A stretch of DNA of 64,000 nt from Roseomonas sp. GTDB lineage: Bacteria; Pseudomonadota; Alphaproteobacteria; Acetobacterales; Acetobacteraceae. Under the pieces are notes generated by a model. The model had not been told where the DNA came from. It worked only from the letters and a program-made list of their open reading frames with translations, and ran no database searches. Below are positions 1 to 64,000 of this stretch, piece after piece. The DNA is taken from positions 496,001 to 560,000 of the forward strand of contig JAPSLO010000002.1 of assembly GCA_031180725.1 (NCBI GenBank), in the 5' to 3' direction. Each line of letters starts with the position of its first letter. Positions within the stretch are counted from its first letter, which is position 1. Position numbers and translations under genes: made by a program.

Positions 1-2631
<2,631 letters not shown>

Positions 2632-2665
2632 TCAGGGCCGCGCGGAAAGCCTGCGAACCGCCGGA

Positions 2666-6862
<4,197 letters not shown>

Positions 6863-6978
6863 GCCTGTCCCGCTTCCCTCGTCCGCCGGCCTACCGGCCG
6901 ACGGCTGAAACCCGCTGCCGCCCCGCCCCGCGGCGCCCTCGCCGCGGCGCCCGGTTCGGCGCCCTCAAACGCGGGCGC

Positions 6979-7076
6979 GGGCGGGATTCCGGCTCGGAAT
7001 CCCGCCCGTCCCGTAGCAGTAGCCCGGCCCGCCGATGCGGGCCGACCGGCACGCCCGGTCCCAGGGAAGGGACCGG
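6979..7076 (-). other. rplL-rpoB intergenic stem-loops (putative attenuator or processing site)
   Basis: Two strong inverted repeats lie between rplL and rpoB. One has perfect 13-bp arms GGGCGGGATTCCG / CGGAATCCCGCCC around a 3-nt loop (6979-7007). The second pairs CCGGTCCC with GGGACCGG around a 6-nt loop (7055-7076). Neither is followed by a U-tract on the minus strand, so complete Rho-independent termination is unlikely. In E. coli the same gap holds a partial attenuator and an RNase III site; a similar role here is inference. Confidence 0.6.
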
Positions 7077-7089
7077 CCGCGCCGCGCGA

Positions 7090-7476
7090 TCAGTTGACCT
7101 CGACGGTGGCGCCGTTGTCTTCCAGCACCTTCTTGATCTTCGCGGCCTCGTCCTTGGAAACGCCTTCCTTCACGGTCTTGGGCGCGCCCTCGACCAGATC
7201 CTTGGCTTCCTTCAGGCCGAGACCCGTGATCGTCCGGATCTCCTTGATCACGTTGATCTTCTTGTCGCCGCCGGACTTCAGAATGACGGTGAATTCCGTC
7301 TTCTCCTCGGCGGCCGGGGCAGCGGCCGCGCCACCGCCAGCGGCCGGCGCCGCCGCCACCGCGACCGGCGCCGCAGCGGAAACGCCCCACTTCTCCTCGA
7401 GCATCTTCGAGAGCTCGGCAGCCTCCAGAACCGTCAGGCTGGAGAGCTCATCAACCAGCTTCGCAAGGTCGGCCAT
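7090..7476 (-). CDS. rplL: 50S ribosomal protein L7/L12
   Basis: Stalk protein of the large ribosomal subunit that recruits translational GTPases. The 128-residue product is of normal length. Its N-terminal dimerisation domain is [20 protein letters not shown], followed by an Ala/Gly-rich hinge (about residues 38-55). The conserved C-terminal factor-binding domain contains the [15 protein letters not shown] motif. The ATG at 7476 has an AAAGGA Shine-Dalgarno 10 nt upstream. It is co-transcribed with rplJ, 98 bp downstream of it. Confidence 0.99.
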
Positions 7477-7574
7477 ATCCGTGTATCCTTTGATCTAATG
7501 GCTTGGCGTGTGGTTTGCAACCCTCGGGCACCCTGCCCGAGGCTGTAGGTGTTGGCTGTCCCGAAAGGCGACCA

Positions 7575-8102
7575 TCAGGCGGCCGCCTTCTCCTCGTCCT
7601 TCTTGGCATAGGCCGAGAACACCCGGGCGAGCTGGCTGCCAGGGGCCTGCAGCACGCCGGCGATCCGCGTCGCGGGCGTCTGGATAAGGCCGAGCAGCTG
7701 CGCGCGCAGCGTCTCCAGCGAGGGCAGCTCGGCCAGGGCCTTCACGCCATCGGCGTTCAGCGCCTGGGTCCCGAGCGCCCCTCCCAGGATCACGAACTTG
7801 TCGTTGGTCCTGGCGAACTCCACGGCCGTCTTCGCCACCGCCACGGGATCCGTCGACCACGCAATCGCGGTCGGACCCTTCAGCAGGGGCTGGATGGCCT
7901 GGAACTTGGTGCCATCGAGGGCGAGAGAGGCCAGCCGGTTCTTCGCCACCTTGTAGGTCGCACCGGCATCCCGCATGCGCCGCCGCAGGACCGTCGCATC
8001 CGCCACCGTCAGCCCCTTGTTCTGGCTGACGAGGACGAACGACGTATCCGCGAACACCGCCTGCAGCGCCTGCACGAAGGCGCGCTTTTCCGTACGGTCC
8101 AC
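7575..8102 (-). CDS. rplJ: 50S ribosomal protein L10
   Basis: Stalk base protein that binds 23S rRNA and carries L7/L12 dimers on its C-terminal helix. The product is 175 residues, starting [20 protein letters not shown]. The start is a GTG at 8102, preceded by GGAGACGGGAC, and is consistent with L10 N-termini. The C-terminal KKDEEKAAA tail is typical. It is preceded by a 316-nt leader, consistent with translational autocontrol by the L10-L7/L12 complex known for this operon. A 257-residue ORF in another frame here is a shadow. Confidence 0.98.
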
Positions 8103-8418
8103 GTCCCGTCTCCGAATTGAGCGAAGCCTTTTGGAAGGGCCCCACCCGGTTCATCCGCACCCCGGTCGCCCGGAGCACGGCACTCACCTGCAGGAAGGGA
8201 CCGACCAGCCAAGCCAGATCAAAGGGTTGGATAGACCCCTTGCCGGCCAGAACTCCTCGGCACCCCATCTATCCCCTGCGGGCTTTCGCCGCTTCAAGGC
8301 CGGCCGGCACCTCCGGAGAGGGCAGGACCGGACCACAGAGGGTCTCCGACAGGTCGGGCAGGGACCGAGGCCCCTACCCTGCCCGGCAGCCCACAAGGGG
8401 CTGCCGTATTCCACAAAA
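8103..8418 (-). promoter_or_regulatory. rplA-rplJ intergenic leader with stem-loops
   Basis: This 316-bp gap holds no credible gene. Just after rplA, arms CGGCAGCCC / GGGCTGCCG with a 5-nt loop (8384-8406) form a perfect 9-bp hairpin, and GGGCAGGG / CCCTGCCC (8356-8384) can form an overlapping alternative. No U-tract follows. In other bacteria the equivalent leader binds L10 to repress rplJL translation. Whether these hairpins act as that site, as an attenuator or as a processing site is inference. Confidence 0.5.
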
Positions 8419-9120
8419 TCAGGCGCCCGCCGTCAGCGAGGCCAGATCCACCTTCACGCCCGGGCCCATGGAGGAGCTGAGCGACACCTTCTTCACATAG
8501 GTGCCCTTCGCCCCGCTCGGGCGGGCCTTCTGGATGGCATCGATGAAGGCGCGGGCGTTGGAGAGCAGCGCGTCCTCGCCGAAGCTGGCCTTGCCGATGC
8601 CGGCATGGATGATGCCGGCCTTCTCGGCGCGGAACTCCACCTGGCCCGCCTTGGCGGCCTGCACGGCGCCCTTCACATCCATCGTCACGGTGCCGAGCTT
8701 CGGGTTCGGCATCAGGCCGCGTGGGCCCAGCACCTTACCCAGGCGGCCGACCAGGGCCATCATGTCCGGCGTCGCGATGCAGCGCTCGAACTCGATCTTG
8801 CCTTCCTGCACCAGCGCGGCCAGGTCCTCGGCGCCCACCACATCGGCGCCAGCGGCCTTCGCCTCCTCGGCCTTGGCGCCGCGGGCGAAGACACCGACGC
8901 GCAGCGTCTTGCCGGTGCCGGCCGGCAGGCCGACCACGCCGCGGACCATCTGGTCGGCATGGCGCGGATCGATGCCCAGGTTCATCGCGATCTCGACGGT
9001 CTCGTCGAACTTCGCCTTGGCATTTGCCTTAACGAGCTTCACCGCCTCTTCAAGGGCGTAGGCCCGCTCGCGGTCGAAGGAGCCGTTCAGGGCGCGCAGA
9101 CGCTTGCCGATCTTCGCCAT
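8419..9120 (-). CDS. rplA: 50S ribosomal protein L1
   Basis: Forms the mobile L1 stalk at the ribosomal E site and represses its own operon's translation. The product is 233 residues, normal length, starting [20 protein letters not shown]. It contains the signature [18 protein letters not shown] and the ending [17 protein letters not shown]. It begins 4 bp after the rplK stop codon, the usual tight rplK-rplA coupling. Confidence 0.99.
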
Positions 9121-9124
9121 GACC

Positions 9125-9559
9125 TCAGCCCTCCACCACGGTCATGCCCATGGAACGGGCGGAGCCCGCGAGCATGCGCACCGCCGACTCGATGTCGGTG
9201 CAGTTCATGTCCTTCATCTTCACCTGGGCGATCTCACGCAGCTGCGTCTTGGTGACGCGGCCGACATTCGGGCCCTTGCCCGGCGTCTGGCTGCCCTTCT
9301 CGATCTTGGCGGCCTTCAGCAGGAAGTAGGTGTTGGGCGGGGTCTTGGTGATGAAGGAGAAGGTGCGGTCGGAATAGGCCGTGATGACGACAGGCGTGGG
9401 GGTGCCCGGCTCCATCTGCTGCGTCGCCGCGTTGAATTCCTTCACGAACTGCATGATGTTCAGGCCGCGCTGACCGAGCGCGGGCCCGACGGGCGGCGAG
9501 GGGTTCGCCTTGCCGGCCGGGATCTGCAGCTTGATGTAGCCGACGATCTTCTTTGCCAC
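9125..9559 (-). CDS. rplK: 50S ribosomal protein L11
   Basis: Component of the GTPase-associated centre of the large subunit and the target of thiopeptides. The product is 144 residues. It begins with a GTG at 9559 (preceded by AGAGGACTGGATAA) and reads [20 protein letters not shown]. The signature [19 protein letters not shown] is present. Unusually, nusG is not directly upstream but 2.7 kb away, so rplKA must be expressed from a promoter in the 9560-9965 gap. Confidence 0.99.
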
Positions 9560-9965
9560 TTATCCAGTCCTCTGCTGCGCCCAGGCGGAAACACCTGCGA
9601 CGCGATCCGCACAGAGGCCCGCGGTCCTGGCGAGCGGCCCGGTCGCCCGGCCCGATCTCCCGCGTTCCCTGCAACGCCGCGCGGCCCGGGGAGCACCCCA
9701 GGCCGCGGCGGGGGGCGCATATAGCGATGCCGGGAGTGCTTGTCCAGCGGCCTGTCAGCCGCCGATTCGGGCCGCGGCCCGGCCGGCGCGCACGGCCGCC
9801 AGCTCCTGCTCGTGCGTCTCGTCCTGGCGGGCGGCGCGGGCATGGCATCCGGTGTCGTCGGCGGCGCAGCGTGGCCGGCGGCCTGCTCGGCACGGACGCC
9901 ATCACCTCCTGCTCCCGGCCATCGAAGAAGGCGTCACGCGCCGCGGCGTCGGCAAAGCTTGCCGG
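9560..9965. other. Gene-free gap upstream of rplK
   Basis: This stretch of about 400 bp between rplK and the decayed PEGA-like gene must contain the rplK promoter; I could not place convincing -35/-10 boxes in it. One minus-strand frame near 9770-9850 reads ARQDETHEQELAAVRAGRAA before a stop, which looks protein-like. It has no convincing start and may be another gene remnant. Confidence 0.35.
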
Positions 9966-10310
9966 TCAGAGGGTGACGGTCACCTGCTCCGGGTAGCGGT
10001 AGAGGTCGCCGGAACTGGCGGCAGCGATGACGCCCATGAGCCCACCGGCGAGGGCGTAGGCCGCCATCGCCGCCATCCTCGCTGGCGGCGATGGCAGTGC
10101 GGCTCGGCAGGAAGCCCGGCGCCTGGCAGCTCACCCTGAGCGGGTCGCTGGATTTCGGGATCCGCAGAGTCGCCGGCGTGGCCGGAACCCGGCTCAGCAG
10201 CGCATCGCCGCGCCAGACCTCACAGGCGGCGCCAGCAGGCGTGCTCGAGAGCGTCAGCTCCTGCTGGAAGCCGCCGCCCTGCCCGAGTCTGACGACGGAG
10301 CGGTCGACAG
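9966..10310 (-). pseudogene. Frameshifted PEGA-like lipoprotein remnant
   Basis: A minus-strand frame reads QQELTLSSTPAGAACEVWRG, then TPATLRIPKSSDPLRVSCQA and PGFLPSR, which matches the PEGA-like pattern of small envelope proteins. Near 10090 the frame is lost and the sensible reading continues in another frame as MAAMAAYALAGGLMGVIAAA, then SSGDLYRYPEQVTVTL and a TGA at 9966. That is the glycine-zipper and YRYPE ending typical of such proteins in Acetobacteraceae. The signal peptide and start are missing, and the 5' end abuts the lysR stop. It looks like a gene broken by a frameshift and 5' loss. A sequencing error could explain the frameshift but not the absent N-terminus. Confidence 0.6.
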
Positions 10311-10316
10311 CCCGAC

Positions 10317-11198
10317 CTAGACCACCTGAGCCATGGCCAGGATCCACGCCCGAAAGGCCTGCAGCACCGGGTCGCGTGCCCGGTCCGGGCGATAGACCAA
10401 GTACCAATCACGCTGCCAGGGCGCCGGCACCGTGAAGGGCGCCACCAGCCGGCCGGCCGCCACGTCGTCGTCGATATAGGGCCGGATGCCCATCGCGATC
10501 CCCATGCCGTCCACCGCCGCCTGCTGCGCCTGACCATAGAACTGGAAGACCGGGCCGGTGGCGCGCAGGCCGGGCAGGCCGGCGGCCTCGGCCCAGGCGG
10601 TCCAGTCCTCCGCCGCATGGGCGACGCGCAGCAGGGTCTCGGCTGCCAGATCCGCCGGGGCCCGCAGCCGGGCGGCGACAGCCGGGGCGCAGACCGGCAG
10701 CAGGTCCGCCTGCACCAGATGGTCCGCCAGGAAGCCTGGCCAGTCGCCGCCGCCCAGGCGGATGCCGCAATGCCAGTCCTCGGCATAGGGTACGGTGGAG
10801 CCGCCAGTGGCGATGCGCACCTCGATGTTCGGATGGTTTCGGGTGAAGGCGGCCAAGCGGGGGATCAGCCAGCGGATCGCGAAGGTCGGTCCGACTCCGA
10901 TGGTCAGGACCGGCCGCTCATGCCGCGCCACGACCTCGGCGGTCAGCCGGGCGAGAGAATCGAACAGCGGCGTCAGCCCCGCATGGAAGGCGGTGCCGGC
11001 GGCGGTCGGGGTCAGCCGGTTTGCATGGCGCTCGAACAAGGCGACGCCCAGCCTTTCCTCCAGCAGGCGAACCAGGCGGCTGACGGCGGCGGGCGAGACA
11101 TGCAGTTCCGCCGCCGCGGCCACGAAGGAGCCTGCACGCGCCGCGGCCTCGAAGGCACGGAGCCCGTTCAGCGGCGGCAGGCGGCGGGGTGCGACCAT
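10317..11198 (-). CDS. LysR-family transcriptional regulator (GcvA/AmpR-like)
   Basis: DNA-binding regulator of 293 residues. The N-terminal winged helix-turn-helix reads LPPLNGLRAFEAAARAGSFV, then AAAAELHVSPAAVSRLVRLL and EERLGVALFERHANRLTPT (about residues 8-68). The effector-binding domain follows from about residue 90. The LPPLNALRAFEAAAR-type start and the overall layout resemble the GcvA/AmpR branch. It is divergent from the TSUP permease gene with an 83-bp gap, the usual arrangement when LysR controls its neighbour. The effector is unknown. Confidence 0.93.
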   Translation of the reverse strand: MVAPRRLPPLNGLRAFEAAARAGSFVAAAAELHVSPAAVSRLVRLLEERLGVALFERHANRLTPTAAGTAFHAGLTPLFDSLARLTAEVVARHERPVLTIGVGPTFAIRWLIPRLAAFTRNHPNIEVRIATGGSTVPYAEDWHCGIRLGGGDWPGFLADHLVQADLLPVCAPAVAARLRAPADLAAETLLRVAHAAEDWTAWAEAAGLPGLRATGPVFQFYGQAQQAAVDGMGIAMGIRPYIDDDVAAGRLVAPFTVPAPWQRDWYLVYRPDRARDPVLQAFRAWILAMAQVV

Positions 11199-11205
11199 CA
11201 GGAAA

Positions 11206-11218
11206 GCTGAGCCTCAGC
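11206..11218. promoter_or_regulatory. Candidate LysR operator dyad
   Basis: GCTGAGCCTCAGC, a 6+6 dyad with one central base, sits in the 83-bp divergent gap just upstream of the lysR start codon. Position fits autoregulation. The motif is short and not a textbook T-N11-A box. Confidence 0.3.
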
Positions 11219-11281
11219 CTCAGCAAACTCCGTTTGTCCCTGGGCTGCAACGGGCGCATGCAGGGGGCGGAGGCCACCGCC

Positions 11282-12031
11282 ATGTCACCCCTGATCCTCG
11301 CCGCCGTGCTGCTGACCATGGTGGGCACCTCGCTGCTCTCCGGCATCTTCGGCATGGCGGGCGGGCTTGTGCTGATCGGCGTGCTGCTGGTGCTGCTGCC
11401 GGTGGCCGATGCGATGGCGCTGCATGCGGTGACGCAGGTCGCCTCCAATGGCTGGCGGGCGGCGCTGTGGTGGCGGCACATCCTGCCGCGCCCGGTGCTG
11501 GCGCTCGCCACTGGCAACCTGCTGGCGCTGGGTGCCTGGTCGCTGGTACTGCTGGTGCCGGAGCAGGGCATCGCGCTGCTGATGTTGGGCCTTAGCCCCT
11601 TCAGCGTGAAACTGCTGCCGAAACGCCTGACGCCGAACCCGTTGCGGCCGTTGCACGGCGTCGCGGTGGGCGCCATCTGCATGACGCTGATGGTGATGAC
11701 AGGGGTCTCCGGCCCGCTGCTGGACCGCTTCTTCCTGGGCGGATCGCTGGACCGGCGGCAGATCATCGCCACCAAGGCGGCCTGCCAGACCTTCTGCCAC
11801 GCGCTGAAGCTGCTTTATTTCGGCGTGCTGGTCGCCGATGCCGGCCAGGTGGAACCCTGGGTGGGCGCGGCGGCCGTATTGGCTTCCATGCTGGGCACCA
11901 CGCTGGCGAAGCGGGTGCTGGAGGCGATGAGCGACGCGCAGTACCGCCGCTGGGCGGACCGTATCATCCTGGCGGTGGCAAGCTTCTATATTGGTCAGGG
12001 CGGCTGGCTGCTGCTGGCCGCAGCACGATGA
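11282..12031 (+). CDS. TSUP (TauE/SafE) family membrane permease
   Basis: Probable inner-membrane carrier of the sulfite exporter TauE/SafE family (DUF81), 249 residues. It has about eight hydrophobic segments starting LILAAVLLTMVGTSLLSGIF, with the family's GIFGMAGG motif in the first segment. I chose ATG 11282 over the longer ORF start because GGCGGAGG lies just upstream and the sequence then begins in a membrane segment. It is divergent from lysR and overlaps the following small gene by ATGA. The substrate (sulfite, sulfoacetate or another small anion) cannot be read from sequence. Confidence 0.88.
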   Translation: MSPLILAAVLLTMVGTSLLSGIFGMAGGLVLIGVLLVLLPVADAMALHAVTQVASNGWRAALWWRHILPRPVLALATGNLLALGAWSLVLLVPEQGIALLMLGLSPFSVKLLPKRLTPNPLRPLHGVAVGAICMTLMVMTGVSGPLLDRFFLGGSLDRRQIIATKAACQTFCHALKLLYFGVLVADAGQVEPWVGAAAVLASMLGTTLAKRVLEAMSDAQYRRWADRIILAVASFYIGQGGWLLLAAAR

Positions 12032-12249
12032 GGGCCGCCATGACGGAGGCACCACGCCCGCTGATCCTGGACCTGGTCGCCTTCGTGGCGGCCCGTCCCC
12101 GCCCCCATGCCGAGGTGCTGGAAGCCTGGCGCACCTCCTGTCCGCGGCTGACGGTGTGGGAGGACGCGTTGGAAGCCGGCTACGTCGCCTGCCGCGACGG
12201 GATGGTGGTGGCCACCGAAAAGGGCCGCGCCGCACTCCAGACACGCTGA
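12028..12249 (+). CDS. Small conserved-looking hypothetical protein
   Basis: A 73-residue soluble protein starting [20 protein letters not shown]. Coding is supported by translational coupling to the permease (ATGA overlap), strong third-position GC and a winged-helix-like ending ([17 protein letters not shown]). An internal ATG at 12040 is an alternative start. Function unknown; a small DNA-binding or regulatory role is possible but unproven. Confidence 0.7.
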
Positions 12250-12250
12250 A

Positions 12251-12274
12251 GGGGCCCGAAGGCCCCTCCCCTTA
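12251..12274 (+). terminator. Hairpin between the small gene and nusG
   Basis: GGGGCC-CGAA-GGCCCC followed by TCCCCTT lies just after the 73-residue gene's stop, in the 60-bp convergent gap with nusG. The tetraloop hairpin with a weak T-run could end transcription from the left, and the stem could act on both strands. Confidence 0.5.
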
Positions 12275-12309
12275 TCGTCACCCTTGCGGCCGACAGCCCG
12301 GCGGACGCG

Positions 12310-12846
12310 TCAGAGCTTCTCGACCTGGGCGTATTCCAGCTCCACCGGGGTGGAGCGACCGAAGATGGAGACGCTGACCTTCACGCGGCCGCGCTCCTCG
12401 TCCACTTCCTCCACCACGCCGTTGAAGCTGGTGAAGGGGCCATCGGCCACACGGACCTGCTCGCCCACTTCGAAGACGATGGCGGGACGCTTCGGCTTCT
12501 CGGCCTGGTCCGTCATCTGCTTCAGCATCCGCTGCGCCTCGGATTCGCGGATCGGCGTCGGGCGGTTCTTCTCGCCCAGGAAGCCGGTGACCTTCGGCGT
12601 GTTCTTGACCAGATGCCAGGCGTCGTCGGTCATCTCCATCTTCACCAGCACATAGCCGGGGAAGAACTTGCGCTCGGCATTGGTCTTCTGGCCGCGGCGG
12701 ACTTCCACCACCTCCTCGGCCGGCACCAGGATCTCCTCGAACTTGTCGGCCAGGCCCTTCTGGGCCGCCTGCTCGCGGATCTGCTGGGAAATCTTCTTCT
12801 CGAAGCCCGAATAGACGTGGACCACGTACCACTTCTTGTCGGCCAT
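12310..12846 (-). CDS. nusG: Transcription termination/antitermination factor NusG
   Basis: Processivity factor that binds RNA polymerase through its N-terminal NGN domain and Rho or ribosomal S10 through its C-terminal KOW domain. The product is 178 residues, starting [20 protein letters not shown]. The NGN core has [20 protein letters not shown] and the KOW has [20 protein letters not shown]. It follows secE by about 20 bp in the usual order. rplK, which normally follows directly, is displaced by the lysR-TSUP insertion. Confidence 0.99.
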
Positions 12847-12866
12847 GACGCCTCAGCCCCTCCGAT

Positions 12867-13064
12867 TCACACGCCGACGCCGAAGAGCAGGCGCATCACC
12901 AGCGCGATCGCCCAGTCCGCCACCATGAAGAACAGCGCCGCCACGGCCGACAGCCCAAGGACAAGACCGGTGGTCACCAGCGTTTCCTTACGGCTGGGCC
13001 AGGTGACCCGGGCCACTTCCTGCCGCACTTCGCGGACGAACCCGGCGGGATCAAGCTTGGCCAA
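12867..13064 (-). CDS. secE: Preprotein translocase subunit SecE
   Basis: Small essential subunit that clamps SecY in the inner membrane. Single-TM form of about 65 residues: cytoplasmic FVREVRQEVARVTWPSRKET, then one membrane helix (LVLGLSAVAALFFMVADWAI). No ATG is available. The track's start (13082) is TTG with no Shine-Dalgarno, whereas the TTG at 13064 follows GGAGAAAGGGG at good spacing and gives MAKLDP, matching the usual MAK-type SecE start. I therefore chose 13064. It lies downstream of tRNA-Trp. Confidence 0.93.
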   Translation of the reverse strand: MAKLDPAGFVREVRQEVARVTWPSRKETLVTTGLVLGLSAVAALFFMVADWAIALVMRLLFGVGV

Positions 13065-13138
13065 GACGGCCCCTTTCTCCAAACGACGTCATGATGGGCG
13101 GAATGCCGGGCAACGGCCGCGACATTCGCGCGGCCGCA

Positions 13139-13215
13139 TGGCAGGGGCGGAGGGTCTCGAACCCCCAACCTCCGGTTTTGGAGACCGGCGCTCTAGCCAA
13201 TTGAGCTACGCCCCT
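13139..13215 (-). tRNA. tRNA-Trp (CCA anticodon)
   Basis: The minus strand folds as a tRNA. The acceptor AGGGGCG pairs with CGCCCCT, the D-arm contains AGCTCAATTGG, the anticodon loop reads CTCCAAA (anticodon CCA), and the T-loop is GGTTCGAGA. The 3' CCA is encoded. Placement before secE-nusG is conserved in many proteobacteria. Confidence 0.97.
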
Positions 13216-13579
13216 AGCGATGGTCCCGCTTCGACACGCGAAGCCGGGCCCGCCTGCATGGGCCGCGCGAGGTGCGGTGCATAGCGGAGCCACTGTCGGG
13301 TGACAAGCGCACGGTCGGGCGGCAGCACCTTCATCGGCCAGGAATTAGCCCGCAGGCCGGGACCGAAACGTACCGTATCCCATACCGACGGCCGGAGGGG
13401 GCGGCTGAACGGCTCTCGGGGTAATGATGCACGGCGCAGCCCAGAAAGGATGCCCAATAGGCACACAGATCCTAGAAGCCGAAAATGCATACGATGCTTG
13501 AAACCCAGGAGCCGACGAGACCCGTGCCGTCTCCGACCGCTCCGGTTCGCCTTCGGCCGTGAGCGGAGACCAGCGCGCA
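13216..13579. other. Gene-free gap between tRNA-Trp and the hybrid kinase
   Basis: About 360 bp without a convincing ORF. It must hold the tRNA-Trp/secE promoter (minus strand) and the kinase promoter (plus strand). I see no strong dyad or terminator. Confidence 0.4.
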
Positions 13580-15427
13580 ATGCTGCGCAATGATACCGAA
13601 TCCTCCACCCAGGCCGCGCCGCTCCCGGCCGCGGCAGGCGAGGCATGCGGGGGGCTGATGGCGGCCCTGGGGGTGGCGGTCTACACGACAGACGCCGAGG
13701 GGCGTCTTACTGCCTACAACGAAGCTGCCGTTGACCTTTGGGGCTGGCGCCCGCCGCTGGGCGAGACGCGCTGGTGCGGCTCCTGGAAGCTTTACGAGCC
13801 GGACGGAACGCCCCTCGCCCACGCCGATTGCCCCATGGGAATCGCCATCCGCGAGGGAAGGGCCATCCGCGGTGTGGCAGCCATCGCCGAGCGGCCCGAT
13901 GGCACGCGCGTCCCCTTCATCCCCTATCCCACGCCGCTGCGCGACGCGGCCGGCAAGATCACCGGCGCGGTCAATGTGCTGGTGGACATCAGCGGCCTCA
14001 AAGCCACCGAGGCCGCGCTGGCCGCGGGCGAGGCCCAGCTGCGCGCGGTGGTCGAGACGACGCCCGAATGCATCAAGCTCGTCGCACCGGACGGCACGCT
14101 GCTGCAGATGAATGCAGCCGGGCTGCGGATGATCGAGGCAGGGACGGCGAAGGAGGCCGAAGGCGCCTGCATCTTCGATGTCATCGCACCGGAACACCGG
14201 GACGCCTGGCGCGCGAACCACGACAGGGTCTGCCGAGGAGAGGCGCTGCGCTGGGAGTTCGACATCATCGGCCTGCGTGGCACCCGGCGCAGCATGGAAA
14301 CCCACGCGACGCCGCTGCGCCTGCCGGACGGACGGTTCGCGCAACTGGCGATCACGCGCGATGTCACGGCGCGCAAGCGGGCCGAGGAACGGCAGATGCT
14401 GCTGACGCGGGAAGTGGACCACCGCGCCAGGAACGCGCTGGCAGTTGCGCTGTCGCTTGTCCGGCTGACCTCAGCCGAGGACCCGCACCGGTTCAAGGAG
14501 GATGTCGAGGGTCGCATCGCAGCCCTGGCGCGCGCCCATGGCCTGCTTGCGGAAGGCGGCTGGGAAGGGGCGGATCTGCGCGCCATCGCCGAAGCCGCTC
14601 TCTCGCCCTATCTGGCAGCGGGACATGTCGAACTTCGCGGACCGAAACTGGGGCTGGCCCCAGCCGCGGTACAGGCGATCTCCATAGTGCTGCACGAGTT
14701 GGCGACCAACGCGGCCAAATACGGCGCCCTCTCAGCGCCGGCGGGCCGGGTGGCGGTGAGCTGGGCCACCGATCCCGGCACGCGCCGCCTGGTGCTGCGC
14801 TGGGAGGAAAGCGGCGGGCCGGTGCCGAAGGTGCCGAGACGCCGCGGCTTCGGGTCCAGGCTCATCGAGGCGACGACACGCGGCCAGCTCGGCGGCGCCG
14901 TACGGCAGGAGTGGCGGCCCGACGGCCTGTACTGCGAGGTCACGGTGGCCGCAGACCGGCTGCAGCCGAACCGCCTTGCCGCCGCCGCCGAAGCCGCGGC
15001 GCCGGGCGGCGGCGCGGCCACACCGAACCGCCTGCGGGGTCGCCGCATCCTGCTGGTCGAGGACGAATCCCTGGTGGCGATGGAGATGGAGGAGTCACTC
15101 CGCCGCCTGGGATGCGAGGTGATCGGGCCGGCGGAAACCTTCGAGGAGGCGCAGCGCCTGGTCCTGGCCGAGATGGGGCGCATCGACGCGGCCGTGCTGG
15201 ACGTCAACCTGGCCGGCCGGCCGTCCTTTCCGCTGGCGGACCTGCTGACCGGGCGGGGCGTGCCGGTGGTCTTCGCGACCGGGTATGGCGACCTGCCGGA
15301 TGGCCGCGAGGCCGGTGGAGGGTGCCTGCTGCTCCGCAAGCCCCTCGCGCGCGGCGAGTTGGAGGCCGCGCTATCGCAGATGCTCATCCCCGAGGTGTCC
15401 GAGGATCCGGCGCGGCAGGCCGGCTGA
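13580..15427 (+). CDS. Hybrid HWE-family sensor histidine kinase with two PAS domains and a receiver
   Basis: Signal-transduction kinase of 615 residues. PAS1 lies at about 20-130 (GVAVYTTDAEGRLTAYNEAA) and PAS2 at about 145-260 (TPECIKLVAPDGTLLQMNAA, ending ITRDVTARKRAEERQ). The HWE kinase domain has the phosphoacceptor motif EVDHRARNALAVALSLVRL, HELATNAAKYGAL, the WEESGGP box and GFGSRLIE. A C-terminal receiver (about 490-600) has ILLVEDESLVAMEMEE, the phosphorylatable D in DAAVLDVNLAG and a K in LLRKPLARGE. ATG 13580 was preferred over GTG 13559 because GGAG precedes it. There is no membrane segment, so it is cytosolic. No partner regulator is adjacent; HWE kinases often feed the EcfG stress pathway, but that link is inference. 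Confidence 0.93.
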   Translation: MLRNDTESSTQAAPLPAAAGEACGGLMAALGVAVYTTDAEGRLTAYNEAAVDLWGWRPPLGETRWCGSWKLYEPDGTPLAHADCPMGIAIREGRAIRGVAAIAERPDGTRVPFIPYPTPLRDAAGKITGAVNVLVDISGLKATEAALAAGEAQLRAVVETTPECIKLVAPDGTLLQMNAAGLRMIEAGTAKEAEGACIFDVIAPEHRDAWRANHDRVCRGEALRWEFDIIGLRGTRRSMETHATPLRLPDGRFAQLAITRDVTARKRAEERQMLLTREVDHRARNALAVALSLVRLTSAEDPHRFKEDVEGRIAALARAHGLLAEGGWEGADLRAIAEAALSPYLAAGHVELRGPKLGLAPAAVQAISIVLHELATNAAKYGALSAPAGRVAVSWATDPGTRRLVLRWEESGGPVPKVPRRRGFGSRLIEATTRGQLGGAVRQEWRPDGLYCEVTVAADRLQPNRLAAAAEAAAPGGGAATPNRLRGRRILLVEDESLVAMEMEESLRRLGCEVIGPAETFEEAQRLVLAEMGRIDAAVLDVNLAGRPSFPLADLLTGRGVPVVFATGYGDLPDGREAGGGCLLLRKPLARGELEAALSQMLIPEVSEDPARQAG

Positions 15428-15464
15428 GCCAAGCCCGGTGCAGGGTGTCAGGGGATGCCCGGCA

Positions 15465-15902
15465 TCACGGGGCCTCTCCCCTGGCGTTGGCATCCCGCAC
15501 CACCAGCGTGCCGGCCATCTTGTCGTGCCAGCCCTGCCTGCGCGGATCCCACAGCACCCAGATGTAGCCGAGGCCAAGCGGGATAGCCGAGACCAGGTAG
15601 CCGATGTAGCGCAGCACCAGCCGGTTCATCGGCGGCGGGCCGCCGGTCTCGGCATCCACGATCCGGTAGCCGAGCACCAGCTTTCCCGGCGTGCCGCCGC
15701 GTTCCACCCAGAACATCAGCACCAGCAGCGCGCCGATCAGGTTGGCCATCAGCTCCCCGCCCAGGGACAGCTCGCCACCATTCACCAGGCTTCCGACCGT
15801 GCCCAGGACGACGGAGAGGGGCAGCAACCAGAACAGGTCGAGCAGCTGGGCCAGCACCCGGCGCCAGAACCCCACCAGCTCCACCCGAGGGGCGTAGGAC
15901 AT
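15465..15902 (-). CDS. RDD-family membrane protein
   Basis: Integral membrane protein of 145 residues with the RDD layout. The first helix follows an FWRRVLAQLLDLFWLLPLSV segment (the R/D pair), with helices near 20-75 and a third near 105-120. The conserved GGTPGKLVLGYRIVDAETGG loop lies between. It ends with a charged DPRRQGWHDKMAGT motif. It lies downstream of tuf on the same strand but behind a terminator-like hairpin. Function unknown; RDD proteins are transport- or envelope-associated. Confidence 0.88.
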   Translation of the reverse strand: MSYAPRVELVGFWRRVLAQLLDLFWLLPLSVVLGTVGSLVNGGELSLGGELMANLIGALLVLMFWVERGGTPGKLVLGYRIVDAETGGPPPMNRLVLRYIGYLVSAIPLGLGYIWVLWDPRRQGWHDKMAGTLVVRDANARGEAP

Positions 15903-15911
15903 GGCATCCCC

Positions 15912-15946
15912 GCAAAGCAGAAGGGCGGACGCCGAAGCGCCCGCCC
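15912..15946 (-). terminator. Probable tuf terminator
   Basis: On the minus strand, GGGCGGGCGC-TTCG-GCGTCCGCCC forms a 10-bp stem with a stable TTCG loop, followed by TTCTGCTTTG. It lies about 60 nt after the tuf stop codon and before the RDD gene. Confidence 0.6.
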
Positions 15947-16006
15947 ATCATATAGGCCATTGAATGCCGGGTGGCGGTAGCACCGCCCAGGCGTATTGGC
16001 TTCGCC

Positions 16007-17194
<1,188 letters not shown>

Positions 17195-17281
17195 GGTCCT
17201 GCTTCCCGACGCCTGATCCGAACCTCATGTGCCGCGCCAGCGGCCTGACTACCGGCCTGCGTCCCGCCTGCCCATGCAGGC

Positions 17282-17355
17282 TGGAGCGGGTGACGGGAAT
17301 CGAACCCGCACAACCAGCTTGGAAGGCTGGGGCTCTACCATTGAGCTACACCCGC
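17282..17355 (-). tRNA. tRNA-Gly (TCC anticodon)
   Basis: Minus-strand cloverleaf: acceptor GCGGGTG / CACCCGC, D-arm TAGCTCAATGGTAGAGC, anticodon loop with TCC inside CAGCCTTCCAAGCTG, T-loop GGTTCGATT, CCA encoded. Lies 88 bp upstream of tuf. Confidence 0.97.
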
Positions 17356-17444
17356 GCCCTGCACGCGCTTACCAGTGACAAGGGGCGCGTCATCCTCGCC
17401 GGCCTGCAACGCAAGCACCCGCGGCTGCAGCGTCGCGGGCGGAA

Positions 17445-17526
17445 TGGAGGGGGTTGGATTCGAACCAACGTAGGCTGAGCCAACGGATTTACAGTCCGTC
17501 CCCTTTAGCCACTCGGGCACCCCTCC
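17445..17526 (-). tRNA. tRNA-Tyr (GTA anticodon)
   Basis: Minus-strand class II tRNA: acceptor GGAGGGG / CCCCTCC, D-arm GCCCGAGTGG, anticodon loop CTGTAAA (GTA), long variable arm TTGGCTCAGCCTACG, T-loop GGTTCGAAT. CCA is not encoded. Upstream member of the tRNA-Tyr/tRNA-Gly/tuf unit. Confidence 0.96.
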
Positions 17527-17640
17527 GTGCTCCGTCGCGACCCGACAGGTGCGGGCGCCGGGCACTAGCCCCTTGTGCGTGTCGCTGTCAACGGCAGGCC
17601 CGCGCTGGACAGCGCCGCGCCAAGGCGCATCCTGCGCGCC

Positions 17641-18735
17641 ATGCGCCGTCCACCGCCCCGTCATCCCAATCCGCCCCAGGGTCCGCGAACCGGCCCCACC
17701 GGGTCCCGATCCCGCGGGCCGGCGCAGAAGCCGCCCCATGGCAGGCCCCATAAAGGCAGCGAAGGCCCCGCCCCCGCTGGCCGGCAGGACCGCCAGCGCG
17801 GGACCGAACCGGCGGAGGACACCGCCCCGCGCCGCGGCGAGGCCGGGCCGCAACCGCGCGGTCGTGATCGGCGCGGCATGAACGACCCGCGCCCCAAGCG
17901 CCCGGCCGAGCTTCCCGCGCCGTCGCGCCCGGCGCCGCAGGACAAGGAAGCGACGCCGCCGGGCTCGCACTGGCTGCACGGGCTGCATGCGGTCGCCGCC
18001 GCGCTGGCGAATCCGCGCCGCCGCGCCCGCCGCCTGCTGCTGACGGCGGAGGCCGAAGCCGAACTCGCCGCCCGCCTGCCCCGCCCCTGGCGCGTGCAGG
18101 CCGAAATCGTAGATCGCCAGCGCTTCCAGACCTTCCTGCCGGAGGATGCGGTCCATCAGGGCGCCGCCCTGCTGGTGGAGCCCCTGCCCCCGGTGCCGCT
18201 GGACAAGGCGATCGCCGGATCCGATGGCCCGGTGCTGCTGCTGGACCAGGTGACGGATCCGCGGAATGTCGGTGCCATCCTGCGCTCCGCCGCCGCTTTC
18301 GGCGCTGCCTGCGTGGTCATGCAGGACCGCAACGCCCCGCCAGAAACCGGCGCCCTGGCGCGTGCGGCCTCTGGCGCGCTGGAGGTCGTGCCGGTGGCGC
18401 GGGAGGTGAACCTCTCCCGCGCGATCGTCGCCTTGCAGAAGGCCGGCTTCTGGGTGCTGGGACTGGCCGGCGAGGCGGATCGCACCCTGGCCGAAGCCCT
18501 GCCCCGCGACCGCCGCGTGGCGCTGGTGCTGGGGGCCGAGGACGCCGGGCTGCGCCGCCTGCAGCGCGAAACCTGCGACGAGCTGGTGCGCCTGCCCATC
18601 GCGCCCGGCGTCGAGAGCCTGAATGTCGCCGCCGCCGCCGCCGTGGCGCTCTATGAAGTGGTCCGCGACCGCCCGCTGGCTGAAGCCGATGCGGAAGGGC
18701 CGGAGGACGACACCGAGGAGGACGCCGAGACATGA
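17641..18735 (+). CDS. rlmB: 23S rRNA 2'-O-methyltransferase RlmB/TrmH family
   Basis: SPOUT-fold SAM-dependent RNA 2'-O-ribose methyltransferase, probably modifying 23S rRNA G2251. From ATG 17641 it is 364 residues with a long basic, disordered N-terminus (about 100 residues rich in Pro/Arg/Gly). The substrate-binding domain starts HWLHGLHAVAAALANPRRRA. The SPOUT motifs are VLLLDQVTDPRNVGAILRSA, VALVLGAEDAGL and LPIAPGVESLNVAAAAAVAL. ATG 17878 (MNDPRPKRP) is a possible shorter start; neither start has a clear Shine-Dalgarno. It is translationally coupled by ATGA to the next gene. Confidence 0.9.
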   Translation: MRRPPPRHPNPPQGPRTGPTGSRSRGPAQKPPHGRPHKGSEGPAPAGRQDRQRGTEPAEDTAPRRGEAGPQPRGRDRRGMNDPRPKRPAELPAPSRPAPQDKEATPPGSHWLHGLHAVAAALANPRRRARRLLLTAEAEAELAARLPRPWRVQAEIVDRQRFQTFLPEDAVHQGAALLVEPLPPVPLDKAIAGSDGPVLLLDQVTDPRNVGAILRSAAAFGAACVVMQDRNAPPETGALARAASGALEVVPVAREVNLSRAIVALQKAGFWVLGLAGEADRTLAEALPRDRRVALVLGAEDAGLRRLQRETCDELVRLPIAPGVESLNVAAAAAVALYEVVRDRPLAEADAEGPEDDTEEDAET

Positions 18736-19499
18736 CCAGCCCCGCCGCCGCTGCCATCCTGGCCGCCCGCCAGGCCCGCCGCTTCGTCATCCCGCTGGGC
18801 GCCGTGGCGCCGCGCGACGTCGCCGCAGGTTATGCCGTGCAGAAGGAGGTCGCGGCGGCGCTGGGCGCCATCCCGCCCGCCGGCTTCAAGATCGGCGCCA
18901 CCACGAAGCAGATGCAGGCCTATCTCGGCCTGACCGGCCCGGCCGGCGGCTTCGTGCCGGCCGCCGGGCTGCAATCCAGCCCGGCCCGGTTTCGCTTCGC
19001 CGACCTCATCGCCCCCGGTGTGGAATGCGAGGTGGGGCTGCGCCTCGCCCGAGACCTGCCCGCCGGCCCCTGCACGCAGCAGGAAGCGGCGGCCGCCGTC
19101 GGCGAGGTCTTCGCCGCCATCGAGATCGTGGAGAAGCGCTACCACGACCTGACGGAACTGGGCACGCCGACACTGATCGCCGACCAGGTCTTCCACCGTG
19201 CCGGTGTGCTGGGCGCACCGGCCGCCGGCTGGCAGAACGCCGATCTCGGCGCCATCCGCGGCCGGATCACAGTGGATGGCGCGCTGCGCGGCGAGGGCGC
19301 AGGGGCCGACCTTCTGGGTCATCCTTTCGCGGCACTGGCCTGGCTCGCGGCCTCGCCCTGCGCGGCGGTGTTTGGCGGGCTGAAGGCGGGCCAAGTGGTG
19401 TTCCTCGGCTCCGTCACGCCGCCCATCTGGCTCGATGGCCCCTGCCAGGTGACGGTGGAATTCGACCTGCTGGGACGGGCCGAGGCGAAGTTCGGCTAA
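18732..19499 (+). CDS. 2-keto-4-pentenoate hydratase / oxohexenedioate decarboxylase family protein
   Basis: Member of the hydratase/decarboxylase branch of the fumarylacetoacetase-like superfamily, 255 residues. It contains GFKIGATTKQMQAYLGLTGP, the metal-binding ECEVGLRLARDLP segment, a central FAAIEIVEKRY motif and the C-terminal GQVVFLGSVTPPIWL. Such enzymes usually act in meta-cleavage aromatic catabolism on 2-hydroxypentadienoate-type acids. No other pathway genes are nearby, so the substrate is unknown. It overlaps rlmB by ATGA, so it is co-translated with an unrelated housekeeping gene. Confidence 0.88.
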   Translation: MTSPAAAAILAARQARRFVIPLGAVAPRDVAAGYAVQKEVAAALGAIPPAGFKIGATTKQMQAYLGLTGPAGGFVPAAGLQSSPARFRFADLIAPGVECEVGLRLARDLPAGPCTQQEAAAAVGEVFAAIEIVEKRYHDLTELGTPTLIADQVFHRAGVLGAPAAGWQNADLGAIRGRITVDGALRGEGAGADLLGHPFAALAWLAASPCAAVFGGLKAGQVVFLGSVTPPIWLDGPCQVTVEFDLLGRAEAKFG

Positions 19500-19501
19500 G
19501 T

Positions 19502-19533
19502 CGGGCGCGATCGGCGCCGGCCCCTCGCGCCCG
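19502..19533 (+). terminator. Inverted repeat after the hydratase gene
   Basis: CGGGCGCGA ... TCGCGCCCG (9-bp arms, 14-nt loop that itself contains CGGCGCCG) directly follows the stop codon. No clear T-run follows, so terminator function is tentative. Confidence 0.35.
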
Positions 19534-19631
19534 GCTTCACGCTTCGGCAACGCCTTCCCTGCAGGATGCGCGGACCGCGGCCTTGGGCCCGGCATCTCCG
19601 CCAGAATGGCGCCCCATCGAGCCGGAGCGCC

Positions 19632-19859
19632 ATGCGAATCGCCCAGTGGAACAGCCTGCCCGAGGATCTGCAGCTCGTCCTCTCCCGAGAGGCGCTGCGC
19701 CGTGCGGCGGAAACCCTCGCTGAACATGCGGAGCTGCTCGCCGAGGAGATGGAGCGCGGTACCCTGACCGATCGTGGCGGGCCCGACGCCCTACGGCTGT
19801 TCGCCGCCGTCGTGCGCGCGACGAACGAAGAGACGCTCGGCCCCGTCGGCCACGCGTGA
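19632..19859 (+). CDS. Small hypothetical protein
   Basis: A 75-residue, mostly helical acidic protein, starting MRIAQWNSLPEDLQLVLSRE, with GGPDALRLFAAVVRATNEET near its end. ATG 19632 is preceded by CCGGAGCGCC, a good ribosome binding site, and this was chosen over the longer track start. It runs convergently into the glycosyltransferase gene and overlaps its 3' end by 69 bp. No family recognised. Confidence 0.6.
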   Translation: MRIAQWNSLPEDLQLVLSREALRRAAETLAEHAELLAEEMERGTLTDRGGPDALRLFAAVVRATNEETLGPVGHA

Positions 19860-21446
19860 GCCCTCCGCGGCACCGGCCCGAGTGTACACCGTGGCGGAGA
19901 AGCCGCGCCGGGTATCGCGCCAGGGCGTGGCCTGGGTAGCCCAATCCGGAACATCGGCCAACGCCTCGCGCGCGGCGTCCGCCTGGCGAGCGCCATCGCG
20001 ATCGGTGATGGCCAGCAGGACGGCGCGGTCATAATCCGCAAGCAGGGCAGGCAGGCGCGGCAGCGTGTCCGGCCGCAGCACAAACAGCGGCTGGCTGCGC
20101 GGCGCTTCCGCCAGCACCGCGCCGACGATCCCCACCCCGTCATTGCCGTTCGGCACCAGCAGCAGGGTGCCCGGGCCCAGATGTGGCGCCAGCGCCGTCA
20201 GCGCATCGCGATAGGCCTGGCGGGTGGCCGGGTGCAGTGCCATGCCGACAGCGCCGGCCGCCTGCACCGCCAACAGCAGGGCGAAAGCGCTCGGCGCCAG
20301 CCAAGGTGCCCGGCGCCGCCAGGCAGCCGCCGCGCCGGCCAGCAGCGCCGCGCCGAAGGGCGCGGCAAAGGCCAAGTAGCGCAGTTCCACCGGGGTGTTG
20401 CCGAAGGCGGCGCCAAGCAGCAGCAACCCGGCCGAGGGCGCGACGAAGCCACCCAGCCAGAGCCAGCGCGTCGGCCCGATGGCGCGCCAGCGCAACACGA
20501 CGGCCAGCGCCCCGAGCAGCAGCAGCGCCACCAGCCCCGCGCCCACCGCGATCCGCGCCGGCCCTTCGACATAGAGCGGTAGCCCGCCGAACAGGTTGGC
20601 GGCATTGAACTGCCCCAGCAGCTTCAGCGCGCCGGCCAGATTGAAGGCCTCGAACTGACCGGGGCGCGAATCGCGCTGGGCGAGAAAGAAGGAGAGATTG
20701 CCGCCCTGCACCAGCAGGAAGGCCAGGAGCCCGGCCGCCAGCAGCCTGACCCGGTCGCGCCAGGGCATAGGAGCAATCAGCAGCCAGCCCAACATGGCCG
20801 CCGCCGGGAAGGCCGCCAGATAGTTGGCGAAGGAAGCACCGCCCGCCGCCAGCCCGCCGAGTGCCGCCAGTCCCGCATGCCGCCGCTGCCAGGCACGAAT
20901 GACGATCCAGGCAGCCAGACCGAGAAGCAGATGCGCCAGCGCGAAGCCGCGGGCCACGCCGCCGGTATAGGCAAAGCCGTAGGCCAGCGCGGTTGCCAGC
21001 CCGGCCGCCACAGCCGGCAGCCCCGCCGCGGCTGCGGCCGCCATGAAGGCCGCCACGGCGCCGAGTGCCAGCACGACCGAAAGGAGGCGCAGCGCCTCTA
21101 CCGAAGTGAATCCCATCCAGCGCCAGGCGCCGGCCAGCCAGAAGTAAAGCGGCGGGTGGACATCCGTCTCCCGCAGGTTCCGGGCGATGGCGGCGGGACC
21201 GGCCGTGGCAGTCAGCACCGGCGCCACCTGGTCCGGCGTGAAGGGCGCATCCGGCCAGACCGGGCGCGGCACCGGCGAGGTGACCAGCCTTGTGTAAGTC
21301 TCGTCATATTCGGTGGAGCGCAACGCCGCCCCGCCGCCGATGGCCAGCAAGGCGACCAGCAGCACAATGACGAGGTCCCGGCGCGGCGCGCCTTCCCCAC
21401 GGGCCAGCAACATCTCCCGGCAGTCCCCCGAATAGTCCCGCGACAT
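19791..21446 (-). CDS. Family-39-type membrane glycosyltransferase (ArnT/PMT-like)
   Basis: Polytopic inner-membrane glycosyltransferase using a polyprenyl-phosphate sugar donor, about 551 residues. The first helix (VIVLLVALLAIGGGAALRST) is followed by the YDETYTRLV loop with the acidic D-E pair typical of GT39 active sites. HPPLYFWLAGAWRWM is the second periplasmic loop motif. About ten helices follow, then a C-terminal soluble domain (from about 440). ATG 21446 was chosen; ATG 21413 is an alternative start, and the track start further upstream is probably too long. Acceptor unknown (lipid A, a lipid or a protein). The last 69 bp overlap a convergent small gene. Confidence 0.85.
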   Translation of the reverse strand: MSRDYSGDCREMLLARGEGAPRRDLVIVLLVALLAIGGGAALRSTEYDETYTRLVTSPVPRPVWPDAPFTPDQVAPVLTATAGPAAIARNLRETDVHPPLYFWLAGAWRWMGFTSVEALRLLSVVLALGAVAAFMAAAAAAGLPAVAAGLATALAYGFAYTGGVARGFALAHLLLGLAAWIVIRAWQRRHAGLAALGGLAAGGASFANYLAAFPAAAMLGWLLIAPMPWRDRVRLLAAGLLAFLLVQGGNLSFFLAQRDSRPGQFEAFNLAGALKLLGQFNAANLFGGLPLYVEGPARIAVGAGLVALLLLGALAVVLRWRAIGPTRWLWLGGFVAPSAGLLLLGAAFGNTPVELRYLAFAAPFGAALLAGAAAAWRRRAPWLAPSAFALLLAVQAAGAVGMALHPATRQAYRDALTALAPHLGPGTLLLVPNGNDGVGIVGAVLAEAPRSQPLFVLRPDTLPRLPALLADYDRAVLLAITDRDGARQADAAREALADVPDWATQATPWRDTRRGFSATVYTRAGAAEGSRVADGAERLFVRRAHDGGEQP

Positions 21447-21578
21447 GACGTCCGGCAGGCACGGGCGATCCCATCCAGCACCACATTTTTTTGCGAGGCC
21501 GCATTGGTGCGCGTTCGTGATGGCATCGCGCGACACCGTTGAGATGACGCGCCGGGCGCGGTAGGGATCGGGATATCC

Positions 21579-21650
21579 GCCGGGTTAGCACAGCGGTAGT
21601 GCAGCGGTTTTGTAAACCGAAGGTCGGGGGTTCGAATCCCTCACCCGGCA
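21579..21650 (+). tRNA. tRNA-Thr (TGT anticodon)
   Basis: Plus-strand cloverleaf: acceptor GCCGGGT / ACCCGGC, D-arm TAGCACAGCGGTAGTGC, anticodon loop TTTGTAA (TGT), T-loop GGTTCGAAT. CCA is not encoded. It borders the accessory glycine-rich secretion locus and could have served as an integration site, though no integrase is visible. Confidence 0.93.
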
Positions 21651-22221
21651 GACCATGTCACCGACCCGTCTGCCGCGGCCTGCGACACCGGCGCCTCGGC
21701 AGTCCGCCTTCCTCTCCAGAGGACAATCCAGCCGACTCATAGCCGGACCCGGATCGCACCTGCACGAACCGGCCCGGTATCGATGAGCGCGACACAAGTC
21801 AGTGAGTGAGCGTCCGTCGAAAGTCCCTGCGCCCTCGTTTTGGATCGGTCTTTAAGTGCGACGGGCCCTTGCGAGTGATCCTCGCCTCCCTCTGACGTAG
21901 CACCCTTCCTGCCGACATAATTGAAGCCGGCTCACGGCCTGATGAGCTTCACACTTACTCTTCCGTTCCGAACTTCACGCGGAATTATATGCGCTTTGTA
22001 TCGTAAACGACCTATCGTCACGCCGCGACGAAATCGCAAATCAGTGAGCGCGGGAGTGAAACATCGGTCCGACACATAGAGGGCGAATACTTCCCTTAGA
22101 CCAGTAATGGCCACGCGCAATATGCGCGATACGGACATTTTGTCTTCCGAGACGCCAATCCACGCCCGGATCGGCGAGCGGCGACTTGCGTCTTAGAGCA
22201 ACCAGAACGGGAGAGATACGA
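21651..22221. other. Gene-free, lower-GC region upstream of the glycine-rich protein
   Basis: About 570 bp, visibly richer in A/T than its surroundings (for example GGAATTATATGCGCTTTGTATC). It presumably holds the promoter of the 703-residue protein. A 68-codon minus-strand ORF (21932-22138) lacks high third-position GC and a ribosome binding site and is not called. Confidence 0.4.
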
Positions 22222-24333
22222 ATGTCAGATGCAAAGACCTGCCTGCCCTGCGAGGACGACGCGCGCTACCCGATACACGGCGTCCGATCGAAGCGGAACG
22301 ACGCCGATCTGCTGTTCGGGCCGGAGGCGCTGATCGGGACAGAGGGCGAGGATACGAGCGGCGCCATCGGGGCGAGCGGCTTGGATGGTCTGGCGGGTCA
22401 AGCGGGCCAGGATCACCGGCCCGCCAACGCCGCAGGAGAAGGCCGCGGAAACGGCTCCAGGGGCGAGAGAGGCGGCCTGGGCGGTGACGGCGAAGACGCC
22501 ACCGGCGGTGATGGCGGGCCGGCCTTCGGCCTCCTCGTCAAGGGCGGCATCGAGATCCGCCGCAATGCCGATTCCATCACCTTCAGCGATGTCGTCGGTG
22601 GCGCCGGCGGCGATGGCACTGGCGGGAAAGGTGGCCAGGGTGGCGATGGCGGCGACGGCGGCGCCGGCGGCAGCGGCAATAACGGCGGCACGGCGACCGG
22701 CGACTTCGGCATCGGCGGCGGCAATGGCGGCCTCGGCGCCACCGGCGGTGACGGCGGCAATGGCGGCGAAGGCATTGGCGGAGCCGGCGGCGCGGCTTAT
22801 GGCCACAAGATCTGCGACGAGATCGACATCTACATCAACGGCGTCCACGGCGTTATCTCCCTCGGCGACGTCACCGGCGGCGCGGGTGGCGACGGCACGG
22901 GCGGGCGAGGCGGCCGCGGCGGCAATGGTGGCGACGGCGGCGACGGCGGCAACCTGAACTACGGCATCCCGGCCGGCCTTGTCCTGGCCGCAGACGTCTT
23001 CGGCGCCGGCGGCGGCTATGGCGGCGATGGCGGGCATGGCGGCTATGGCGGCCAGGGCGGCATCGGCCGGGGCGGCGACGGCGGCGACGCCTGGGGTCAC
23101 CTCGTCCACGGAGAGGTGCGCGTGGCCGGCAATCGCGGCCAGATCTACTTCGGCGACGTGACCGGTGGCGCCGGTGGCGATGGCTTCGGCGGGACCGGCG
23201 GCCGCGGCGGCAATGGCGGCCGGGGCGGCGACGGTGGCAATGACAATCTCGGCGTGGACGCCTACGGCCTGGTCGGTGAAGGCGATGCAACCCTCATCGG
23301 CGTTGGCGGTGGCAACGGCGGCGATGGCGGTAACAGCATGCGAGGCGGAGCGGGCGGCGACGGCTTCGGTGGCGCCGGCGGCGACGCGTATGGCCATGTC
23401 TTCCATGCCGAGGTGCTCATCGGCTGGAACAAGGGGTTGATCGACTTCGGCCAGATCCTCGGCGGCGCCGGCGGCAGCGGCTTCGGCGGACGCGGTGGGA
23501 ATGGCGGCACGGGCGGCAACGGTGGCAACGGCGGCGATGGGAATGACGGCATTGTCGCGTTCGGCACCGCGACCCCGGACGGCAACATCGAAGCCTATGG
23601 CGGCGGAAGTGGCGGTTTCGGTGGCAAGGGCCGTAGCGGCGGCGACGGCGGCGATGGCTACGGTGGCAACGGCGGCGATGCCTACGGGCACAGCTTCTTC
23701 GACGATGTCGTCATCACCGGCAACCACGGCGAAGTGCATTTCGGCGACGTGACCGGCGGCGCCGGGGGTAACGGCTATGGCGGCGTCGGCGGCGCTGGCG
23801 GCACCGGTGGCCGCGGCGGGGATGGCGGCGATGGCAATGTTGGCCTCGTCACCGGCACGGGCGGCGCGGACCTCTTCGCCTCCGCAACCGCGATCGCTGC
23901 CGCCGCGCGGGGGCAGCGCGGCGATCACGGGGACGGCGCGGCAGGTCTGGGCACCGGGCACACATTCCACCAGGGCTTCGACATCGAAGCCAACGGGGGC
24001 ACCATCCTGTTCGATGATGCCGTGCTCTCCATGTGCGTCGGCATCTACGACAACGGCGGCGACATCATCTTCGACGACGTCCTGAACTGGGGCGAGATCG
24101 ACATCTTCGGCAACACCGGCCTGGTGAGCTTCGATGTCGTGGATGACCGCGGCGACATCGACATCGAGCGCAACCACGGCGAGCTGCTGTTCGGTGACCT
24201 TCTGGGTGAGAGCGACGTCGACATCATCGACAACTACGGCGTGATCCGCTTCGCCGACGCCGCGGACGCCGCGCTGGTCGAAATCGTCAACAACTACGGG
24301 CAGATCTACTTCGGTGACGTACTCTGGGTCTGA
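22222..24333 (+). CDS. Giant glycine-rich modular protein, probably secreted
   Basis: A 703-residue protein of no family I recognise. It has an N-terminal region with a CLPC pair (1-100) and no Sec signal peptide. Six beta-rung motifs of the form hxhxxNxGxhxFGDVTGGAGG follow at about 108, 200, 298, 398, 495 and 586. The first five are each followed by 60-80 residues of GGxGGx repeats ending in DAYGH-like linkers. A C-terminal stretch (586-703) has about six uninterrupted rungs (for example GDIDIERNHGELLFGDLLGE). The pattern suggests a parallel beta-helix with polyglycine-II extensions. The C-terminus FGDVLWV (acidic then hydrophobic) resembles type I secretion signals. ATG 22222 follows GGGAGAGATACGA. 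The tracts share sequence with the two small peptides downstream, implying one system. Confidence 0.85.
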   Translation: MSDAKTCLPCEDDARYPIHGVRSKRNDADLLFGPEALIGTEGEDTSGAIGASGLDGLAGQAGQDHRPANAAGEGRGNGSRGERGGLGGDGEDATGGDGGPAFGLLVKGGIEIRRNADSITFSDVVGGAGGDGTGGKGGQGGDGGDGGAGGSGNNGGTATGDFGIGGGNGGLGATGGDGGNGGEGIGGAGGAAYGHKICDEIDIYINGVHGVISLGDVTGGAGGDGTGGRGGRGGNGGDGGDGGNLNYGIPAGLVLAADVFGAGGGYGGDGGHGGYGGQGGIGRGGDGGDAWGHLVHGEVRVAGNRGQIYFGDVTGGAGGDGFGGTGGRGGNGGRGGDGGNDNLGVDAYGLVGEGDATLIGVGGGNGGDGGNSMRGGAGGDGFGGAGGDAYGHVFHAEVLIGWNKGLIDFGQILGGAGGSGFGGRGGNGGTGGNGGNGGDGNDGIVAFGTATPDGNIEAYGGGSGGFGGKGRSGGDGGDGYGGNGGDAYGHSFFDDVVITGNHGEVHFGDVTGGAGGNGYGGVGGAGGTGGRGGDGGDGNVGLVTGTGGADLFASATAIAAAARGQRGDHGDGAAGLGTGHTFHQGFDIEANGGTILFDDAVLSMCVGIYDNGGDIIFDDVLNWGEIDIFGNTGLVSFDVVDDRGDIDIERNHGELLFGDLLGESDVDIIDNYGVIRFADAADAALVEIVNNYGQIYFGDVLWV

Positions 24334-24363
24334 TCTGCCCTGAGCAGTTGCATCACCTTCGTG

Positions 24364-24399
24364 AACGGCCGGGGCGCACAGCCCCGGCCGTTTCTTTTT
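24364..24399 (+). terminator. Strong Rho-independent terminator
   Basis: AACGGCCGGGGC-GCACA-GCCCCGGCCGTT, a perfect 12-bp stem with a 5-nt loop, followed by TCTTTTTC. It lies 30 nt after the stop codon of the 703-residue protein and makes that gene a separate transcript from the peptide/exporter operon. Confidence 0.92.
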
Positions 24400-25023
24400 C
24401 GCCCAGCCAAAGAGTCTGATCCGCTAAGACACGCAATGGTTGTCTGTAAAGACACCTCCTCCACCCGATACCGACACGTCTGCGTGAAGCCTGCGGCACC
24501 CGGGGACGAATGCTTGACCGTGGACCGCCTCAGTCAATAAGCATTGTATACGACCGGAAAGAATGCGAAGACCCGCCTGAATGACCGAATGAATTCCGGC
24601 AGACTGATTCAACTATATCGCGAGCGGCATTGTTGCCGTCCGCCGGCAGCGCACCCGCTATCCAGGTCTTCTCGGCTTGGGCGCCAGAACTTCCTGCCGC
24701 TGTCGACGCGAAAAAAGGTGAGGAGGAGACTGTCATGTTGAACACGGCGCGGGACCCACCCCGCAGCGCCTGACATCCCCACGCGACGGATCTGCCGCCT
24801 GACGCGCCATACCGGTGACCCGCCGGCCAGAGCGCGAGTGATGACGCATGTCGTCATCGCCAGGCCTCCGCTCGCCAGACGAATGCGCGAGAAGCGCAAG
24901 TGATCGGCAGCCGGCCCGCAAGGGCTGATTGCCGCAGAGGTGTGGCGCGACTGCGCCGCACGATCGGGGGCAACCCCACCGCGCCCCGCGGCACGGGGCT
25001 TGGAGACTCCAAGGAAGATTGTG
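24400..25023 (+). promoter_or_regulatory. Long leader/promoter region of the peptide-exporter operon
   Basis: About 620 bp precede the first peptide gene. It contains a 12-codon ORF at 24735-24773 with an excellent ribosome binding site (GAGGAGGAGACTGTC before ATG). A dyad GATGACG-CATGT-CGTCATC lies at 24840-24858. No larger gene is supported; long minus-strand ORFs here are antisense to the glycine repeats. Role of the mini-ORF (leader peptide or decay remnant of a further peptide gene) is unknown. Confidence 0.45.
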
Positions 25024-25311
25024 ATGAGCATTACTGAACTGACCCATGACGAAATTGACGCCGTGACCGGCGGCCTGCGCATCCGCATCGTCGGCGTTGG
25101 CGGCGGCAATGGCGGCAATGGCGGCAATGGCGGCAACGGCGGCCGCGGCGGTGACGGTGTCGGCGCAGTCGCAGGCAACACCGACGGCTTCAACCTCGGC
25201 CAAGTCAATGTTGCCAAGGGCTTCGGCAAGGGTGGCGACGGCGGTGCGGGCGGCGGCGGTGGCGCTGGCGGAGCCGGCGGCGACAACAACGACGGCATCG
25301 ACGTGTTCTGA
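25024..25311 (+). CDS. Double-glycine-leader glycine-rich secreted peptide 1
   Basis: A 95-residue precursor. Residues 1-17, MSITELTHDEIDAVTGG, are a textbook double-glycine leader (LTxxEIDAVxGG) cut by C39-peptidase ABC exporters. The predicted mature 78 residues begin LRIRIVGVGGGNGGNGGNGG, continue with further GGx repeats, and end NNDGIDVF. No Cys is present, so this is not a disulfide or lanthipeptide-type bacteriocin. ATG 25024 has AAGGAAG upstream; the track's longer start is not used. It is followed after 53 bp by a paralogue, then by the HlyD and C39-ABC genes that presumably export it. Biological activity is unknown: bacteriocin, matrix or ice/surface-binding peptide are all possible. 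Confidence 0.9.
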   Translation: MSITELTHDEIDAVTGGLRIRIVGVGGGNGGNGGNGGNGGRGGDGVGAVAGNTDGFNLGQVNVAKGFGKGGDGGAGGGGGAGGAGGDNNDGIDVF

Positions 25312-25364
25312 CGGACTGTCCGGTGACCAAGCACCAGGACAGTGAACATTAGGGAGAGACGGAC

Positions 25365-25655
25365 ATGACCATCACCACTCTGACCGAACTCGAAATCGAC
25401 GCCGTGACCGGCGGCTGGGCGCGCATCCGCGTCGTCGGTGTAGGCGGCGGCAACGGCGGCAACGGCGGCAATGGCGGCAATGGCGGCCGCGGCGGTGACG
25501 GCTACGGTGCGATCGCCGGCAATTCCGGCGGCAAGAACGTGCTGCAGGCCAACTTCGCGGCCGGCGTTGGCGTCGGTGGCGACGGTGGCGCTGGCGGCCC
25601 GGGCGGCAACGGCGGCGCGGGCGGCAACGGCAACGACGGTATCGACATCGCCTGA
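25365..25655 (+). CDS. Double-glycine-leader glycine-rich secreted peptide 2
   Basis: A 96-residue paralogue of the preceding peptide. The leader MTITTLTELEIDAVTGG differs at a few positions but keeps EIDAVTGG. The mature part begins WARIRVVGVGGGNGGNGGNG and ends GNGNDGIDIA. The RIR[IV]VGVGGGNGG...GGRGGDG block and the C-terminal NDGID[VI] are the conserved parts; the middle (about 45-70) has diverged. ATG 25365 follows AGGGAGAGACGGAC. It lies 65 bp before the HlyD gene in the same orientation, so one transcript probably makes both substrates and their exporter. Confidence 0.9.
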   Translation: MTITTLTELEIDAVTGGWARIRVVGVGGGNGGNGGNGGNGGRGGDGYGAIAGNSGGKNVLQANFAAGVGVGGDGGAGGPGGNGGAGGNGNDGIDIA

Positions 25656-25720
25656 GCCAGACGGCGGCGCGGCGGTTCCCCGCCGCGCCGTCACGCCTCG
25701 CCTAACCCGGAGCCAGCTCG

Positions 25721-26980
25721 ATGAGCGTGCCGACGCGCCAGCTCTTCCGCCAGGAGGTCATCGAGTTCCAGCAGCAGGACCGGCAATGGGGCCGCGTCGT
25801 GCCGTTGCAGCCCTTGCCGATGCGGCTGATGGTCTGGTTCGTCACCGCCTGCGTGGTTGCCGTGGTGGCCTTCCTCTTCCTCGCGGAGTACGCCCGCAAG
25901 GAGACGGTGAACGGCTTTGTGTCGCCCACCTCGGGCACCGCACGCGTTGTCGCCGCGCGGCCTGGCATCATCAGTGCCGTACATGTCCGCCAGGGCGACA
26001 TCGTCGCCGAAGGCCAGCCCCTCCTCACCGTCAGTGCCACGCAGGTCTCGGCCAGCGGAGAGGACGTGGACGCCGCAATCCTGGGAACGCTCTCCCGCCA
26101 ACGCGACTTCCTCGAGCGTCAGCTCGCCGCCGAGGAGCGCCGCGCCGCAACCGAGGAGGATCGGCTGCGCGCGCAGATGCGCGGGCTCTCCAGCGAGATC
26201 ACCCTCCTCGAGACGCAGCTCAGGCTGCAGCGCGAACGCATCGCCGTGGTGGAGCGCCTGGTCGCCTCCGCGGCGCGGCTCGCCCCACAAGGCTGGGTCA
26301 GCGAGATCGAGCACCGGCGGCGCGAGGAGGCGCTGCTTGAGCAGAGGCTCGGTCTCAGCTCGCTCGATCAGCAGCTTGTTGCACGCCGCAGCGCGCTCGA
26401 CGAGGCGCGTTTCGCCCTCGAGCAACTCCCGGCCGTCACGGCGGAGCGGCTGCAGGGCCTCCGCAACCAGCTCGCCGAGAACGACCAGCGCCGCGCGGAG
26501 GTGGACGGCCGGCGCGCCTACATCCTGCGTGCCCCTGTCGCCGGCCGTGTCGCGCTGCTGCATGCCGTACCCGGCCAGCCCGCCGACACGCGCCATGCCC
26601 AGGTGCAGATCGTGCCCGAAAACGACACGCTGCAGGTCGAGCTGCTGATCCCCGCGCGCGCCATCGGCTTCGTCGCCGAGGGGCAGGAGGTGCGGATTCT
26701 CTACGACGCCTTTCCATACCAGCATTTTGGCGCCCATCGGGGGCGCATCATGCGCGTATCCCAGACCATGCTGGCCGCCTCGGAAACGGCAGGCCCGCTC
26801 ACCCTGCCGGGTCCGGCCTACCGCGCCGTGGCGGCGATCGAGCGGCCCTGGATCGAGGCGCATGGCAGCCGCGTGCCGCTGCAGCCCGACATGCTGCTAC
26901 GGGCCGACATCATCCTGGAAAGGCGTACCCTGATGGACTGGATCCTGGAGCCGCTTCGTAGCGCGCGGCTTGCCGGATGA
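25721..26980 (+). CDS. HlyD-family periplasmic adaptor (CvaA/RaxA-like)
   Basis: Membrane-fusion protein of a type I secretion system, 419 residues. A cytoplasmic N-terminus (LFRQEVIEFQQQDRQWGRVV) precedes one membrane helix (about 34-56, MRLMVWFVTACVVAVVAFLF). The first lipoyl half follows (GTARVVAARPGIISAVHVRQ), then a long coiled coil (about 120-265), the second lipoyl half (ILRAPVAGRVALLHAVPGQP) and a beta-barrel domain. The layout matches the CvaA/RaxA group that partners C39-peptidase ABC exporters. It overlaps the ABC gene by ATGA. No TolC-type outer-membrane gene is in the window, so a shared one must be used. Confidence 0.95.
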   Translation: MSVPTRQLFRQEVIEFQQQDRQWGRVVPLQPLPMRLMVWFVTACVVAVVAFLFLAEYARKETVNGFVSPTSGTARVVAARPGIISAVHVRQGDIVAEGQPLLTVSATQVSASGEDVDAAILGTLSRQRDFLERQLAAEERRAATEEDRLRAQMRGLSSEITLLETQLRLQRERIAVVERLVASAARLAPQGWVSEIEHRRREEALLEQRLGLSSLDQQLVARRSALDEARFALEQLPAVTAERLQGLRNQLAENDQRRAEVDGRRAYILRAPVAGRVALLHAVPGQPADTRHAQVQIVPENDTLQVELLIPARAIGFVAEGQEVRILYDAFPYQHFGAHRGRIMRVSQTMLAASETAGPLTLPGPAYRAVAAIERPWIEAHGSRVPLQPDMLLRADIILERRTLMDWILEPLRSARLAG

Positions 26981-29067
26981 TCGAGGGGCTGCTCGACTTC
27001 CGCGGTCGGCGGCGCCTGCCGAACGTGCTGCAGACCGAGGCCGCGGAATGCGGTCTCGCCTGCCTCGCGATGGTCGCCGCATTTCACGGCTTCCGCACCG
27101 ACCTCAACACGCTCCGCAGGCGCCACCCGGTGTCGCTGAAAGGCGTAACGCTTAGGGGCCTGATGCAGATCGCGGGGCAGATGCAGCTCGCCTGCCGCCC
27201 CCTGCGCTTCGATCTGGACTCGATCGGGCAATTGCGGATACCCGCGATCCTGCATTGGGACATGAACCATTTCGTGGTGCTGCGCTCTGTAAGCGCAAAG
27301 GGAATCGTCGTGCACGACCCGGCGGTCGGCGTGCGCCGATACTCCCTCGCCGAGGCCTCTCGCCACCTGACCGGTGTCGCGCTCGAGCTCTCCCCTGCGG
27401 AGGGGTTCACGGCACGCGACGAGCGGCAACGCCTCCCCCTGCGGCTGTTCTTCGGTCAGTTGAGCGGGCTCGGCACGCCGCTCGCCCAGGTGTTCGTCCT
27501 CTCGGCGATCCTCGAGGTGCTGGTGATCGCCGCCCCCTTCTACATGCAGCTCACCGTGGACGAGGTGGTGGCGCGCGGCGACAACGACCTCATGCTCGCG
27601 CTTGCACTCGGCTTCGGGCTGCTGACCGCGATCACCGTCGCCACGGTTGCGCTGCGTGGCCACATTGCGCTCGTGCTGCAGAACGCGCTGCATTTCCAAA
27701 TCGGCGCGCGGCTGTTCCACCACCTGCTGCGCCTGCCCATGGCCTATTTCGAGAAGCGGCATATCGGGGACGTGCTCTCGCGCTTCAACTCGATCGAGCC
27801 GATCCGCAGCGTGATGGCCGAGGGCATGATCCTGGCCGCCATCGACGGGATCATGGCGCTGGCGACGCTCACCATGATCTTCGTCTACGGCCCCAGCCTT
27901 GCCGCCATCGTGCTGGTGGCGCTGGCGCTCTATCTGCTTCTGCGGATTGTGATGTACCACCGGTTCCGCGAACTCAACGAGCAGGCCATCCAGGCGCAGG
28001 CGCTTGAGAGCTCGAACTTCATCGAGACCGCGCGCGCCATGCAGACCATCAAGCTGTTCAACCGCGAAGGCGACCGCGAGGGGCAGTGGCTGAACCGCCA
28101 CGCCGATACGGTGAACGCCCAGGTGCGGCTCGGCCGTGCGGGCATCCTGTTCCGCACGGCCAACATGGCGCTCTTCGGGTTCGAGAACATCGTCACCGTC
28201 TACCTGGCGGCGCAGCTGGTGCTGGCCAACGACATGACGGTGGGCATGGTCTTCGCCTTCATGGCCTATAAGGCGAACTTCATAGCCAAGTCCACGGCGC
28301 TGGTAGAGAAGGCGCTGGAGTTCCGCCTGCTCGAGCTTCACCTTGAGCGGCTGGCCGACATCGCGCTGACCGCGCGCGAGCCGGGCCATGACCGGCCGAC
28401 CCAGGGCGCCACGACGATCCGCGGCGGACTCGAGCTGCGCAATGTCAGCTTCCGCTACGCGGAGACGGAGCGCTTCGTGCTGCAGGACGTGAACCTGAAG
28501 GTGGAGCCGGGGCAGTTCGTCAACGTCATGGGCCCGTCGGGTGGCGGCAAGACGACGCTGATGAAGATCATGCTCGGCCTGCTGGAGCCGACCAGCGGAG
28601 AGGTGTTGGTGGACGGCATCCCGCTGCGCGCGATCGGCGTGCGCGCCTATCGCGAGCAGGTCGCCGCGGTGATGCAGGACGATCAGCTGCTGTCCGGCTC
28701 CATCGCGGACAACATCTCCTTCTTCGACCCGCATTTCAACGAGGAGCGCATGATCATGTGCGCGCGCATGGCCGGCGTGCATGATGAGATCGTGGCCATG
28801 CCCATGGGCTACAACAGCCTGGTCGGCGACATGGGCAGTTCGCTCTCCGGTGGGCAGAAGCAGCGCGTGCTGCTGGCGCGCGCGCTCTACAAGTCGCCCA
28901 AGATCCTCTTTCTCGACGAGGGTACCGCGCATCTCGACCTGGAGAGCGAGCGCGCGATCAACGAGCGGCTGCGCCGTCTCGCCATCACCCGCATCAGCAT
29001 CGCCCATCGTCCGCAGATGATGAGCGGCGCGGATGCCGTGCTGCGCATCGGCGCGCGGCCGGCCTGA
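26977..29067 (+). CDS. C39-peptidase ABC exporter (CvaB/RaxB-like)
   Basis: Bifunctional exporter of 696 residues that cleaves double-glycine leaders and transports the mature peptide. The N-terminal C39 peptidase (about 10-130) keeps all catalytic residues: Cys25 in ECGLACLAMVAAFHG, His98 in DMNHFVVL, Asp114 in VHDPAVG. A six-helix membrane domain follows (about 165-440). The nucleotide-binding domain has Walker A GPSGGGKTT, signature LSGGQKQR, Walker B ILFLDEGTAHLD and the H-loop ISIAHRP. DEGTAHLD in place of the common DEATSALD is typical of this subfamily. It is the last gene of the peptide operon. Substrates are very probably the two adjacent peptides; the 703-residue protein may also use it. 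Confidence 0.96.
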   Translation: MIEGLLDFRGRRRLPNVLQTEAAECGLACLAMVAAFHGFRTDLNTLRRRHPVSLKGVTLRGLMQIAGQMQLACRPLRFDLDSIGQLRIPAILHWDMNHFVVLRSVSAKGIVVHDPAVGVRRYSLAEASRHLTGVALELSPAEGFTARDERQRLPLRLFFGQLSGLGTPLAQVFVLSAILEVLVIAAPFYMQLTVDEVVARGDNDLMLALALGFGLLTAITVATVALRGHIALVLQNALHFQIGARLFHHLLRLPMAYFEKRHIGDVLSRFNSIEPIRSVMAEGMILAAIDGIMALATLTMIFVYGPSLAAIVLVALALYLLLRIVMYHRFRELNEQAIQAQALESSNFIETARAMQTIKLFNREGDREGQWLNRHADTVNAQVRLGRAGILFRTANMALFGFENIVTVYLAAQLVLANDMTVGMVFAFMAYKANFIAKSTALVEKALEFRLLELHLERLADIALTAREPGHDRPTQGATTIRGGLELRNVSFRYAETERFVLQDVNLKVEPGQFVNVMGPSGGGKTTLMKIMLGLLEPTSGEVLVDGIPLRAIGVRAYREQVAAVMQDDQLLSGSIADNISFFDPHFNEERMIMCARMAGVHDEIVAMPMGYNSLVGDMGSSLSGGQKQRVLLARALYKSPKILFLDEGTAHLDLESERAINERLRRLAITRISIAHRPQMMSGADAVLRIGARPA

Positions 29068-29113
29068 CCTGCGCGTGCCGGCCGTGCGCCGGGGCTGACC
29101 AAGGTCGGCGGCC

Positions 29114-30133
29114 TTATCGCCCGGCGCCGTTCCCGCCGAGGCGCGCCGCGACCTCCTGCGCCGCTCCGAAGCGGGTCCAGCCAGGCACCTGCGCGGCCAG
29201 GTTCACCTCCAGCCACTTGGCGTGGCGCGGTGGGCGCTGGAACTCCTCGAAGCGGGTGAAGAAGGCCTCCACGAAGCGCGACACCTTGCGGTGCCGTTCC
29301 GTGCCCGGTGCCCAGGCATAGACTGCCATCACCGCGCCGACCGCCAGCGTCTCCACCGCTGTTCCGGCTGGAATCAGGTTCGGATAGCGCTCAGCCCGCA
29401 GCCGCGAGGGCAGGTAGGTGTCGAGCAGCGCAGGCGTCAGCGGCACCTCGAGGAAACGCAGCCCGCTGTCCGGCGGGATGGTGGCGAAGATGCGGGCCGG
29501 CTGCCCGGCGACGAAGGCCATGGCCGCGATCTCGCCGCGGCGCAGCCGCTCCAGCGCGAGGTCTTGCGGGTCGTTCGTGGTCTCCACGCGCAGCCCGAGC
29601 CCTTCGAAGACGAGGGAGGCGGTCATTGCCGTGCCGCTCGCCCGCAGGTCCACGTTCACGCGCTGCCCGGCCAGGTCCTCGACGCGGGCGATGCCGGGGC
29701 GGGCCAGCAGGTGGAACTCCTCGTCGTAGAGCTTGGCGATGTAGTGGACCAGTTGCGTCACGCCCGGGAACAGGCGCTGGCGCTGCGCGAAGGCCAGCAC
29801 GTCGGATTGCACGATGCCGATGTCCACGCCGCGCAGGTACATGATGTCGGCGATGTTCTGCACCGAGCCGCGTCCGATGATCGGCAGCACGCGCAGCTCG
29901 TCCCCGCTGTCCAGAACGGAGGCGAGGTCGGCGGCGATGCGCACATAGGTGCCGTCCACGCCGCCCGAGATCACGCCGACGGTGCCGGCATTCGCCCGCT
30001 GCGCCATCGCGCTGAGGGTGGCGGCCGAGGGCATGCCCCCGCCCTGCGCCAGGGCGCGCGATGCACCGGTGACCAGCGCCGCGGCCCCGGCGCCCAGGAT
30101 CAGGCCCCGGCGGCCGTGCTCCGATCGCGTCAT
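29114..30133 (-). CDS. TAXI-family TRAP transporter solute-binding protein
   Basis: Periplasmic binding protein of 339 residues. A Tat-like signal (HGRRGLILGAGAAALVTGAS, cleaved near RALAQ) precedes the TAXI fold, with NAGTVGVISGGVDGTYVRIA, IADIMYLRGVDIGIVQSDVL, VNVDLRASGTAMTASLVFEG and AVGAVMAVYAW. ATG 30133 was chosen because it overlaps the upstream gene's stop (ATGA) and begins right before the signal peptide. The DctQM-like membrane subunits that TAXI proteins normally serve are absent here. Coupling to a repeat-rich anchored protein is unusual. Confidence 0.9.
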   Translation of the reverse strand: MTRSEHGRRGLILGAGAAALVTGASRALAQGGGMPSAATLSAMAQRANAGTVGVISGGVDGTYVRIAADLASVLDSGDELRVLPIIGRGSVQNIADIMYLRGVDIGIVQSDVLAFAQRQRLFPGVTQLVHYIAKLYDEEFHLLARPGIARVEDLAGQRVNVDLRASGTAMTASLVFEGLGLRVETTNDPQDLALERLRRGEIAAMAFVAGQPARIFATIPPDSGLRFLEVPLTPALLDTYLPSRLRAERYPNLIPAGTAVETLAVGAVMAVYAWAPGTERHRKVSRFVEAFFTRFEEFQRPPRHAKWLEVNLAAQVPGWTRFGAAQEVAARLGGNGAGR

Positions 30134-32358
30134 CGTCCTCCTCCCGGCAGTGCACGCAGCAGCGGCTCCGCCTCCTGCTCGCCGAGCGCCTGGGCGCGCC
30201 GGTACCAAGCTGCGGCGGTCTCGGGGTCGGGGCGGAGCCCGCGGGCACCGAGCTGCGCCATGGCCGCCGGGTCATAGGTGCGCCCGAGGGCAAGTGCTGC
30301 CGCACCGCTACCCGCCGCGGCAGCGCGCTCGTAGAGCAGCCGCGCCGCCGAGATGTCCCCGATCGCCAGCATCTGGTCGCCGCGGCGCGTCAACGCCGCA
30401 ATCATCGCGGGCGCCATCTGCACGGTCGGCGGCGCGGCGCGCGTGGCAGCCGGCGTGGACTGCCTGGCGTCTGGCGGCGGGGCCATGGGGCGGGGCAAGG
30501 CGGCGGCGAGGCTTCCGGCGGGCGGCGCGGCGGGCGGCCGCGGTAGCACGACCGGCGGTGGAGGCAGCCGCATCGCCTCGATGACGCGTGGCGGCTCCGC
30601 GTCGGGTGGACGCGGCAGTGCCGGGGGGAGCCGAGGTCCGGCGGGGACTTCCGCCGCTGTCCCTGGCGGATCACCGACAGAAGTCGGCGCGGCCGGCGCC
30701 GGTTCGGCGCGGAGCGTCCGGGGCTCAGGACTGGCGACGGCCTCGGTTTCGGCCAGCGGCGCCTCTACCGGGGCGGCCGGCACCGGTTCGGCGCGGAGCG
30801 TCCGGGGCTCAGGACTGGCGACGGCCTCGGCTTCGGCCAGCGGCGCCTCTACCGGGGCGGCCGGCATCGGTTCGGCGCGGAGCGTCCAGGGCTCCGGCGC
30901 GGCGACGGCCTCGGTTTCGGCCAGCGGCGCCTCTACCGGGGCGGCCGGCATCGGTTCGGCGCGGAGCGTCCAAGGCTCAGGACCGGCGACGGCCTCGGCT
31001 TCGGGCAGCGGCGCCTCTACCGGGGCGGCCGGCATCGGTTCGGCGCGGAGCGTCCAAGGCTCAGGACCGGCGACGGCCTCGGCTTCGGGCAGCGGCACCT
31101 CCGCGGCGGCGGTCGGTGTCGGTTCCGTGCGGAGTGTCCAGGGCTCCGGCGCGGCGACGGCCTCGGTTTCGGGCAGCGGCATCTCCACTGCGGCGGCCGG
31201 CATCGGTTCGGCGCGGAGCGTCCAGGGCTCCGGCGCGGCGACGGCCTCGGTTTCGGGCAGCGGCATCTCCACTGCGGCGGCCGGTGTCGGTTCCGTGCGG
31301 AGCGTCCAGGGCTCGGAACCAGCAAAGGTATCAGGCTCGGGCGGCGGGGTATCGGCAGGGGGGGACTCGGCCCGGGCGACGGCCGAACGGGCAACCTCCG
31401 GGAGTTCCCTGTCCATCGTCACGTCCGGCTCGGACACAATCATGCCGAGGCCGATTACGGCCGGCGGCGCAGGCGGTGCCGCGGCGTCTTCGTCCTTCAG
31501 GCCGGGGTCGAGCCGCGGGGGCGCCGCGGCAAGCTTGAGGTCGCGCTCGCCCGGCATCGGTCCCGCGGCCAGGGGTGGGCCTGCCCGGTCCGGGAACGCG
31601 GCGGCGAGGCGCGGGGCCGCTTCGGCTGGCCCATTGGGAGCGGTTGGCGGAGCACCCGGCCGTTGCCCCGATCCGACAGTGACAGCAAGCAGTGCGGCAG
31701 CGCCGACACCTACACCGGCCAGGACTCCGGCCCAGGTTCCGGTCCGGATGGGCTGCCGCTCCGGGCGCGCGGCATCGCTCGGAGGCGCCGCCGGGGCGGC
31801 AGGGCACCTGGCAAGGTCCAGCAGCGCAGTCACTACCCGCCGCATCCAGTGCTCGTCGGACACGCGCCGGGCTGCCGGCCACTGCCCCAGCGCGTGCTCC
31901 AGCGCGCGTCCGAGGCGGTCCGCCCGGTTCGGGGCAAGACGCAGATGGAGGATCGGAATCGCCTCGCGCTCTGCCGCATCGAGGGCAGACTTCAGGCAGA
32001 GGCGGAGGCGTTCCTCGGCGTCGGGGGTCGCCGAGGGTTCGAATTCGAGCAGCACGATCCCGAAACCCGGATGCAGCAGCACGGCAGAGATGTGGGCCAG
32101 CTTCTGGCCCGGGCGCACCGGCGGCAGGATGCAGTCCGGGATCACCGTCCAGCCGGCGGGCAGCCCGGCCGCGGCCCGCAGCAGCGGATCCGCGAAGGTT
32201 GCATAGCCGAGCCTGGTCAGCATTTCCGGGTCGGCTGGCGCCAGGGTGCGACGCTGTGTCTCAGGGCCCATGCGAAGCTGCCCTCCCAATAGGACGTCCC
32301 AGTGGGGCGCCCCGCCCGCCCTGCTAGACTGCGGGAACTGTGCGCCAATCGTCGCCAT
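30130..32358 (-). CDS. Membrane-anchored repeat protein with C-terminal Sel1/TPR-like domain
   Basis: A 742-residue protein of unrecognised family. An N-terminal soluble domain (about 15-195; LAHISAVLLHPGFGIVLLEF is its most structured-looking segment) is followed by one membrane helix (about 210-232, TWAGVLAGVGVGAAALLAVT). Then comes a Pro/Ala/Glu-rich spacer containing seven full and one partial 28-residue repeats (EPWTLRAEPMPAAPVEAPLP type). The C-terminus has a Sel1-like pair (QMLAIGDISAARLLYERAAA, and DPETAAAWYRRAQALGEQEA). The repeats probably form an extended periplasmic spacer. No clear ribosome binding site precedes ATG 32358; Met30 (32271) is an alternative. It is coupled to the TAXI gene by ATGA. 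Confidence 0.8.
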   Translation of the reverse strand: MATIGAQFPQSSRAGGAPHWDVLLGGQLRMGPETQRRTLAPADPEMLTRLGYATFADPLLRAAAGLPAGWTVIPDCILPPVRPGQKLAHISAVLLHPGFGIVLLEFEPSATPDAEERLRLCLKSALDAAEREAIPILHLRLAPNRADRLGRALEHALGQWPAARRVSDEHWMRRVVTALLDLARCPAAPAAPPSDAARPERQPIRTGTWAGVLAGVGVGAAALLAVTVGSGQRPGAPPTAPNGPAEAAPRLAAAFPDRAGPPLAAGPMPGERDLKLAAAPPRLDPGLKDEDAAAPPAPPAVIGLGMIVSEPDVTMDRELPEVARSAVARAESPPADTPPPEPDTFAGSEPWTLRTEPTPAAAVEMPLPETEAVAAPEPWTLRAEPMPAAAVEMPLPETEAVAAPEPWTLRTEPTPTAAAEVPLPEAEAVAGPEPWTLRAEPMPAAPVEAPLPEAEAVAGPEPWTLRAEPMPAAPVEAPLAETEAVAAPEPWTLRAEPMPAAPVEAPLAEAEAVASPEPRTLRAEPVPAAPVEAPLAETEAVASPEPRTLRAEPAPAAPTSVGDPPGTAAEVPAGPRLPPALPRPPDAEPPRVIEAMRLPPPPVVLPRPPAAPPAGSLAAALPRPMAPPPDARQSTPAATRAAPPTVQMAPAMIAALTRRGDQMLAIGDISAARLLYERAAAAGSGAAALALGRTYDPAAMAQLGARGLRPDPETAAAWYRRAQALGEQEAEPLLRALPGGGR
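30690..31314 (-). repeat. 84-bp tandem repeat array inside the anchored protein gene
   Basis: Seven full units of exactly 84 bp (from 31314 down to 30727) and a partial eighth encode the 28-residue repeat EPWTLRxEPxPxAxxEx. Units differ by a handful of substitutions and keep frame, so copy number can change without frameshift. Neighbouring units are more alike than distant ones. Confidence 0.92.
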
Positions 32359-32602
32359 ATTGTATGCCGTATAGCGTTCACACCGCCGTCATACGGCCAG
32401 CCAGGCGTCGTGACCGGCCGCGCCGTCCGCGCGTCGGCCTGAGCCTAAAAGCCGTCTGGGAACACCAGACGTATCGGCTCCGCGGGCCTCTTCCATTCCC
32501 GCAGCATTGTCGGACTTGCCGATGTAACCAGCATCGGCGGCGTTCATGAGGCTGGACACGGAAGACTGGCGGCCAGACGAGGTTGTGCGACGGTAAGCGC
32601 CA

Positions 32603-32671
32603 AGCCGGCGCGGATCGCCCGCGCAGCAGGTTTCCGCCCGCCTGACGAAAGTGCTTGAATCCGCGCCGGCT
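32603..32671 (-). repeat. Inverted repeat at the 3' end of the siderophore operon
   Basis: AGCCGGCGCGGAT ... ATCCGCGCCGGCT, perfect 13-bp arms separated by 43 nt, ends at the MFS stop codon. It may form a long 3' hairpin protecting or terminating the operon mRNA. The rest of the 312-bp gap (32359-32670) has no gene. Confidence 0.55.
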
Positions 32672-33891
32672 CAGGCGGCCTTGGCCCGCTTCAGCAGCAG
32701 CAGCGTGCCGCCGACCGCCACCGCGGAGATCGCCGTCGCCAGGCCGAACACGGCCGGATAGCCCATCGCATCCGCGATGCGGCCCGACGCCAGGGATCCG
32801 GCCATGTAGACGATGAGCTGCGCGCAAGCGAGCACGGTGAAATCCGTACCCGGCTGGTCGGAGGAGGTGACGGCCATGAACAGGCTGTAGAGCGCGACGA
32901 TCTCCATGTAGCGGATCAACGTCTGGAAGCCCGCGGCGCCGAACAGCGGCACGAAGCCCGTCAGCACCCCCGCCGCATGCAGCGCGAATAGCAGGAAGCA
33001 CAGCGTGCGCGCGCCGCCCAGGGCCGAAAGGGTGAAGGACAGCCCCTTTCGCCGCACCATCACCGCCGCCACTGCCGAACCCGCCATGCCCGCCGTGGCG
33101 GCCGAGAGGCCGGAGATGTAGCCGATCCAGGGCAAGGGCACGCCGGCATCCACCAGGTAGGGCCCTTCCAGCGCCTTCACCAGGCCCTCGCTGGCCCGAT
33201 AGAGCAGCGCGATCCAGAGGATGTCGCGCGCCTCGCGCCGCTTCAGGAAGGCACGCAGCGTAGGCCGCGGGGCGGCGGCCAGGGGGCCGGGCGGCGCTTC
33301 CTGCATCAGGAAGGCGGCACCCAGCGGCAGCAGCGAGATGGCGGCGACGGTCAGCAGCATCACCGCCCAGCCGAAATGGTGATACAGCACCAGCCCCAGC
33401 GTGCCGCCCACCAAGACGCCTACGGCGATGGAGCCGCCCTGGATGGCATTGCCGATGCCGCGGTCCTCCGGCGGCAGGTATTTCGCCGCATAGCCATCCG
33501 TCGCGATGTCCTGCGTTGAGACCAGAAGGGAGATGACGAAGCCCACGGCCAGGATCGCGTAGACATCCGTCGGCGCCACCAGCAGCAGCGCCAGGATGCA
33601 CAGCACCGTGCCTGTCTGGGTGATCATCACCCATCCGGCGCGCTGCGCCCGGGCGAAGGGCCGCAGCCGATCCACCAGCGGCGCCCAGAGGAACTTCAGC
33701 ACCAGCGGCAGGAACAGCAGGCTGAGATTGGAAATTTCTGTGCGGGAAACGCCAGCTCCCCGCATGATGGGCGGGATGGCCGCGACGATCAGGTAGCTGG
33801 GGATCGCCTGCGCCAGATAAAGCGCGCAGAGCACCAGGAAAAGCCGCCGCCGGCCGATGCGTCGTCCGGCCATCTCCGTCGTTGCGCTCAT
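32671..33891 (-). CDS. MFS permease, RhtX/FptX (AmpG-like) type
   Basis: Inner-membrane permease of 406 residues with about twelve helices. The N-terminal YLAQAIPSYLIVAAIPPIMR and NLSLLFLPLVLKFLWAPLVD match the AmpG/RhtX/FptX branch of the major facilitator superfamily. QDIATDGYAAKYLPPEDRG is the conserved loop between helices 4 and 5. ATG 33891 (MSATTEMAG) overlaps the preceding gene by ATGA; the track's 58 extra residues are an upstream shadow. Third gene of a TonB-receptor operon with a Fur-like box, so transport of a ferric siderophore across the inner membrane is the likely role. Muropeptide transport is the main alternative. Confidence 0.85.
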   Translation of the reverse strand: MSATTEMAGRRIGRRRLFLVLCALYLAQAIPSYLIVAAIPPIMRGAGVSRTEISNLSLLFLPLVLKFLWAPLVDRLRPFARAQRAGWVMITQTGTVLCILALLLVAPTDVYAILAVGFVISLLVSTQDIATDGYAAKYLPPEDRGIGNAIQGGSIAVGVLVGGTLGLVLYHHFGWAVMLLTVAAISLLPLGAAFLMQEAPPGPLAAAPRPTLRAFLKRREARDILWIALLYRASEGLVKALEGPYLVDAGVPLPWIGYISGLSAATAGMAGSAVAAVMVRRKGLSFTLSALGGARTLCFLLFALHAAGVLTGFVPLFGAAGFQTLIRYMEIVALYSLFMAVTSSDQPGTDFTVLACAQLIVYMAGSLASGRIADAMGYPAVFGLATAISAVAVGGTLLLLKRAKAA

Positions 33892-34256
33892 CGCGGCACC
33901 GTCGCCAGGAAGGAGCGTGCCGCGGCCTCGTCGGCGAAGGCGCGCACGGGGAAGGACCAGAGCTTCCCGAACACCTCCTCGCTGCGCGCACCGGTCTCGC
34001 CGGGGCGCACCATGGCCAGGGCCCGGCAGGCGGCATTCATCTGCGCCCGCGTCGCCTTGAACCACAGCGCCTGGGCGCGCTCCCCGGCCGGAGATAACGG
34101 CTGATGGCCGGAGAAGCTGGCCAGCAGCACGAAGGGCCCGGGCTGGGCCGCGATGCGGTCCAGCGCAGCCAGATAGGCCGCCTCGTCCTCCGCTGCGCGC
34201 GGCGGCGAAAGCCGCAGCAGCACCAGGCCATCCGCGCCGATGTCCAACGTCACCAT
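33888..34256 (-). CDS. Hypothetical protein in the siderophore uptake operon
   Basis: A soluble 122-residue protein, starting MVTLDIGADGLVLLRLSPPR, with an alternating beta/alpha pattern and RAQALWFKATRAQMNAACRA in its centre. The size and pattern recall SpoIIAA/STAS-like folds, but I see no diagnostic motif. It lies 3 bp after the TonB receptor gene and overlaps the MFS gene by 4 bp, so it is tightly coupled to iron uptake. Confidence 0.72.
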   Translation of the reverse strand: MVTLDIGADGLVLLRLSPPRAAEDEAAYLAALDRIAAQPGPFVLLASFSGHQPLSPAGERAQALWFKATRAQMNAACRALAMVRPGETGARSEEVFGKLWSFPVRAFADEAAARSFLATVPR

Positions 34257-34259
34257 GGC

Positions 34260-36476
34260 TCAGAAGGTGATCCGGTAGCCGAGAGTGATGGTGCGGCCCA
34301 GCCCTTCCACCGGCAGGTTGCGGACCGCGGTGGCCGTGGGGTTCTGGTAGGCGGCATCGAACAGATTCTCCACCGCGAAATAGGCCTGGCCGCCGCCGAC
34401 GGGCGTCGCGGCGCTGAGGTTCATTGTGGCCCCCTGCGCGATCTTGTGGCGCGTGCCGCGGGTGTCGATGGTCTCGTTGCGGCCGCTGAAGGCCACGCCC
34501 TCCACACGCACCACCGTGCCGCCATCGAAGCTGTAGGTGCCGCTGAGCGCGCCGCGCCAGGGGCTGGGAATGCGGTTGTTGGGCAGGGCGGAATCCAGCT
34601 TGCCATCGCCGTTGGAATCGTAGCGCCCTTCGCGCCAGGTGAGCATGCCACCGAGGCGCAGCCGGGGGGTCAGCGCATAATCCGCGGTCGCTTCAACGCC
34701 GTAGATCAGCTCCTTTTGCTGGCTGATGCGGTTGGTGGTGGGGTCGAAGGTGACGCCCTCATCCGAGGTGCTGACATAGCCGACCAGGCCTGCATTCAGC
34801 TCGGCGCCACGGTGCCGCAGGCCGAGTTCGTAGGTGTCCACAAGCTGCGCCTCCGGCCCGATCATGGCGTAGGAGACGCTGGCGCCGGCAGGCAGGCAGT
34901 TGGGGCGCGTGACCGGGCAGGCATAGGCCGTGCTGAGCCCCGCGCGGCGCGTGAAGGAGCCGACATCGGGCAGCGAGAAGCCCTGGCTCCAGCCTCCATA
35001 GATCTCGTCCTCCGGCGTCAGCTGGATGGTCGCGCCGAGATTGTAGGTGACGGCATCGTAGCTGAAGTTGCCGCCGGTGACGGCAAGGGCCGGCAGCACG
35101 AAGCCGCTGGTGGCGCTGGTACCGAAGAAGGCGGTGGGCCGGGTGTAGTCGTCCACCTCCAGGTCGAAGCGCTCGTAGCGCAGGCCGCCGCGCAGGGTCA
35201 GCCTTTCCCCCAGGGGAAGCTGAAGCTGGCCGAAGCCGGCATAGTTGGTCTGGCGTAGCGGCGTGAACACATGCCGCCCGTCGATCAGCTCCTGCTGGGT
35301 GCGTTCACGCCCGATATCCCCGCCCCAGGTCAGCAGTAGCCCGTCCAGCAGGCCCGCAAGCGGCGTATCCACCGTTGCGTTCAGGCCGGTCCGCTGCGAG
35401 TGCAGCACGGTCTGGTTCGCGGGGGAGGTCGGCGCGGCCGGGTTCCCGGAATAGTACACCACGCTGTTCGCCGGATAGCTGTAGCGCGAATAGCTGAAGC
35501 GCTTGGTGATGTCATTGTGGAAGCCGACCAGGGAGAGCCGGCCCAGGGCGAAGTCGGTGTCGGTATAGCGCGCCGAGAAGGAGGCACTGCGCTCGCTGAC
35601 CGTGTTGCCCGTGTAGGCGGTGCTGAAGTCAGGGCTGGCACGCGGCGCGGTGTACAGGGTCAGCCAGCTCGGATCCTGCTCCAGCCCGATCAGGATGGCG
35701 CTCAGCTCGACACGGCGCGCGGCATCAATGTCGTAGCCGAGGCGGCCCGTGAGGTTGCCGAAGCGCGTGCGATCGCCACCGCCCTGGCCAAGCAGCGCGT
35801 CCGACGGCATTTCGCGCCCGGCGCCGTCATAGGTGACGTTGGTCTGGCGGCCCGTGGCGGTCAGGGCGAAATCGAAGCCGCCTTCGGTACGGCCGCTGGC
35901 TCCCAGCGAGAGCTGCGGCTGCAGCGAGCGGCCGGGATTGGCGGTGAAGGCCCGCAACGAGGTATCCACAGTGAAGCGCAGGCCCGGTTCCGTGCCGCGG
36001 CGGGTGATCAGGTTGATCGTGCCGCCCGTTGCGCCGGCGCCGTAGAGGCTGGACGCGCCGGCGACCGTCTCGACGCGCTCGATCGCGTTCAGGTCGATCA
36101 GCGCCAGGATGCGCGAGACATCGCGCAGCGGCGTGTTAAGCGGCACGCCATCCAGCAGCACCAGCACCTCGCGGCCGCGGAAGGTCTCGGAGGCGCCGGA
36201 TATGGTCTCGGTGGTCTGGGAGAAGCCCGGCACCAGGCGCGCGATGGCATTGGCGGCATTGTTGCCCAGGAAGAGCTGCCGCTCGATTTCCTCGCGCCCG
36301 ATCACCTGCACGGTCTGCGGCACCTGCTCGATGGGACGGGGTGCACGGGTGGCCGTCACCGTGACTTCGCCAAGCGCGGTGGCCGGTGGGGTCACATCGC
36401 TACCCTGGGCCAGGGCGGCCGGCGCGAGGAGGACGGACAGGGCAAGCGCAGCAGGCGTGGCGCATCGGCGAGACAT
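34260..36476 (-). CDS. TonB-dependent outer-membrane receptor (ferric siderophore type)
   Basis: Outer-membrane gated barrel of 738 residues. A Sec signal (ALALSVLLAPAALAQ) is followed by a TonB-box-like GEVTVTATRAPR. The plug domain (about 50-160) has REVLVLLDGVPLNTPLRDVS and ASSLYGAGATGGTINLITRR. A 22-strand barrel ends in the aromatic signature LGRTITLGYRITF. LYGAGATGGTINLITRRG is typical of siderophore receptors. First gene of a three-gene operon; a Fur-like palindrome lies about 34 bp upstream of the ATG. The exact siderophore cannot be read. Confidence 0.95.
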   Translation of the reverse strand: MSRRCATPAALALSVLLAPAALAQGSDVTPPATALGEVTVTATRAPRPIEQVPQTVQVIGREEIERQLFLGNNAANAIARLVPGFSQTTETISGASETFRGREVLVLLDGVPLNTPLRDVSRILALIDLNAIERVETVAGASSLYGAGATGGTINLITRRGTEPGLRFTVDTSLRAFTANPGRSLQPQLSLGASGRTEGGFDFALTATGRQTNVTYDGAGREMPSDALLGQGGGDRTRFGNLTGRLGYDIDAARRVELSAILIGLEQDPSWLTLYTAPRASPDFSTAYTGNTVSERSASFSARYTDTDFALGRLSLVGFHNDITKRFSYSRYSYPANSVVYYSGNPAAPTSPANQTVLHSQRTGLNATVDTPLAGLLDGLLLTWGGDIGRERTQQELIDGRHVFTPLRQTNYAGFGQLQLPLGERLTLRGGLRYERFDLEVDDYTRPTAFFGTSATSGFVLPALAVTGGNFSYDAVTYNLGATIQLTPEDEIYGGWSQGFSLPDVGSFTRRAGLSTAYACPVTRPNCLPAGASVSYAMIGPEAQLVDTYELGLRHRGAELNAGLVGYVSTSDEGVTFDPTTNRISQQKELIYGVEATADYALTPRLRLGGMLTWREGRYDSNGDGKLDSALPNNRIPSPWRGALSGTYSFDGGTVVRVEGVAFSGRNETIDTRGTRHKIAQGATMNLSAATPVGGGQAYFAVENLFDAAYQNPTATAVRNLPVEGLGRTITLGYRITF

Positions 36477-36502
36477 CTGGACATTTTCCCGGTGGCAGTT
36501 AT

Positions 36503-36532
36503 TTGATAATGCGAATCAATCGCATTTATCAA
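36503..36532. promoter_or_regulatory. Fur/Mur-like iron box upstream of the TonB receptor
   Basis: TTGATAATGCGA-ATCAA-TCGCATTTATCAA is an extended imperfect palindrome. Its core TGCGAATCAATCGCA (36510-36524) resembles the alphaproteobacterial Fur consensus TGC-AAT-ATT-GCA. It is A/T-rich in a GC-rich genome and overlaps the expected promoter of the siderophore operon. Confidence 0.7.
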
Positions 36533-37000
36533 GGGTAGGAGCACCACGGCTGTTGCCGACCGCGAGGATGAGGAAAGCCCCTCTCGCCCGGAGCGCATGG
36601 ATGCGAACCGCGCCACCTCCGCGATGGCCGGAGCTGGCCGGCCCAGCCCTGCCCTCTGGCGTCACCTCTTCGAGCTGTCGGGCGGCCAGGCGGCTGCTGT
36701 TGGGGCCTGCGGGCAGTGAGCCGCGTCCCGGCGATGAAGGCATGGCTGGCGGTCAAGCTGCTCAAATGCAGTCTCGGCAGCATCCGACGGTCCCCGACAA
36801 TCACTGAGGAGATTGCGATACGCCGAACGGTGCTGCGCGCGTGCGCCAGGCCGCTGTCAGAGAAGGTCAGCGGAAGCCCGGAAGACGCCGAGGCCTGGAG
36901 CCGCAGGATGCGCGCGCATCCAGCCTTGACAGGCCGGAGACTGCTCCGCATCCGTCACCCCCGGGCGGGCGCGGTGCCCGTGCGGGAACCGGGACGCCTC
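36533..37000. other. Gene-free gap between the receptor and tetR
   Basis: About 470 bp of divergent spacing. ORFs in it, including the track's 95-residue N-terminal extension of tetR and a 140-residue minus-strand frame, lack starts with ribosome binding sites and family motifs. A decayed gene is possible but I cannot name it. Confidence 0.35.
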
Positions 37001-37627
37001 ATGGAAGACCTCAGCGAAGTGCTCGCATTGGGCGATCCGGAGAACCCGCCGCCGGAACGCATGATGCAGATCCTTGTCGCGGCCTCGCGGCTCTTCGCCA
37101 CCAAGGGCTTCGATGGCACCTCGATGCGCGACATCGCGCAGGAATGCGGGATCTCCAAGGCGACGCTGTACCACTACTTCCCGGACAAGGATTCCATCAT
37201 CCGCCCGATGGTGATGGGCACCACCCGTTCCATCTACGCCCATGTCGCCGCGCATGACGATCCCGGCAGGCCGCCACTGGAGCGCCTGCGGACCTTCATG
37301 GTGGAGACGGCGGTCTTCTTCGAGCGCTTCCGCTGGGCCTGGATCGCCGGGTCGGCCATCTTCTGGAACGACCCCCAGGTGCGGCGGCGCAAGCAGCGGC
37401 TGGAATGGCGCGACCGCTACGAGGCGCTGCTGCGCGAGATCATCAGCGCCGGCATCGCGCGCGGCGACATCTGCCAGATGGATGTGGCCCTGGCCGGGCG
37501 GCTGGTGGTCAGCGCGCTGAACTGGCTGCCGCGCTGGTACAACCCCGCCGGCCCGATGAAGGCGCCGGACATCGTGGGCCAGTTCTACGACATGCTGGTC
37601 TCCGGCTTCGCGCCCCGGAAGGATTGA
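37001..37627 (+). CDS. TetR-family transcriptional regulator
   Basis: Repressor of 208 residues. The N-terminal helix-turn-helix (about 20-66) reads QILVAASRLFATKGFDGTSM, then RDIAQECGISKATLYHYFPD and KDSII, a classic TetR pattern. The ligand domain has FFERFRWAWIAGSAIFWNDP. ATG 37001 was chosen because the homologous part begins there; the track's 95 upstream residues are not TetR-like. It is tail-to-tail with the acyl-CoA synthetase of the neighbouring CoA operon with no bases between stops. Three matching palindromes at nearby promoters are its likely operators, so a short acyl-CoA or related acid is a plausible ligand. Confidence 0.93.
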   Translation: MEDLSEVLALGDPENPPPERMMQILVAASRLFATKGFDGTSMRDIAQECGISKATLYHYFPDKDSIIRPMVMGTTRSIYAHVAAHDDPGRPPLERLRTFMVETAVFFERFRWAWIAGSAIFWNDPQVRRRKQRLEWRDRYEALLREIISAGIARGDICQMDVALAGRLVVSALNWLPRWYNPAGPMKAPDIVGQFYDMLVSGFAPRKD

Positions 37628-39709
37628 TCAGCCGCGCCAGGTCACCAGTGCATCCAGCGCGAAGGCGCCATCCTGTCGCACCAGGAAGGGGTTCACTTCG
37701 ATCGCCTCCAGCCGGTCCTGATGCGCGGCGGCGAAGGCCGAGAGCCGGCACAGCGCCTCCACCACCGCGGCCTTGTCGAGCGGGGGCGCGCCACGGAAGC
37801 CCTCCAGCAGCCGCGCCCCGCGCACCGAGGCCACCAGCCGTTCCGCCGCCGCCCGGGACAGCGGAGCGGAGGCAAAGGCGACATCGCCGAACAGTTCCAC
37901 CGAAACGCCGCCCAGCCCGAACATCACCATCGGGCCGAAGACCGGGTCGCGCTTCACGCCCAGGATCGTCTCCACCCCGCCGCGCAGCATCGGCGCAACC
38001 AGCACGCCTTGAAGCCGCGCATCAGGCCGGGCAGCGCGGGCGCGTGCCATCAACGTCTCAAATCCCTCGGCCGCGGCCAGCGGCCCGCTGATGCCGAGCA
38101 GCACGCCGCCGATCTCCGTCTTGTGCGGAATATCCGCCGACAGGATCTTCAGGACCACCTCGCCACCCAAGGCTGCAGCCGCATCGGCGGCCTCGGCAGC
38201 GGTGCGACAAACACGTTCAGGCGGCACCGGCAGGCCGGCCTGGCGCAGCAGCGCCTTCGCCGCCGCCTCATCATTCGCGTCCTTGACAAGAATGGGTTGT
38301 TCCGGAGCGACCTCCGGGCGCGGTTGCGGCGCCGCCTGCAGGGCGCGCAGCCCGGCCGCGCCGGCCAAGGCGCGCATCGCACGGCTCGGATCCTCGAAGA
38401 CCGGTACGCCGATCGCCTCCAGCGGCAGCCGGATCTCGTCCACATGCGTCATCACCGCGATGAGGAGGAGGTCCGGGAAGCGGCGGCGTAGTTCCGCCAT
38501 GCTTTCCTGCAGCGGCGGGAAGCGTTCCAGGTTGCGGCCGATATGCGCCAGGTAGAAGCAGAGTGCGCCAAGCTCGCCGCCTTCCACCATCGCCACGCCA
38601 GCGGGGCCGAACAGATGCAGCCGGCCGCCCACATTGGCCGTTGTATCCACCGGATTGCACCCGACGGCCGCCGGCAGTACCGCCCTGATCTGCGCCAAGG
38701 CCTCCTGCGGCAGCGGCGGCACCTGAAGCCCGCCCTGCACCGCCGCATCGGCCATCAGCACGCCGATGCCGCCGGAGACGCTGAGCACGCCAATCCGCTC
38801 CGAGGCCGGCTGCGGCCCGGTGGCGCAGACATAGGCGATGTCGATCATCTCTTCGATCGAGGCAGCGCGCCAGGCGCCGCATTCGCGCAGCACCACATCC
38901 ACCAGCCGGTCCTCGACGGCCAGCGAGCCGGTATGCGTGGCCGCCGCGGCGGCGCCGGCTTCCGTGCTGCCGACCTTCATCATGATCACCGGCTTGCCCA
39001 CGGCGGCGGCCTTCAGCAGCGCGCGGCGCAGGGCCTCGCCATCCCCGCAGCCTTCCAGGGAAGCGCAGATCACCTGCGTGCCCGGATCCTCCGCCAGGTA
39101 GTCGATCGCCGCCGCCACGTCGATGTCGGCTTCGTTGCCGGTCGCAATGGCGCGGCTGATGCCAAGGCCGCGGAAGCTGGCCACCGCATAGATGTGCGAG
39201 CCGAAAGCACCACTCTGCGAGGCCACGCCCACCTTGCCCGGCGGTGGCACCGCCGTGGCGAGCAGGCTGGAGAAGGTGCCGTAGAAGCTATCCGGCGGGC
39301 TGATGCTGCCCAGCGCATTCGGCCCGGTGATGCGCATGCCGGCGCCGCGCGCGATCGCCACCACGCGCTCCTGCAGAACGATCCCCTCCCCGCCTTCCTC
39401 GGCAAAGCCGGAGGAAAGGATCTGCACATTGCGCACGCCCCTGGCGGCGCAATCCTCCAGCGCGGCGGGCACGGCCGCAGCCGGCAGCACGATCAGGGCG
39501 CAATCCGGCACCTCCGGCAAGTCGCGCACCGAGGACCAGGCCGGCAGCCCCTGCACCGGGCGGCCGCTGACATTCACCGGATAGATGCGGCCCTTGAAGC
39601 CGAGTTCCTTGATGTGGAACAGCGTGCGCCCGCCCAGCTTCTCGGGGTCGCCCGAAGCGCCGACCACCGCGACGGAGCGCGGCCGGAACATCCTTTCCAG
39701 CGGGTGCAT
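37628..39709 (-). CDS. NDP-forming acyl-CoA synthetase (acetyl-CoA ligase family)
   Basis: Fused alpha-beta acyl-CoA ligase of the ADP-forming family, 693 residues. The CoA-binding domain comes first (RPRSVAVVGASGDPEKLGGR), then the ligase domain with SQSGAFGS and the IMMKVGSTEAGAAAAATHTG loop holding the phospho-His region. A C-terminal ATP-grasp domain follows (about 485-693; GGEVVLKILSADIPHKTEIG, and EAIEVNPFLVRQDG). ATG 39709 forms TGATG with the preceding stop; the track's extra residue is a TTG. Last gene of the ECH-ACAD-ACAD operon, so it probably makes the acyl-CoA that the dehydrogenases use. Confidence 0.93.
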   Translation of the reverse strand: MHPLERMFRPRSVAVVGASGDPEKLGGRTLFHIKELGFKGRIYPVNVSGRPVQGLPAWSSVRDLPEVPDCALIVLPAAAVPAALEDCAARGVRNVQILSSGFAEEGGEGIVLQERVVAIARGAGMRITGPNALGSISPPDSFYGTFSSLLATAVPPPGKVGVASQSGAFGSHIYAVASFRGLGISRAIATGNEADIDVAAAIDYLAEDPGTQVICASLEGCGDGEALRRALLKAAAVGKPVIMMKVGSTEAGAAAAATHTGSLAVEDRLVDVVLRECGAWRAASIEEMIDIAYVCATGPQPASERIGVLSVSGGIGVLMADAAVQGGLQVPPLPQEALAQIRAVLPAAVGCNPVDTTANVGGRLHLFGPAGVAMVEGGELGALCFYLAHIGRNLERFPPLQESMAELRRRFPDLLLIAVMTHVDEIRLPLEAIGVPVFEDPSRAMRALAGAAGLRALQAAPQPRPEVAPEQPILVKDANDEAAAKALLRQAGLPVPPERVCRTAAEAADAAAALGGEVVLKILSADIPHKTEIGGVLLGISGPLAAAEGFETLMARARAARPDARLQGVLVAPMLRGGVETILGVKRDPVFGPMVMFGLGGVSVELFGDVAFASAPLSRAAAERLVASVRGARLLEGFRGAPPLDKAAVVEALCRLSAFAAAHQDRLEAIEVNPFLVRQDGAFALDALVTWRG

Positions 39710-40800
39710 CAATGCCTCTTCGCGGCCAGCAGGCGCCGCGCATGGAAGAAGCGGTCGCCATAGTCATACTCGGCCATGATCAGCCGGCGCGCCAGGCGCG
39801 TGGCCGGCAGGCCATCGGTCAGACCCATGCCGCCGTGGCACTGGATGGCGGCCTCGGCAATGCTGCGCCCGGCATGGCCCAGCCGGAGCTTGGCGAAGGC
39901 GACGCTGCGCCACGCATCGCGATCCGCCTGCTCCACCGCTTTCAGCGCGGCGCCAACCAGGCCGCGCAGCGTCTCGTACTCGACATACATCTCCGCCACG
40001 CGGTGGCGCAGCGCCTGATTCGTGCCCAGCGGCGCGCCGAACTGCACCCGCGTGGAGAGATGGGCAATGGTCTGCTCGATGAGCGCGCCGGCGGCCTCGG
40101 TCGCCTCGACGCAGGTCAGCACGGCGCCCAGGTCGCGCGCCTCCTCGGCGCGCCGCTCCACCTCCTCGCCGCGCGCCAAGACGGCGTCGGACGGGATGGG
40201 AACGGAGTCGAAGGACCAGTCCCCCGCCAAACGTCGGTCGATGCGCTGCGCCACCACGCAGCTGATGCCGCGGGTCGTGGAAGGCAGTAGCAGAAGCCGA
40301 TCATCCAGCACGATCAGCAGATGGGTCGGATCGGGCGGCATCTCCGCCCCGGCCACCTGGCCGGAAAGCCTGAGCGTGCCATTGTTCCCCGCCAGCCGGA
40401 GCGGTGGCGCATCCGGATCCGTGGCGGCGCCCGGCAGGATGGCGCAGATGCGCGCCGCGCCCGCGGCCGTTTCGGCCAGCAGCGGATGCCCCGGCACGGC
40501 GCCCAGCAGGTGCGGCACTACCGCACAGGCCGCGGCGAGGGGCAGCGGCAGCGCCGCCCGGCCCGCTCCGCCTGCCAATGCCGCAAGGTCCGAGAAGCTG
40601 CCGCCTGCGCCGCCGTCCTCCTCGGCCAGGATGGTGGCCGGCCAGCCCAACTCGACGACCTGTGCCCAGCACTGGGCCAGGAAAGCGGCCTCGGCCGCGG
40701 CGTCGGGACGTTGTGCCAGGCCGGCATCGGCCTCGGCTGCGATGCGGCTGGCCTGGTCGAAGGCATCGCCGGCGACGAGTGGCGTGGCGGTGAAGGGCAT
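39709..40800 (-). CDS. Acyl-CoA dehydrogenase family protein (small partner)
   Basis: FAD-dependent acyl-CoA dehydrogenase of 363 residues. ATG 40800 (MPFTATPLVAGDAF) follows GAGCAGG; the longer track start overlaps the previous gene and is not used. An N-terminal helical domain contains AEEDGGAGGSFSDLAALAGG. The C-terminal helical domain has RVQFGAPLGTNQALRHRVAE and IQCHGGMGLTDGLPATRL. The central segment is less conserved than usual, typical of the smaller member of paired ACAD heteromers such as steroid or long-side-chain dehydrogenases. It lies 5 bp downstream of the larger ACAD, supporting a heteromeric enzyme. Confidence 0.9.
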   Translation of the reverse strand: MPFTATPLVAGDAFDQASRIAAEADAGLAQRPDAAAEAAFLAQCWAQVVELGWPATILAEEDGGAGGSFSDLAALAGGAGRAALPLPLAAACAVVPHLLGAVPGHPLLAETAAGAARICAILPGAATDPDAPPLRLAGNNGTLRLSGQVAGAEMPPDPTHLLIVLDDRLLLLPSTTRGISCVVAQRIDRRLAGDWSFDSVPIPSDAVLARGEEVERRAEEARDLGAVLTCVEATEAAGALIEQTIAHLSTRVQFGAPLGTNQALRHRVAEMYVEYETLRGLVGAALKAVEQADRDAWRSVAFAKLRLGHAGRSIAEAAIQCHGGMGLTDGLPATRLARRLIMAEYDYGDRFFHARRLLAAKRH

Positions 40801-40805
40801 CCTGC

Positions 40806-41984
40806 TCAGAACCCGAAAAGCTGCCTGGCGATGACGTTCTTCTGCACCTCGCTGCTGCCGCCATAGATCGTGCGCACGCGGCCATAGAGGTAGTTCTGCA
40901 CCCATTCGATGCCGGGCGCCTCGGCATTCGGGCCGCCGGCATCCACGCGGCGGAAGCGCGGGGCCAGCCTTTCCCCCACCACATCCAGCGCCACATCCGA
41001 AACGCGCTGCATCGCATGGCTGGTGGACAGCTTCAGCACCGAGGGCAGCAGCCCGAGCGGACGGCCATCCATGACGGCGGCGATGGCTTCCTGGCCCAGT
41101 GCCTGGGCGCCGAGAAGCTCCGCCTCCGCAGCCAGAAGACGTTGGTCCAGCATCTCCCGCTTCAGCCGGTCCGCCTCGCCGTTCAGCTCGGCCGCCACCA
41201 GGTCGCGCGTGCGACCGAGGTTCTTCAGGATCGGCGCCACATTCGCGCCGCCCAGCCTCTCCCTGTCCAGCAGGAACTTGCCGTAGGTCCAGCCCTGCCC
41301 CTCCTCGCCCACGCGGTTGGCGACTGGCACGCGGACATTGTCCAGGAACACCTCGTTCACATGATGCCAGCCGTCGATGGTCGCGATCGGCCGGATGGTG
41401 ATGCCCGGCGTATCGAGCGGGATCAGCAGCAGCGAGATGCCCTGCTGCTTCTTCGCTTCCTTCGAGGTGCGGACAAGGGTGTACATCCAGTCCGCCTCAT
41501 GCGCGTGGGAGGTCCAGGTCTTCTGTCCCTCCACTACATACTCATCACCCTCCCGCCGCGCCGTGGTGCGCAGCGAGGCAAGGTCGGAGCCCGCCCCGGG
41601 TTCGGAATAGCCCTGGCACCACCAGACGGAGCCATCAAGGATGCCGGGCAGGAAGCGGCGCTTCTGTTCCTCGCTGCCGAAGGCGATGATCACCGGGCCG
41701 ATATGCCGCAGCCCGTGATGGTACTGCGGCGGGCAGTCGCATTCCGCCATCACCTCGTCGAAGATGTGGCGCTGCCGGTGGTCCCAGCCTGTGCCGCCAT
41801 ATTCCTTCGGCCAGCCCGGCGCGCCCCAGCCATGTTCGAAGAGGATGCGCTGCCAGGGCGCCCACACCTTTCGCGAAAGCTTGCGGGATTCGGCAACCAG
41901 CCGGCGGAATTCGGGCGGGCAGCGGGTCAGCGCGAATTCCGTCACCTCGCGCCGGAAGGCGTCGTAGTCGATAGCCTCGGCCAT
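40806..41984 (-). CDS. Acyl-CoA dehydrogenase (large partner)
   Basis: FAD-dependent acyl-CoA dehydrogenase of 392 residues. GWGAPGWPKEYGGTGWDHRQ, the flavin-binding WCQGYSEPGAGSDLASLRTT and GQKTWTSHAHEADWMYTLVR are clear, and the C-terminus has the GGSSEVQKNVIARQLFGF ending. It precedes the smaller ACAD and follows an enoyl-CoA hydratase, so the operon covers alpha,beta-dehydrogenation and hydration of a CoA thioester. Such pairs often act on terpenoid, steroid or branched acids; the substrate here is unknown. Confidence 0.95.
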   Translation of the reverse strand: MAEAIDYDAFRREVTEFALTRCPPEFRRLVAESRKLSRKVWAPWQRILFEHGWGAPGWPKEYGGTGWDHRQRHIFDEVMAECDCPPQYHHGLRHIGPVIIAFGSEEQKRRFLPGILDGSVWWCQGYSEPGAGSDLASLRTTARREGDEYVVEGQKTWTSHAHEADWMYTLVRTSKEAKKQQGISLLLIPLDTPGITIRPIATIDGWHHVNEVFLDNVRVPVANRVGEEGQGWTYGKFLLDRERLGGANVAPILKNLGRTRDLVAAELNGEADRLKREMLDQRLLAAEAELLGAQALGQEAIAAVMDGRPLGLLPSVLKLSTSHAMQRVSDVALDVVGERLAPRFRRVDAGGPNAEAPGIEWVQNYLYGRVRTIYGGSSEVQKNVIARQLFGF

Positions 41985-41990
41985 GGCGGC

Positions 41991-42761
41991 TCAGCGTCCC
42001 TTGAACACGGGCTTGCGCTTCTCGAGCTGCGCGGTCCGTGCTTCCACCGCGTCTTCGGTCTTCGCCAGCTCGTGGGTGAAGTTCTGCTCGAAGCGGTAGG
42101 CGTCCCGTGGGGGCATCAGCGCGACCATGTTGCAGCTCGTCTTCGCGTACTTGATGCCGAGCGGGCTCTTCTCTGCGATGCGCCTGGCCATGCTGAGCGC
42201 TGCCGGCAGCAGTTCCTCCTGCGACCAGACGCTGTCCAGCACGCCGAGCCGGTGCAGTTCCGCCGCGCCAATGCGGTCGCCCGTGAACATCAGCCGGCGC
42301 GTCCAGGACCGGCCGAGCAGCTCGTTCAGCATGGCCGCACCGCCGGCAAGGCCGACATCGATCTCCGGCATGCCGAAAACCGCATTCTCCGACGCCATCA
42401 TGATGTCGCAGGATGCCATCAGCCCGAAGCCCGCGCCCAGTGCTGCGCCGTTGACGGCCGCGATCACCGGCTTCGCGCATTCGCGGATGGCATTCCCCGT
42501 CTCCCGCGTCAGGCGGTTGTGGTGCCAGAAGGCGCCGGCCTGGCTGGGATCGGGGCGCTGCCGCAGATCGGCGCCGGCGCAGAAGACCTTGCCCTGCGCG
42601 GTCAGCACCAGGCAGCGGATGTCGTCGCGGTCCGTCGCCGCGTCGAAGATCGCGATCAGCCTTTCGCGCAACTCTGCATTGATGGCGTTCACGGGCGGCC
42701 GATTCAACGTGACCACCGCCACACGGTCCGCGACCTCCAGCTTCACAACATCCGAGGACAT
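41991..42761 (-). CDS. Enoyl-CoA hydratase/isomerase family protein
   Basis: Crotonase-fold enzyme of 256 residues acting on enoyl-CoA thioesters. VAVVTLNRPPVNAINAELRE and KVFCAGADLRQR form the first oxyanion-hole segment. PVIAAVNGAALGAGFGLMAS forms the second, and FGMPEIDVGLAGGAAMLNEL carries the acidic catalytic region. First gene of the operon; a TetR-type palindrome lies 17 bp upstream of its start. Confidence 0.95.
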   Translation of the reverse strand: MSSDVVKLEVADRVAVVTLNRPPVNAINAELRERLIAIFDAATDRDDIRCLVLTAQGKVFCAGADLRQRPDPSQAGAFWHHNRLTRETGNAIRECAKPVIAAVNGAALGAGFGLMASCDIMMASENAVFGMPEIDVGLAGGAAMLNELLGRSWTRRLMFTGDRIGAAELHRLGVLDSVWSQEELLPAALSMARRIAEKSPLGIKYAKTSCNMVALMPPRDAYRFEQNFTHELAKTEDAVEARTAQLEKRKPVFKGR

Positions 42762-42777
42762 TTCCGCCGCCCCTCTA

Positions 42778-42793
42778 CCGACCGTTCGGTCGG
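42778..42793. promoter_or_regulatory. TetR-type operator palindrome 1
   Basis: CCGACCG-TT-CGGTCGG, perfect 7-bp arms, 17 bp upstream of the enoyl-CoA hydratase start. It shares arms with two further palindromes upstream of the next two genes. Confidence 0.7.
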
Positions 42794-42851
42794 GAGCCTA
42801 GGCACCCGACGCCCTCCGCGCAAGCCGGTTCCATGCACCGGCCGGTCCGCG

Positions 42852-43859
42852 TCAGCCGGCCTGGATGCCGGCGCGCCGGATAACCTCGCCCCATTTGGCG
42901 GCCTCGGATCGCAGCAGTTCGCCCAGTTCCTCCGGCGTGCTGGACACGGGGCGGCTGGCGCCCGCGGCACGCAGCCGCTCGATGACCACGGGAGAGGCCA
43001 GGACCTTCACCAGCGCCTGGTTCAGCCGGTCGATGATCGGCCGCGGCGTGCCGGCGCGGACGCAGATGTAGTTCACCACCGTCACCTCGTAGCCGGGCAG
43101 CGTGGCCGCCACCGGTGGAAGTTCCGGCGTATCCGGCATGGGTTCCAGGCTCGTCACGGCGATGGGCCGCAGGCTTCCCGCCTGGATCAGCGGCAGCATC
43201 GGCCCGTAGCTGTCGATCGAGATGGAGACTCGCCCCGCCGCGACATCCTGCAGTGCCGGGCCGGTGCCGCGATAAGGCACGTGGTTCATCCGGATGCCGG
43301 CCTGCATGCATAGCAGCTCACCAGCCAGGTGGCTGCCCGCGCCGATGCCGGAGCTTGCATAGGTCAGTTGCCCGGGTCGTGCTTTCGCCAGCTCGATCAG
43401 CTCCGCCACGTTGCGCACGGGCATGTCGCGCCCCACCGCCATGCAGTAGGCGCCCTTGGTGAGCAGGCTGACCGGCGCGAAATCCTTGGCCGCGTCATAG
43501 GGCATGGAGGCCATGAGGAAGGGATTGGTGATCAGCGGCCCGGGCGTGCCGTAGAGCAGCGTGTAGCCATCCGCCGGCGCCTGGGCGACCGCCGCCGCGC
43601 CGATGGTGCCGCCGGCGCCGCCGCGGTTCTCGATGACGATGGTCTGGCCGAGTTCCTGGCCCAGCGGCTCGGCCACGATGCGGGCATTCAGATCGGCACC
43701 GCCGCCGGGCACGAAGGGGACGATCATGCGAAGCGGCCTGGCGGGCCAGGCCTGCGCCATGGCGCCGAAGGCGGGAAGCGCCAGGGACGCCGCGGCCCCG
43801 AGGAATGTCCGGCGGCCGGCGACGAGACCGCCGGCACGCCCATGGCTGCGCTTGAGCAT
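42852..43859 (-). CDS. Bug/TctC-family tripartite tricarboxylate receptor
   Basis: Periplasmic binding protein of 335 residues. A signal peptide (RRTFLGAAASLALPAFGAMA, cleaved near AQA) precedes WPARPLRMIVPFVPGGGADL, IVIENRGGAGGTIGAAAVAQ, ADGYTLLYGTPG and MNHVPYRGTGPALQDVAAGR, the hallmarks of the family. ATG 43859 is preceded by GGGAGGATTCGGTAG; the 852-residue track ORF is mostly upstream shadow. No TctAB membrane genes are nearby. A TetR-type palindrome lies 38 bp upstream, so it may share control with the CoA operon and could bind its acid substrate. Confidence 0.94.
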   Translation of the reverse strand: MLKRSHGRAGGLVAGRRTFLGAAASLALPAFGAMAQAWPARPLRMIVPFVPGGGADLNARIVAEPLGQELGQTIVIENRGGAGGTIGAAAVAQAPADGYTLLYGTPGPLITNPFLMASMPYDAAKDFAPVSLLTKGAYCMAVGRDMPVRNVAELIELAKARPGQLTYASSGIGAGSHLAGELLCMQAGIRMNHVPYRGTGPALQDVAAGRVSISIDSYGPMLPLIQAGSLRPIAVTSLEPMPDTPELPPVAATLPGYEVTVVNYICVRAGTPRPIIDRLNQALVKVLASPVVIERLRAAGASRPVSSTPEELGELLRSEAAKWGEVIRRAGIQAG

Positions 43860-43896
43860 GCTACCGAATCCTCCCATGCGGCCGTCACCGCGGCCT

Positions 43897-43914
43897 GCCG
43901 ACCGATCGGTCGGC
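43897..43914. promoter_or_regulatory. TetR-type operator palindrome 2
   Basis: GCCGACCGATCGGTCGGC, a perfect 18-bp palindrome upstream of the Bug receptor gene, in the divergent gap with the peptide-type binding-protein gene. Confidence 0.75.
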
Positions 43915-43990
43915 TTGTGGCGGAAAGTAAGGCCGGGATCGGGCAGGGCGCAATGGGCTTGCACCGGACAGGGGCGCCCTCTAGCGTCCT

Positions 43991-44008
43991 CGACCGAACG
44001 ATCGGTCG
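43991..44008. promoter_or_regulatory. TetR-type operator palindrome 3
   Basis: CGACCGA-ACGA-TCGGTCG, 7-bp arms, 58 bp upstream of the peptide-type binding-protein start. Same arm sequence as the two other palindromes. Confidence 0.7.
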
Positions 44009-44066
44009 AAGCCGCGGCGCTGCCTTCCGGGGACGGCGCCGAAGGCGCGCCGGGGAGGAGAGGTCC

Positions 44067-45656
44067 ATGTTCCGCCGCCATCGCATGCGCGCGTCGCGCG
44101 CGGTTGCCCTGGGTGCCGTTCTGGGTCTTGCGGCCCAAGGAGCGGCGGCACAGACGCTGACCATGGGCATGGGCTCGCCCGTCTCCTCCCTCGATCCGCA
44201 CTACCACCAGCTTCGCTCCAATGCGGAAGTGTCGCAGATGCTGTTCGACACGCTGCTGCACACGGATGCGAAGGCGCAGCTTGCGCCCGGCATGGCCGAG
44301 AGCTGGCGCCCGGTGGGCGAGAACATCTGGGAATTCACCCTGCGCGACGGCCTTCGCTTCCACGATGGCCGCCCCTTCACCACCGACGACATCGCCTTCA
44401 CGATCGAGCGCATCCCGACCGTTACCGGCCCTGGCGCCTCCTATGCCACCCATGTGCGGCCGGTGCGGCGCGTGGAGATCGTGGATGCGCGCACCGTCCG
44501 GCTGCACACGGATGGTCCCTTCCCACTGCTGCCGGTCTATTTCAGTCAGGTCTTCATGCTGGGCCGGGCACAGCATGCCGGCGCCTCCACGGCCGATTAC
44601 AATTCCGGCCGCGCCACCATCGGCACTGGTCCCTTCCGCCTGGTCTCCCATGCGCAGGGCGACAGGATCACCCTCGGCCGGAACGACGCCTGGTGGGGCG
44701 AGAAGCCGCATTGGGCCAGCGTGACCTACCGCATGATCACCAATGACGCGGCGCGGATGTCGGCGCTGCTGGCCGGCGATGTGGACTTCATCGACCAGGT
44801 GCCGACCTCTGATCTCGGCCGGTTGCGTCAGGACAGCCGTTTCCGCCTGGCGGAGACGACCAGCCTGCGCACCATGTACATCACCCTGGATTCCACGCGC
44901 CCGGCGCCGGTGCCGCAGCTGAACGGCCCGAACGGCGCGCCGCTGGAGGCCAATCCCCTGGCCGATCCGCGCGTGCGCCGAGCCCTCTCCCTGGCCATCG
45001 ACCGGCGCCTGCTGGTGGAACGCGTGATGGAGGGCGCCGCGCTGGCCAGCATGCAGTTCCTGCCCCCCGGCGCCTACAGCCATATCCCCGACATGCCGGT
45101 GCCGGCGGCGGATCCGGAGACGGCGCGCGCCCTGCTGGTGCAGGCCGGTTATCCGCAGGGTTTCCAGATCACGCTCGGCGGGTCCAACGACCGCTACATG
45201 AACGATGCGCGCGTGGTGCAGGCGGTGGGGCAGATGTGGGCGCGGATCGGCGTGCGTACCACGGTCGAAGCCCAGCCCTACGCCACCTTCATCACGCGCG
45301 CGACGCGGCGGGAATTTCCGGCGGCGCTGCTGAGCTGGGGCAATTCCACCGGCGAAGCTTCGGTGGTGCTCAATTCCGTGCTGCGCACCGTGAACCGCGA
45401 CCGCGGGCACGGCGCCGCCAACCGGGTGCAGTATTCCAACCCCGCGATGGACCGCCTGCTGGCAGCGGCGGAGGTCGAGATGGATACGGCGCGGCGCGAG
45501 GAGCTGCTACGCCAGGCCCAGCGCACCGCGCTGGAGGATGCGGCCCTCCTGCCGCTTTATCTGCAGGCCGCAATCTGGGCCATGCGCAGCGGCCTCACCT
45601 ACGAGGCGAGGGCCGACGAGCGGAACGACCCCGGCGCCGTCCGGCCCGCCCGGTAG
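44067..45656 (+). CDS. ABC transporter substrate-binding protein, family 5 (peptide/nickel type)
   Basis: Periplasmic DppA/OppA-like binding protein of 529 residues. A signal peptide (AVALGAVLGLAAQGAAAQ) precedes SPVSSLDPHYHQLRSNAEVS, WRPVGENIWEFTLRDGLRFH, and the family's RRALSLAIDRRLLVERVMEG. ATG 44067 has GGGGAGGAGAGG upstream; the 775-residue track ORF begins far too early. No permease or ATPase genes follow. It is divergent from the Bug receptor across two palindromes, so the two may be co-regulated. Confidence 0.94.
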   Translation: MFRRHRMRASRAVALGAVLGLAAQGAAAQTLTMGMGSPVSSLDPHYHQLRSNAEVSQMLFDTLLHTDAKAQLAPGMAESWRPVGENIWEFTLRDGLRFHDGRPFTTDDIAFTIERIPTVTGPGASYATHVRPVRRVEIVDARTVRLHTDGPFPLLPVYFSQVFMLGRAQHAGASTADYNSGRATIGTGPFRLVSHAQGDRITLGRNDAWWGEKPHWASVTYRMITNDAARMSALLAGDVDFIDQVPTSDLGRLRQDSRFRLAETTSLRTMYITLDSTRPAPVPQLNGPNGAPLEANPLADPRVRRALSLAIDRRLLVERVMEGAALASMQFLPPGAYSHIPDMPVPAADPETARALLVQAGYPQGFQITLGGSNDRYMNDARVVQAVGQMWARIGVRTTVEAQPYATFITRATRREFPAALLSWGNSTGEASVVLNSVLRTVNRDRGHGAANRVQYSNPAMDRLLAAAEVEMDTARREELLRQAQRTALEDAALLPLYLQAAIWAMRSGLTYEARADERNDPGAVRPAR

Positions 45657-45663
45657 TCAGCGG

Positions 45664-45682
45664 CGCAGCCTGCGGGCTGCGC
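45664..45682 (+). terminator. Hairpin after the binding-protein gene
   Basis: GCGCAGCC-TGCG-GGCTGCGC (8-bp stem, first base at 45663) follows the stop codon directly; no T-run follows, so termination would be weak. Confidence 0.4.
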
Positions 45683-45698
45683 ATCGCCACCGCGCGTG

Positions 45699-45723
45699 TC
45701 ATCCTTGCGCCGCGCAAGGATGA
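45699..45723 (+). promoter_or_regulatory. Dyad overlapping the ribosome binding site of the isomerase-like gene
   Basis: TCATCCTTGCG-CCG-CGCAAGGATGA, perfect 11-bp arms with a 3-nt centre. The right arm contains the AAGGAT Shine-Dalgarno of the gene starting at 45730. As RNA the hairpin would sequester the ribosome binding site; as DNA it could be an operator. Confidence 0.55.
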
Positions 45724-45729
45724 TTCCCC

Positions 45730-46443
45730 ATGAGCCATCGGCCGGCCATCGGCACCATCACACCCTCCTCCAACCGTGCGGTGGAGCGCACGTTGGCGGC
45801 GCTGCTGCCGTATTTCCCTGGCATCGATTCCTGCGTCGCCCGCATCACCTTCTATGGCTCCGGCATCGGCCAGCCGAAGGATGGCTATGACGCGGAACCT
45901 TATCGCCAGGCGGCGTGGCAGCTGGGCCATGCCGGCGTCGGCGTGGTCTGCTGGAATGGCACGCGCGGCGCGGGGCTGGGCCTGGATGCCGACCGGGCGC
46001 TCTGCGCCGCCATGTCCGATGCGGCGGGCTGCAAGGCCACTACGGCCAGCCTGGGCACGGCAGCGCTGCTGAAGCGCCTCGGCGCAGGTCGCATTGGCAT
46101 CGTCACGCCGGGCCCGGCGGCTGCTGCCAAGCAGGCCGCCGCCGGCTTTGGCCTCTCCCTCGCCGGCGCGAAGGCCATGGGGCTGACGGACAATGCCGCT
46201 TCCGCTGCCGTGCCGCCGGAGCGCATCAACTTCCTGGCGCGCGAGCTGGCTGCGGAGGTGAGGCCCGACGCCATCCTGATCTGGAGCACGAACCTGACGG
46301 GCTGGATGACCATGGCGCCGCTGGAGGCGGAGCTGGGCATCCCGGTGATCGATTCCGCCGCCGCCGGATTCTGGGCCTGCCTGGATGCGCTCGGCATGGA
46401 TCCGACGCCAGCGGCGAAGCTGGGCCGGATCTTCGCCTGCTAG
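45730..46443 (+). CDS. Maleate isomerase / arylmalonate decarboxylase family protein
   Basis: Asp/Glu-racemase superfamily enzyme of 237 residues. The N-terminus RPAIGTITPSSNRAVERTLA and the catalytic-loop VVCWNGTRGAGLG, with Cys74, are present. The C-terminal half has AILIWSTNLTGWMTMAPLEA and ELGIPVIDSAAAGFWA. Maleate isomerases use two cysteines; the second, expected near the STN segment (about 185-188), appears to be Ser or Thr, so a one-cysteine mechanism or different chemistry is possible. A dyad covers its ribosome binding site. Confidence 0.85.
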   Translation: MSHRPAIGTITPSSNRAVERTLAALLPYFPGIDSCVARITFYGSGIGQPKDGYDAEPYRQAAWQLGHAGVGVVCWNGTRGAGLGLDADRALCAAMSDAAGCKATTASLGTAALLKRLGAGRIGIVTPGPAAAAKQAAAGFGLSLAGAKAMGLTDNAASAAVPPERINFLARELAAEVRPDAILIWSTNLTGWMTMAPLEAELGIPVIDSAAAGFWACLDALGMDPTPAAKLGRIFAC

Positions 46444-46451
46444 CGCACGGC

Positions 46452-47576
46452 TTATCGCACCGCGCGCTTCTCCACCGCGTTCCGCAGCAGCGCCAGGCTG
46501 CGGTACACACCATGCACCATCTTCGAGTACGGCAGCGCCACGAAGAAGGCCAGCACCAGGCCCAGATGGAAGGCCAGCAGGATGCCCATGGCGCCGGTGT
46601 GGCGCACGGCCAGCAGCAGCAGGCCGGTGGCGCTGATCAAGAACAGCAGCGCCAGGATGGCATATTCCCCGCCCATGAGCTGGCGCGCCACCGGCACGGG
46701 GTCGGTCACGATCTTCACCCAGGTCAGCCCTGCCGTGCCGATGCACAGCAGCACGCCACCCCAGGTGCCCAGCTGCACCGGAAGGCTCCAGAAGGGATAG
46801 GGCGCGGGGTGGCCGATGAAGTGGTCATACACGGTCGCCACCGAAGTCGCCGCGAAGCACAGGAAGAAGCCGTAGAACATGGCGTGGTGCAGCCAGCGTC
46901 GCGTCATTGCGAAGCGGTCGTCGAAATCGTTGCAGCCATGCCCGCCGCCGCCCAGGTTGCGCAGGGTCAGCACATCCGCCGTGGCCTCCGCGGCCGGCGC
47001 CGGGCCCACACTGCCGCCGCCCGCGCGGCCCGTGCCGCGCCAGTAGCGGATGCCGCCCATCACCAGCGCCAGCAGCGCATAGAGGAAGGTCGCCCCGGAC
47101 AGCAGCACCATCAGCCACCAGGGGATCACGCGATAGAAGGCGCCCGGCCCGGTATGGCTGCCCCAGAGCACGTCGGGGTCCTTGATCGCCACGGCCAGAA
47201 CCATCGCCAGCGTGGCGAAGACCGCGGCCAGCAGCGTCACCAGCGTGCCATTGCGCTCAAAGAATTTCCCCGCGCCGCTGGGCCAGGCGAAGGTCGCATA
47301 GCTTTCCTGCCGGATCGTCGCGAAGGTGGCGGGGATATTGATGTCGAAGGCGTGCGGCGGCGCATACTGGCAGGCGTGGTAGCAGCCCTTGCAGTTGTGG
47401 CAGAGATTGGCCAGGTGCGTCAGGTCCGCCACACTGAAGTCGCGCCGCATCGCCATGGCGGGGAACACCGCGCAATAGCTCTCGCAATAGCGGCAGGCAT
47501 TGCACACCGCCATCTGGCGGCGCGCATGCGCAATGGCATCGGATTCCTGCATCAGCGGCTGTTCAGTTGCGGACAT
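46452..47576 (-). CDS. tcuB: Tricarballylate utilization protein B (Fe-S/membrane electron carrier)
   Basis: Membrane protein of 374 residues that reoxidises the TcuA flavin and passes electrons to quinone. The N-terminal cysteine clusters CNACRYCESYC and CHNCKGCYHACQYAPP bind Fe-S. Six or so membrane helices follow (from about 105), with HHAMFYGFFLCFAATSVATV and conserved His residues for haem. Length matches TcuB/CitB proteins. It overlaps tcuA by 14 bp. No TcuC transporter gene is adjacent; a Bug-type receptor elsewhere could substitute. Confidence 0.94.
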   Translation of the reverse strand: MSATEQPLMQESDAIAHARRQMAVCNACRYCESYCAVFPAMAMRRDFSVADLTHLANLCHNCKGCYHACQYAPPHAFDINIPATFATIRQESYATFAWPSGAGKFFERNGTLVTLLAAVFATLAMVLAVAIKDPDVLWGSHTGPGAFYRVIPWWLMVLLSGATFLYALLALVMGGIRYWRGTGRAGGGSVGPAPAAEATADVLTLRNLGGGGHGCNDFDDRFAMTRRWLHHAMFYGFFLCFAATSVATVYDHFIGHPAPYPFWSLPVQLGTWGGVLLCIGTAGLTWVKIVTDPVPVARQLMGGEYAILALLFLISATGLLLLAVRHTGAMGILLAFHLGLVLAFFVALPYSKMVHGVYRSLALLRNAVEKRAVR

Positions 47577-48966
47577 GGCGCGCGGCCTCCTCGCCGGCGA
47601 TGCGGCCGAACACGGTTCCCATGGTCATGCCGAAGCCGGCCAGGTAACCCTGGCCCAGGATGTTGCCCGACATGATCTCGCCCGAAGCGAAGAGATTCGC
47701 CGAAGGCTTGCCATCCGCCATGATCACCCGCGCGCGGTCATTCACCTTCAGGGCCAGGAAGGTGAAGGTGATGCCGACCCGCAGGGGATGGCAGATGAAG
47801 GGGGGTTTCTCGATGCGGCGGGCCCAATGCGTTTTCTCGGGCGTCAGGCCGCTGGTGCGGCAATCATCCAGCTTGCCGCCCTGGAAGGTGCCGGGCTGGA
47901 CGGCAGCATTGTACTCGGCCACGACGCGTTCCAGCTTGCCGGCATCGATCCCGGCCATCCCGGCCAGCTCCGCGATGCTGTTCGCCTTATAGGGCGGGAA
48001 GACGCTGGGCAGGTAATCCATCTCCGCCTGGCTGTCGGTGATGGCGAAGGCCACCTGCCCCGGCTGCTGCGCGATCAGCCGGCCCCAGATGGCGTAGCGC
48101 TTGGGCCAGACATCCTCGCCTTCGTCGTAGAAGCGCTCGACATTGCGGTTCACCACGATGGCATAGGGCACGCAGTCCAGCCGCATGGCCAGGCCGCCAT
48201 CCTCCATCGGCGCTCGGGCGTCATTGGCCACGGCATGGAACTGGGTGGGGTCGCCCACCTGCTGCACGCCCTGCGCCAGCAGGTCCTTCAGCACCGTTCC
48301 CTGGGCATAGGTGGTCCCGCGGATCTGGAACTGGTCCGCCGCATCGCCCCAGTACTGCCGCAGCCATTGCCGGTTGGCCTGGAAGCCGCCGCAGGCCGCG
48401 ATCACCGCCTTGAAGCGGATGCGCTGCGGGAAACCCTGGTGCGAGACGATGGCCTCCGTCGCGTGGCCTTCCTGCATTTCGATGTGCTGGACCTCGGTTT
48501 GGTACAGAACCTCGATCCCCATGTCGCGCGCCCGGTTATACAGCGCGTTCAGCAGTGCCTTGCCGCCACCCAGGAAGAAGGCGTTGGTGCGGGAGAGCGA
48601 GAGCGTGCCGGACAACGAGGGCTGGAAGGTCACTCCGCATTCGCGCAGGAAGGCCGGGGCGTGCTGGCTGGCGCGGATGCACATCCGGGCCAGGTGCTCG
48701 TCCGTCTTGCCCGCGGTCACGCGCAGCAGATCATCCCAGTATTCCTCCTCCAGATAGCTCTCCACCTGCACATCGGTCGGCGCCGGGTGCAGGGCGCGCA
48801 GGTTGCGCGTATGGCGCGAATTGCCGCCGCGCATCGGCAAGGGCGCGTGCTCCGCCACGATCACGCTGGCCCCGGCCTTGCGGGCGCTGATGGCGGCGCA
48901 GAGCGCGGCATTGCCGCCCCCCACCACGAGGACATCCCAGATGCGGTTGAAGTCTGGCATGGACAT
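47563..48966 (-). CDS. tcuA: Tricarballylate dehydrogenase
   Basis: FAD-dependent dehydrogenase of about 467 residues oxidising tricarballylate to cis-aconitate. The N-terminal Rossmann motif is DVLVVGGGNAALCAAISARK. MRGGNSRHTRNLRALHPAPT, GGFQANRQWLRQYW and the C-terminal SGEIMSGNILGQGYLAGFGM are characteristic. Two starts are possible, ATG 48966 and ATG 48960, neither with a clear Shine-Dalgarno. Both lie at or inside a 36-bp dyad, so a bound repressor would cover the start of transcription. Divergent from a GntR regulator. Confidence 0.94.
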   Translation of the reverse strand: MSMPDFNRIWDVLVVGGGNAALCAAISARKAGASVIVAEHAPLPMRGGNSRHTRNLRALHPAPTDVQVESYLEEEYWDDLLRVTAGKTDEHLARMCIRASQHAPAFLRECGVTFQPSLSGTLSLSRTNAFFLGGGKALLNALYNRARDMGIEVLYQTEVQHIEMQEGHATEAIVSHQGFPQRIRFKAVIAACGGFQANRQWLRQYWGDAADQFQIRGTTYAQGTVLKDLLAQGVQQVGDPTQFHAVANDARAPMEDGGLAMRLDCVPYAIVVNRNVERFYDEGEDVWPKRYAIWGRLIAQQPGQVAFAITDSQAEMDYLPSVFPPYKANSIAELAGMAGIDAGKLERVVAEYNAAVQPGTFQGGKLDDCRTSGLTPEKTHWARRIEKPPFICHPLRVGITFTFLALKVNDRARVIMADGKPSANLFASGEIMSGNILGQGYLAGFGMTMGTVFGRIAGEEAARHVRN

Positions 48967-48996
48967 ATTAGTATCCACGTGGATACAGATATGTCC
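48961..48996. promoter_or_regulatory. 36-bp dyad between tcuA and gntR (probable GntR operator)
   Basis: GGACATAT-TA-GTATCCACGTGGATAC-AG-ATATGTCC. The central 16 bp (48971-48986) are a perfect palindrome and the outer 8-bp arms match perfectly. It covers the tcuA start codon and the first possible ATG of the GntR gene. Confidence 0.8.
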
Positions 48997-49017
48997 AGAC
49001 GTCTTCGGACAGTTTCC

Positions 49018-49695
49018 ATGGATCTTCCCCCCCGCGGTCTGGGCCAGGATGCCTATGACCGGATCCGCGCCGCGATCCGTACCGGCGTCCTGACCCCCGG
49101 CCTGCCCCTCACCGAGACCGAGCTGGCCAGCCGTTTCGGCATTTCCCGCACGCCCGTCCGCCAGGCGATCGCCCGATTGGAGGCGGAAGGGCTGCTGACC
49201 CGGGAAGGCCGGCGCGGCCTGGCCGTGACGCGCCCGGACCACGCCCAGATCATCGAACTCTATGTGATGCGCGAGATCCTGGAAGGCGCCGCCGCCCGCC
49301 TGGCCGCCCAGCACGCCACCGAAACCGAGATCGAGGCGATGGCGGAATTGGTAGCCGCTGAGCCGCCTGCCTTCGGTGATGCGCAGCACCTGGCGCAGAT
49401 CAACCAGCGCCTGCACGGGCTACTCTACCTGGCGGCTCATAACCGCTACCTGCTGCGCAGCCTGGAACAGCTCTCGGCCACCATCGCCCTGCTGCCCTCG
49501 CTGCTGACGGAAGGGGCGCGGGCCAAAGCCGCCCATGCGGAACACGAGGCCATTCTGGCTGCGCTGCGCCGGCGCGACGGCACGGCGGCCGAGGAGGCAG
49601 CGCGGCTGCATGCCCGCGCCGCGCAGCGCCACCGCTTGGCCTGGCTGGCGCGCATCCAGGGCGTGCCGGTGGCCGCCCCCGGGGGCGGGCCGTAG
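49018..49695 (+). CDS. GntR-family (FCD) transcriptional regulator of the tcu genes
   Basis: Regulator of 225 residues. The N-terminal winged helix (about 5-70) reads LGQDAYDRIRAAIRTGVLTP, then LTETELASRFGISRTPVRQA and IARLEAEGLLTREGRRGLAV. A helical FCD-type ligand domain follows (VMREILEGAAARLAAQHATE). ATG 49018 was chosen; ATG 48991 inside the operator dyad is an alternative. Divergent from tcuAB; a tricarboxylate is the likely effector. In Salmonella the equivalent regulator TcuR is LysR-type, so the regulator family has been exchanged here. Confidence 0.92.
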   Translation: MDLPPRGLGQDAYDRIRAAIRTGVLTPGLPLTETELASRFGISRTPVRQAIARLEAEGLLTREGRRGLAVTRPDHAQIIELYVMREILEGAAARLAAQHATETEIEAMAELVAAEPPAFGDAQHLAQINQRLHGLLYLAAHNRYLLRSLEQLSATIALLPSLLTEGARAKAAHAEHEAILAALRRRDGTAAEEAARLHARAAQRHRLAWLARIQGVPVAAPGGGP

Positions 49696-49831
49696 GCATT
49701 TACCCTTCGTAGCACTTGAGATTCGCAGCGATATTGACGGGCCGAGCCGTGGTGGTGAATTGCGTGCGCCGCGAGCTATAGGGCAGATTTCACCGGGCCG
49801 AGCTTGAAAACACTCGACGGCAATCGTGTTG

Positions 49832-50641
49832 TCAGCCTTGAGATGGTCCGGCCGCCGAGGATCTGCTAACCCAGTTGCCAATGGCACGAGCGACAAGGGC
49901 GCCGTAGTCAGCATTCATGTGAGTGTATTCCTCCTCGGTCTTGTCTGCGTCCAGACGCAAGCTGCCGCGATTAAAGATGGCGAGGGTATAACCGCTGGCT
50001 GCCAGCGTTTCCGCGGGTTGGGGGATGAAGGTCATGCCAGCTTCCGCATAAGCGTCCACCGTGACCTGAGCGAAAATTCGGTGTGCGTCTACTACGCCCT
50101 CTGGATTCTGCTCGAGAGCCCTGACAATGCGGCTATGCGGGTCACTATCCTGGCGAATGACAGTCTCGCTGCGCATGGGCAAAGCCGACACCGCGATATT
50201 GAGGCCAGCGAATGTCGACCTCAGGCCGCCGGGAACTCTCTTTCGGGCAATGTCGCGACAGAAGGCACGGAAAGCGGGCAATGACAGCAATGTCCCGGCT
50301 TGCGGCGGGACAGAACGCAGCCCAGCGACCCCGCAGGACAACAGCATCTCCAGCATAGCTGCGGCGTTGTAGTGCTGACCGATCACGGTAACATGGGTGA
50401 ATTGCGCCAGGTCGCGCACCAGCTCGCCATTCACTGCACGCATGACAGCCAGACGTCGCTCCGGCAGGTCGCTTGTGTCATGCAGGCCGTAGATCGCTCC
50501 TTGTCCGCGGCTGAAGCGCGCGAATACTGTGACGGGGGCTGCCAGGAAGTCGGCCTCAATTTGGGGGTACTCGGCAGCAACGGCCTTCCACCCCGCGTAG
50601 ACAGCGGCAGTATGGGAACTGCCGACGATCAGAAGCCGCAT
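49832..50641 (-). CDS. SGNH-like hypothetical protein paired with a GSCFA protein
   Basis: A 269-residue protein starting MRLLIVGSSHTAAVYAGWKA, where GSSH resembles block I of SGNH-type hydrolases. FTHVTVIGQHYNAA and a C-terminal VDAHRIFAQVTVDAYAEAGM follow. The usual GDSL block is altered to GSSH, so hydrolytic activity is uncertain. ATG 50641 overlaps the GSCFA stop as TGATG. The pair has visibly lower GC than neighbouring genes, suggesting later acquisition. A role in acyl decoration of a surface polysaccharide is inference. Confidence 0.7.
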   Translation of the reverse strand: MRLLIVGSSHTAAVYAGWKAVAAEYPQIEADFLAAPVTVFARFSRGQGAIYGLHDTSDLPERRLAVMRAVNGELVRDLAQFTHVTVIGQHYNAAAMLEMLLSCGVAGLRSVPPQAGTLLSLPAFRAFCRDIARKRVPGGLRSTFAGLNIAVSALPMRSETVIRQDSDPHSRIVRALEQNPEGVVDAHRIFAQVTVDAYAEAGMTFIPQPAETLAASGYTLAIFNRGSLRLDADKTEEEYTHMNADYGALVARAIGNWVSRSSAAGPSQG

Positions 50642-51882
50642 CACTTACGGAACGCCTCCAAGAGCGCTTCTTCACAGACCACATCCTCCGCTTCGGTCTG
50701 AGCGGGCACTACGTCTTTCTTTGGCCTGCCTGAGCGCGCGGCGAGCCGCGCCGCCTGTCGTGCTTCGCGCTCCGCCCGGCGAGCCCTGCGCTCCTCCCGC
50801 GTCAGTGCTGCTGCCGCGGACTCTCCGCTACGAATCCCGGGACTCCGGGGCCCTTTCCGTGGCCCTAGCTTCTTCAGGCCTGCCGCACTCCTAGCGGCCG
50901 TCATCCCCGTGGGCTCGGCCTGCGGCAGCAGTGGGACCCCTTGCGCCGCCATGAACAATGACATCGCGCGATGGACGCCTGCCGCGGTGACTGATCGCAG
51001 GTTCGGCTCGTAGAACCGGCCGCCCGCCTTTTGCGAGGTGATGATCTCGTAAGACGGAAAATAGTCCAGGTCGTCGAGTGTGGCATAGAGCTCGCCTGCC
51101 ACTGCGCGAAGGATGGCCTTCGAATGAGCCGTGGCGACTTCGACATGCTGTCCTGAAGCGGTCGCAGTCAGTGGCACCGGTGATACGGTGACGACGAATC
51201 GCATCGCCGGGTTGACCGCCCGCAGCCGGTCGCGCACTGCCAGGAAATCCGCAAGGATCTCGGGGTAGCTGTAGTTGCGGAAGGCGAAGACCGCTGGGTC
51301 ATAGCTGCCCGCGATTGTCCCCGGTGCTGTCGGATATACAGTGCCGCTATCGCGATGGACCCAAGCCTCCGTCAGCCCGAAGGTGAACACAAAGACATCC
51401 GCCGAAGCAAAGACCTTCCTCACCTGCGCGAGATGATGGGCGCGCTGCTCCATCACGGCCTCGGGGCTTTCGAGACCTTCAGGCTCGACCCCCGGGCGCT
51501 GCGCGTCGTAGAAGCGCCCGTCACGCTCCCAGACGGGCAGCGCTGGGGTGTATCGCCCCTCGGCCTCGTTGATTAGCTGCAGTAGCTGACGCACGGTATA
51601 GATGTTGGCGTAGCGGGCCGAAAACAGGCCGTAGCCGAACCGTGCAGCGGTCGCAGGATCGGCACCCGGCGGTGGCGGTTCTGCATCGATGACAGCAAAG
51701 CCCTGCTGGCGTAGAGTGCGTCCGACGTGCTGCGCGAAGCACGACCCCGCTGTGGCGATGCGATCGGCCTTCGATACGGTGAACCGAGGATGAAACAAAT
51801 CACCGGGATCGTCGTCCGCACGCTCCGCGACGGCTTGGCGCCAGAAAGCACGGGCTGGTAAGTTCGAGTAGGGAGAAAGCAC
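50641..51882 (-). CDS. GSCFA-domain protein
   Basis: A 413-residue protein of the GSCFA family (SGNH-like fold). The diagnostic block is ADRIATAGSCFAQHVGRTLR. VFVFTFGLTEAWVHRDSGTV and FVVTVSPVPLTATA match later blocks. The C-terminal tail (from about 340) is rich in Arg/Ala (EERRARRAEREARQAARLAA) and probably disordered. The track start at 52011 is GTG with no ribosome binding site; GTG 51882 follows GAGGGCGCTGTC and gives the expected LSPYSNLPARAFW start, so I chose it. GSCFA proteins often accompany surface-polysaccharide genes. Confidence 0.85.
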   Translation of the reverse strand: MLSPYSNLPARAFWRQAVAERADDDPGDLFHPRFTVSKADRIATAGSCFAQHVGRTLRQQGFAVIDAEPPPPGADPATAARFGYGLFSARYANIYTVRQLLQLINEAEGRYTPALPVWERDGRFYDAQRPGVEPEGLESPEAVMEQRAHHLAQVRKVFASADVFVFTFGLTEAWVHRDSGTVYPTAPGTIAGSYDPAVFAFRNYSYPEILADFLAVRDRLRAVNPAMRFVVTVSPVPLTATASGQHVEVATAHSKAILRAVAGELYATLDDLDYFPSYEIITSQKAGGRFYEPNLRSVTAAGVHRAMSLFMAAQGVPLLPQAEPTGMTAARSAAGLKKLGPRKGPRSPGIRSGESAAAALTREERRARRAEREARQAARLAARSGRPKKDVVPAQTEAEDVVCEEALLEAFRK

Positions 51883-52257
51883 GACAGCGCCCTCTATTTT
51901 GGCTTCTGGAACAGCATGCTCGTGCTGCGCCCTATTCTGGTCAAGCTGTAACGGCTCGTCACCGCCACTGAGGGCGTTACCTTGCACAAACAGGCCCGGC
52001 CGCGCGCTCACATCGGCCTAGGCCGGACGCTGTCCGTACCGGCTGCCTCTCATTCGGTCAATTGCCGATCAGCAGGTCAGGTCGCTGGCTTAGCCGACAG
52101 CCAGTAGGCTGCATGTTAGCGATACCGCCCACAAGGCCGCAGCCGCAGCGGGCGCAGGTCTGGGCATTTCCTCGGGACCGAGATGGCCGGTCGGCTTCGG
52201 CGCTCCATCCGTGTGGCGAAACACCCGCCAAAGTTAACGGGCGATCTCCTCGGCGCC
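51883..52257. other. Gene-free gap
   Basis: About 375 bp between the GSCFA gene and the end of the ECF41 operon. No credible ORF, dyad or terminator was seen; it should contain the promoter of the GSCFA pair. Confidence 0.35.
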
Positions 52258-53127
52258 TCAGCCCTGCCCGACCGCCTCGGCGACGCGCGTCAGCTTCTCC
52301 GGGTTGCGGGTGATGTAGATGGCGGTGATGCGGCCGTCCGCGATGTCCAGCGCGGTGGTCTGCAGCACGCCGTCCCGTTCCCGGCTGATATAGCCCGGCA
52401 AGCCATCGATCCAGGCCAGCCGGATGAGTTCCGCCGGCCGGTACTTCAGCTTGCGGTGCAGCCCGGCGAACAGCCGCAGCACACGGTCCAGCCCATGAAT
52501 CGGGTTCAGGAAGGCCAGCACCTTGCCGCCGCCATCGGACTGCGCAGTCACACCTTCGGCCAGCAGGCCGCGCAGCGTCTCAAGGTCGCCCGATGTCGCG
52601 GCCTCGAAGAAGGCCAGGGCGATACGTTCACCCTCCGCCTTCGCCACCGGGAAGCGCGGGCGGGCGGCACGCACATGCTGGCGTGCCCGGCTGGCCAGTT
52701 GGCGCGCCGCCGCCGGATCCCGCCCGATCGCCGCGGCGACCTCCGGCAGGGGCACCTCGAAGATGTCGTGCAGGAGGAAGGCGGCGCGTTCCAGCGGCGA
52801 AAGCCGCTCCAGAGCCAGCATCAGGGTGAGGGTCAGATCCTCGGGCTCCGGCGCGGGGTCGATGATCGGTTCGGGCAGCCAGTGGCCCACATAGATCTCG
52901 CGCCTGGCGCGCGCCGAATCCATGGCATCGAGGCAGAGGCGGGAGACGGTGCGGGCCAGGAAGGCGGCCGGATCCCGCACCGCTTCCCGGTCCGCGCGCT
53001 GCCAGCGGATCCAGGCTTCCTGCACCACGTCCTCGGCTTCCGCCATGGAGCCCAGCATGCGGTAGGCCAGGCGCAGCAGCCGGGGCCGCTGCGCCGCGAA
53101 GACCTCCGCCGCCGCGTCAGGCTGCAC
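52258..53127 (-). CDS. ECF41-group RNA polymerase sigma factor (SigJ-like)
   Basis: Extracytoplasmic-function sigma factor of 289 residues. Region 2 (about 10-80) has RLAYRMLGSMAEAEDVVQEA. Region 4 (about 105-160) has LSPLERAAFLLHDIFEVPLP and AAAIGRDPAAARQLASRARQ. A C-terminal SnoaL-like extension carries the ECF41 hallmarks DGGGK and NPEKL. In this group the extension, not a separate anti-sigma, controls activity. The start is GTG 53127, overlapping the upstream AhpD-like gene by 11 bp. Confidence 0.95.
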   Translation of the reverse strand: MQPDAAAEVFAAQRPRLLRLAYRMLGSMAEAEDVVQEAWIRWQRADREAVRDPAAFLARTVSRLCLDAMDSARARREIYVGHWLPEPIIDPAPEPEDLTLTLMLALERLSPLERAAFLLHDIFEVPLPEVAAAIGRDPAAARQLASRARQHVRAARPRFPVAKAEGERIALAFFEAATSGDLETLRGLLAEGVTAQSDGGGKVLAFLNPIHGLDRVLRLFAGLHRKLKYRPAELIRLAWIDGLPGYISRERDGVLQTTALDIADGRITAIYITRNPEKLTRVAEAVGQG

Positions 53128-53581
53128 GCGCCGTCCCTGCGGGATGCGCGGCCCGGAAGCCTACCTGCAGCCGGTTCCAGGTGTTGATGGCGCCGATGGC
53201 CAGGGTCAGCTGCACCTGCTCGGCCGGGCTGAATTCCGCCTGCAGCAGGGCGTAGTCCTCATCCGGCGCGCCGGTCTCGGCTAGCAGGGTCAGCGCTTCC
53301 GTCCAGGCCAGTGCCGCGCGTTCCCGCGAGTTGAACAGCGAGGATTCACGCCAGGCAGCCACCATGTGCAGGCGCATGGGGTCCTCGCCCATGGCCAGCG
53401 CTTCGGTCACATGCATGTGGATGCAGAAGGCACAGTGATTGAGCTGGGATGCGCGCAGCTTCACCAGTTCCAGCAGCCGCAGGTCCAGGCCACTGGCTTT
53501 CAGGCTGGCTTCCAGCGCCCGCATGGCCTTGATGCCTTCGGGCGCCAGCTGGAAATGGTTGGGCAGGCGGGGGGTTGTCAT
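53117..53581 (-). CDS. Carboxymuconolactone decarboxylase/AhpD-family protein (ECF41 partner)
   Basis: AhpD-fold protein of 154 residues. ELVKLRASQLNHCAFCIHMH contains the CxxC-xxxH redox motif, and AWRESSLFNSRERAALAWTE is the second conserved block. ATG 53581 has GAGGAGAGTGCGACC upstream and a match to the ECF41 promoter before it. Proteins of this type are the usual genomic neighbour and main target of ECF41 sigma factors. Probable thiol-dependent peroxidase-like or reductase role. Confidence 0.93.
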   Translation of the reverse strand: MTTPRLPNHFQLAPEGIKAMRALEASLKASGLDLRLLELVKLRASQLNHCAFCIHMHVTEALAMGEDPMRLHMVAAWRESSLFNSRERAALAWTEALTLLAETGAPDEDYALLQAEFSPAEQVQLTLAIGAINTWNRLQVGFRAAHPAGTARAA

Positions 53582-53617
53582 GGTCGCACTCTCCTCAATG
53601 CGATTGCACGCCCCGAG

Positions 53618-53644
53618 GACGGCACAGCAGAAGAGGGTGTGACA
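53618..53644 (-). promoter_or_regulatory. ECF41-type promoter
   Basis: On the minus strand, TGTCACA - 16 nt - CGTC, the published ECF41 -35 and -10 motifs with correct spacing, 36 nt upstream of the AhpD-like gene. It implies autoregulation of the two-gene operon. Confidence 0.85.
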
Positions 53645-53707
53645 TGCCGGCGCCAAAAAAAAGCGGCCGCAGGGCCCGGGCGGGGTCACCGCCCAGGCCG
53701 GGCCTCG

Positions 53708-54688
53708 TCACTCCGGCTGGTAGTTCACGCTGCGCAGAAGCTCCGACGCGCGGGTGATCTCGGCGGCGATGAACTGCCTGGACTGGGCCGGCGTCTCGAT
53801 CACCGGCTCCAGCACCTGCTGGGTCAGGCGCTGCACGATGGCCGGGTCACGCATCGTCTCGTGCATCAGGGCGTTGATGCGCATGACGATCTCGTTCGGC
53901 GTGCCCTTCGGCGCCCAGACGCCGTACCAGGATCCGAACTCGTAGCCGGGCAGGCCGGCCTCGGCCATCGTCGGCACATTCGGCGCCAGCTGCGACCGTT
54001 CCTTGGAAGCGATGCCCAGGGCGCGGATACGGCCGCCTTCCACATGCGGCAGGATGTTGGAGGACGGGTCGATCAGCAGATGGACATTGCCCGCCATCAG
54101 GTCCTGCAGCGCCGGCTGGGTGCCGCGATAGGCCACCATTTCCAGATTCGCGCCGGTGCGGCGGTTCAGCTCGATCGTGGCCAGGTGGCTGGCGGCGCCG
54201 AGGGATGTGATGGCGATGCTCCATTCCCGCGGGCGGGCCTTCGCGGCCTCGATCACCTCGGCCAGCGTCCGCTGCGGGCGGGCGGCGGTGATGGCCATCA
54301 CCAGCGGTGCCTGGGCGGTGCGGGCGCAGACTTCCAGATCCGTCATCGGATCGAAATTCGCGTTTTTCAACACCAGCGGCATCACGGCGGTGTTGAAGGC
54401 GGAAGCCAGCAGTGTGTAGCCATCCGGCGCGGCGCCCAGCACTTCCCGCGTGCCGACCAGGCCAGCGCCGCCGGTGCGGTTCTCGGCCACCGCGACGGCG
54501 CCCAGCTTCTCCTGCAGGCGGGCGGCGGTGAGGCGCGCCAGCATGTCGTTGGCCGCGCCCGGCGGCCAGGGGCAGACCACCCGGATGGGGCGGCCGTGCG
54601 GCCAGGCGGCCTGCGCGCGGACAGTGGGCGCGGCCAGCAGGCCCAGGCTGCCGGCGGCGCCGGCGGCAAGCAGCGAACGTCTTTTCAT
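53708..54688 (-). CDS. Bug/TctC-family tripartite tricarboxylate receptor
   Basis: Periplasmic binding protein of 326 residues. A signal peptide (MKRRSLLAAGAAGSLGLLAA) precedes WPHGRPIRVVCPWPPGAAND, VAENRTGGAGLVGTREVLGA and GANLEMVAYRGTQPALQDLM. It is the last gene of the IclR-kinase-PdxA2-FeADH-BNR operon, 25 bp after the BNR gene, so it is the likely binding protein for that pathway's acid substrate. No TctAB genes are present in the window. Confidence 0.94.
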   Translation of the reverse strand: MKRRSLLAAGAAGSLGLLAAPTVRAQAAWPHGRPIRVVCPWPPGAANDMLARLTAARLQEKLGAVAVAENRTGGAGLVGTREVLGAAPDGYTLLASAFNTAVMPLVLKNANFDPMTDLEVCARTAQAPLVMAITAARPQRTLAEVIEAAKARPREWSIAITSLGAASHLATIELNRRTGANLEMVAYRGTQPALQDLMAGNVHLLIDPSSNILPHVEGGRIRALGIASKERSQLAPNVPTMAEAGLPGYEFGSWYGVWAPKGTPNEIVMRINALMHETMRDPAIVQRLTQQVLEPVIETPAQSRQFIAAEITRASELLRSVNYQPE

Positions 54689-54713
54689 GGTCGTTTCCTC
54701 CTTGATCGTTGGT

Positions 54714-55856
54714 TCAGGCCGTGGCCGCCTTCACCCAATCCTCGTCCACCCGCACATGGCGGATCGCCTGGCGGAAATGCGTGTAGGCCAGGTGCAGCGC
54801 GCCATCCGGCGCCTGCAGGATGGAAGGATAGGAAAGCTCGCGGTTGAGCTTCTCCTTCGAGTTGTTGGTCAGGCAGAAACCATCGCCGGTTTCCACATCG
54901 CGCCGGTGCGGCCAGGTGCGGCCGCCGTCCTCGGAGATGGCGATGGTCATCGGTGCGCGCGGCGCGCCCCAGAAGGCGTTGCGGCCAGTGACGGGCGCTT
55001 CCTCCGCCAGCTCGCCGCCGAGATCGTCATAGAGTGATTTGCGCCGGGCGGTGGCGTCCGCCGCGCTGGCATGGTTGTAGGCCAGCGCGATATGGCCATT
55101 CGCCAGCACTGTCGCCTGGATGGAGCTGTTGTTGTTGGGCAGCTCCGTGCGCTCCGGCGCGGTCCAGTCGCGGCCGTTCATGGAACGCGAGGCGTAGATA
55201 TTGTCCGCCCAGCGGCTGCGGTACAGCGCCAGCAGCGAGCCATCCTGCAGCTTCAGGATGTTCATGTGTACGCAGCCCGTGCTGCCGGGCACGTCATGCT
55301 CCGACCAGTGCTGTCCCTGGTCAGTGGAGAGGAGGACGAAGCTGCTGTCGTCATCACCGCGCCAGGCACCGGCGGGCGGCGTCGGGCAACGCCAGGCCGG
55401 CAGCAGCCAGGCGCCATCCCGCATCACAATGACGGGCTGGCGGATGAAGGTGCCGGGCCGGTCGATCAGCGTGCCGATCGCTCCCCAACTCGCGCCGCCA
55501 TCGGCGGAGATGCGGTGGCGCACGATGGCGGTGTCCTGGTAGCCAGAGACCTGCGCAGTCCAGAGCAGCCAGAGCTTGCCATCCGGCGCGGTGAACAGCA
55601 GCGGGTTCTGCTCCGACCGCGTCGGATCGTCGCTGAGCTTCACCGCTTCCGTCCATCCCGCCTCACCCGGCTTCAGGCGCGAGAAATGCACGGAGATGTC
55701 CGGGACGCCTTCCTGCGTGCCGCCGAACCACACGCAGCCCAGATCGCCATCCGGCAGCATGTGCAGGAAGGCGGCGTGGTTCTGCACGCAGGGCGTGGGA
55801 ATGAAGTGGTCTTCGTGAACTGGCGCCAGTGCGCCGGCGGAAGCGGTGCCGTCCAT
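54714..55856 (-). CDS. Sialidase-fold (BNR repeat) protein
   Basis: Six-bladed propeller protein of 380 residues with three Asp boxes: SADGGASWG, STDQGQHWS and SEDGGRTWP. PCVQNHAAFLHMLPDGDLGC at the start matches the BNR_2 sialidase-like group. It has no signal peptide, so it is probably cytosolic. ATG 55856 is 2 bp after the FeADH stop; the 723-residue track ORF is an upstream shadow. The full catalytic triad of true sialidases was not verified. In this operon it may act on a glycoside or lactone of the acid sugar; function uncertain. Confidence 0.85.
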   Translation of the reverse strand: MDGTASAGALAPVHEDHFIPTPCVQNHAAFLHMLPDGDLGCVWFGGTQEGVPDISVHFSRLKPGEAGWTEAVKLSDDPTRSEQNPLLFTAPDGKLWLLWTAQVSGYQDTAIVRHRISADGGASWGAIGTLIDRPGTFIRQPVIVMRDGAWLLPAWRCPTPPAGAWRGDDDSSFVLLSTDQGQHWSEHDVPGSTGCVHMNILKLQDGSLLALYRSRWADNIYASRSMNGRDWTAPERTELPNNNSSIQATVLANGHIALAYNHASAADATARRKSLYDDLGGELAEEAPVTGRNAFWGAPRAPMTIAISEDGGRTWPHRRDVETGDGFCLTNNSKEKLNRELSYPSILQAPDGALHLAYTHFRQAIRHVRVDEDWVKAATA

Positions 55857-55858
55857 GC

Positions 55859-56968
55859 TCAGTACGCCTTGCGGTAGAGGTCGAGGATCTCGGCTTCGGA
55901 GATCTCGCGCGGGTTGAAGTCCAGCAGGCGGCGGATGGCGTGCGCCTCGGCCGCCATGGCGGGCAGGTCGGGATCCGCCACGCCCAGCTTCGATAGGCGC
56001 ATCTCCAGCCCGAGCTTCGCGCACCATTCGTAAGCGCCCTCGGGGCTGTCGACGCCCAGCGCATCCAGCGTCAGCCGCGTCTTCCCGGGCTGCGCCGGCG
56101 CGTTGAAGGCGAGGGTGTGCGGGAAGATCACCGCGCAGGCCAAGCCATGCGGCAGGTGGTGCCGCGTGCCCAGCGGATAGGCCACCGCATGGCCCGCCGT
56201 GGTGTTCACCGGACCCAGGCAGTAGCCACCGTACAGCGAGGCCAGCGCCAGACCCGCCCGCGCTTCCTTGTCTCTGCCATCCGCCACCGCGCGCGGCAGA
56301 TAGCGGCCGACCAGCCGGATGCCTTCCAACGCATAAAGGTCGATCAGCGGATGGGCGCGCTTGCTGGTGAAGGCCTCGGCGCAATGCGCCAGCGCATCCA
56401 CGCCGGTGGCGGCGGTGACGGCGGGCGGCACCGTCATGGTCAGATCCGGGTCCACCACGGCCAGGTCCGCCAGCATGAAGCGGCTCTGCACCGCCAGCTT
56501 CGCCTGGCTGGCGGGATCGGTGACCAGCGCGCGCGTGCCGGCCTCGCTGCCCGTGCCGGCGGTGGTCGGCACCTGGGCGAGCGCGACGCGGCGGCCCTTT
56601 ACCTTCTCCGGCCCGACCACCTCCTCCAATGTCTGGCCGCTGCCGGGCAGCACGGCGACCAGCTTCGCCAGATCCATCGCGCTGCCGCCACCGAAGCCGA
56701 TGACGAGATACGGCTTCACCCGCGCCGCCATGGCCAGCGCCTTGTCCAGGTTCGGGATGTCGGGCTCCGGCTTCACCTCGCCGAACACCTCCACCTGCCC
56801 CTTCAGACCCAGCAGGCCGATGCGTGCGGCGTTGAAGGCATCCGCCACCACCAGGATCCGCGACAGCGCCTTCTCCTGCGCCCATTCGCCCACCAACGCG
56901 GCGCGCCCGCCGCCGAATTCGATGCGCGGGGGACGGAGGATCTCGATCGGCGTCAGCAGCGATGTCAT
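55859..56968 (-). CDS. Iron-containing (group III) alcohol dehydrogenase
   Basis: NAD(P)-dependent dehydrogenase of 369 residues. The nucleotide site has LVIGFGGGSAMDLAKLVAVL and PTTAGTGSEAG. The metal site has the D/H ligands in GVDALAHCAEAFTS and TRHHLPHGLACAV. ATG 56968 overlaps the pdxA-like gene by ATGA. It probably oxidises the hydroxyl acid or reduces an aldehyde intermediate in the same pathway. Confidence 0.93.
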   Translation of the reverse strand: MTSLLTPIEILRPPRIEFGGGRAALVGEWAQEKALSRILVVADAFNAARIGLLGLKGQVEVFGEVKPEPDIPNLDKALAMAARVKPYLVIGFGGGSAMDLAKLVAVLPGSGQTLEEVVGPEKVKGRRVALAQVPTTAGTGSEAGTRALVTDPASQAKLAVQSRFMLADLAVVDPDLTMTVPPAVTAATGVDALAHCAEAFTSKRAHPLIDLYALEGIRLVGRYLPRAVADGRDKEARAGLALASLYGGYCLGPVNTTAGHAVAYPLGTRHHLPHGLACAVIFPHTLAFNAPAQPGKTRLTLDALGVDSPEGAYEWCAKLGLEMRLSKLGVADPDLPAMAAEAHAIRRLLDFNPREISEAEILDLYRKAY

Positions 56969-58008
56969 GGCGTGTCCTCCGCCCGGGCAGCGCGACGCGC
57001 CGCCAGGGCTTCCGCGAATTCGATGGCCTCGATCAGGCTGCGCTCGCTGGCGATGCCCTTGCCCGCGATGTCGAAGGCGGTGCCGTGGTCCACCGAGGTG
57101 CGGATCACCGGCAGGCCGAGCGTGATGTTCACGCCTGACAGCGCATCCCATTTTCCCGTCGCGGGATCCACATGGAAGCCCAGCAGCTTCACCGGGATGT
57201 GCCCCTGGTCGTGGTACATCGCGACCACCGCATCGTACTGCCCGGCGCGCAGCTTCACGAAGACCGTATCGCCCGGCACGGGCCCCACCACATCCATGCC
57301 ATCCGCCACCGCCTGCGCGATGACCGGCGCCGTCACTTCGATATCCTGTCGGCCGAACAGCCCGCCCTCCCCGGCATGCGGATTCAGCGCGGCGACGGCG
57401 ATGCGCGGCTTCGGGATGCCCAGATCCAGCAGCGCCCGATGCGTCAGGTCGAGCACCAGCCGGATGCGCTGCGGCGTGGCGCGCTTCGGCACATCCTCCA
57501 GCGCGATATGCGTCGTCACATGGCTGACGCGCATATTGCCATGCGCCAGCAGCATCACGCTGCCCTTCACGCCAGTCAACTCGGCCAGCATCTCGGTATG
57601 ACCGGCATAATGGTAGCCGGCCTTGTTCAGCGCTTCCTTGTTCAGCGGCGCGGTGACGATGCCGCCGACGCGGCCCTGCATCGCCAGCTTCACGCCACGC
57701 TCCACCGCCAGATAGGCCAGCCGCCCGCCATCGGCGGAGAGCTGACCGGGCAAAATAGGCGCGCCTTCGGGCCCGGCCTGCAGGAATCCCAGTGCCGGCC
57801 ATTCGCCGGCCTCCGTCACCTCGGGGATCGGCTCGCCGCCGACCAGCGCACGGGCACGTTCCAGCGCCGGCCCGCTGCCGATCAGCAGCAGCTTCAGTGC
57901 ACCGGCGGCGATGCGCGGCGCCAGGGCGCCGCATGCCTTGACGATGATCTCCGGCCCGATGCCGGCCGGGTCGCCCATGGTGATGGCCAGGTGGCGTGGC
58001 GTGTTCAT
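56965..58008 (-). CDS. PdxA-like 4-phosphohydroxyacid dehydrogenase (PdxA2)
   Basis: NAD-dependent dehydrogenase/decarboxylase of 347 residues. ITMGDPAGIGPEIIVKACGA, the metal-ligand segments VSHVTTHIALEDVP and MYHDQGHIPVKLLGFH, and AALNPHAGEGGLFGRQ are all kept. True PdxA acts in pyridoxal phosphate synthesis. Pairing with a DUF1537 kinase points instead to PdxA2, which converts 4-phospho-threonate or -erythronate to dihydroxyacetone phosphate and CO2. Overlaps both neighbours by 4 bp. Confidence 0.93.
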   Translation of the reverse strand: MNTPRHLAITMGDPAGIGPEIIVKACGALAPRIAAGALKLLLIGSGPALERARALVGGEPIPEVTEAGEWPALGFLQAGPEGAPILPGQLSADGGRLAYLAVERGVKLAMQGRVGGIVTAPLNKEALNKAGYHYAGHTEMLAELTGVKGSVMLLAHGNMRVSHVTTHIALEDVPKRATPQRIRLVLDLTHRALLDLGIPKPRIAVAALNPHAGEGGLFGRQDIEVTAPVIAQAVADGMDVVGPVPGDTVFVKLRAGQYDAVVAMYHDQGHIPVKLLGFHVDPATGKWDALSGVNITLGLPVIRTSVDHGTAFDIAGKGIASERSLIEAIEFAEALAARRAARAEDTP

Positions 58009-59102
58009 GCTGTCAGCCGATCCGCGATGAAGCCGTTGGCGGCGAGAAGGTCTCGCCAGAGACCATCTTCGCCGAAGGCGCCGGATTTGGAGATCACCTC
58101 CACCCCGTCCCAGCGCCCCCCGCGCAGCACCGAGCGCGGCACACCCGGGCCGACCAGGCCCCGCGTCGCCAGCGCAGTGGCGCCCAGCGCGTCGCACAGT
58201 CCTGCCAGCGTTGCGCCGCCCGCCACCAGTAGCGCGCCGGGTGCCGGAAGACGGGCGATCAACGCCGCGAAGAGCTTCGCAATGCGTTCTGCCGCCACGG
58301 CGCGATCCATGCCCGCCGGCAGATCCGCGCTGACCAGCGCCGCACCATCCCGCTGCAGATGCGCTGCGAGGCGGCCGGCACCCTCATCCTCCGCCAGCCG
58401 CAGCCACAGCGGCCCGCAGGCGGCAAGCTGCCGCAGCGTCGTGCCCTGGTCCGATCCAAACAGGCCCAGCACCGGTCCGCGCAGCGCGCGATCCACCGGC
58501 GCCGGCGCTTCCGCCGCCAGGGCGCGCGCCAGCCCGCCGCTGCCGCACCACAGAACCGGGCCAGGCGCCGCGCGGCCGCAGGCGACGATACGCGCCATCT
58601 CCTCCTCGGTGGCGGCGTCGAACACCGCGATGCCCCGCGGCAGCGGCCGCGCGGCGTCGCCGGGGATAGCCTCCAGCCCCTCCGCCGCCAGCAATTCGGC
58701 CAGCGGCGCGGCCACCGGCCGCCAGGCCCCGTCGCGCAACGCCCATTGCGAACCGCCGCGCGTCACCCGGTCCTGCGCCGGGAAGGCCGGCGCCAGGACC
58801 ACGCTGCGCCAGATGCCGCCCCGCAGGCAGGCCGCCAACTCGGCCATCGGATGGCCACGCAGCAGGCTGTCCAGCTTCTTAAAGGCAATATCGGCGCCGG
58901 ACAGCAACGGCGCCGCCTGTGTCACCCGTTCCACCGCGACCTCGCGCGGCGCCTCGCGCGTCGCGGTATCCAAGGCCGCGCTGCCGGCCTGCACCGTTCC
59001 ACCGCGCGGCACGGGCACCGCGCCGCAAAGCCCGGCGAACTCCGCCGCGCTGTCCAGCGCGCCGGTCAGGTCATCGGCCAGCAGGCGCAGCACGGGCTTC
59101 AT
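58005..59102 (-). CDS. Four-carbon acid sugar kinase (DUF1537 family)
   Basis: ATP-dependent kinase of 365 residues phosphorylating C4 sugar acids such as D-threonate or erythronate. The N-terminal LRLLADDLTGALDSAAEFAG and FKKLDSLLRGHPMAEL are the family substrate-binding motifs. The C-terminal nucleotide domain has LVAGGATLAGLCDALGATAL and VEVISKSGAFGEDGLWRDLL. It overlaps iclR and pdxA2 by ATGA on both sides. Somewhat shorter than the usual 400-430 residues. Confidence 0.93.
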   Translation of the reverse strand: MKPVLRLLADDLTGALDSAAEFAGLCGAVPVPRGGTVQAGSAALDTATREAPREVAVERVTQAAPLLSGADIAFKKLDSLLRGHPMAELAACLRGGIWRSVVLAPAFPAQDRVTRGGSQWALRDGAWRPVAAPLAELLAAEGLEAIPGDAARPLPRGIAVFDAATEEEMARIVACGRAAPGPVLWCGSGGLARALAAEAPAPVDRALRGPVLGLFGSDQGTTLRQLAACGPLWLRLAEDEGAGRLAAHLQRDGAALVSADLPAGMDRAVAAERIAKLFAALIARLPAPGALLVAGGATLAGLCDALGATALATRGLVGPGVPRSVLRGGRWDGVEVISKSGAFGEDGLWRDLLAANGFIADRLTA

Positions 59103-59968
59103 GCGCGGCGCGCGCCCGCCATCTGCGGCAGGCCGATGGCGCCAAGCGACAGGCGCAGCCCATCCTCCAACTCTGCCGCGATGCGCAGCGCCACCGGCGC
59201 CGCGGCCGCGACGAAATCCGCCACCGGCTGGCGCGTGGACGCGACAGTCAGGCTGATCCCCGCCACCGGCCGGCCCGCACCATCCAGCACCGGCGTCGCC
59301 ACGGTGCGCAGCCCGTAGGCGTTCTCACCATCGGACACCGCGAAGCCCTGCGCCCGCACCGCCTTCAGCCGCGCCAGCAGGTCGCCGAGATCCGTCAGCG
59401 TGCGCTCCGACAGCTTCACGCGCTCCACCGCCTGCAGATGCGCCGCCTGTTCGCCCTCGGGCAGCCAGGCCAGGATCGCCTGGCCCAGCGCAGTGGCATA
59501 GGCGCCGACGCGCGTGCCCGGCCGTCGCACCACGCCGTGGCGCTCCAGGCCCGCCTCGACCCGCGCCAGATAGACCACCTGCCCCGCATCCAGCGCACCC
59601 AGCGAGGCGGCGTCGGCCACATCCGGCACCACTTCGCGCAGCAGCGGGGTGGCGTGTTCCGGCAGGTCGCCAGCCGAAAGCGCGGCGAAGCCCAGTTCCA
59701 GGCAGCGCAGCGTCAGTCGCCAGCGCCGGCTGCCCGGCACGCTGCGGAGATAACCGAGATCGGCGAGCGTATGGATCAGCCGAAAGGCGGTGCCGCGATC
59801 CAGCCCGGCGCGGCCGGCCACATCGGCGACGGTCAGCTCGGTCGCGCCGGGGCCGAAGGCCTTCAGCACCGCGAAGACCTTGGCGACGGACTGCACCTGG
59901 TTCTTCGGGTTGGCTGCGCCCTGCGCGCGCAAGGCGCGCTTACCCGCCTCTTCGTGACCCTCCGGCAC
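59099..59968 (-). CDS. IclR-family transcriptional regulator
   Basis: Regulator of 289 residues at the head of the acid-sugar operon. The N-terminal winged helix reads SVAKVFAVLKAFGPGATELT, then VADVAGRAGLDRGTAFRLIH and TLADLGYLR. The ligand domain has RVGAYATALGQAILAW and the C-terminal GISLTVASTRQPVADF. The start is GTG 59968. Upstream are two palindromes with TTCGGA/TCCGAA half-sites, its probable operators. Confidence 0.94.
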   Translation of the reverse strand: MPEGHEEAGKRALRAQGAANPKNQVQSVAKVFAVLKAFGPGATELTVADVAGRAGLDRGTAFRLIHTLADLGYLRSVPGSRRWRLTLRCLELGFAALSAGDLPEHATPLLREVVPDVADAASLGALDAGQVVYLARVEAGLERHGVVRRPGTRVGAYATALGQAILAWLPEGEQAAHLQAVERVKLSERTLTDLGDLLARLKAVRAQGFAVSDGENAYGLRTVATPVLDGAGRPVAGISLTVASTRQPVADFVAAAAPVALRIAAELEDGLRLSLGAIGLPQMAGARRA

Positions 59969-60013
59969 GCTGCCCTGCCCCCTCCCGCCTGGCCTGTTGC
60001 ACGGCCTATCGCT

Positions 60014-60072
60014 GTTCGGAATCCGAACTTACGCCCGGACACCCATGATCGGTATCCGAACATATGTTCGGA
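60014..60072. promoter_or_regulatory. Paired palindromes upstream of iclR
   Basis: GTTCGGA-A-TCCGAAC (60014-60028) and TCCGAACATATGTTCGGA (60055-60072, a perfect 18-mer) share the half-sites TTCGGA/TCCGAA and are 26 bp apart. They lie 45-105 bp upstream of the iclR start, which fits IclR operators. Confidence 0.75.
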
Positions 60073-60177
60073 ACAGAGATATGGCTACCGGCTTGGGCGG
60101 GCTGTGGTCAAGGGTCCGCTGCGCCCTCTCGCCTGTTGGCCATCGGCCTGCTCCCTCCGGCGCCTCCGGGCGCAGCA

Positions 60178-60927
60178 TCACAGCGAGGCGCCGCCGCAGA
60201 CGATGATCTGCTGGCCAGTGATGGCACCGGCCTCGGGCCCCAACAGGAAGGCGGTCAGCGCGGCCACCTCCTCGGGCGAGACCAGCCGGCCGATCGGCGG
60301 CAGCTTCGGCGGCGTGCCGGCGCGCGCGGGGTCGCGCAGCATGGGCGTATCCGTCGCGGCGGGAGCAACGACATTCACCGTGATGCCCCGCGGCGCCAGC
60401 TCGGCCGCCCAGGCGCGGGCCATCGCCACCAGCGCGGCCTTGCTCGCGCCATACTGGCTGCGCCCAGCGATGCCCATGGCGCCGCGGCTGCCGATCAGCA
60501 CCACCCGGCCGCCATCCGGCATGGCGGGCACCAGCAGATCCGCCAGCCGCGCCGCGGCATCCACATGCAGCCGCCACAGCGTCTCGCCCGCCGCATGGTC
60601 CAGCTCGCCCAGCCGGCCGCCGCGCATCAGCCCGGCGGCATGCACCAGCGCATCGACCCGGAGTCCGGCGAGCGCCGCTGGCAGCGCGGCGGTGTCCATC
60701 AGATCCACGGGGCGATGCGTATAGCCGGGCTCAGGCCGACGCGGATCGGTGCGGCTCAGCCCGGTGACGCGCCAGCCCTCCCGCAGCAGGCGCGCGACGA
60801 TGGCGGCCCCGATGCCGGAACTGGCGCCGCTGACCACGGCATGGCGCCCCGCCGCAACCGGTCCGGGCCGGGGCGGTGCGTCCTCGGCCGGCCGGGAGGG
60901 CGAGTCCGGGGACTGCTGGTGCGGCAT
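60178..60927 (-). CDS. Short-chain dehydrogenase/reductase
   Basis: NAD(P)-dependent SDR of 249 residues. It has the cofactor motif VVSGASSGIGAAIVARLLRE, LVHAAG, catalytic Ser in VVLIGSRGAMG and the YxxxK motif in SQYGASKAALVAMARAWAAE. The C-terminus is GQQIIVCGGASL. ATG 60927 follows GCAGGAGTCGACAGA. It lies upstream of iclR on the same strand but with a 209-bp gap holding the iclR operators, so it is probably a separate unit. Substrate unknown. Confidence 0.94.
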   Translation of the reverse strand: MPHQQSPDSPSRPAEDAPPRPGPVAAGRHAVVSGASSGIGAAIVARLLREGWRVTGLSRTDPRRPEPGYTHRPVDLMDTAALPAALAGLRVDALVHAAGLMRGGRLGELDHAAGETLWRLHVDAAARLADLLVPAMPDGGRVVLIGSRGAMGIAGRSQYGASKAALVAMARAWAAELAPRGITVNVVAPAATDTPMLRDPARAGTPPKLPPIGRLVSPEEVAALTAFLLGPEAGAITGQQIIVCGGASL

Positions 60928-61081
60928 TCTGTCGACTCCTGCTGCGGTGGCGCGCAGGCTGCGCCGCCATCCTGCCGCCCGTCGAGGGGCGCCCCTCTTG
61001 CGCGGCAGGCGACGGGGGCGGAGTTTGTAACCAACATTGCACCGAATTCGGGGGCGCAGCCAGGATGAGCGGGAGGGGAAG

Positions 61082-62095
61082 ATGCATGCCAAGGCCAGCA
61101 TCCGCGCGCCGCGCCGCGCGCTGATCGTCGCCACGCTGGCGCTGCCCGCCCTGCGCCGCGCCGGGGCCCAGCCACAGACCGCACCCGGATGGACGCCCAG
61201 CCGCCCGATCCGCGTCATCGTCCCCTTTCCGCCCGGCCAGGCCAACGACATCTACGCCAGGCTCATCGCGGAGAAGACCGGCGACCTCGTTTGGCCCCAG
61301 CACCGGATGGTGGTGGAGAACCGCGCCGGCGCCGGCGGCACCATCGGCATGGAAGCCGCCGCGCAGGCGGCGCCGGATGGCCACACCCTGGTCTTCGGCA
61401 GCCTGGCGACGCTGGCCATCAACCCCGCCATCCGCCGCAACCTGCCCTATGACCCCGAGCGCGACTTCACGCCGATCCTGCGCGTTTTCGAAGGCGCGCT
61501 GGTGCTGGTGGTACCGGCGGATGGCCCGGATGCCGACCTGCCGGCCCTGATCGCGCGCGCCCGGCGCGAGGTGCTGGACTATGCCAGCTCCGGCCCCGGC
61601 TCCACCGCGCAGATGGCCAGCGAGCTGTTCCTTCAGGGCATCGGCGCCGGCGCCAGCCATGTGCCCTATCGCGGCAGCACCGCGGCGCTGACCGATGTGA
61701 TGGCCGGCGCGGTGGACTTCGCCTTCGAGAGCACGGCCGCCGCCATGCCCCTGGTGCGCCAAGGGCTGCTGCGGGCGCTCGCGATCACCAGCGCCACGCG
61801 CCAGGACGGGCTGGCGGAGATCCCGACAGTGGAGGAGGCGGCGCCCCTGCCGGGCTACGCCGCCTATGGCGCCGGCGGTTTCCTGGCCCCGGCACGCACT
61901 CCGGCCGCGGTGATCGCCGCGCTGCATGAGGGGCTGGCCACGGCCATGGAACACCCCGCCGTGGGCGCGCGCATCCGGGAAACCGGCGCGGTGCCCCTGG
62001 CGGAAGGGCCGGATGGCTTTGCCACCTTCATCCGCCGCGAACTCGACAAATGGCGCGAGGTGGCGCAGCGCGGCGGGATCAGGCTGGATCCCTGA
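61082..62095 (+). CDS. Bug/TctC-family tripartite tricarboxylate receptor
   Basis: Periplasmic binding protein of 337 residues. Its signal peptide (RRALIVATLALPALRRAGAQ) is followed by TPSRPIRVIVPFPPGQANDI, VVENRAGAGGTIGMEAAAQA and ASHVPYRGSTAALTDVMAGA. ATG 61082 follows GCGGGAGGGGAAG. Divergent from the SDR gene across 154 bp and convergent with another Bug gene. No transport partners nearby. Confidence 0.94.
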   Translation: MHAKASIRAPRRALIVATLALPALRRAGAQPQTAPGWTPSRPIRVIVPFPPGQANDIYARLIAEKTGDLVWPQHRMVVENRAGAGGTIGMEAAAQAAPDGHTLVFGSLATLAINPAIRRNLPYDPERDFTPILRVFEGALVLVVPADGPDADLPALIARARREVLDYASSGPGSTAQMASELFLQGIGAGASHVPYRGSTAALTDVMAGAVDFAFESTAAAMPLVRQGLLRALAITSATRQDGLAEIPTVEEAAPLPGYAAYGAGGFLAPARTPAAVIAALHEGLATAMEHPAVGARIRETGAVPLAEGPDGFATFIRRELDKWREVAQRGGIRLDP

Positions 62096-62099
62096 AAGA

Positions 62100-62121
62100 G
62101 GACGGGCTTCGCCCTTCCCGT
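62100..62121. terminator. Hairpin between convergent Bug genes
   Basis: GACGGGCTTCGCCCTTCCCGTTC can form a short stem (ACGGG...CCCGT with an inner GGGC/GCCC option) in the 26-bp gap between the two stops. Probably a shared weak terminator. Confidence 0.4.
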
Positions 62122-63120
62122 TCAGTCCGCCCTGGCATTCGCCAGTCGCACGATGGCAGGCCAGCGCGCGGCCTCGCTGCGCACCAGTTCGGCGAAGGTC
62201 GCCGGCGTGCCGCCGCGCAGCTCGAAACCCTGGGATACCAGGCCCTCCGCCACTTCGGGCTTGGCCAGCGCTTCGGAGAAGGCTGCATTCAGGCGGTTCA
62301 CGATCGGCTCCGGCGTGCCGGCCGGCACCAGAATGCCCTGCCAGGTCACCACGTCGAAGCTGTCCAGCCCGGCCTCCGCCATGGTCGGCACATGGGGCAG
62401 CGCGCTGTTGCGGGCGAGCGAGGTGACCGCCAGCGCCTTCAGCCGTCCGCCGCGGATATGCTCGATCGCCGCCGGCAGCGTCACCAGCAGCGCATCCAGA
62501 TGGCCGGCCACCACATCGATCACGGCAGGCCCGCCGCCACGATAGGGCACATGGGTGAAGGTCACGCCAGTGCGCTGAGTCAGCACCGCGCCGGCCAGAT
62601 GGCCGATCGAGCCATTGCCCTGCGAACCCATGCTCATCGTCCCGCCCGCCGCGCGCGCGGCATCGAGGAAGCCGGCCAGGTCGGTTGCGCGGTGGCTGGG
62701 ATGCACCACCAGCACCTGGGGCGCGCGCACCAGCTCGATCACCGCGGTGAAGTCGCGCACCGGGTCGAAGCCGACGCGGGGGTAGACCGAGGGATTGATC
62801 GTCAGCGGGTCGGAGCCGACCAGCAGCGTCAGCCCGTCCGGCCGCGCACGGGCCACCAGCTCGAAGGCCAGGTTGGAGCCGGCGCCCGGGTGGTTCTCCG
62901 CCACCACGGACTGGCCGAGGGCGGGGCTGATGGCACGGGCGAAGGTGCGGCCCAGGATGTCCAGGCTGCCGCCCGGCGCCACCGGGATGATGACCCGCAG
63001 CGGCCGGTCGGGCCAGGCGCCCGGGCCCTGCGCCCATGCGAAGCCGGGCAGCGCCGCTGCGGCCAGGGAAAGCAGCGCGCGCCTGGTGGGGGCCGCGCTG
63101 AGGGTATCGGGGATGCTCAT
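62122..63120 (-). CDS. Bug/TctC-family tripartite tricarboxylate receptor
   Basis: Periplasmic binding protein of 332 residues. A signal peptide (RRALLSLAAAALPGFAWAQG) precedes WPDRPLRVIIPVAPGGSLDI, VVAENHPGAGSNLAFELVAR and FTHVPYRGGGPAVIDVVAGH. ATG 63120 chosen. It is divergent from an Lrp-type gene across 86 bp containing an A/T-rich inverted repeat, so Lrp may control it. An amino or keto acid is then a possible ligand. Confidence 0.94.
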   Translation of the reverse strand: MSIPDTLSAAPTRRALLSLAAAALPGFAWAQGPGAWPDRPLRVIIPVAPGGSLDILGRTFARAISPALGQSVVAENHPGAGSNLAFELVARARPDGLTLLVGSDPLTINPSVYPRVGFDPVRDFTAVIELVRAPQVLVVHPSHRATDLAGFLDAARAAGGTMSMGSQGNGSIGHLAGAVLTQRTGVTFTHVPYRGGGPAVIDVVAGHLDALLVTLPAAIEHIRGGRLKALAVTSLARNSALPHVPTMAEAGLDSFDVVTWQGILVPAGTPEPIVNRLNAAFSEALAKPEVAEGLVSQGFELRGGTPATFAELVRSEAARWPAIVRLANARAD

Positions 63121-63122
63121 GG

Positions 63123-63167
63123 AAATCTTTTCTGCGTAGCGGCGAAAAGGATGCAAGCGAAAGATTT
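63123..63167. promoter_or_regulatory. Candidate Lrp operator in the Bug-lrp divergent gap
   Basis: AAATCTTT (63123-63130) and AAAGATTT (63160-63167) are inverted copies, with CGAAAAGG between them, in an A/T-rich stretch. Placement fits Lrp/AsnC autoregulation. Confidence 0.5.
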
Positions 63168-63206
63168 TTGTGCTCTATGCCGCCCCGAATTCAGCATGGG
63201 AGTCGC

Positions 63207-63680
63207 ATGATGGCCGCCGGCGTGGAGTTGGATCGCATTGACCGCGAAATCCTCCGCCTGCTGATGCAGGACGCCTCCCGCTCCCTGGCGGAAATTGCGG
63301 GCGAGGTCGGGCTGACGCCCACCCCCTGCTGGAAGCGTATCAAGCGGATGGAGGAGGCCGGGGTCATCACCGGCCGCGTCGCCCTGGTGGATGCCGAGAA
63401 GGTGGGCCTGCCCATCTCGGTCTTCGTGGCGGTGGAAACCGGTGACCATTCCGCCGACTGGATCAGCCGTTTCGCCGCCGCCGTCGAAAGCCTGCCGGAG
63501 ATCGTGGAATGCTGGCGGCTGGGCGGCGACGTGGACTACCTGCTGCGCGTCGTCGTGCCGGACATGGCAGGCTACGACGCCTTCTACCGCAGGTTCGTCG
63601 CCGCGGTGCCCGCACTTCGGAAAGTGACCGGTCGCTTCGCCATGGAACGCGTGAAGGGCACCACCGCACTGCCGATTTGA
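63207..63680 (+). CDS. Lrp/AsnC-family transcriptional regulator
   Basis: Regulator of 157 residues. The N-terminal helix-turn-helix reads LDRIDREILRLLMQDASRSL, then AEIAGEVGLTPTPCWKRIKR and MEEAGVITG. The C-terminal RAM domain has LPEIVECWRLGGDVDYLLRV and VVPDMAGYDAFYRRF. ATG 63207 has GGGAGTCGC upstream; the adjacent ATG at 63210 is equally possible. It ends 50 bp before rpe on the same strand. Confidence 0.95.
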   Translation: MMAAGVELDRIDREILRLLMQDASRSLAEIAGEVGLTPTPCWKRIKRMEEAGVITGRVALVDAEKVGLPISVFVAVETGDHSADWISRFAAAVESLPEIVECWRLGGDVDYLLRVVVPDMAGYDAFYRRFVAAVPALRKVTGRFAMERVKGTTALPI

Positions 63681-63730
63681 GTCGCGGGACCGGTTTCGCG
63701 ACGGGGACATGAAGGATAGAAGCGGCGGCC

Positions 63731-64000
63731 ATGGCTGCCGCACACATATCCCGTCCGGTCCGCATTGCCCCCTCGCTGCTCGCCGCCGATTTCGCTCGGC
63801 TGGGCGAGGAAGTCCGCGCCGTGGAAGCCGCCGGCGCGGACTGGCTCCACCTCGACATCATGGATGGGCACTTCGTGCCCAACATCTCCTTCGGGCCCGG
63901 GCTGGTGAAGGCGCTGCGCCCGCATGCACGCATTCCCTTCGACGTCCATCTGATGATCGCCCCGGCCGATCCCTATCTGGCGGCCTTCGCCGAGGCGGGG
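63731..64000 (+). CDS. rpe: Ribulose-phosphate 3-epimerase (N-terminal part)
   Basis: TIM-barrel enzyme interconverting ribulose 5-phosphate and xylulose 5-phosphate in the pentose phosphate and Calvin pathways. Only the first 90 residues are in the window. [40 protein letters not shown] and PFDVHLMI carry the metal-binding His and Asp residues. The frame stays open to base 64000. Confidence 0.96.

Follow-up and report, generated by a model that had tools for sequence, protein, structure and literature searches.

Which products does a leader-cleaving ABC exporter release when the peptides encoded beside it carry runs of Gly-Gly-X (GGX) triplets, and how are these peptides related to a large glycine-rich protein encoded next to them? 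The question is raised by a locus of Roseomonas sp. (Acetobacteraceae) within a stretch of 64,000 nucleotides, here called the window (positions 496,001 to 560,000 of contig JAPSLO010000002.1, assembly GCA_031180725.1). The original prediction read five genes of this locus as one dedicated secretion system whose small and large products are probably partners.

Organisation of the locus

All five genes are present at 22222-29067 of the window in the same orientation. The large gene (22222-24333, plus strand, with the ATG at 22222 and the stop codon ending at 24333) encodes a protein of 703 aa with no Pfam or NCBIfam family. It is followed by two small genes, 25024-25311 (+) and 25365-25655 (+), encoding peptides of 95 and 96 aa with the double-glycine leaders MSITELTHDEIDAVTGG and MTITTLTELEIDAVTGG, respectively; Shine-Dalgarno-like stretches are seen 5' of both genes (AAGGAAG for peptide 1, GGGAGAG for peptide 2). 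The last two genes, overlapping by four bases, encode an HlyD-family periplasmic adaptor (25721-26980 (+), 419 aa, Pfam HlyD_3) and a C39-peptidase ABC exporter (26977-29067 (+), 696 aa). The codon changes look like those of protein-coding genes, with dN/dS of 0.38-0.50 in five of the seven comparisons; the two comparisons with the greatest divergence gave 0.68 and 0.75. A search for structured RNAs produced none besides tRNA.

Downstream of the large gene lies a terminator-like hairpin (24363-24393 (+)) of 13 pairs, 10 of them G-C, with a T-rich tail and a match to the consensus; the frequency of terminator-like hairpins in the region is not above that in shuffled sequences. In one relative the large gene lies on the opposite strand. 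Given this and the 13-pair hairpin of its own, the large gene probably forms a transcription unit separate from the genes for the peptides and the exporter.

The exporter gene is followed by a gene for a TAXI-type solute-binding protein (29114-30142 (-), Pfam NMT1_3), which separates it from a sixth gene (30130-32358 (-), 742 aa). The latter is an accessory candidate, as in most related loci a relative of it is found next to the exporter, irrespective of the peptide type. Its protein consists of an N-terminal domain of about 150 aa (PxGWxxxxDCxL..LLHPxxGIxLLE), an apparent transmembrane segment, a long Pro/Ala-rich linker with tandem repeats of the EPWTLRAEPMPAAPVEAPLPEAEAVAG type, and a C-terminal Sel1/TPR-like domain. 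The sixth gene was also considered as specific for such loci, and this was dropped: the family of its N-terminal domain is present in 65 of 398 Acetobacteraceae genomes, and only a subfamily adjoins the exporter. In two Belnapia loci (L006, L116), homologues of the TAXI-type protein with 56-57% identity are encoded close to the large gene. Thus the view of the five genes as one system stands as far as composition and orientation are concerned, but the large gene is probably a transcription unit of its own, and the sixth gene also travels with the exporter.

A tRNA-Thr gene (21579-21650) lies directly upstream of the locus. Synteny with several genus mates reaches its 3' end and stops there, which suggests a variable insertion site. 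However, neither a second copy of the tRNA end nor a flanking repeat was found in the window, and thus an island is only suspected.

The exporter and its glycine-rich neighbours

The exporter is a single chain with transmembrane and ABC ATPase domains (Pfam Peptidase_C39 2.5e-30, ABC_membrane 4.8e-38, ABC_tran 8.9e-31) and is accompanied by the HlyD-type adaptor. Its residues 15-688 align with PCAT1 (4ry2), and C25, H98 and D114 occupy the catalytic positions of the latter, in agreement with the predicted intact Cys-His-Asp triad. This is an ordinary member of its family and the sole C39 gene found in the genome. TolC-type genes, including one for a type I TolC family protein, and a gene for a PrtD-type type I exporter are present elsewhere in the genome.

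The leaders of the two peptides, LTHDEIDAVTGG (peptide 1) and LTELEIDAVTGG (peptide 2), share the form LTxxEIDAVTGG, and the predicted mature peptides start with LRIRIVGV and WARIRVVGV. From the protein families and the conserved leaders we infer that the leaders are cleaved and the peptides exported by the adjacent C39 machine, as originally proposed. Each peptide has two runs of six GGX triplets flanking a non-glycine loop; there are 12 triplets per peptide in runs of at least three, compared to 0.6 in shuffled sequences. The peptides match no Pfam or NCBIfam family, and a structure model was uninformative (pLDDT 41). No further peptides with this leader were found in the genome; a candidate third one (L143) was rejected, as it is read antisense to another gene. 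When a peptide itself served as the query, nothing was found in a collection of genome contigs, and 300 genomes of the family yielded only its own genome, the exporter being a far better bait.

The leader and the exporter are of the class II microcin type, and loci with two or three paralogous peptides are common among class II microcin systems. One possibility is that the peptides are antimicrobial, the large protein being an unrelated or decoy surface protein. Some cores from sister loci, such as L123, resemble bacteriocin models weakly, though below the cut-off. However, the cores are hydrophilic and near neutral in charge, the sequences have no long hydrophobic stretch, and no small membrane protein that might confer immunity was common to the loci in a heuristic ORF survey. 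A bacteriocin system thus appears unlikely, and the comparison of the peptides with the large protein, described below, bears on it as well.

The large protein is 34% glycine and has a net charge of -61. Following a disordered N-terminus (approximately residues 1-77, low model confidence), it consists of five units of about 98 aa, each comprising GGX arms, a variable loop, and a beta rung GDAYGH..N.G.IxFGDVTGG. The GDAYGH-type anchors are at positions 99, approximately 190, 288, 387 and 485, the unit spacing being 98-99 aa. The C-terminal region (approximately 576-703) is a candidate beta-solenoid with rungs of about 20 aa (34% identity at shift 20), ending in ..NNYGQIYFGDVLWV. Thus the glycine-rich beta-rung protein of 703 residues is present as described in the original prediction. 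It contains 45 GGX triplets in runs of at least three, versus 2.9 in shuffled sequences. The AlphaFold2 model, based on an alignment of four sequences, has pLDDT 67.6 and pTM 0.62; pLDDT is mostly 80-93 in the glycine arms and about 85 in the solenoid, and falls below 50 in the loops 155-166, 247-263, 344-362, 443-461 and 520-575. The best Foldseek match of the model is the springtail antifreeze protein 7jjv, a polyproline-II bundle, which is not significant (E 8.6e-3, probability 0.16). Antifreeze protein 2pne is also among the matches, and the next group is formed by beta-helical adhesins, none of them significant. No match to the large protein was found among sequences of solved structures or in the plasmid collection, nor to its model among viral structure models at E of at most 0.001. 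Taken together, the triplets, the model and the non-significant match to 7jjv make a polyglycine-II/beta-solenoid fold moderately supported.

Since 7jjv is the best structural match and 2pne is also on the list, the product might bind ice or protect from desiccation by a polyglycine-II bundle, as in the snow-flea and springtail antifreeze proteins. In such proteins a flat ice face is formed by small or Thr residues at the X positions of the triplets. Here these positions are mainly occupied by Asp, Asn and Arg, the structural match is below significance, and no solved structure is matched by sequence; we consider this role very unlikely.

On inspection, a Sec-like N-terminus and a double-glycine leader are both absent from the large protein. 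RTX nonapeptide Pfam matches are absent both from it and from its relatives in L011 and the Microvirga locus L015. The C-terminal end is conserved among the relatives. In Microvirga pudoricolor (L015, 148-1806 (-)) a large glycine-rich protein of a different architecture, encoded beside a glycine-type peptide and the exporter, has an RTX-like end, which we take to resemble that of an RTX type I substrate. This end suggests the type I route for the large partner. Considering also its acidic make-up and conserved end, the large protein would most likely be exported by a type I system, its C-terminal signal remaining uncleaved.

Distribution of the loci and pairing of the products

With the exporter as a bait, 80 loci were retrieved. 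Loci with the exporter at 66-76% identity were found in Belnapia, Paracraurococcus, metagenome-assembled Acetobacteraceae and M. pudoricolor. Most of them encode double-glycine peptides with leaders L[ST]DAELDAV[TSN]G[GA] and glycine-rich cores, and many have a large glycine-rich protein nearby. Hence both the leader and the glycine core recur near C39 exporters in other genomes, which goes beyond chance. Among 398 genomes of the family, 17 carry an exporter of this subfamily; they represent 9 of 102 genera, and the 12 other listed genomes of the same genus as our locus all lack it. The large protein was found in seven of the 398 genomes, all of them among the 17 with the exporter (hypergeometric P 6.5e-11); a sample of 384 other genomes from across the class contained no copy. 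In all seven, the large gene is on the same contig as the exporter and within 18 kb of it, with order and strand varying between the loci. A second copy of the large gene was observed in G204 on contig C120 (L120, 1262-3637), where the 6 kb retrieved contain no exporter; this copy matches one of the G204 peptides better than the copy linked to the exporter does (score 218 vs 177).

The presence of the large protein follows the type of the peptides. It is encoded in seven of the eight exporter genomes with glycine-type peptides (G000, G036, G186, G204, G209, G272, G276) and in none of the six with other double-glycine cores (G017, G143, G166, G254, G279, G299; Fisher 0.005). In the eighth genome with glycine-type peptides, the fragmented metagenome-assembled G161, the large protein was not detected. 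In several further metagenome-assembled genomes (G108, G163) the contigs stop short of the peptide genes, and for G259 none of the reading frames was recognised as a peptide of this kind. In the exporter tree, constructed by a quick method, eight of the nine glycine-type loci fall into one supported clade of 13. The same clade includes L117 (G166), which has a His/Pro-rich core and whose genome lacks the large protein.

The sister exporters are accompanied by peptides with double-glycine or Ala-Gly leaders and very different cores, several of them Asn/Val-rich and repetitive (L007 1880-2821; L117 760-972; L123 293-574; L124 5865-6167; L125 6601-6996; L086 7424-7618). These may be a second class of secreted structural products; the core from L007 is weakly FapA-like (E 0.007, below the cut-off). 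The Bradyrhizobium plasmid p195_1 (L086), whose exporter is related to that of our locus, encodes a 1253-aa protein with long tandem repeats of the SNDVVGAIAPVEAA type, annotated as hypothetical (1452-5213 (-)), and a type I permease is also encoded beside the exporter. The original prediction named homologous exporters lacking such glycine-type peptides as a refuting observation. In one sense these do occur, with other double-glycine peptides instead. However, as the genomes of these sister exporters also lack the large protein, the partnership is strengthened by them rather than refuted.

The two products are also linked by their sequences. Alignments of peptide cores with large proteins, scored against composition-preserving shuffles, gave Z of about 9 for the shared sequence. 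When cores were compared with the large proteins of eight genomes, the partner from the same genome ranked first in seven cases and second in the remaining one. Of the 40,320 pairings, no other one reaches the observed total score; as the eight loci are related, this does not represent eight independent events, and both the permutation and the co-occurrence figures describe an association. The arm lengths of the peptide and the large protein match roughly in the window. This does not extend to a general match, which was dropped, as across genomes the correlation is rho 0.28 (P 0.50).

It might be argued that the large protein acts on its own as a surface adhesin and that its likeness to the peptides is convergence of glycine-rich sequences sharing the composition of a genome. 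Indeed, GGX repeats are simple, composition differs between genomes, the arm lengths are uncorrelated, and the large gene differs in order and strand between loci. However, pairs from the same genome retain Z of 7-11 over shuffles that preserve composition, besides their first rank in seven of eight cases; the matches extend beyond GGX into non-repetitive, non-glycine loops in the Belnapia group, G186 and G204; and all seven genomes with the large protein have the exporter. Convergence is therefore improbable as an explanation. If the peptides were toxins, one would expect neither their match to repeats of the large protein encoded in the same genome nor the tracking of the peptide type by that protein.

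RaxA/RaxB-type machines export RaxX-like signalling peptides, and the peptides considered here could conceivably belong to this kind, acting in signalling or host interaction with the large protein as a surface receptor or store. The mature products of about 78 residues are, however, mostly repeats with no short non-glycine motif conserved across the loci, and a heuristic survey recognised neither a sulfotransferase nor a sensor kinase common to the loci, making this highly improbable. Given the module match within genomes, the co-occurrence, and the tracking of the peptide type, a partnership of the small proteins with the large one is very probable, as originally suggested.

A candidate extracellular assembly and known systems

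We propose an extracellular assembly of two size classes, in which released peptides build onto the modular large protein to form a surface coat or a biofilm-matrix fibre; we regard the chances of this model as about even. By homology, the C39 domain would cut both precursors after LTxxEIDAVTGG, and the ABC-HlyD machine, together with a TolC-type channel encoded elsewhere, would release mature peptides of 78 and 79 residues. The 703-aa protein would be exported as well, likely by a type I system recognising an uncleaved C-terminal signal. Each peptide would represent one module, two GGX arms around a loop, of the kind that the large protein from that genome contains several times. The peptides may dock onto the polyglycine-II stack of the large protein or extend it, and the beta-solenoid end may anchor or cap the assembly. 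By analogy with EbfG1-4, the assembly perhaps has a matrix or coat role; bacteriocin, ice-binding and signalling roles are less likely.

The pair of peptide and large-protein products appears to be undescribed: in the open-access papers searched, we found no description of a family of C39-exported peptides in which each member equals one module of a large protein encoded alongside. Peptides of C39 exporters are usually annotated as bacteriocins; the present model, if correct, would add to them a structural, non-antibiotic class of products. Few natural proteins are known to form polyglycine-II assemblies, and the locus would offer a secreted Gly-Gly-X material that has a matched partner and is encoded in a compact set of genes. 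Such a bacterial pair, with its small subunit and its large modular protein, should be easy to express and test, and may be of interest for biofilm biology and silk-like materials.

The original prediction described known C39 exporters as handling bacteriocins or RaxX-like peptides. This list is incomplete: PteB of Synechococcus exports EbfG1-4, enabling biofilm formation; EbfG1-3 form amyloid, and EbfG4 is found on the cell surface and in the matrix (PMC4997328, PMC9981879). The PteB-EbfG system of Synechococcus elongatus PCC 7942 offers the nearest described logic, with a C39-transporter gene beside several genes for paralogous small double-glycine proteins and with matrix-forming products that are extracellular or surface-located. 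However, the EbfG cores form amyloid and are not described as glycine-rich GGX polymers, and no large protein with a matching repeated module, as present here, has been described for them. PCAT1 (4ry2) and exporters of the CvaB/microcin V type are similar in the alignment of the exporter with the retained triad and, as in Gram-negative systems, in the HlyD adaptor, whereas here the substrates are glycine-rich modules with a large partner, and no immunity gene was seen.

Two other systems are similar in the product. In the PE_PGRS proteins of mycobacteria, runs of Gly-Gly-X triplets are proposed to pack as polyglycine-II sandwiches at the cell surface (PMC9436101). Such runs are present here too, but there is no PE domain by Pfam, the phylum is different, and beta rungs alternate with glycine arms in a protein coupled to a C39 exporter and small peptides. 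The polyproline-II bundles of springtail and snow flea (7jjv, 2pne), resembling the model of the large protein below significance, are animal proteins with no sequence match to it, whereas here the candidate bundle is part of a larger bacterial protein.

Finally, in curli (CsgA/CsgB) a small secreted subunit shares its repeat with a second protein, which can nucleate or anchor it. The locus considered here likewise encodes a small subunit, predicted to be secreted, and a second protein with a common repeat, a candidate nucleator or anchor. The secretion route and the fold are different from those of curli, and polymerisation here is a proposal by analogy. The proposed assembly would thus combine the curli-like logic of a nucleator and a small subunit with an export route like that of PteB-EbfG and a product of the polyglycine-II type. 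More tentatively, the product may be a hitherto undescribed surface polymer in which polyglycine-II hairpin peptides released by the C39 exporter add onto the repeated polyglycine-II modules of a secreted nucleator, the two having coevolved as a specific pair in each bacterium, a reading we consider possible though doubtful. Were it true, the building principle of curli would be realised with polyglycine-II instead of cross-beta structure.
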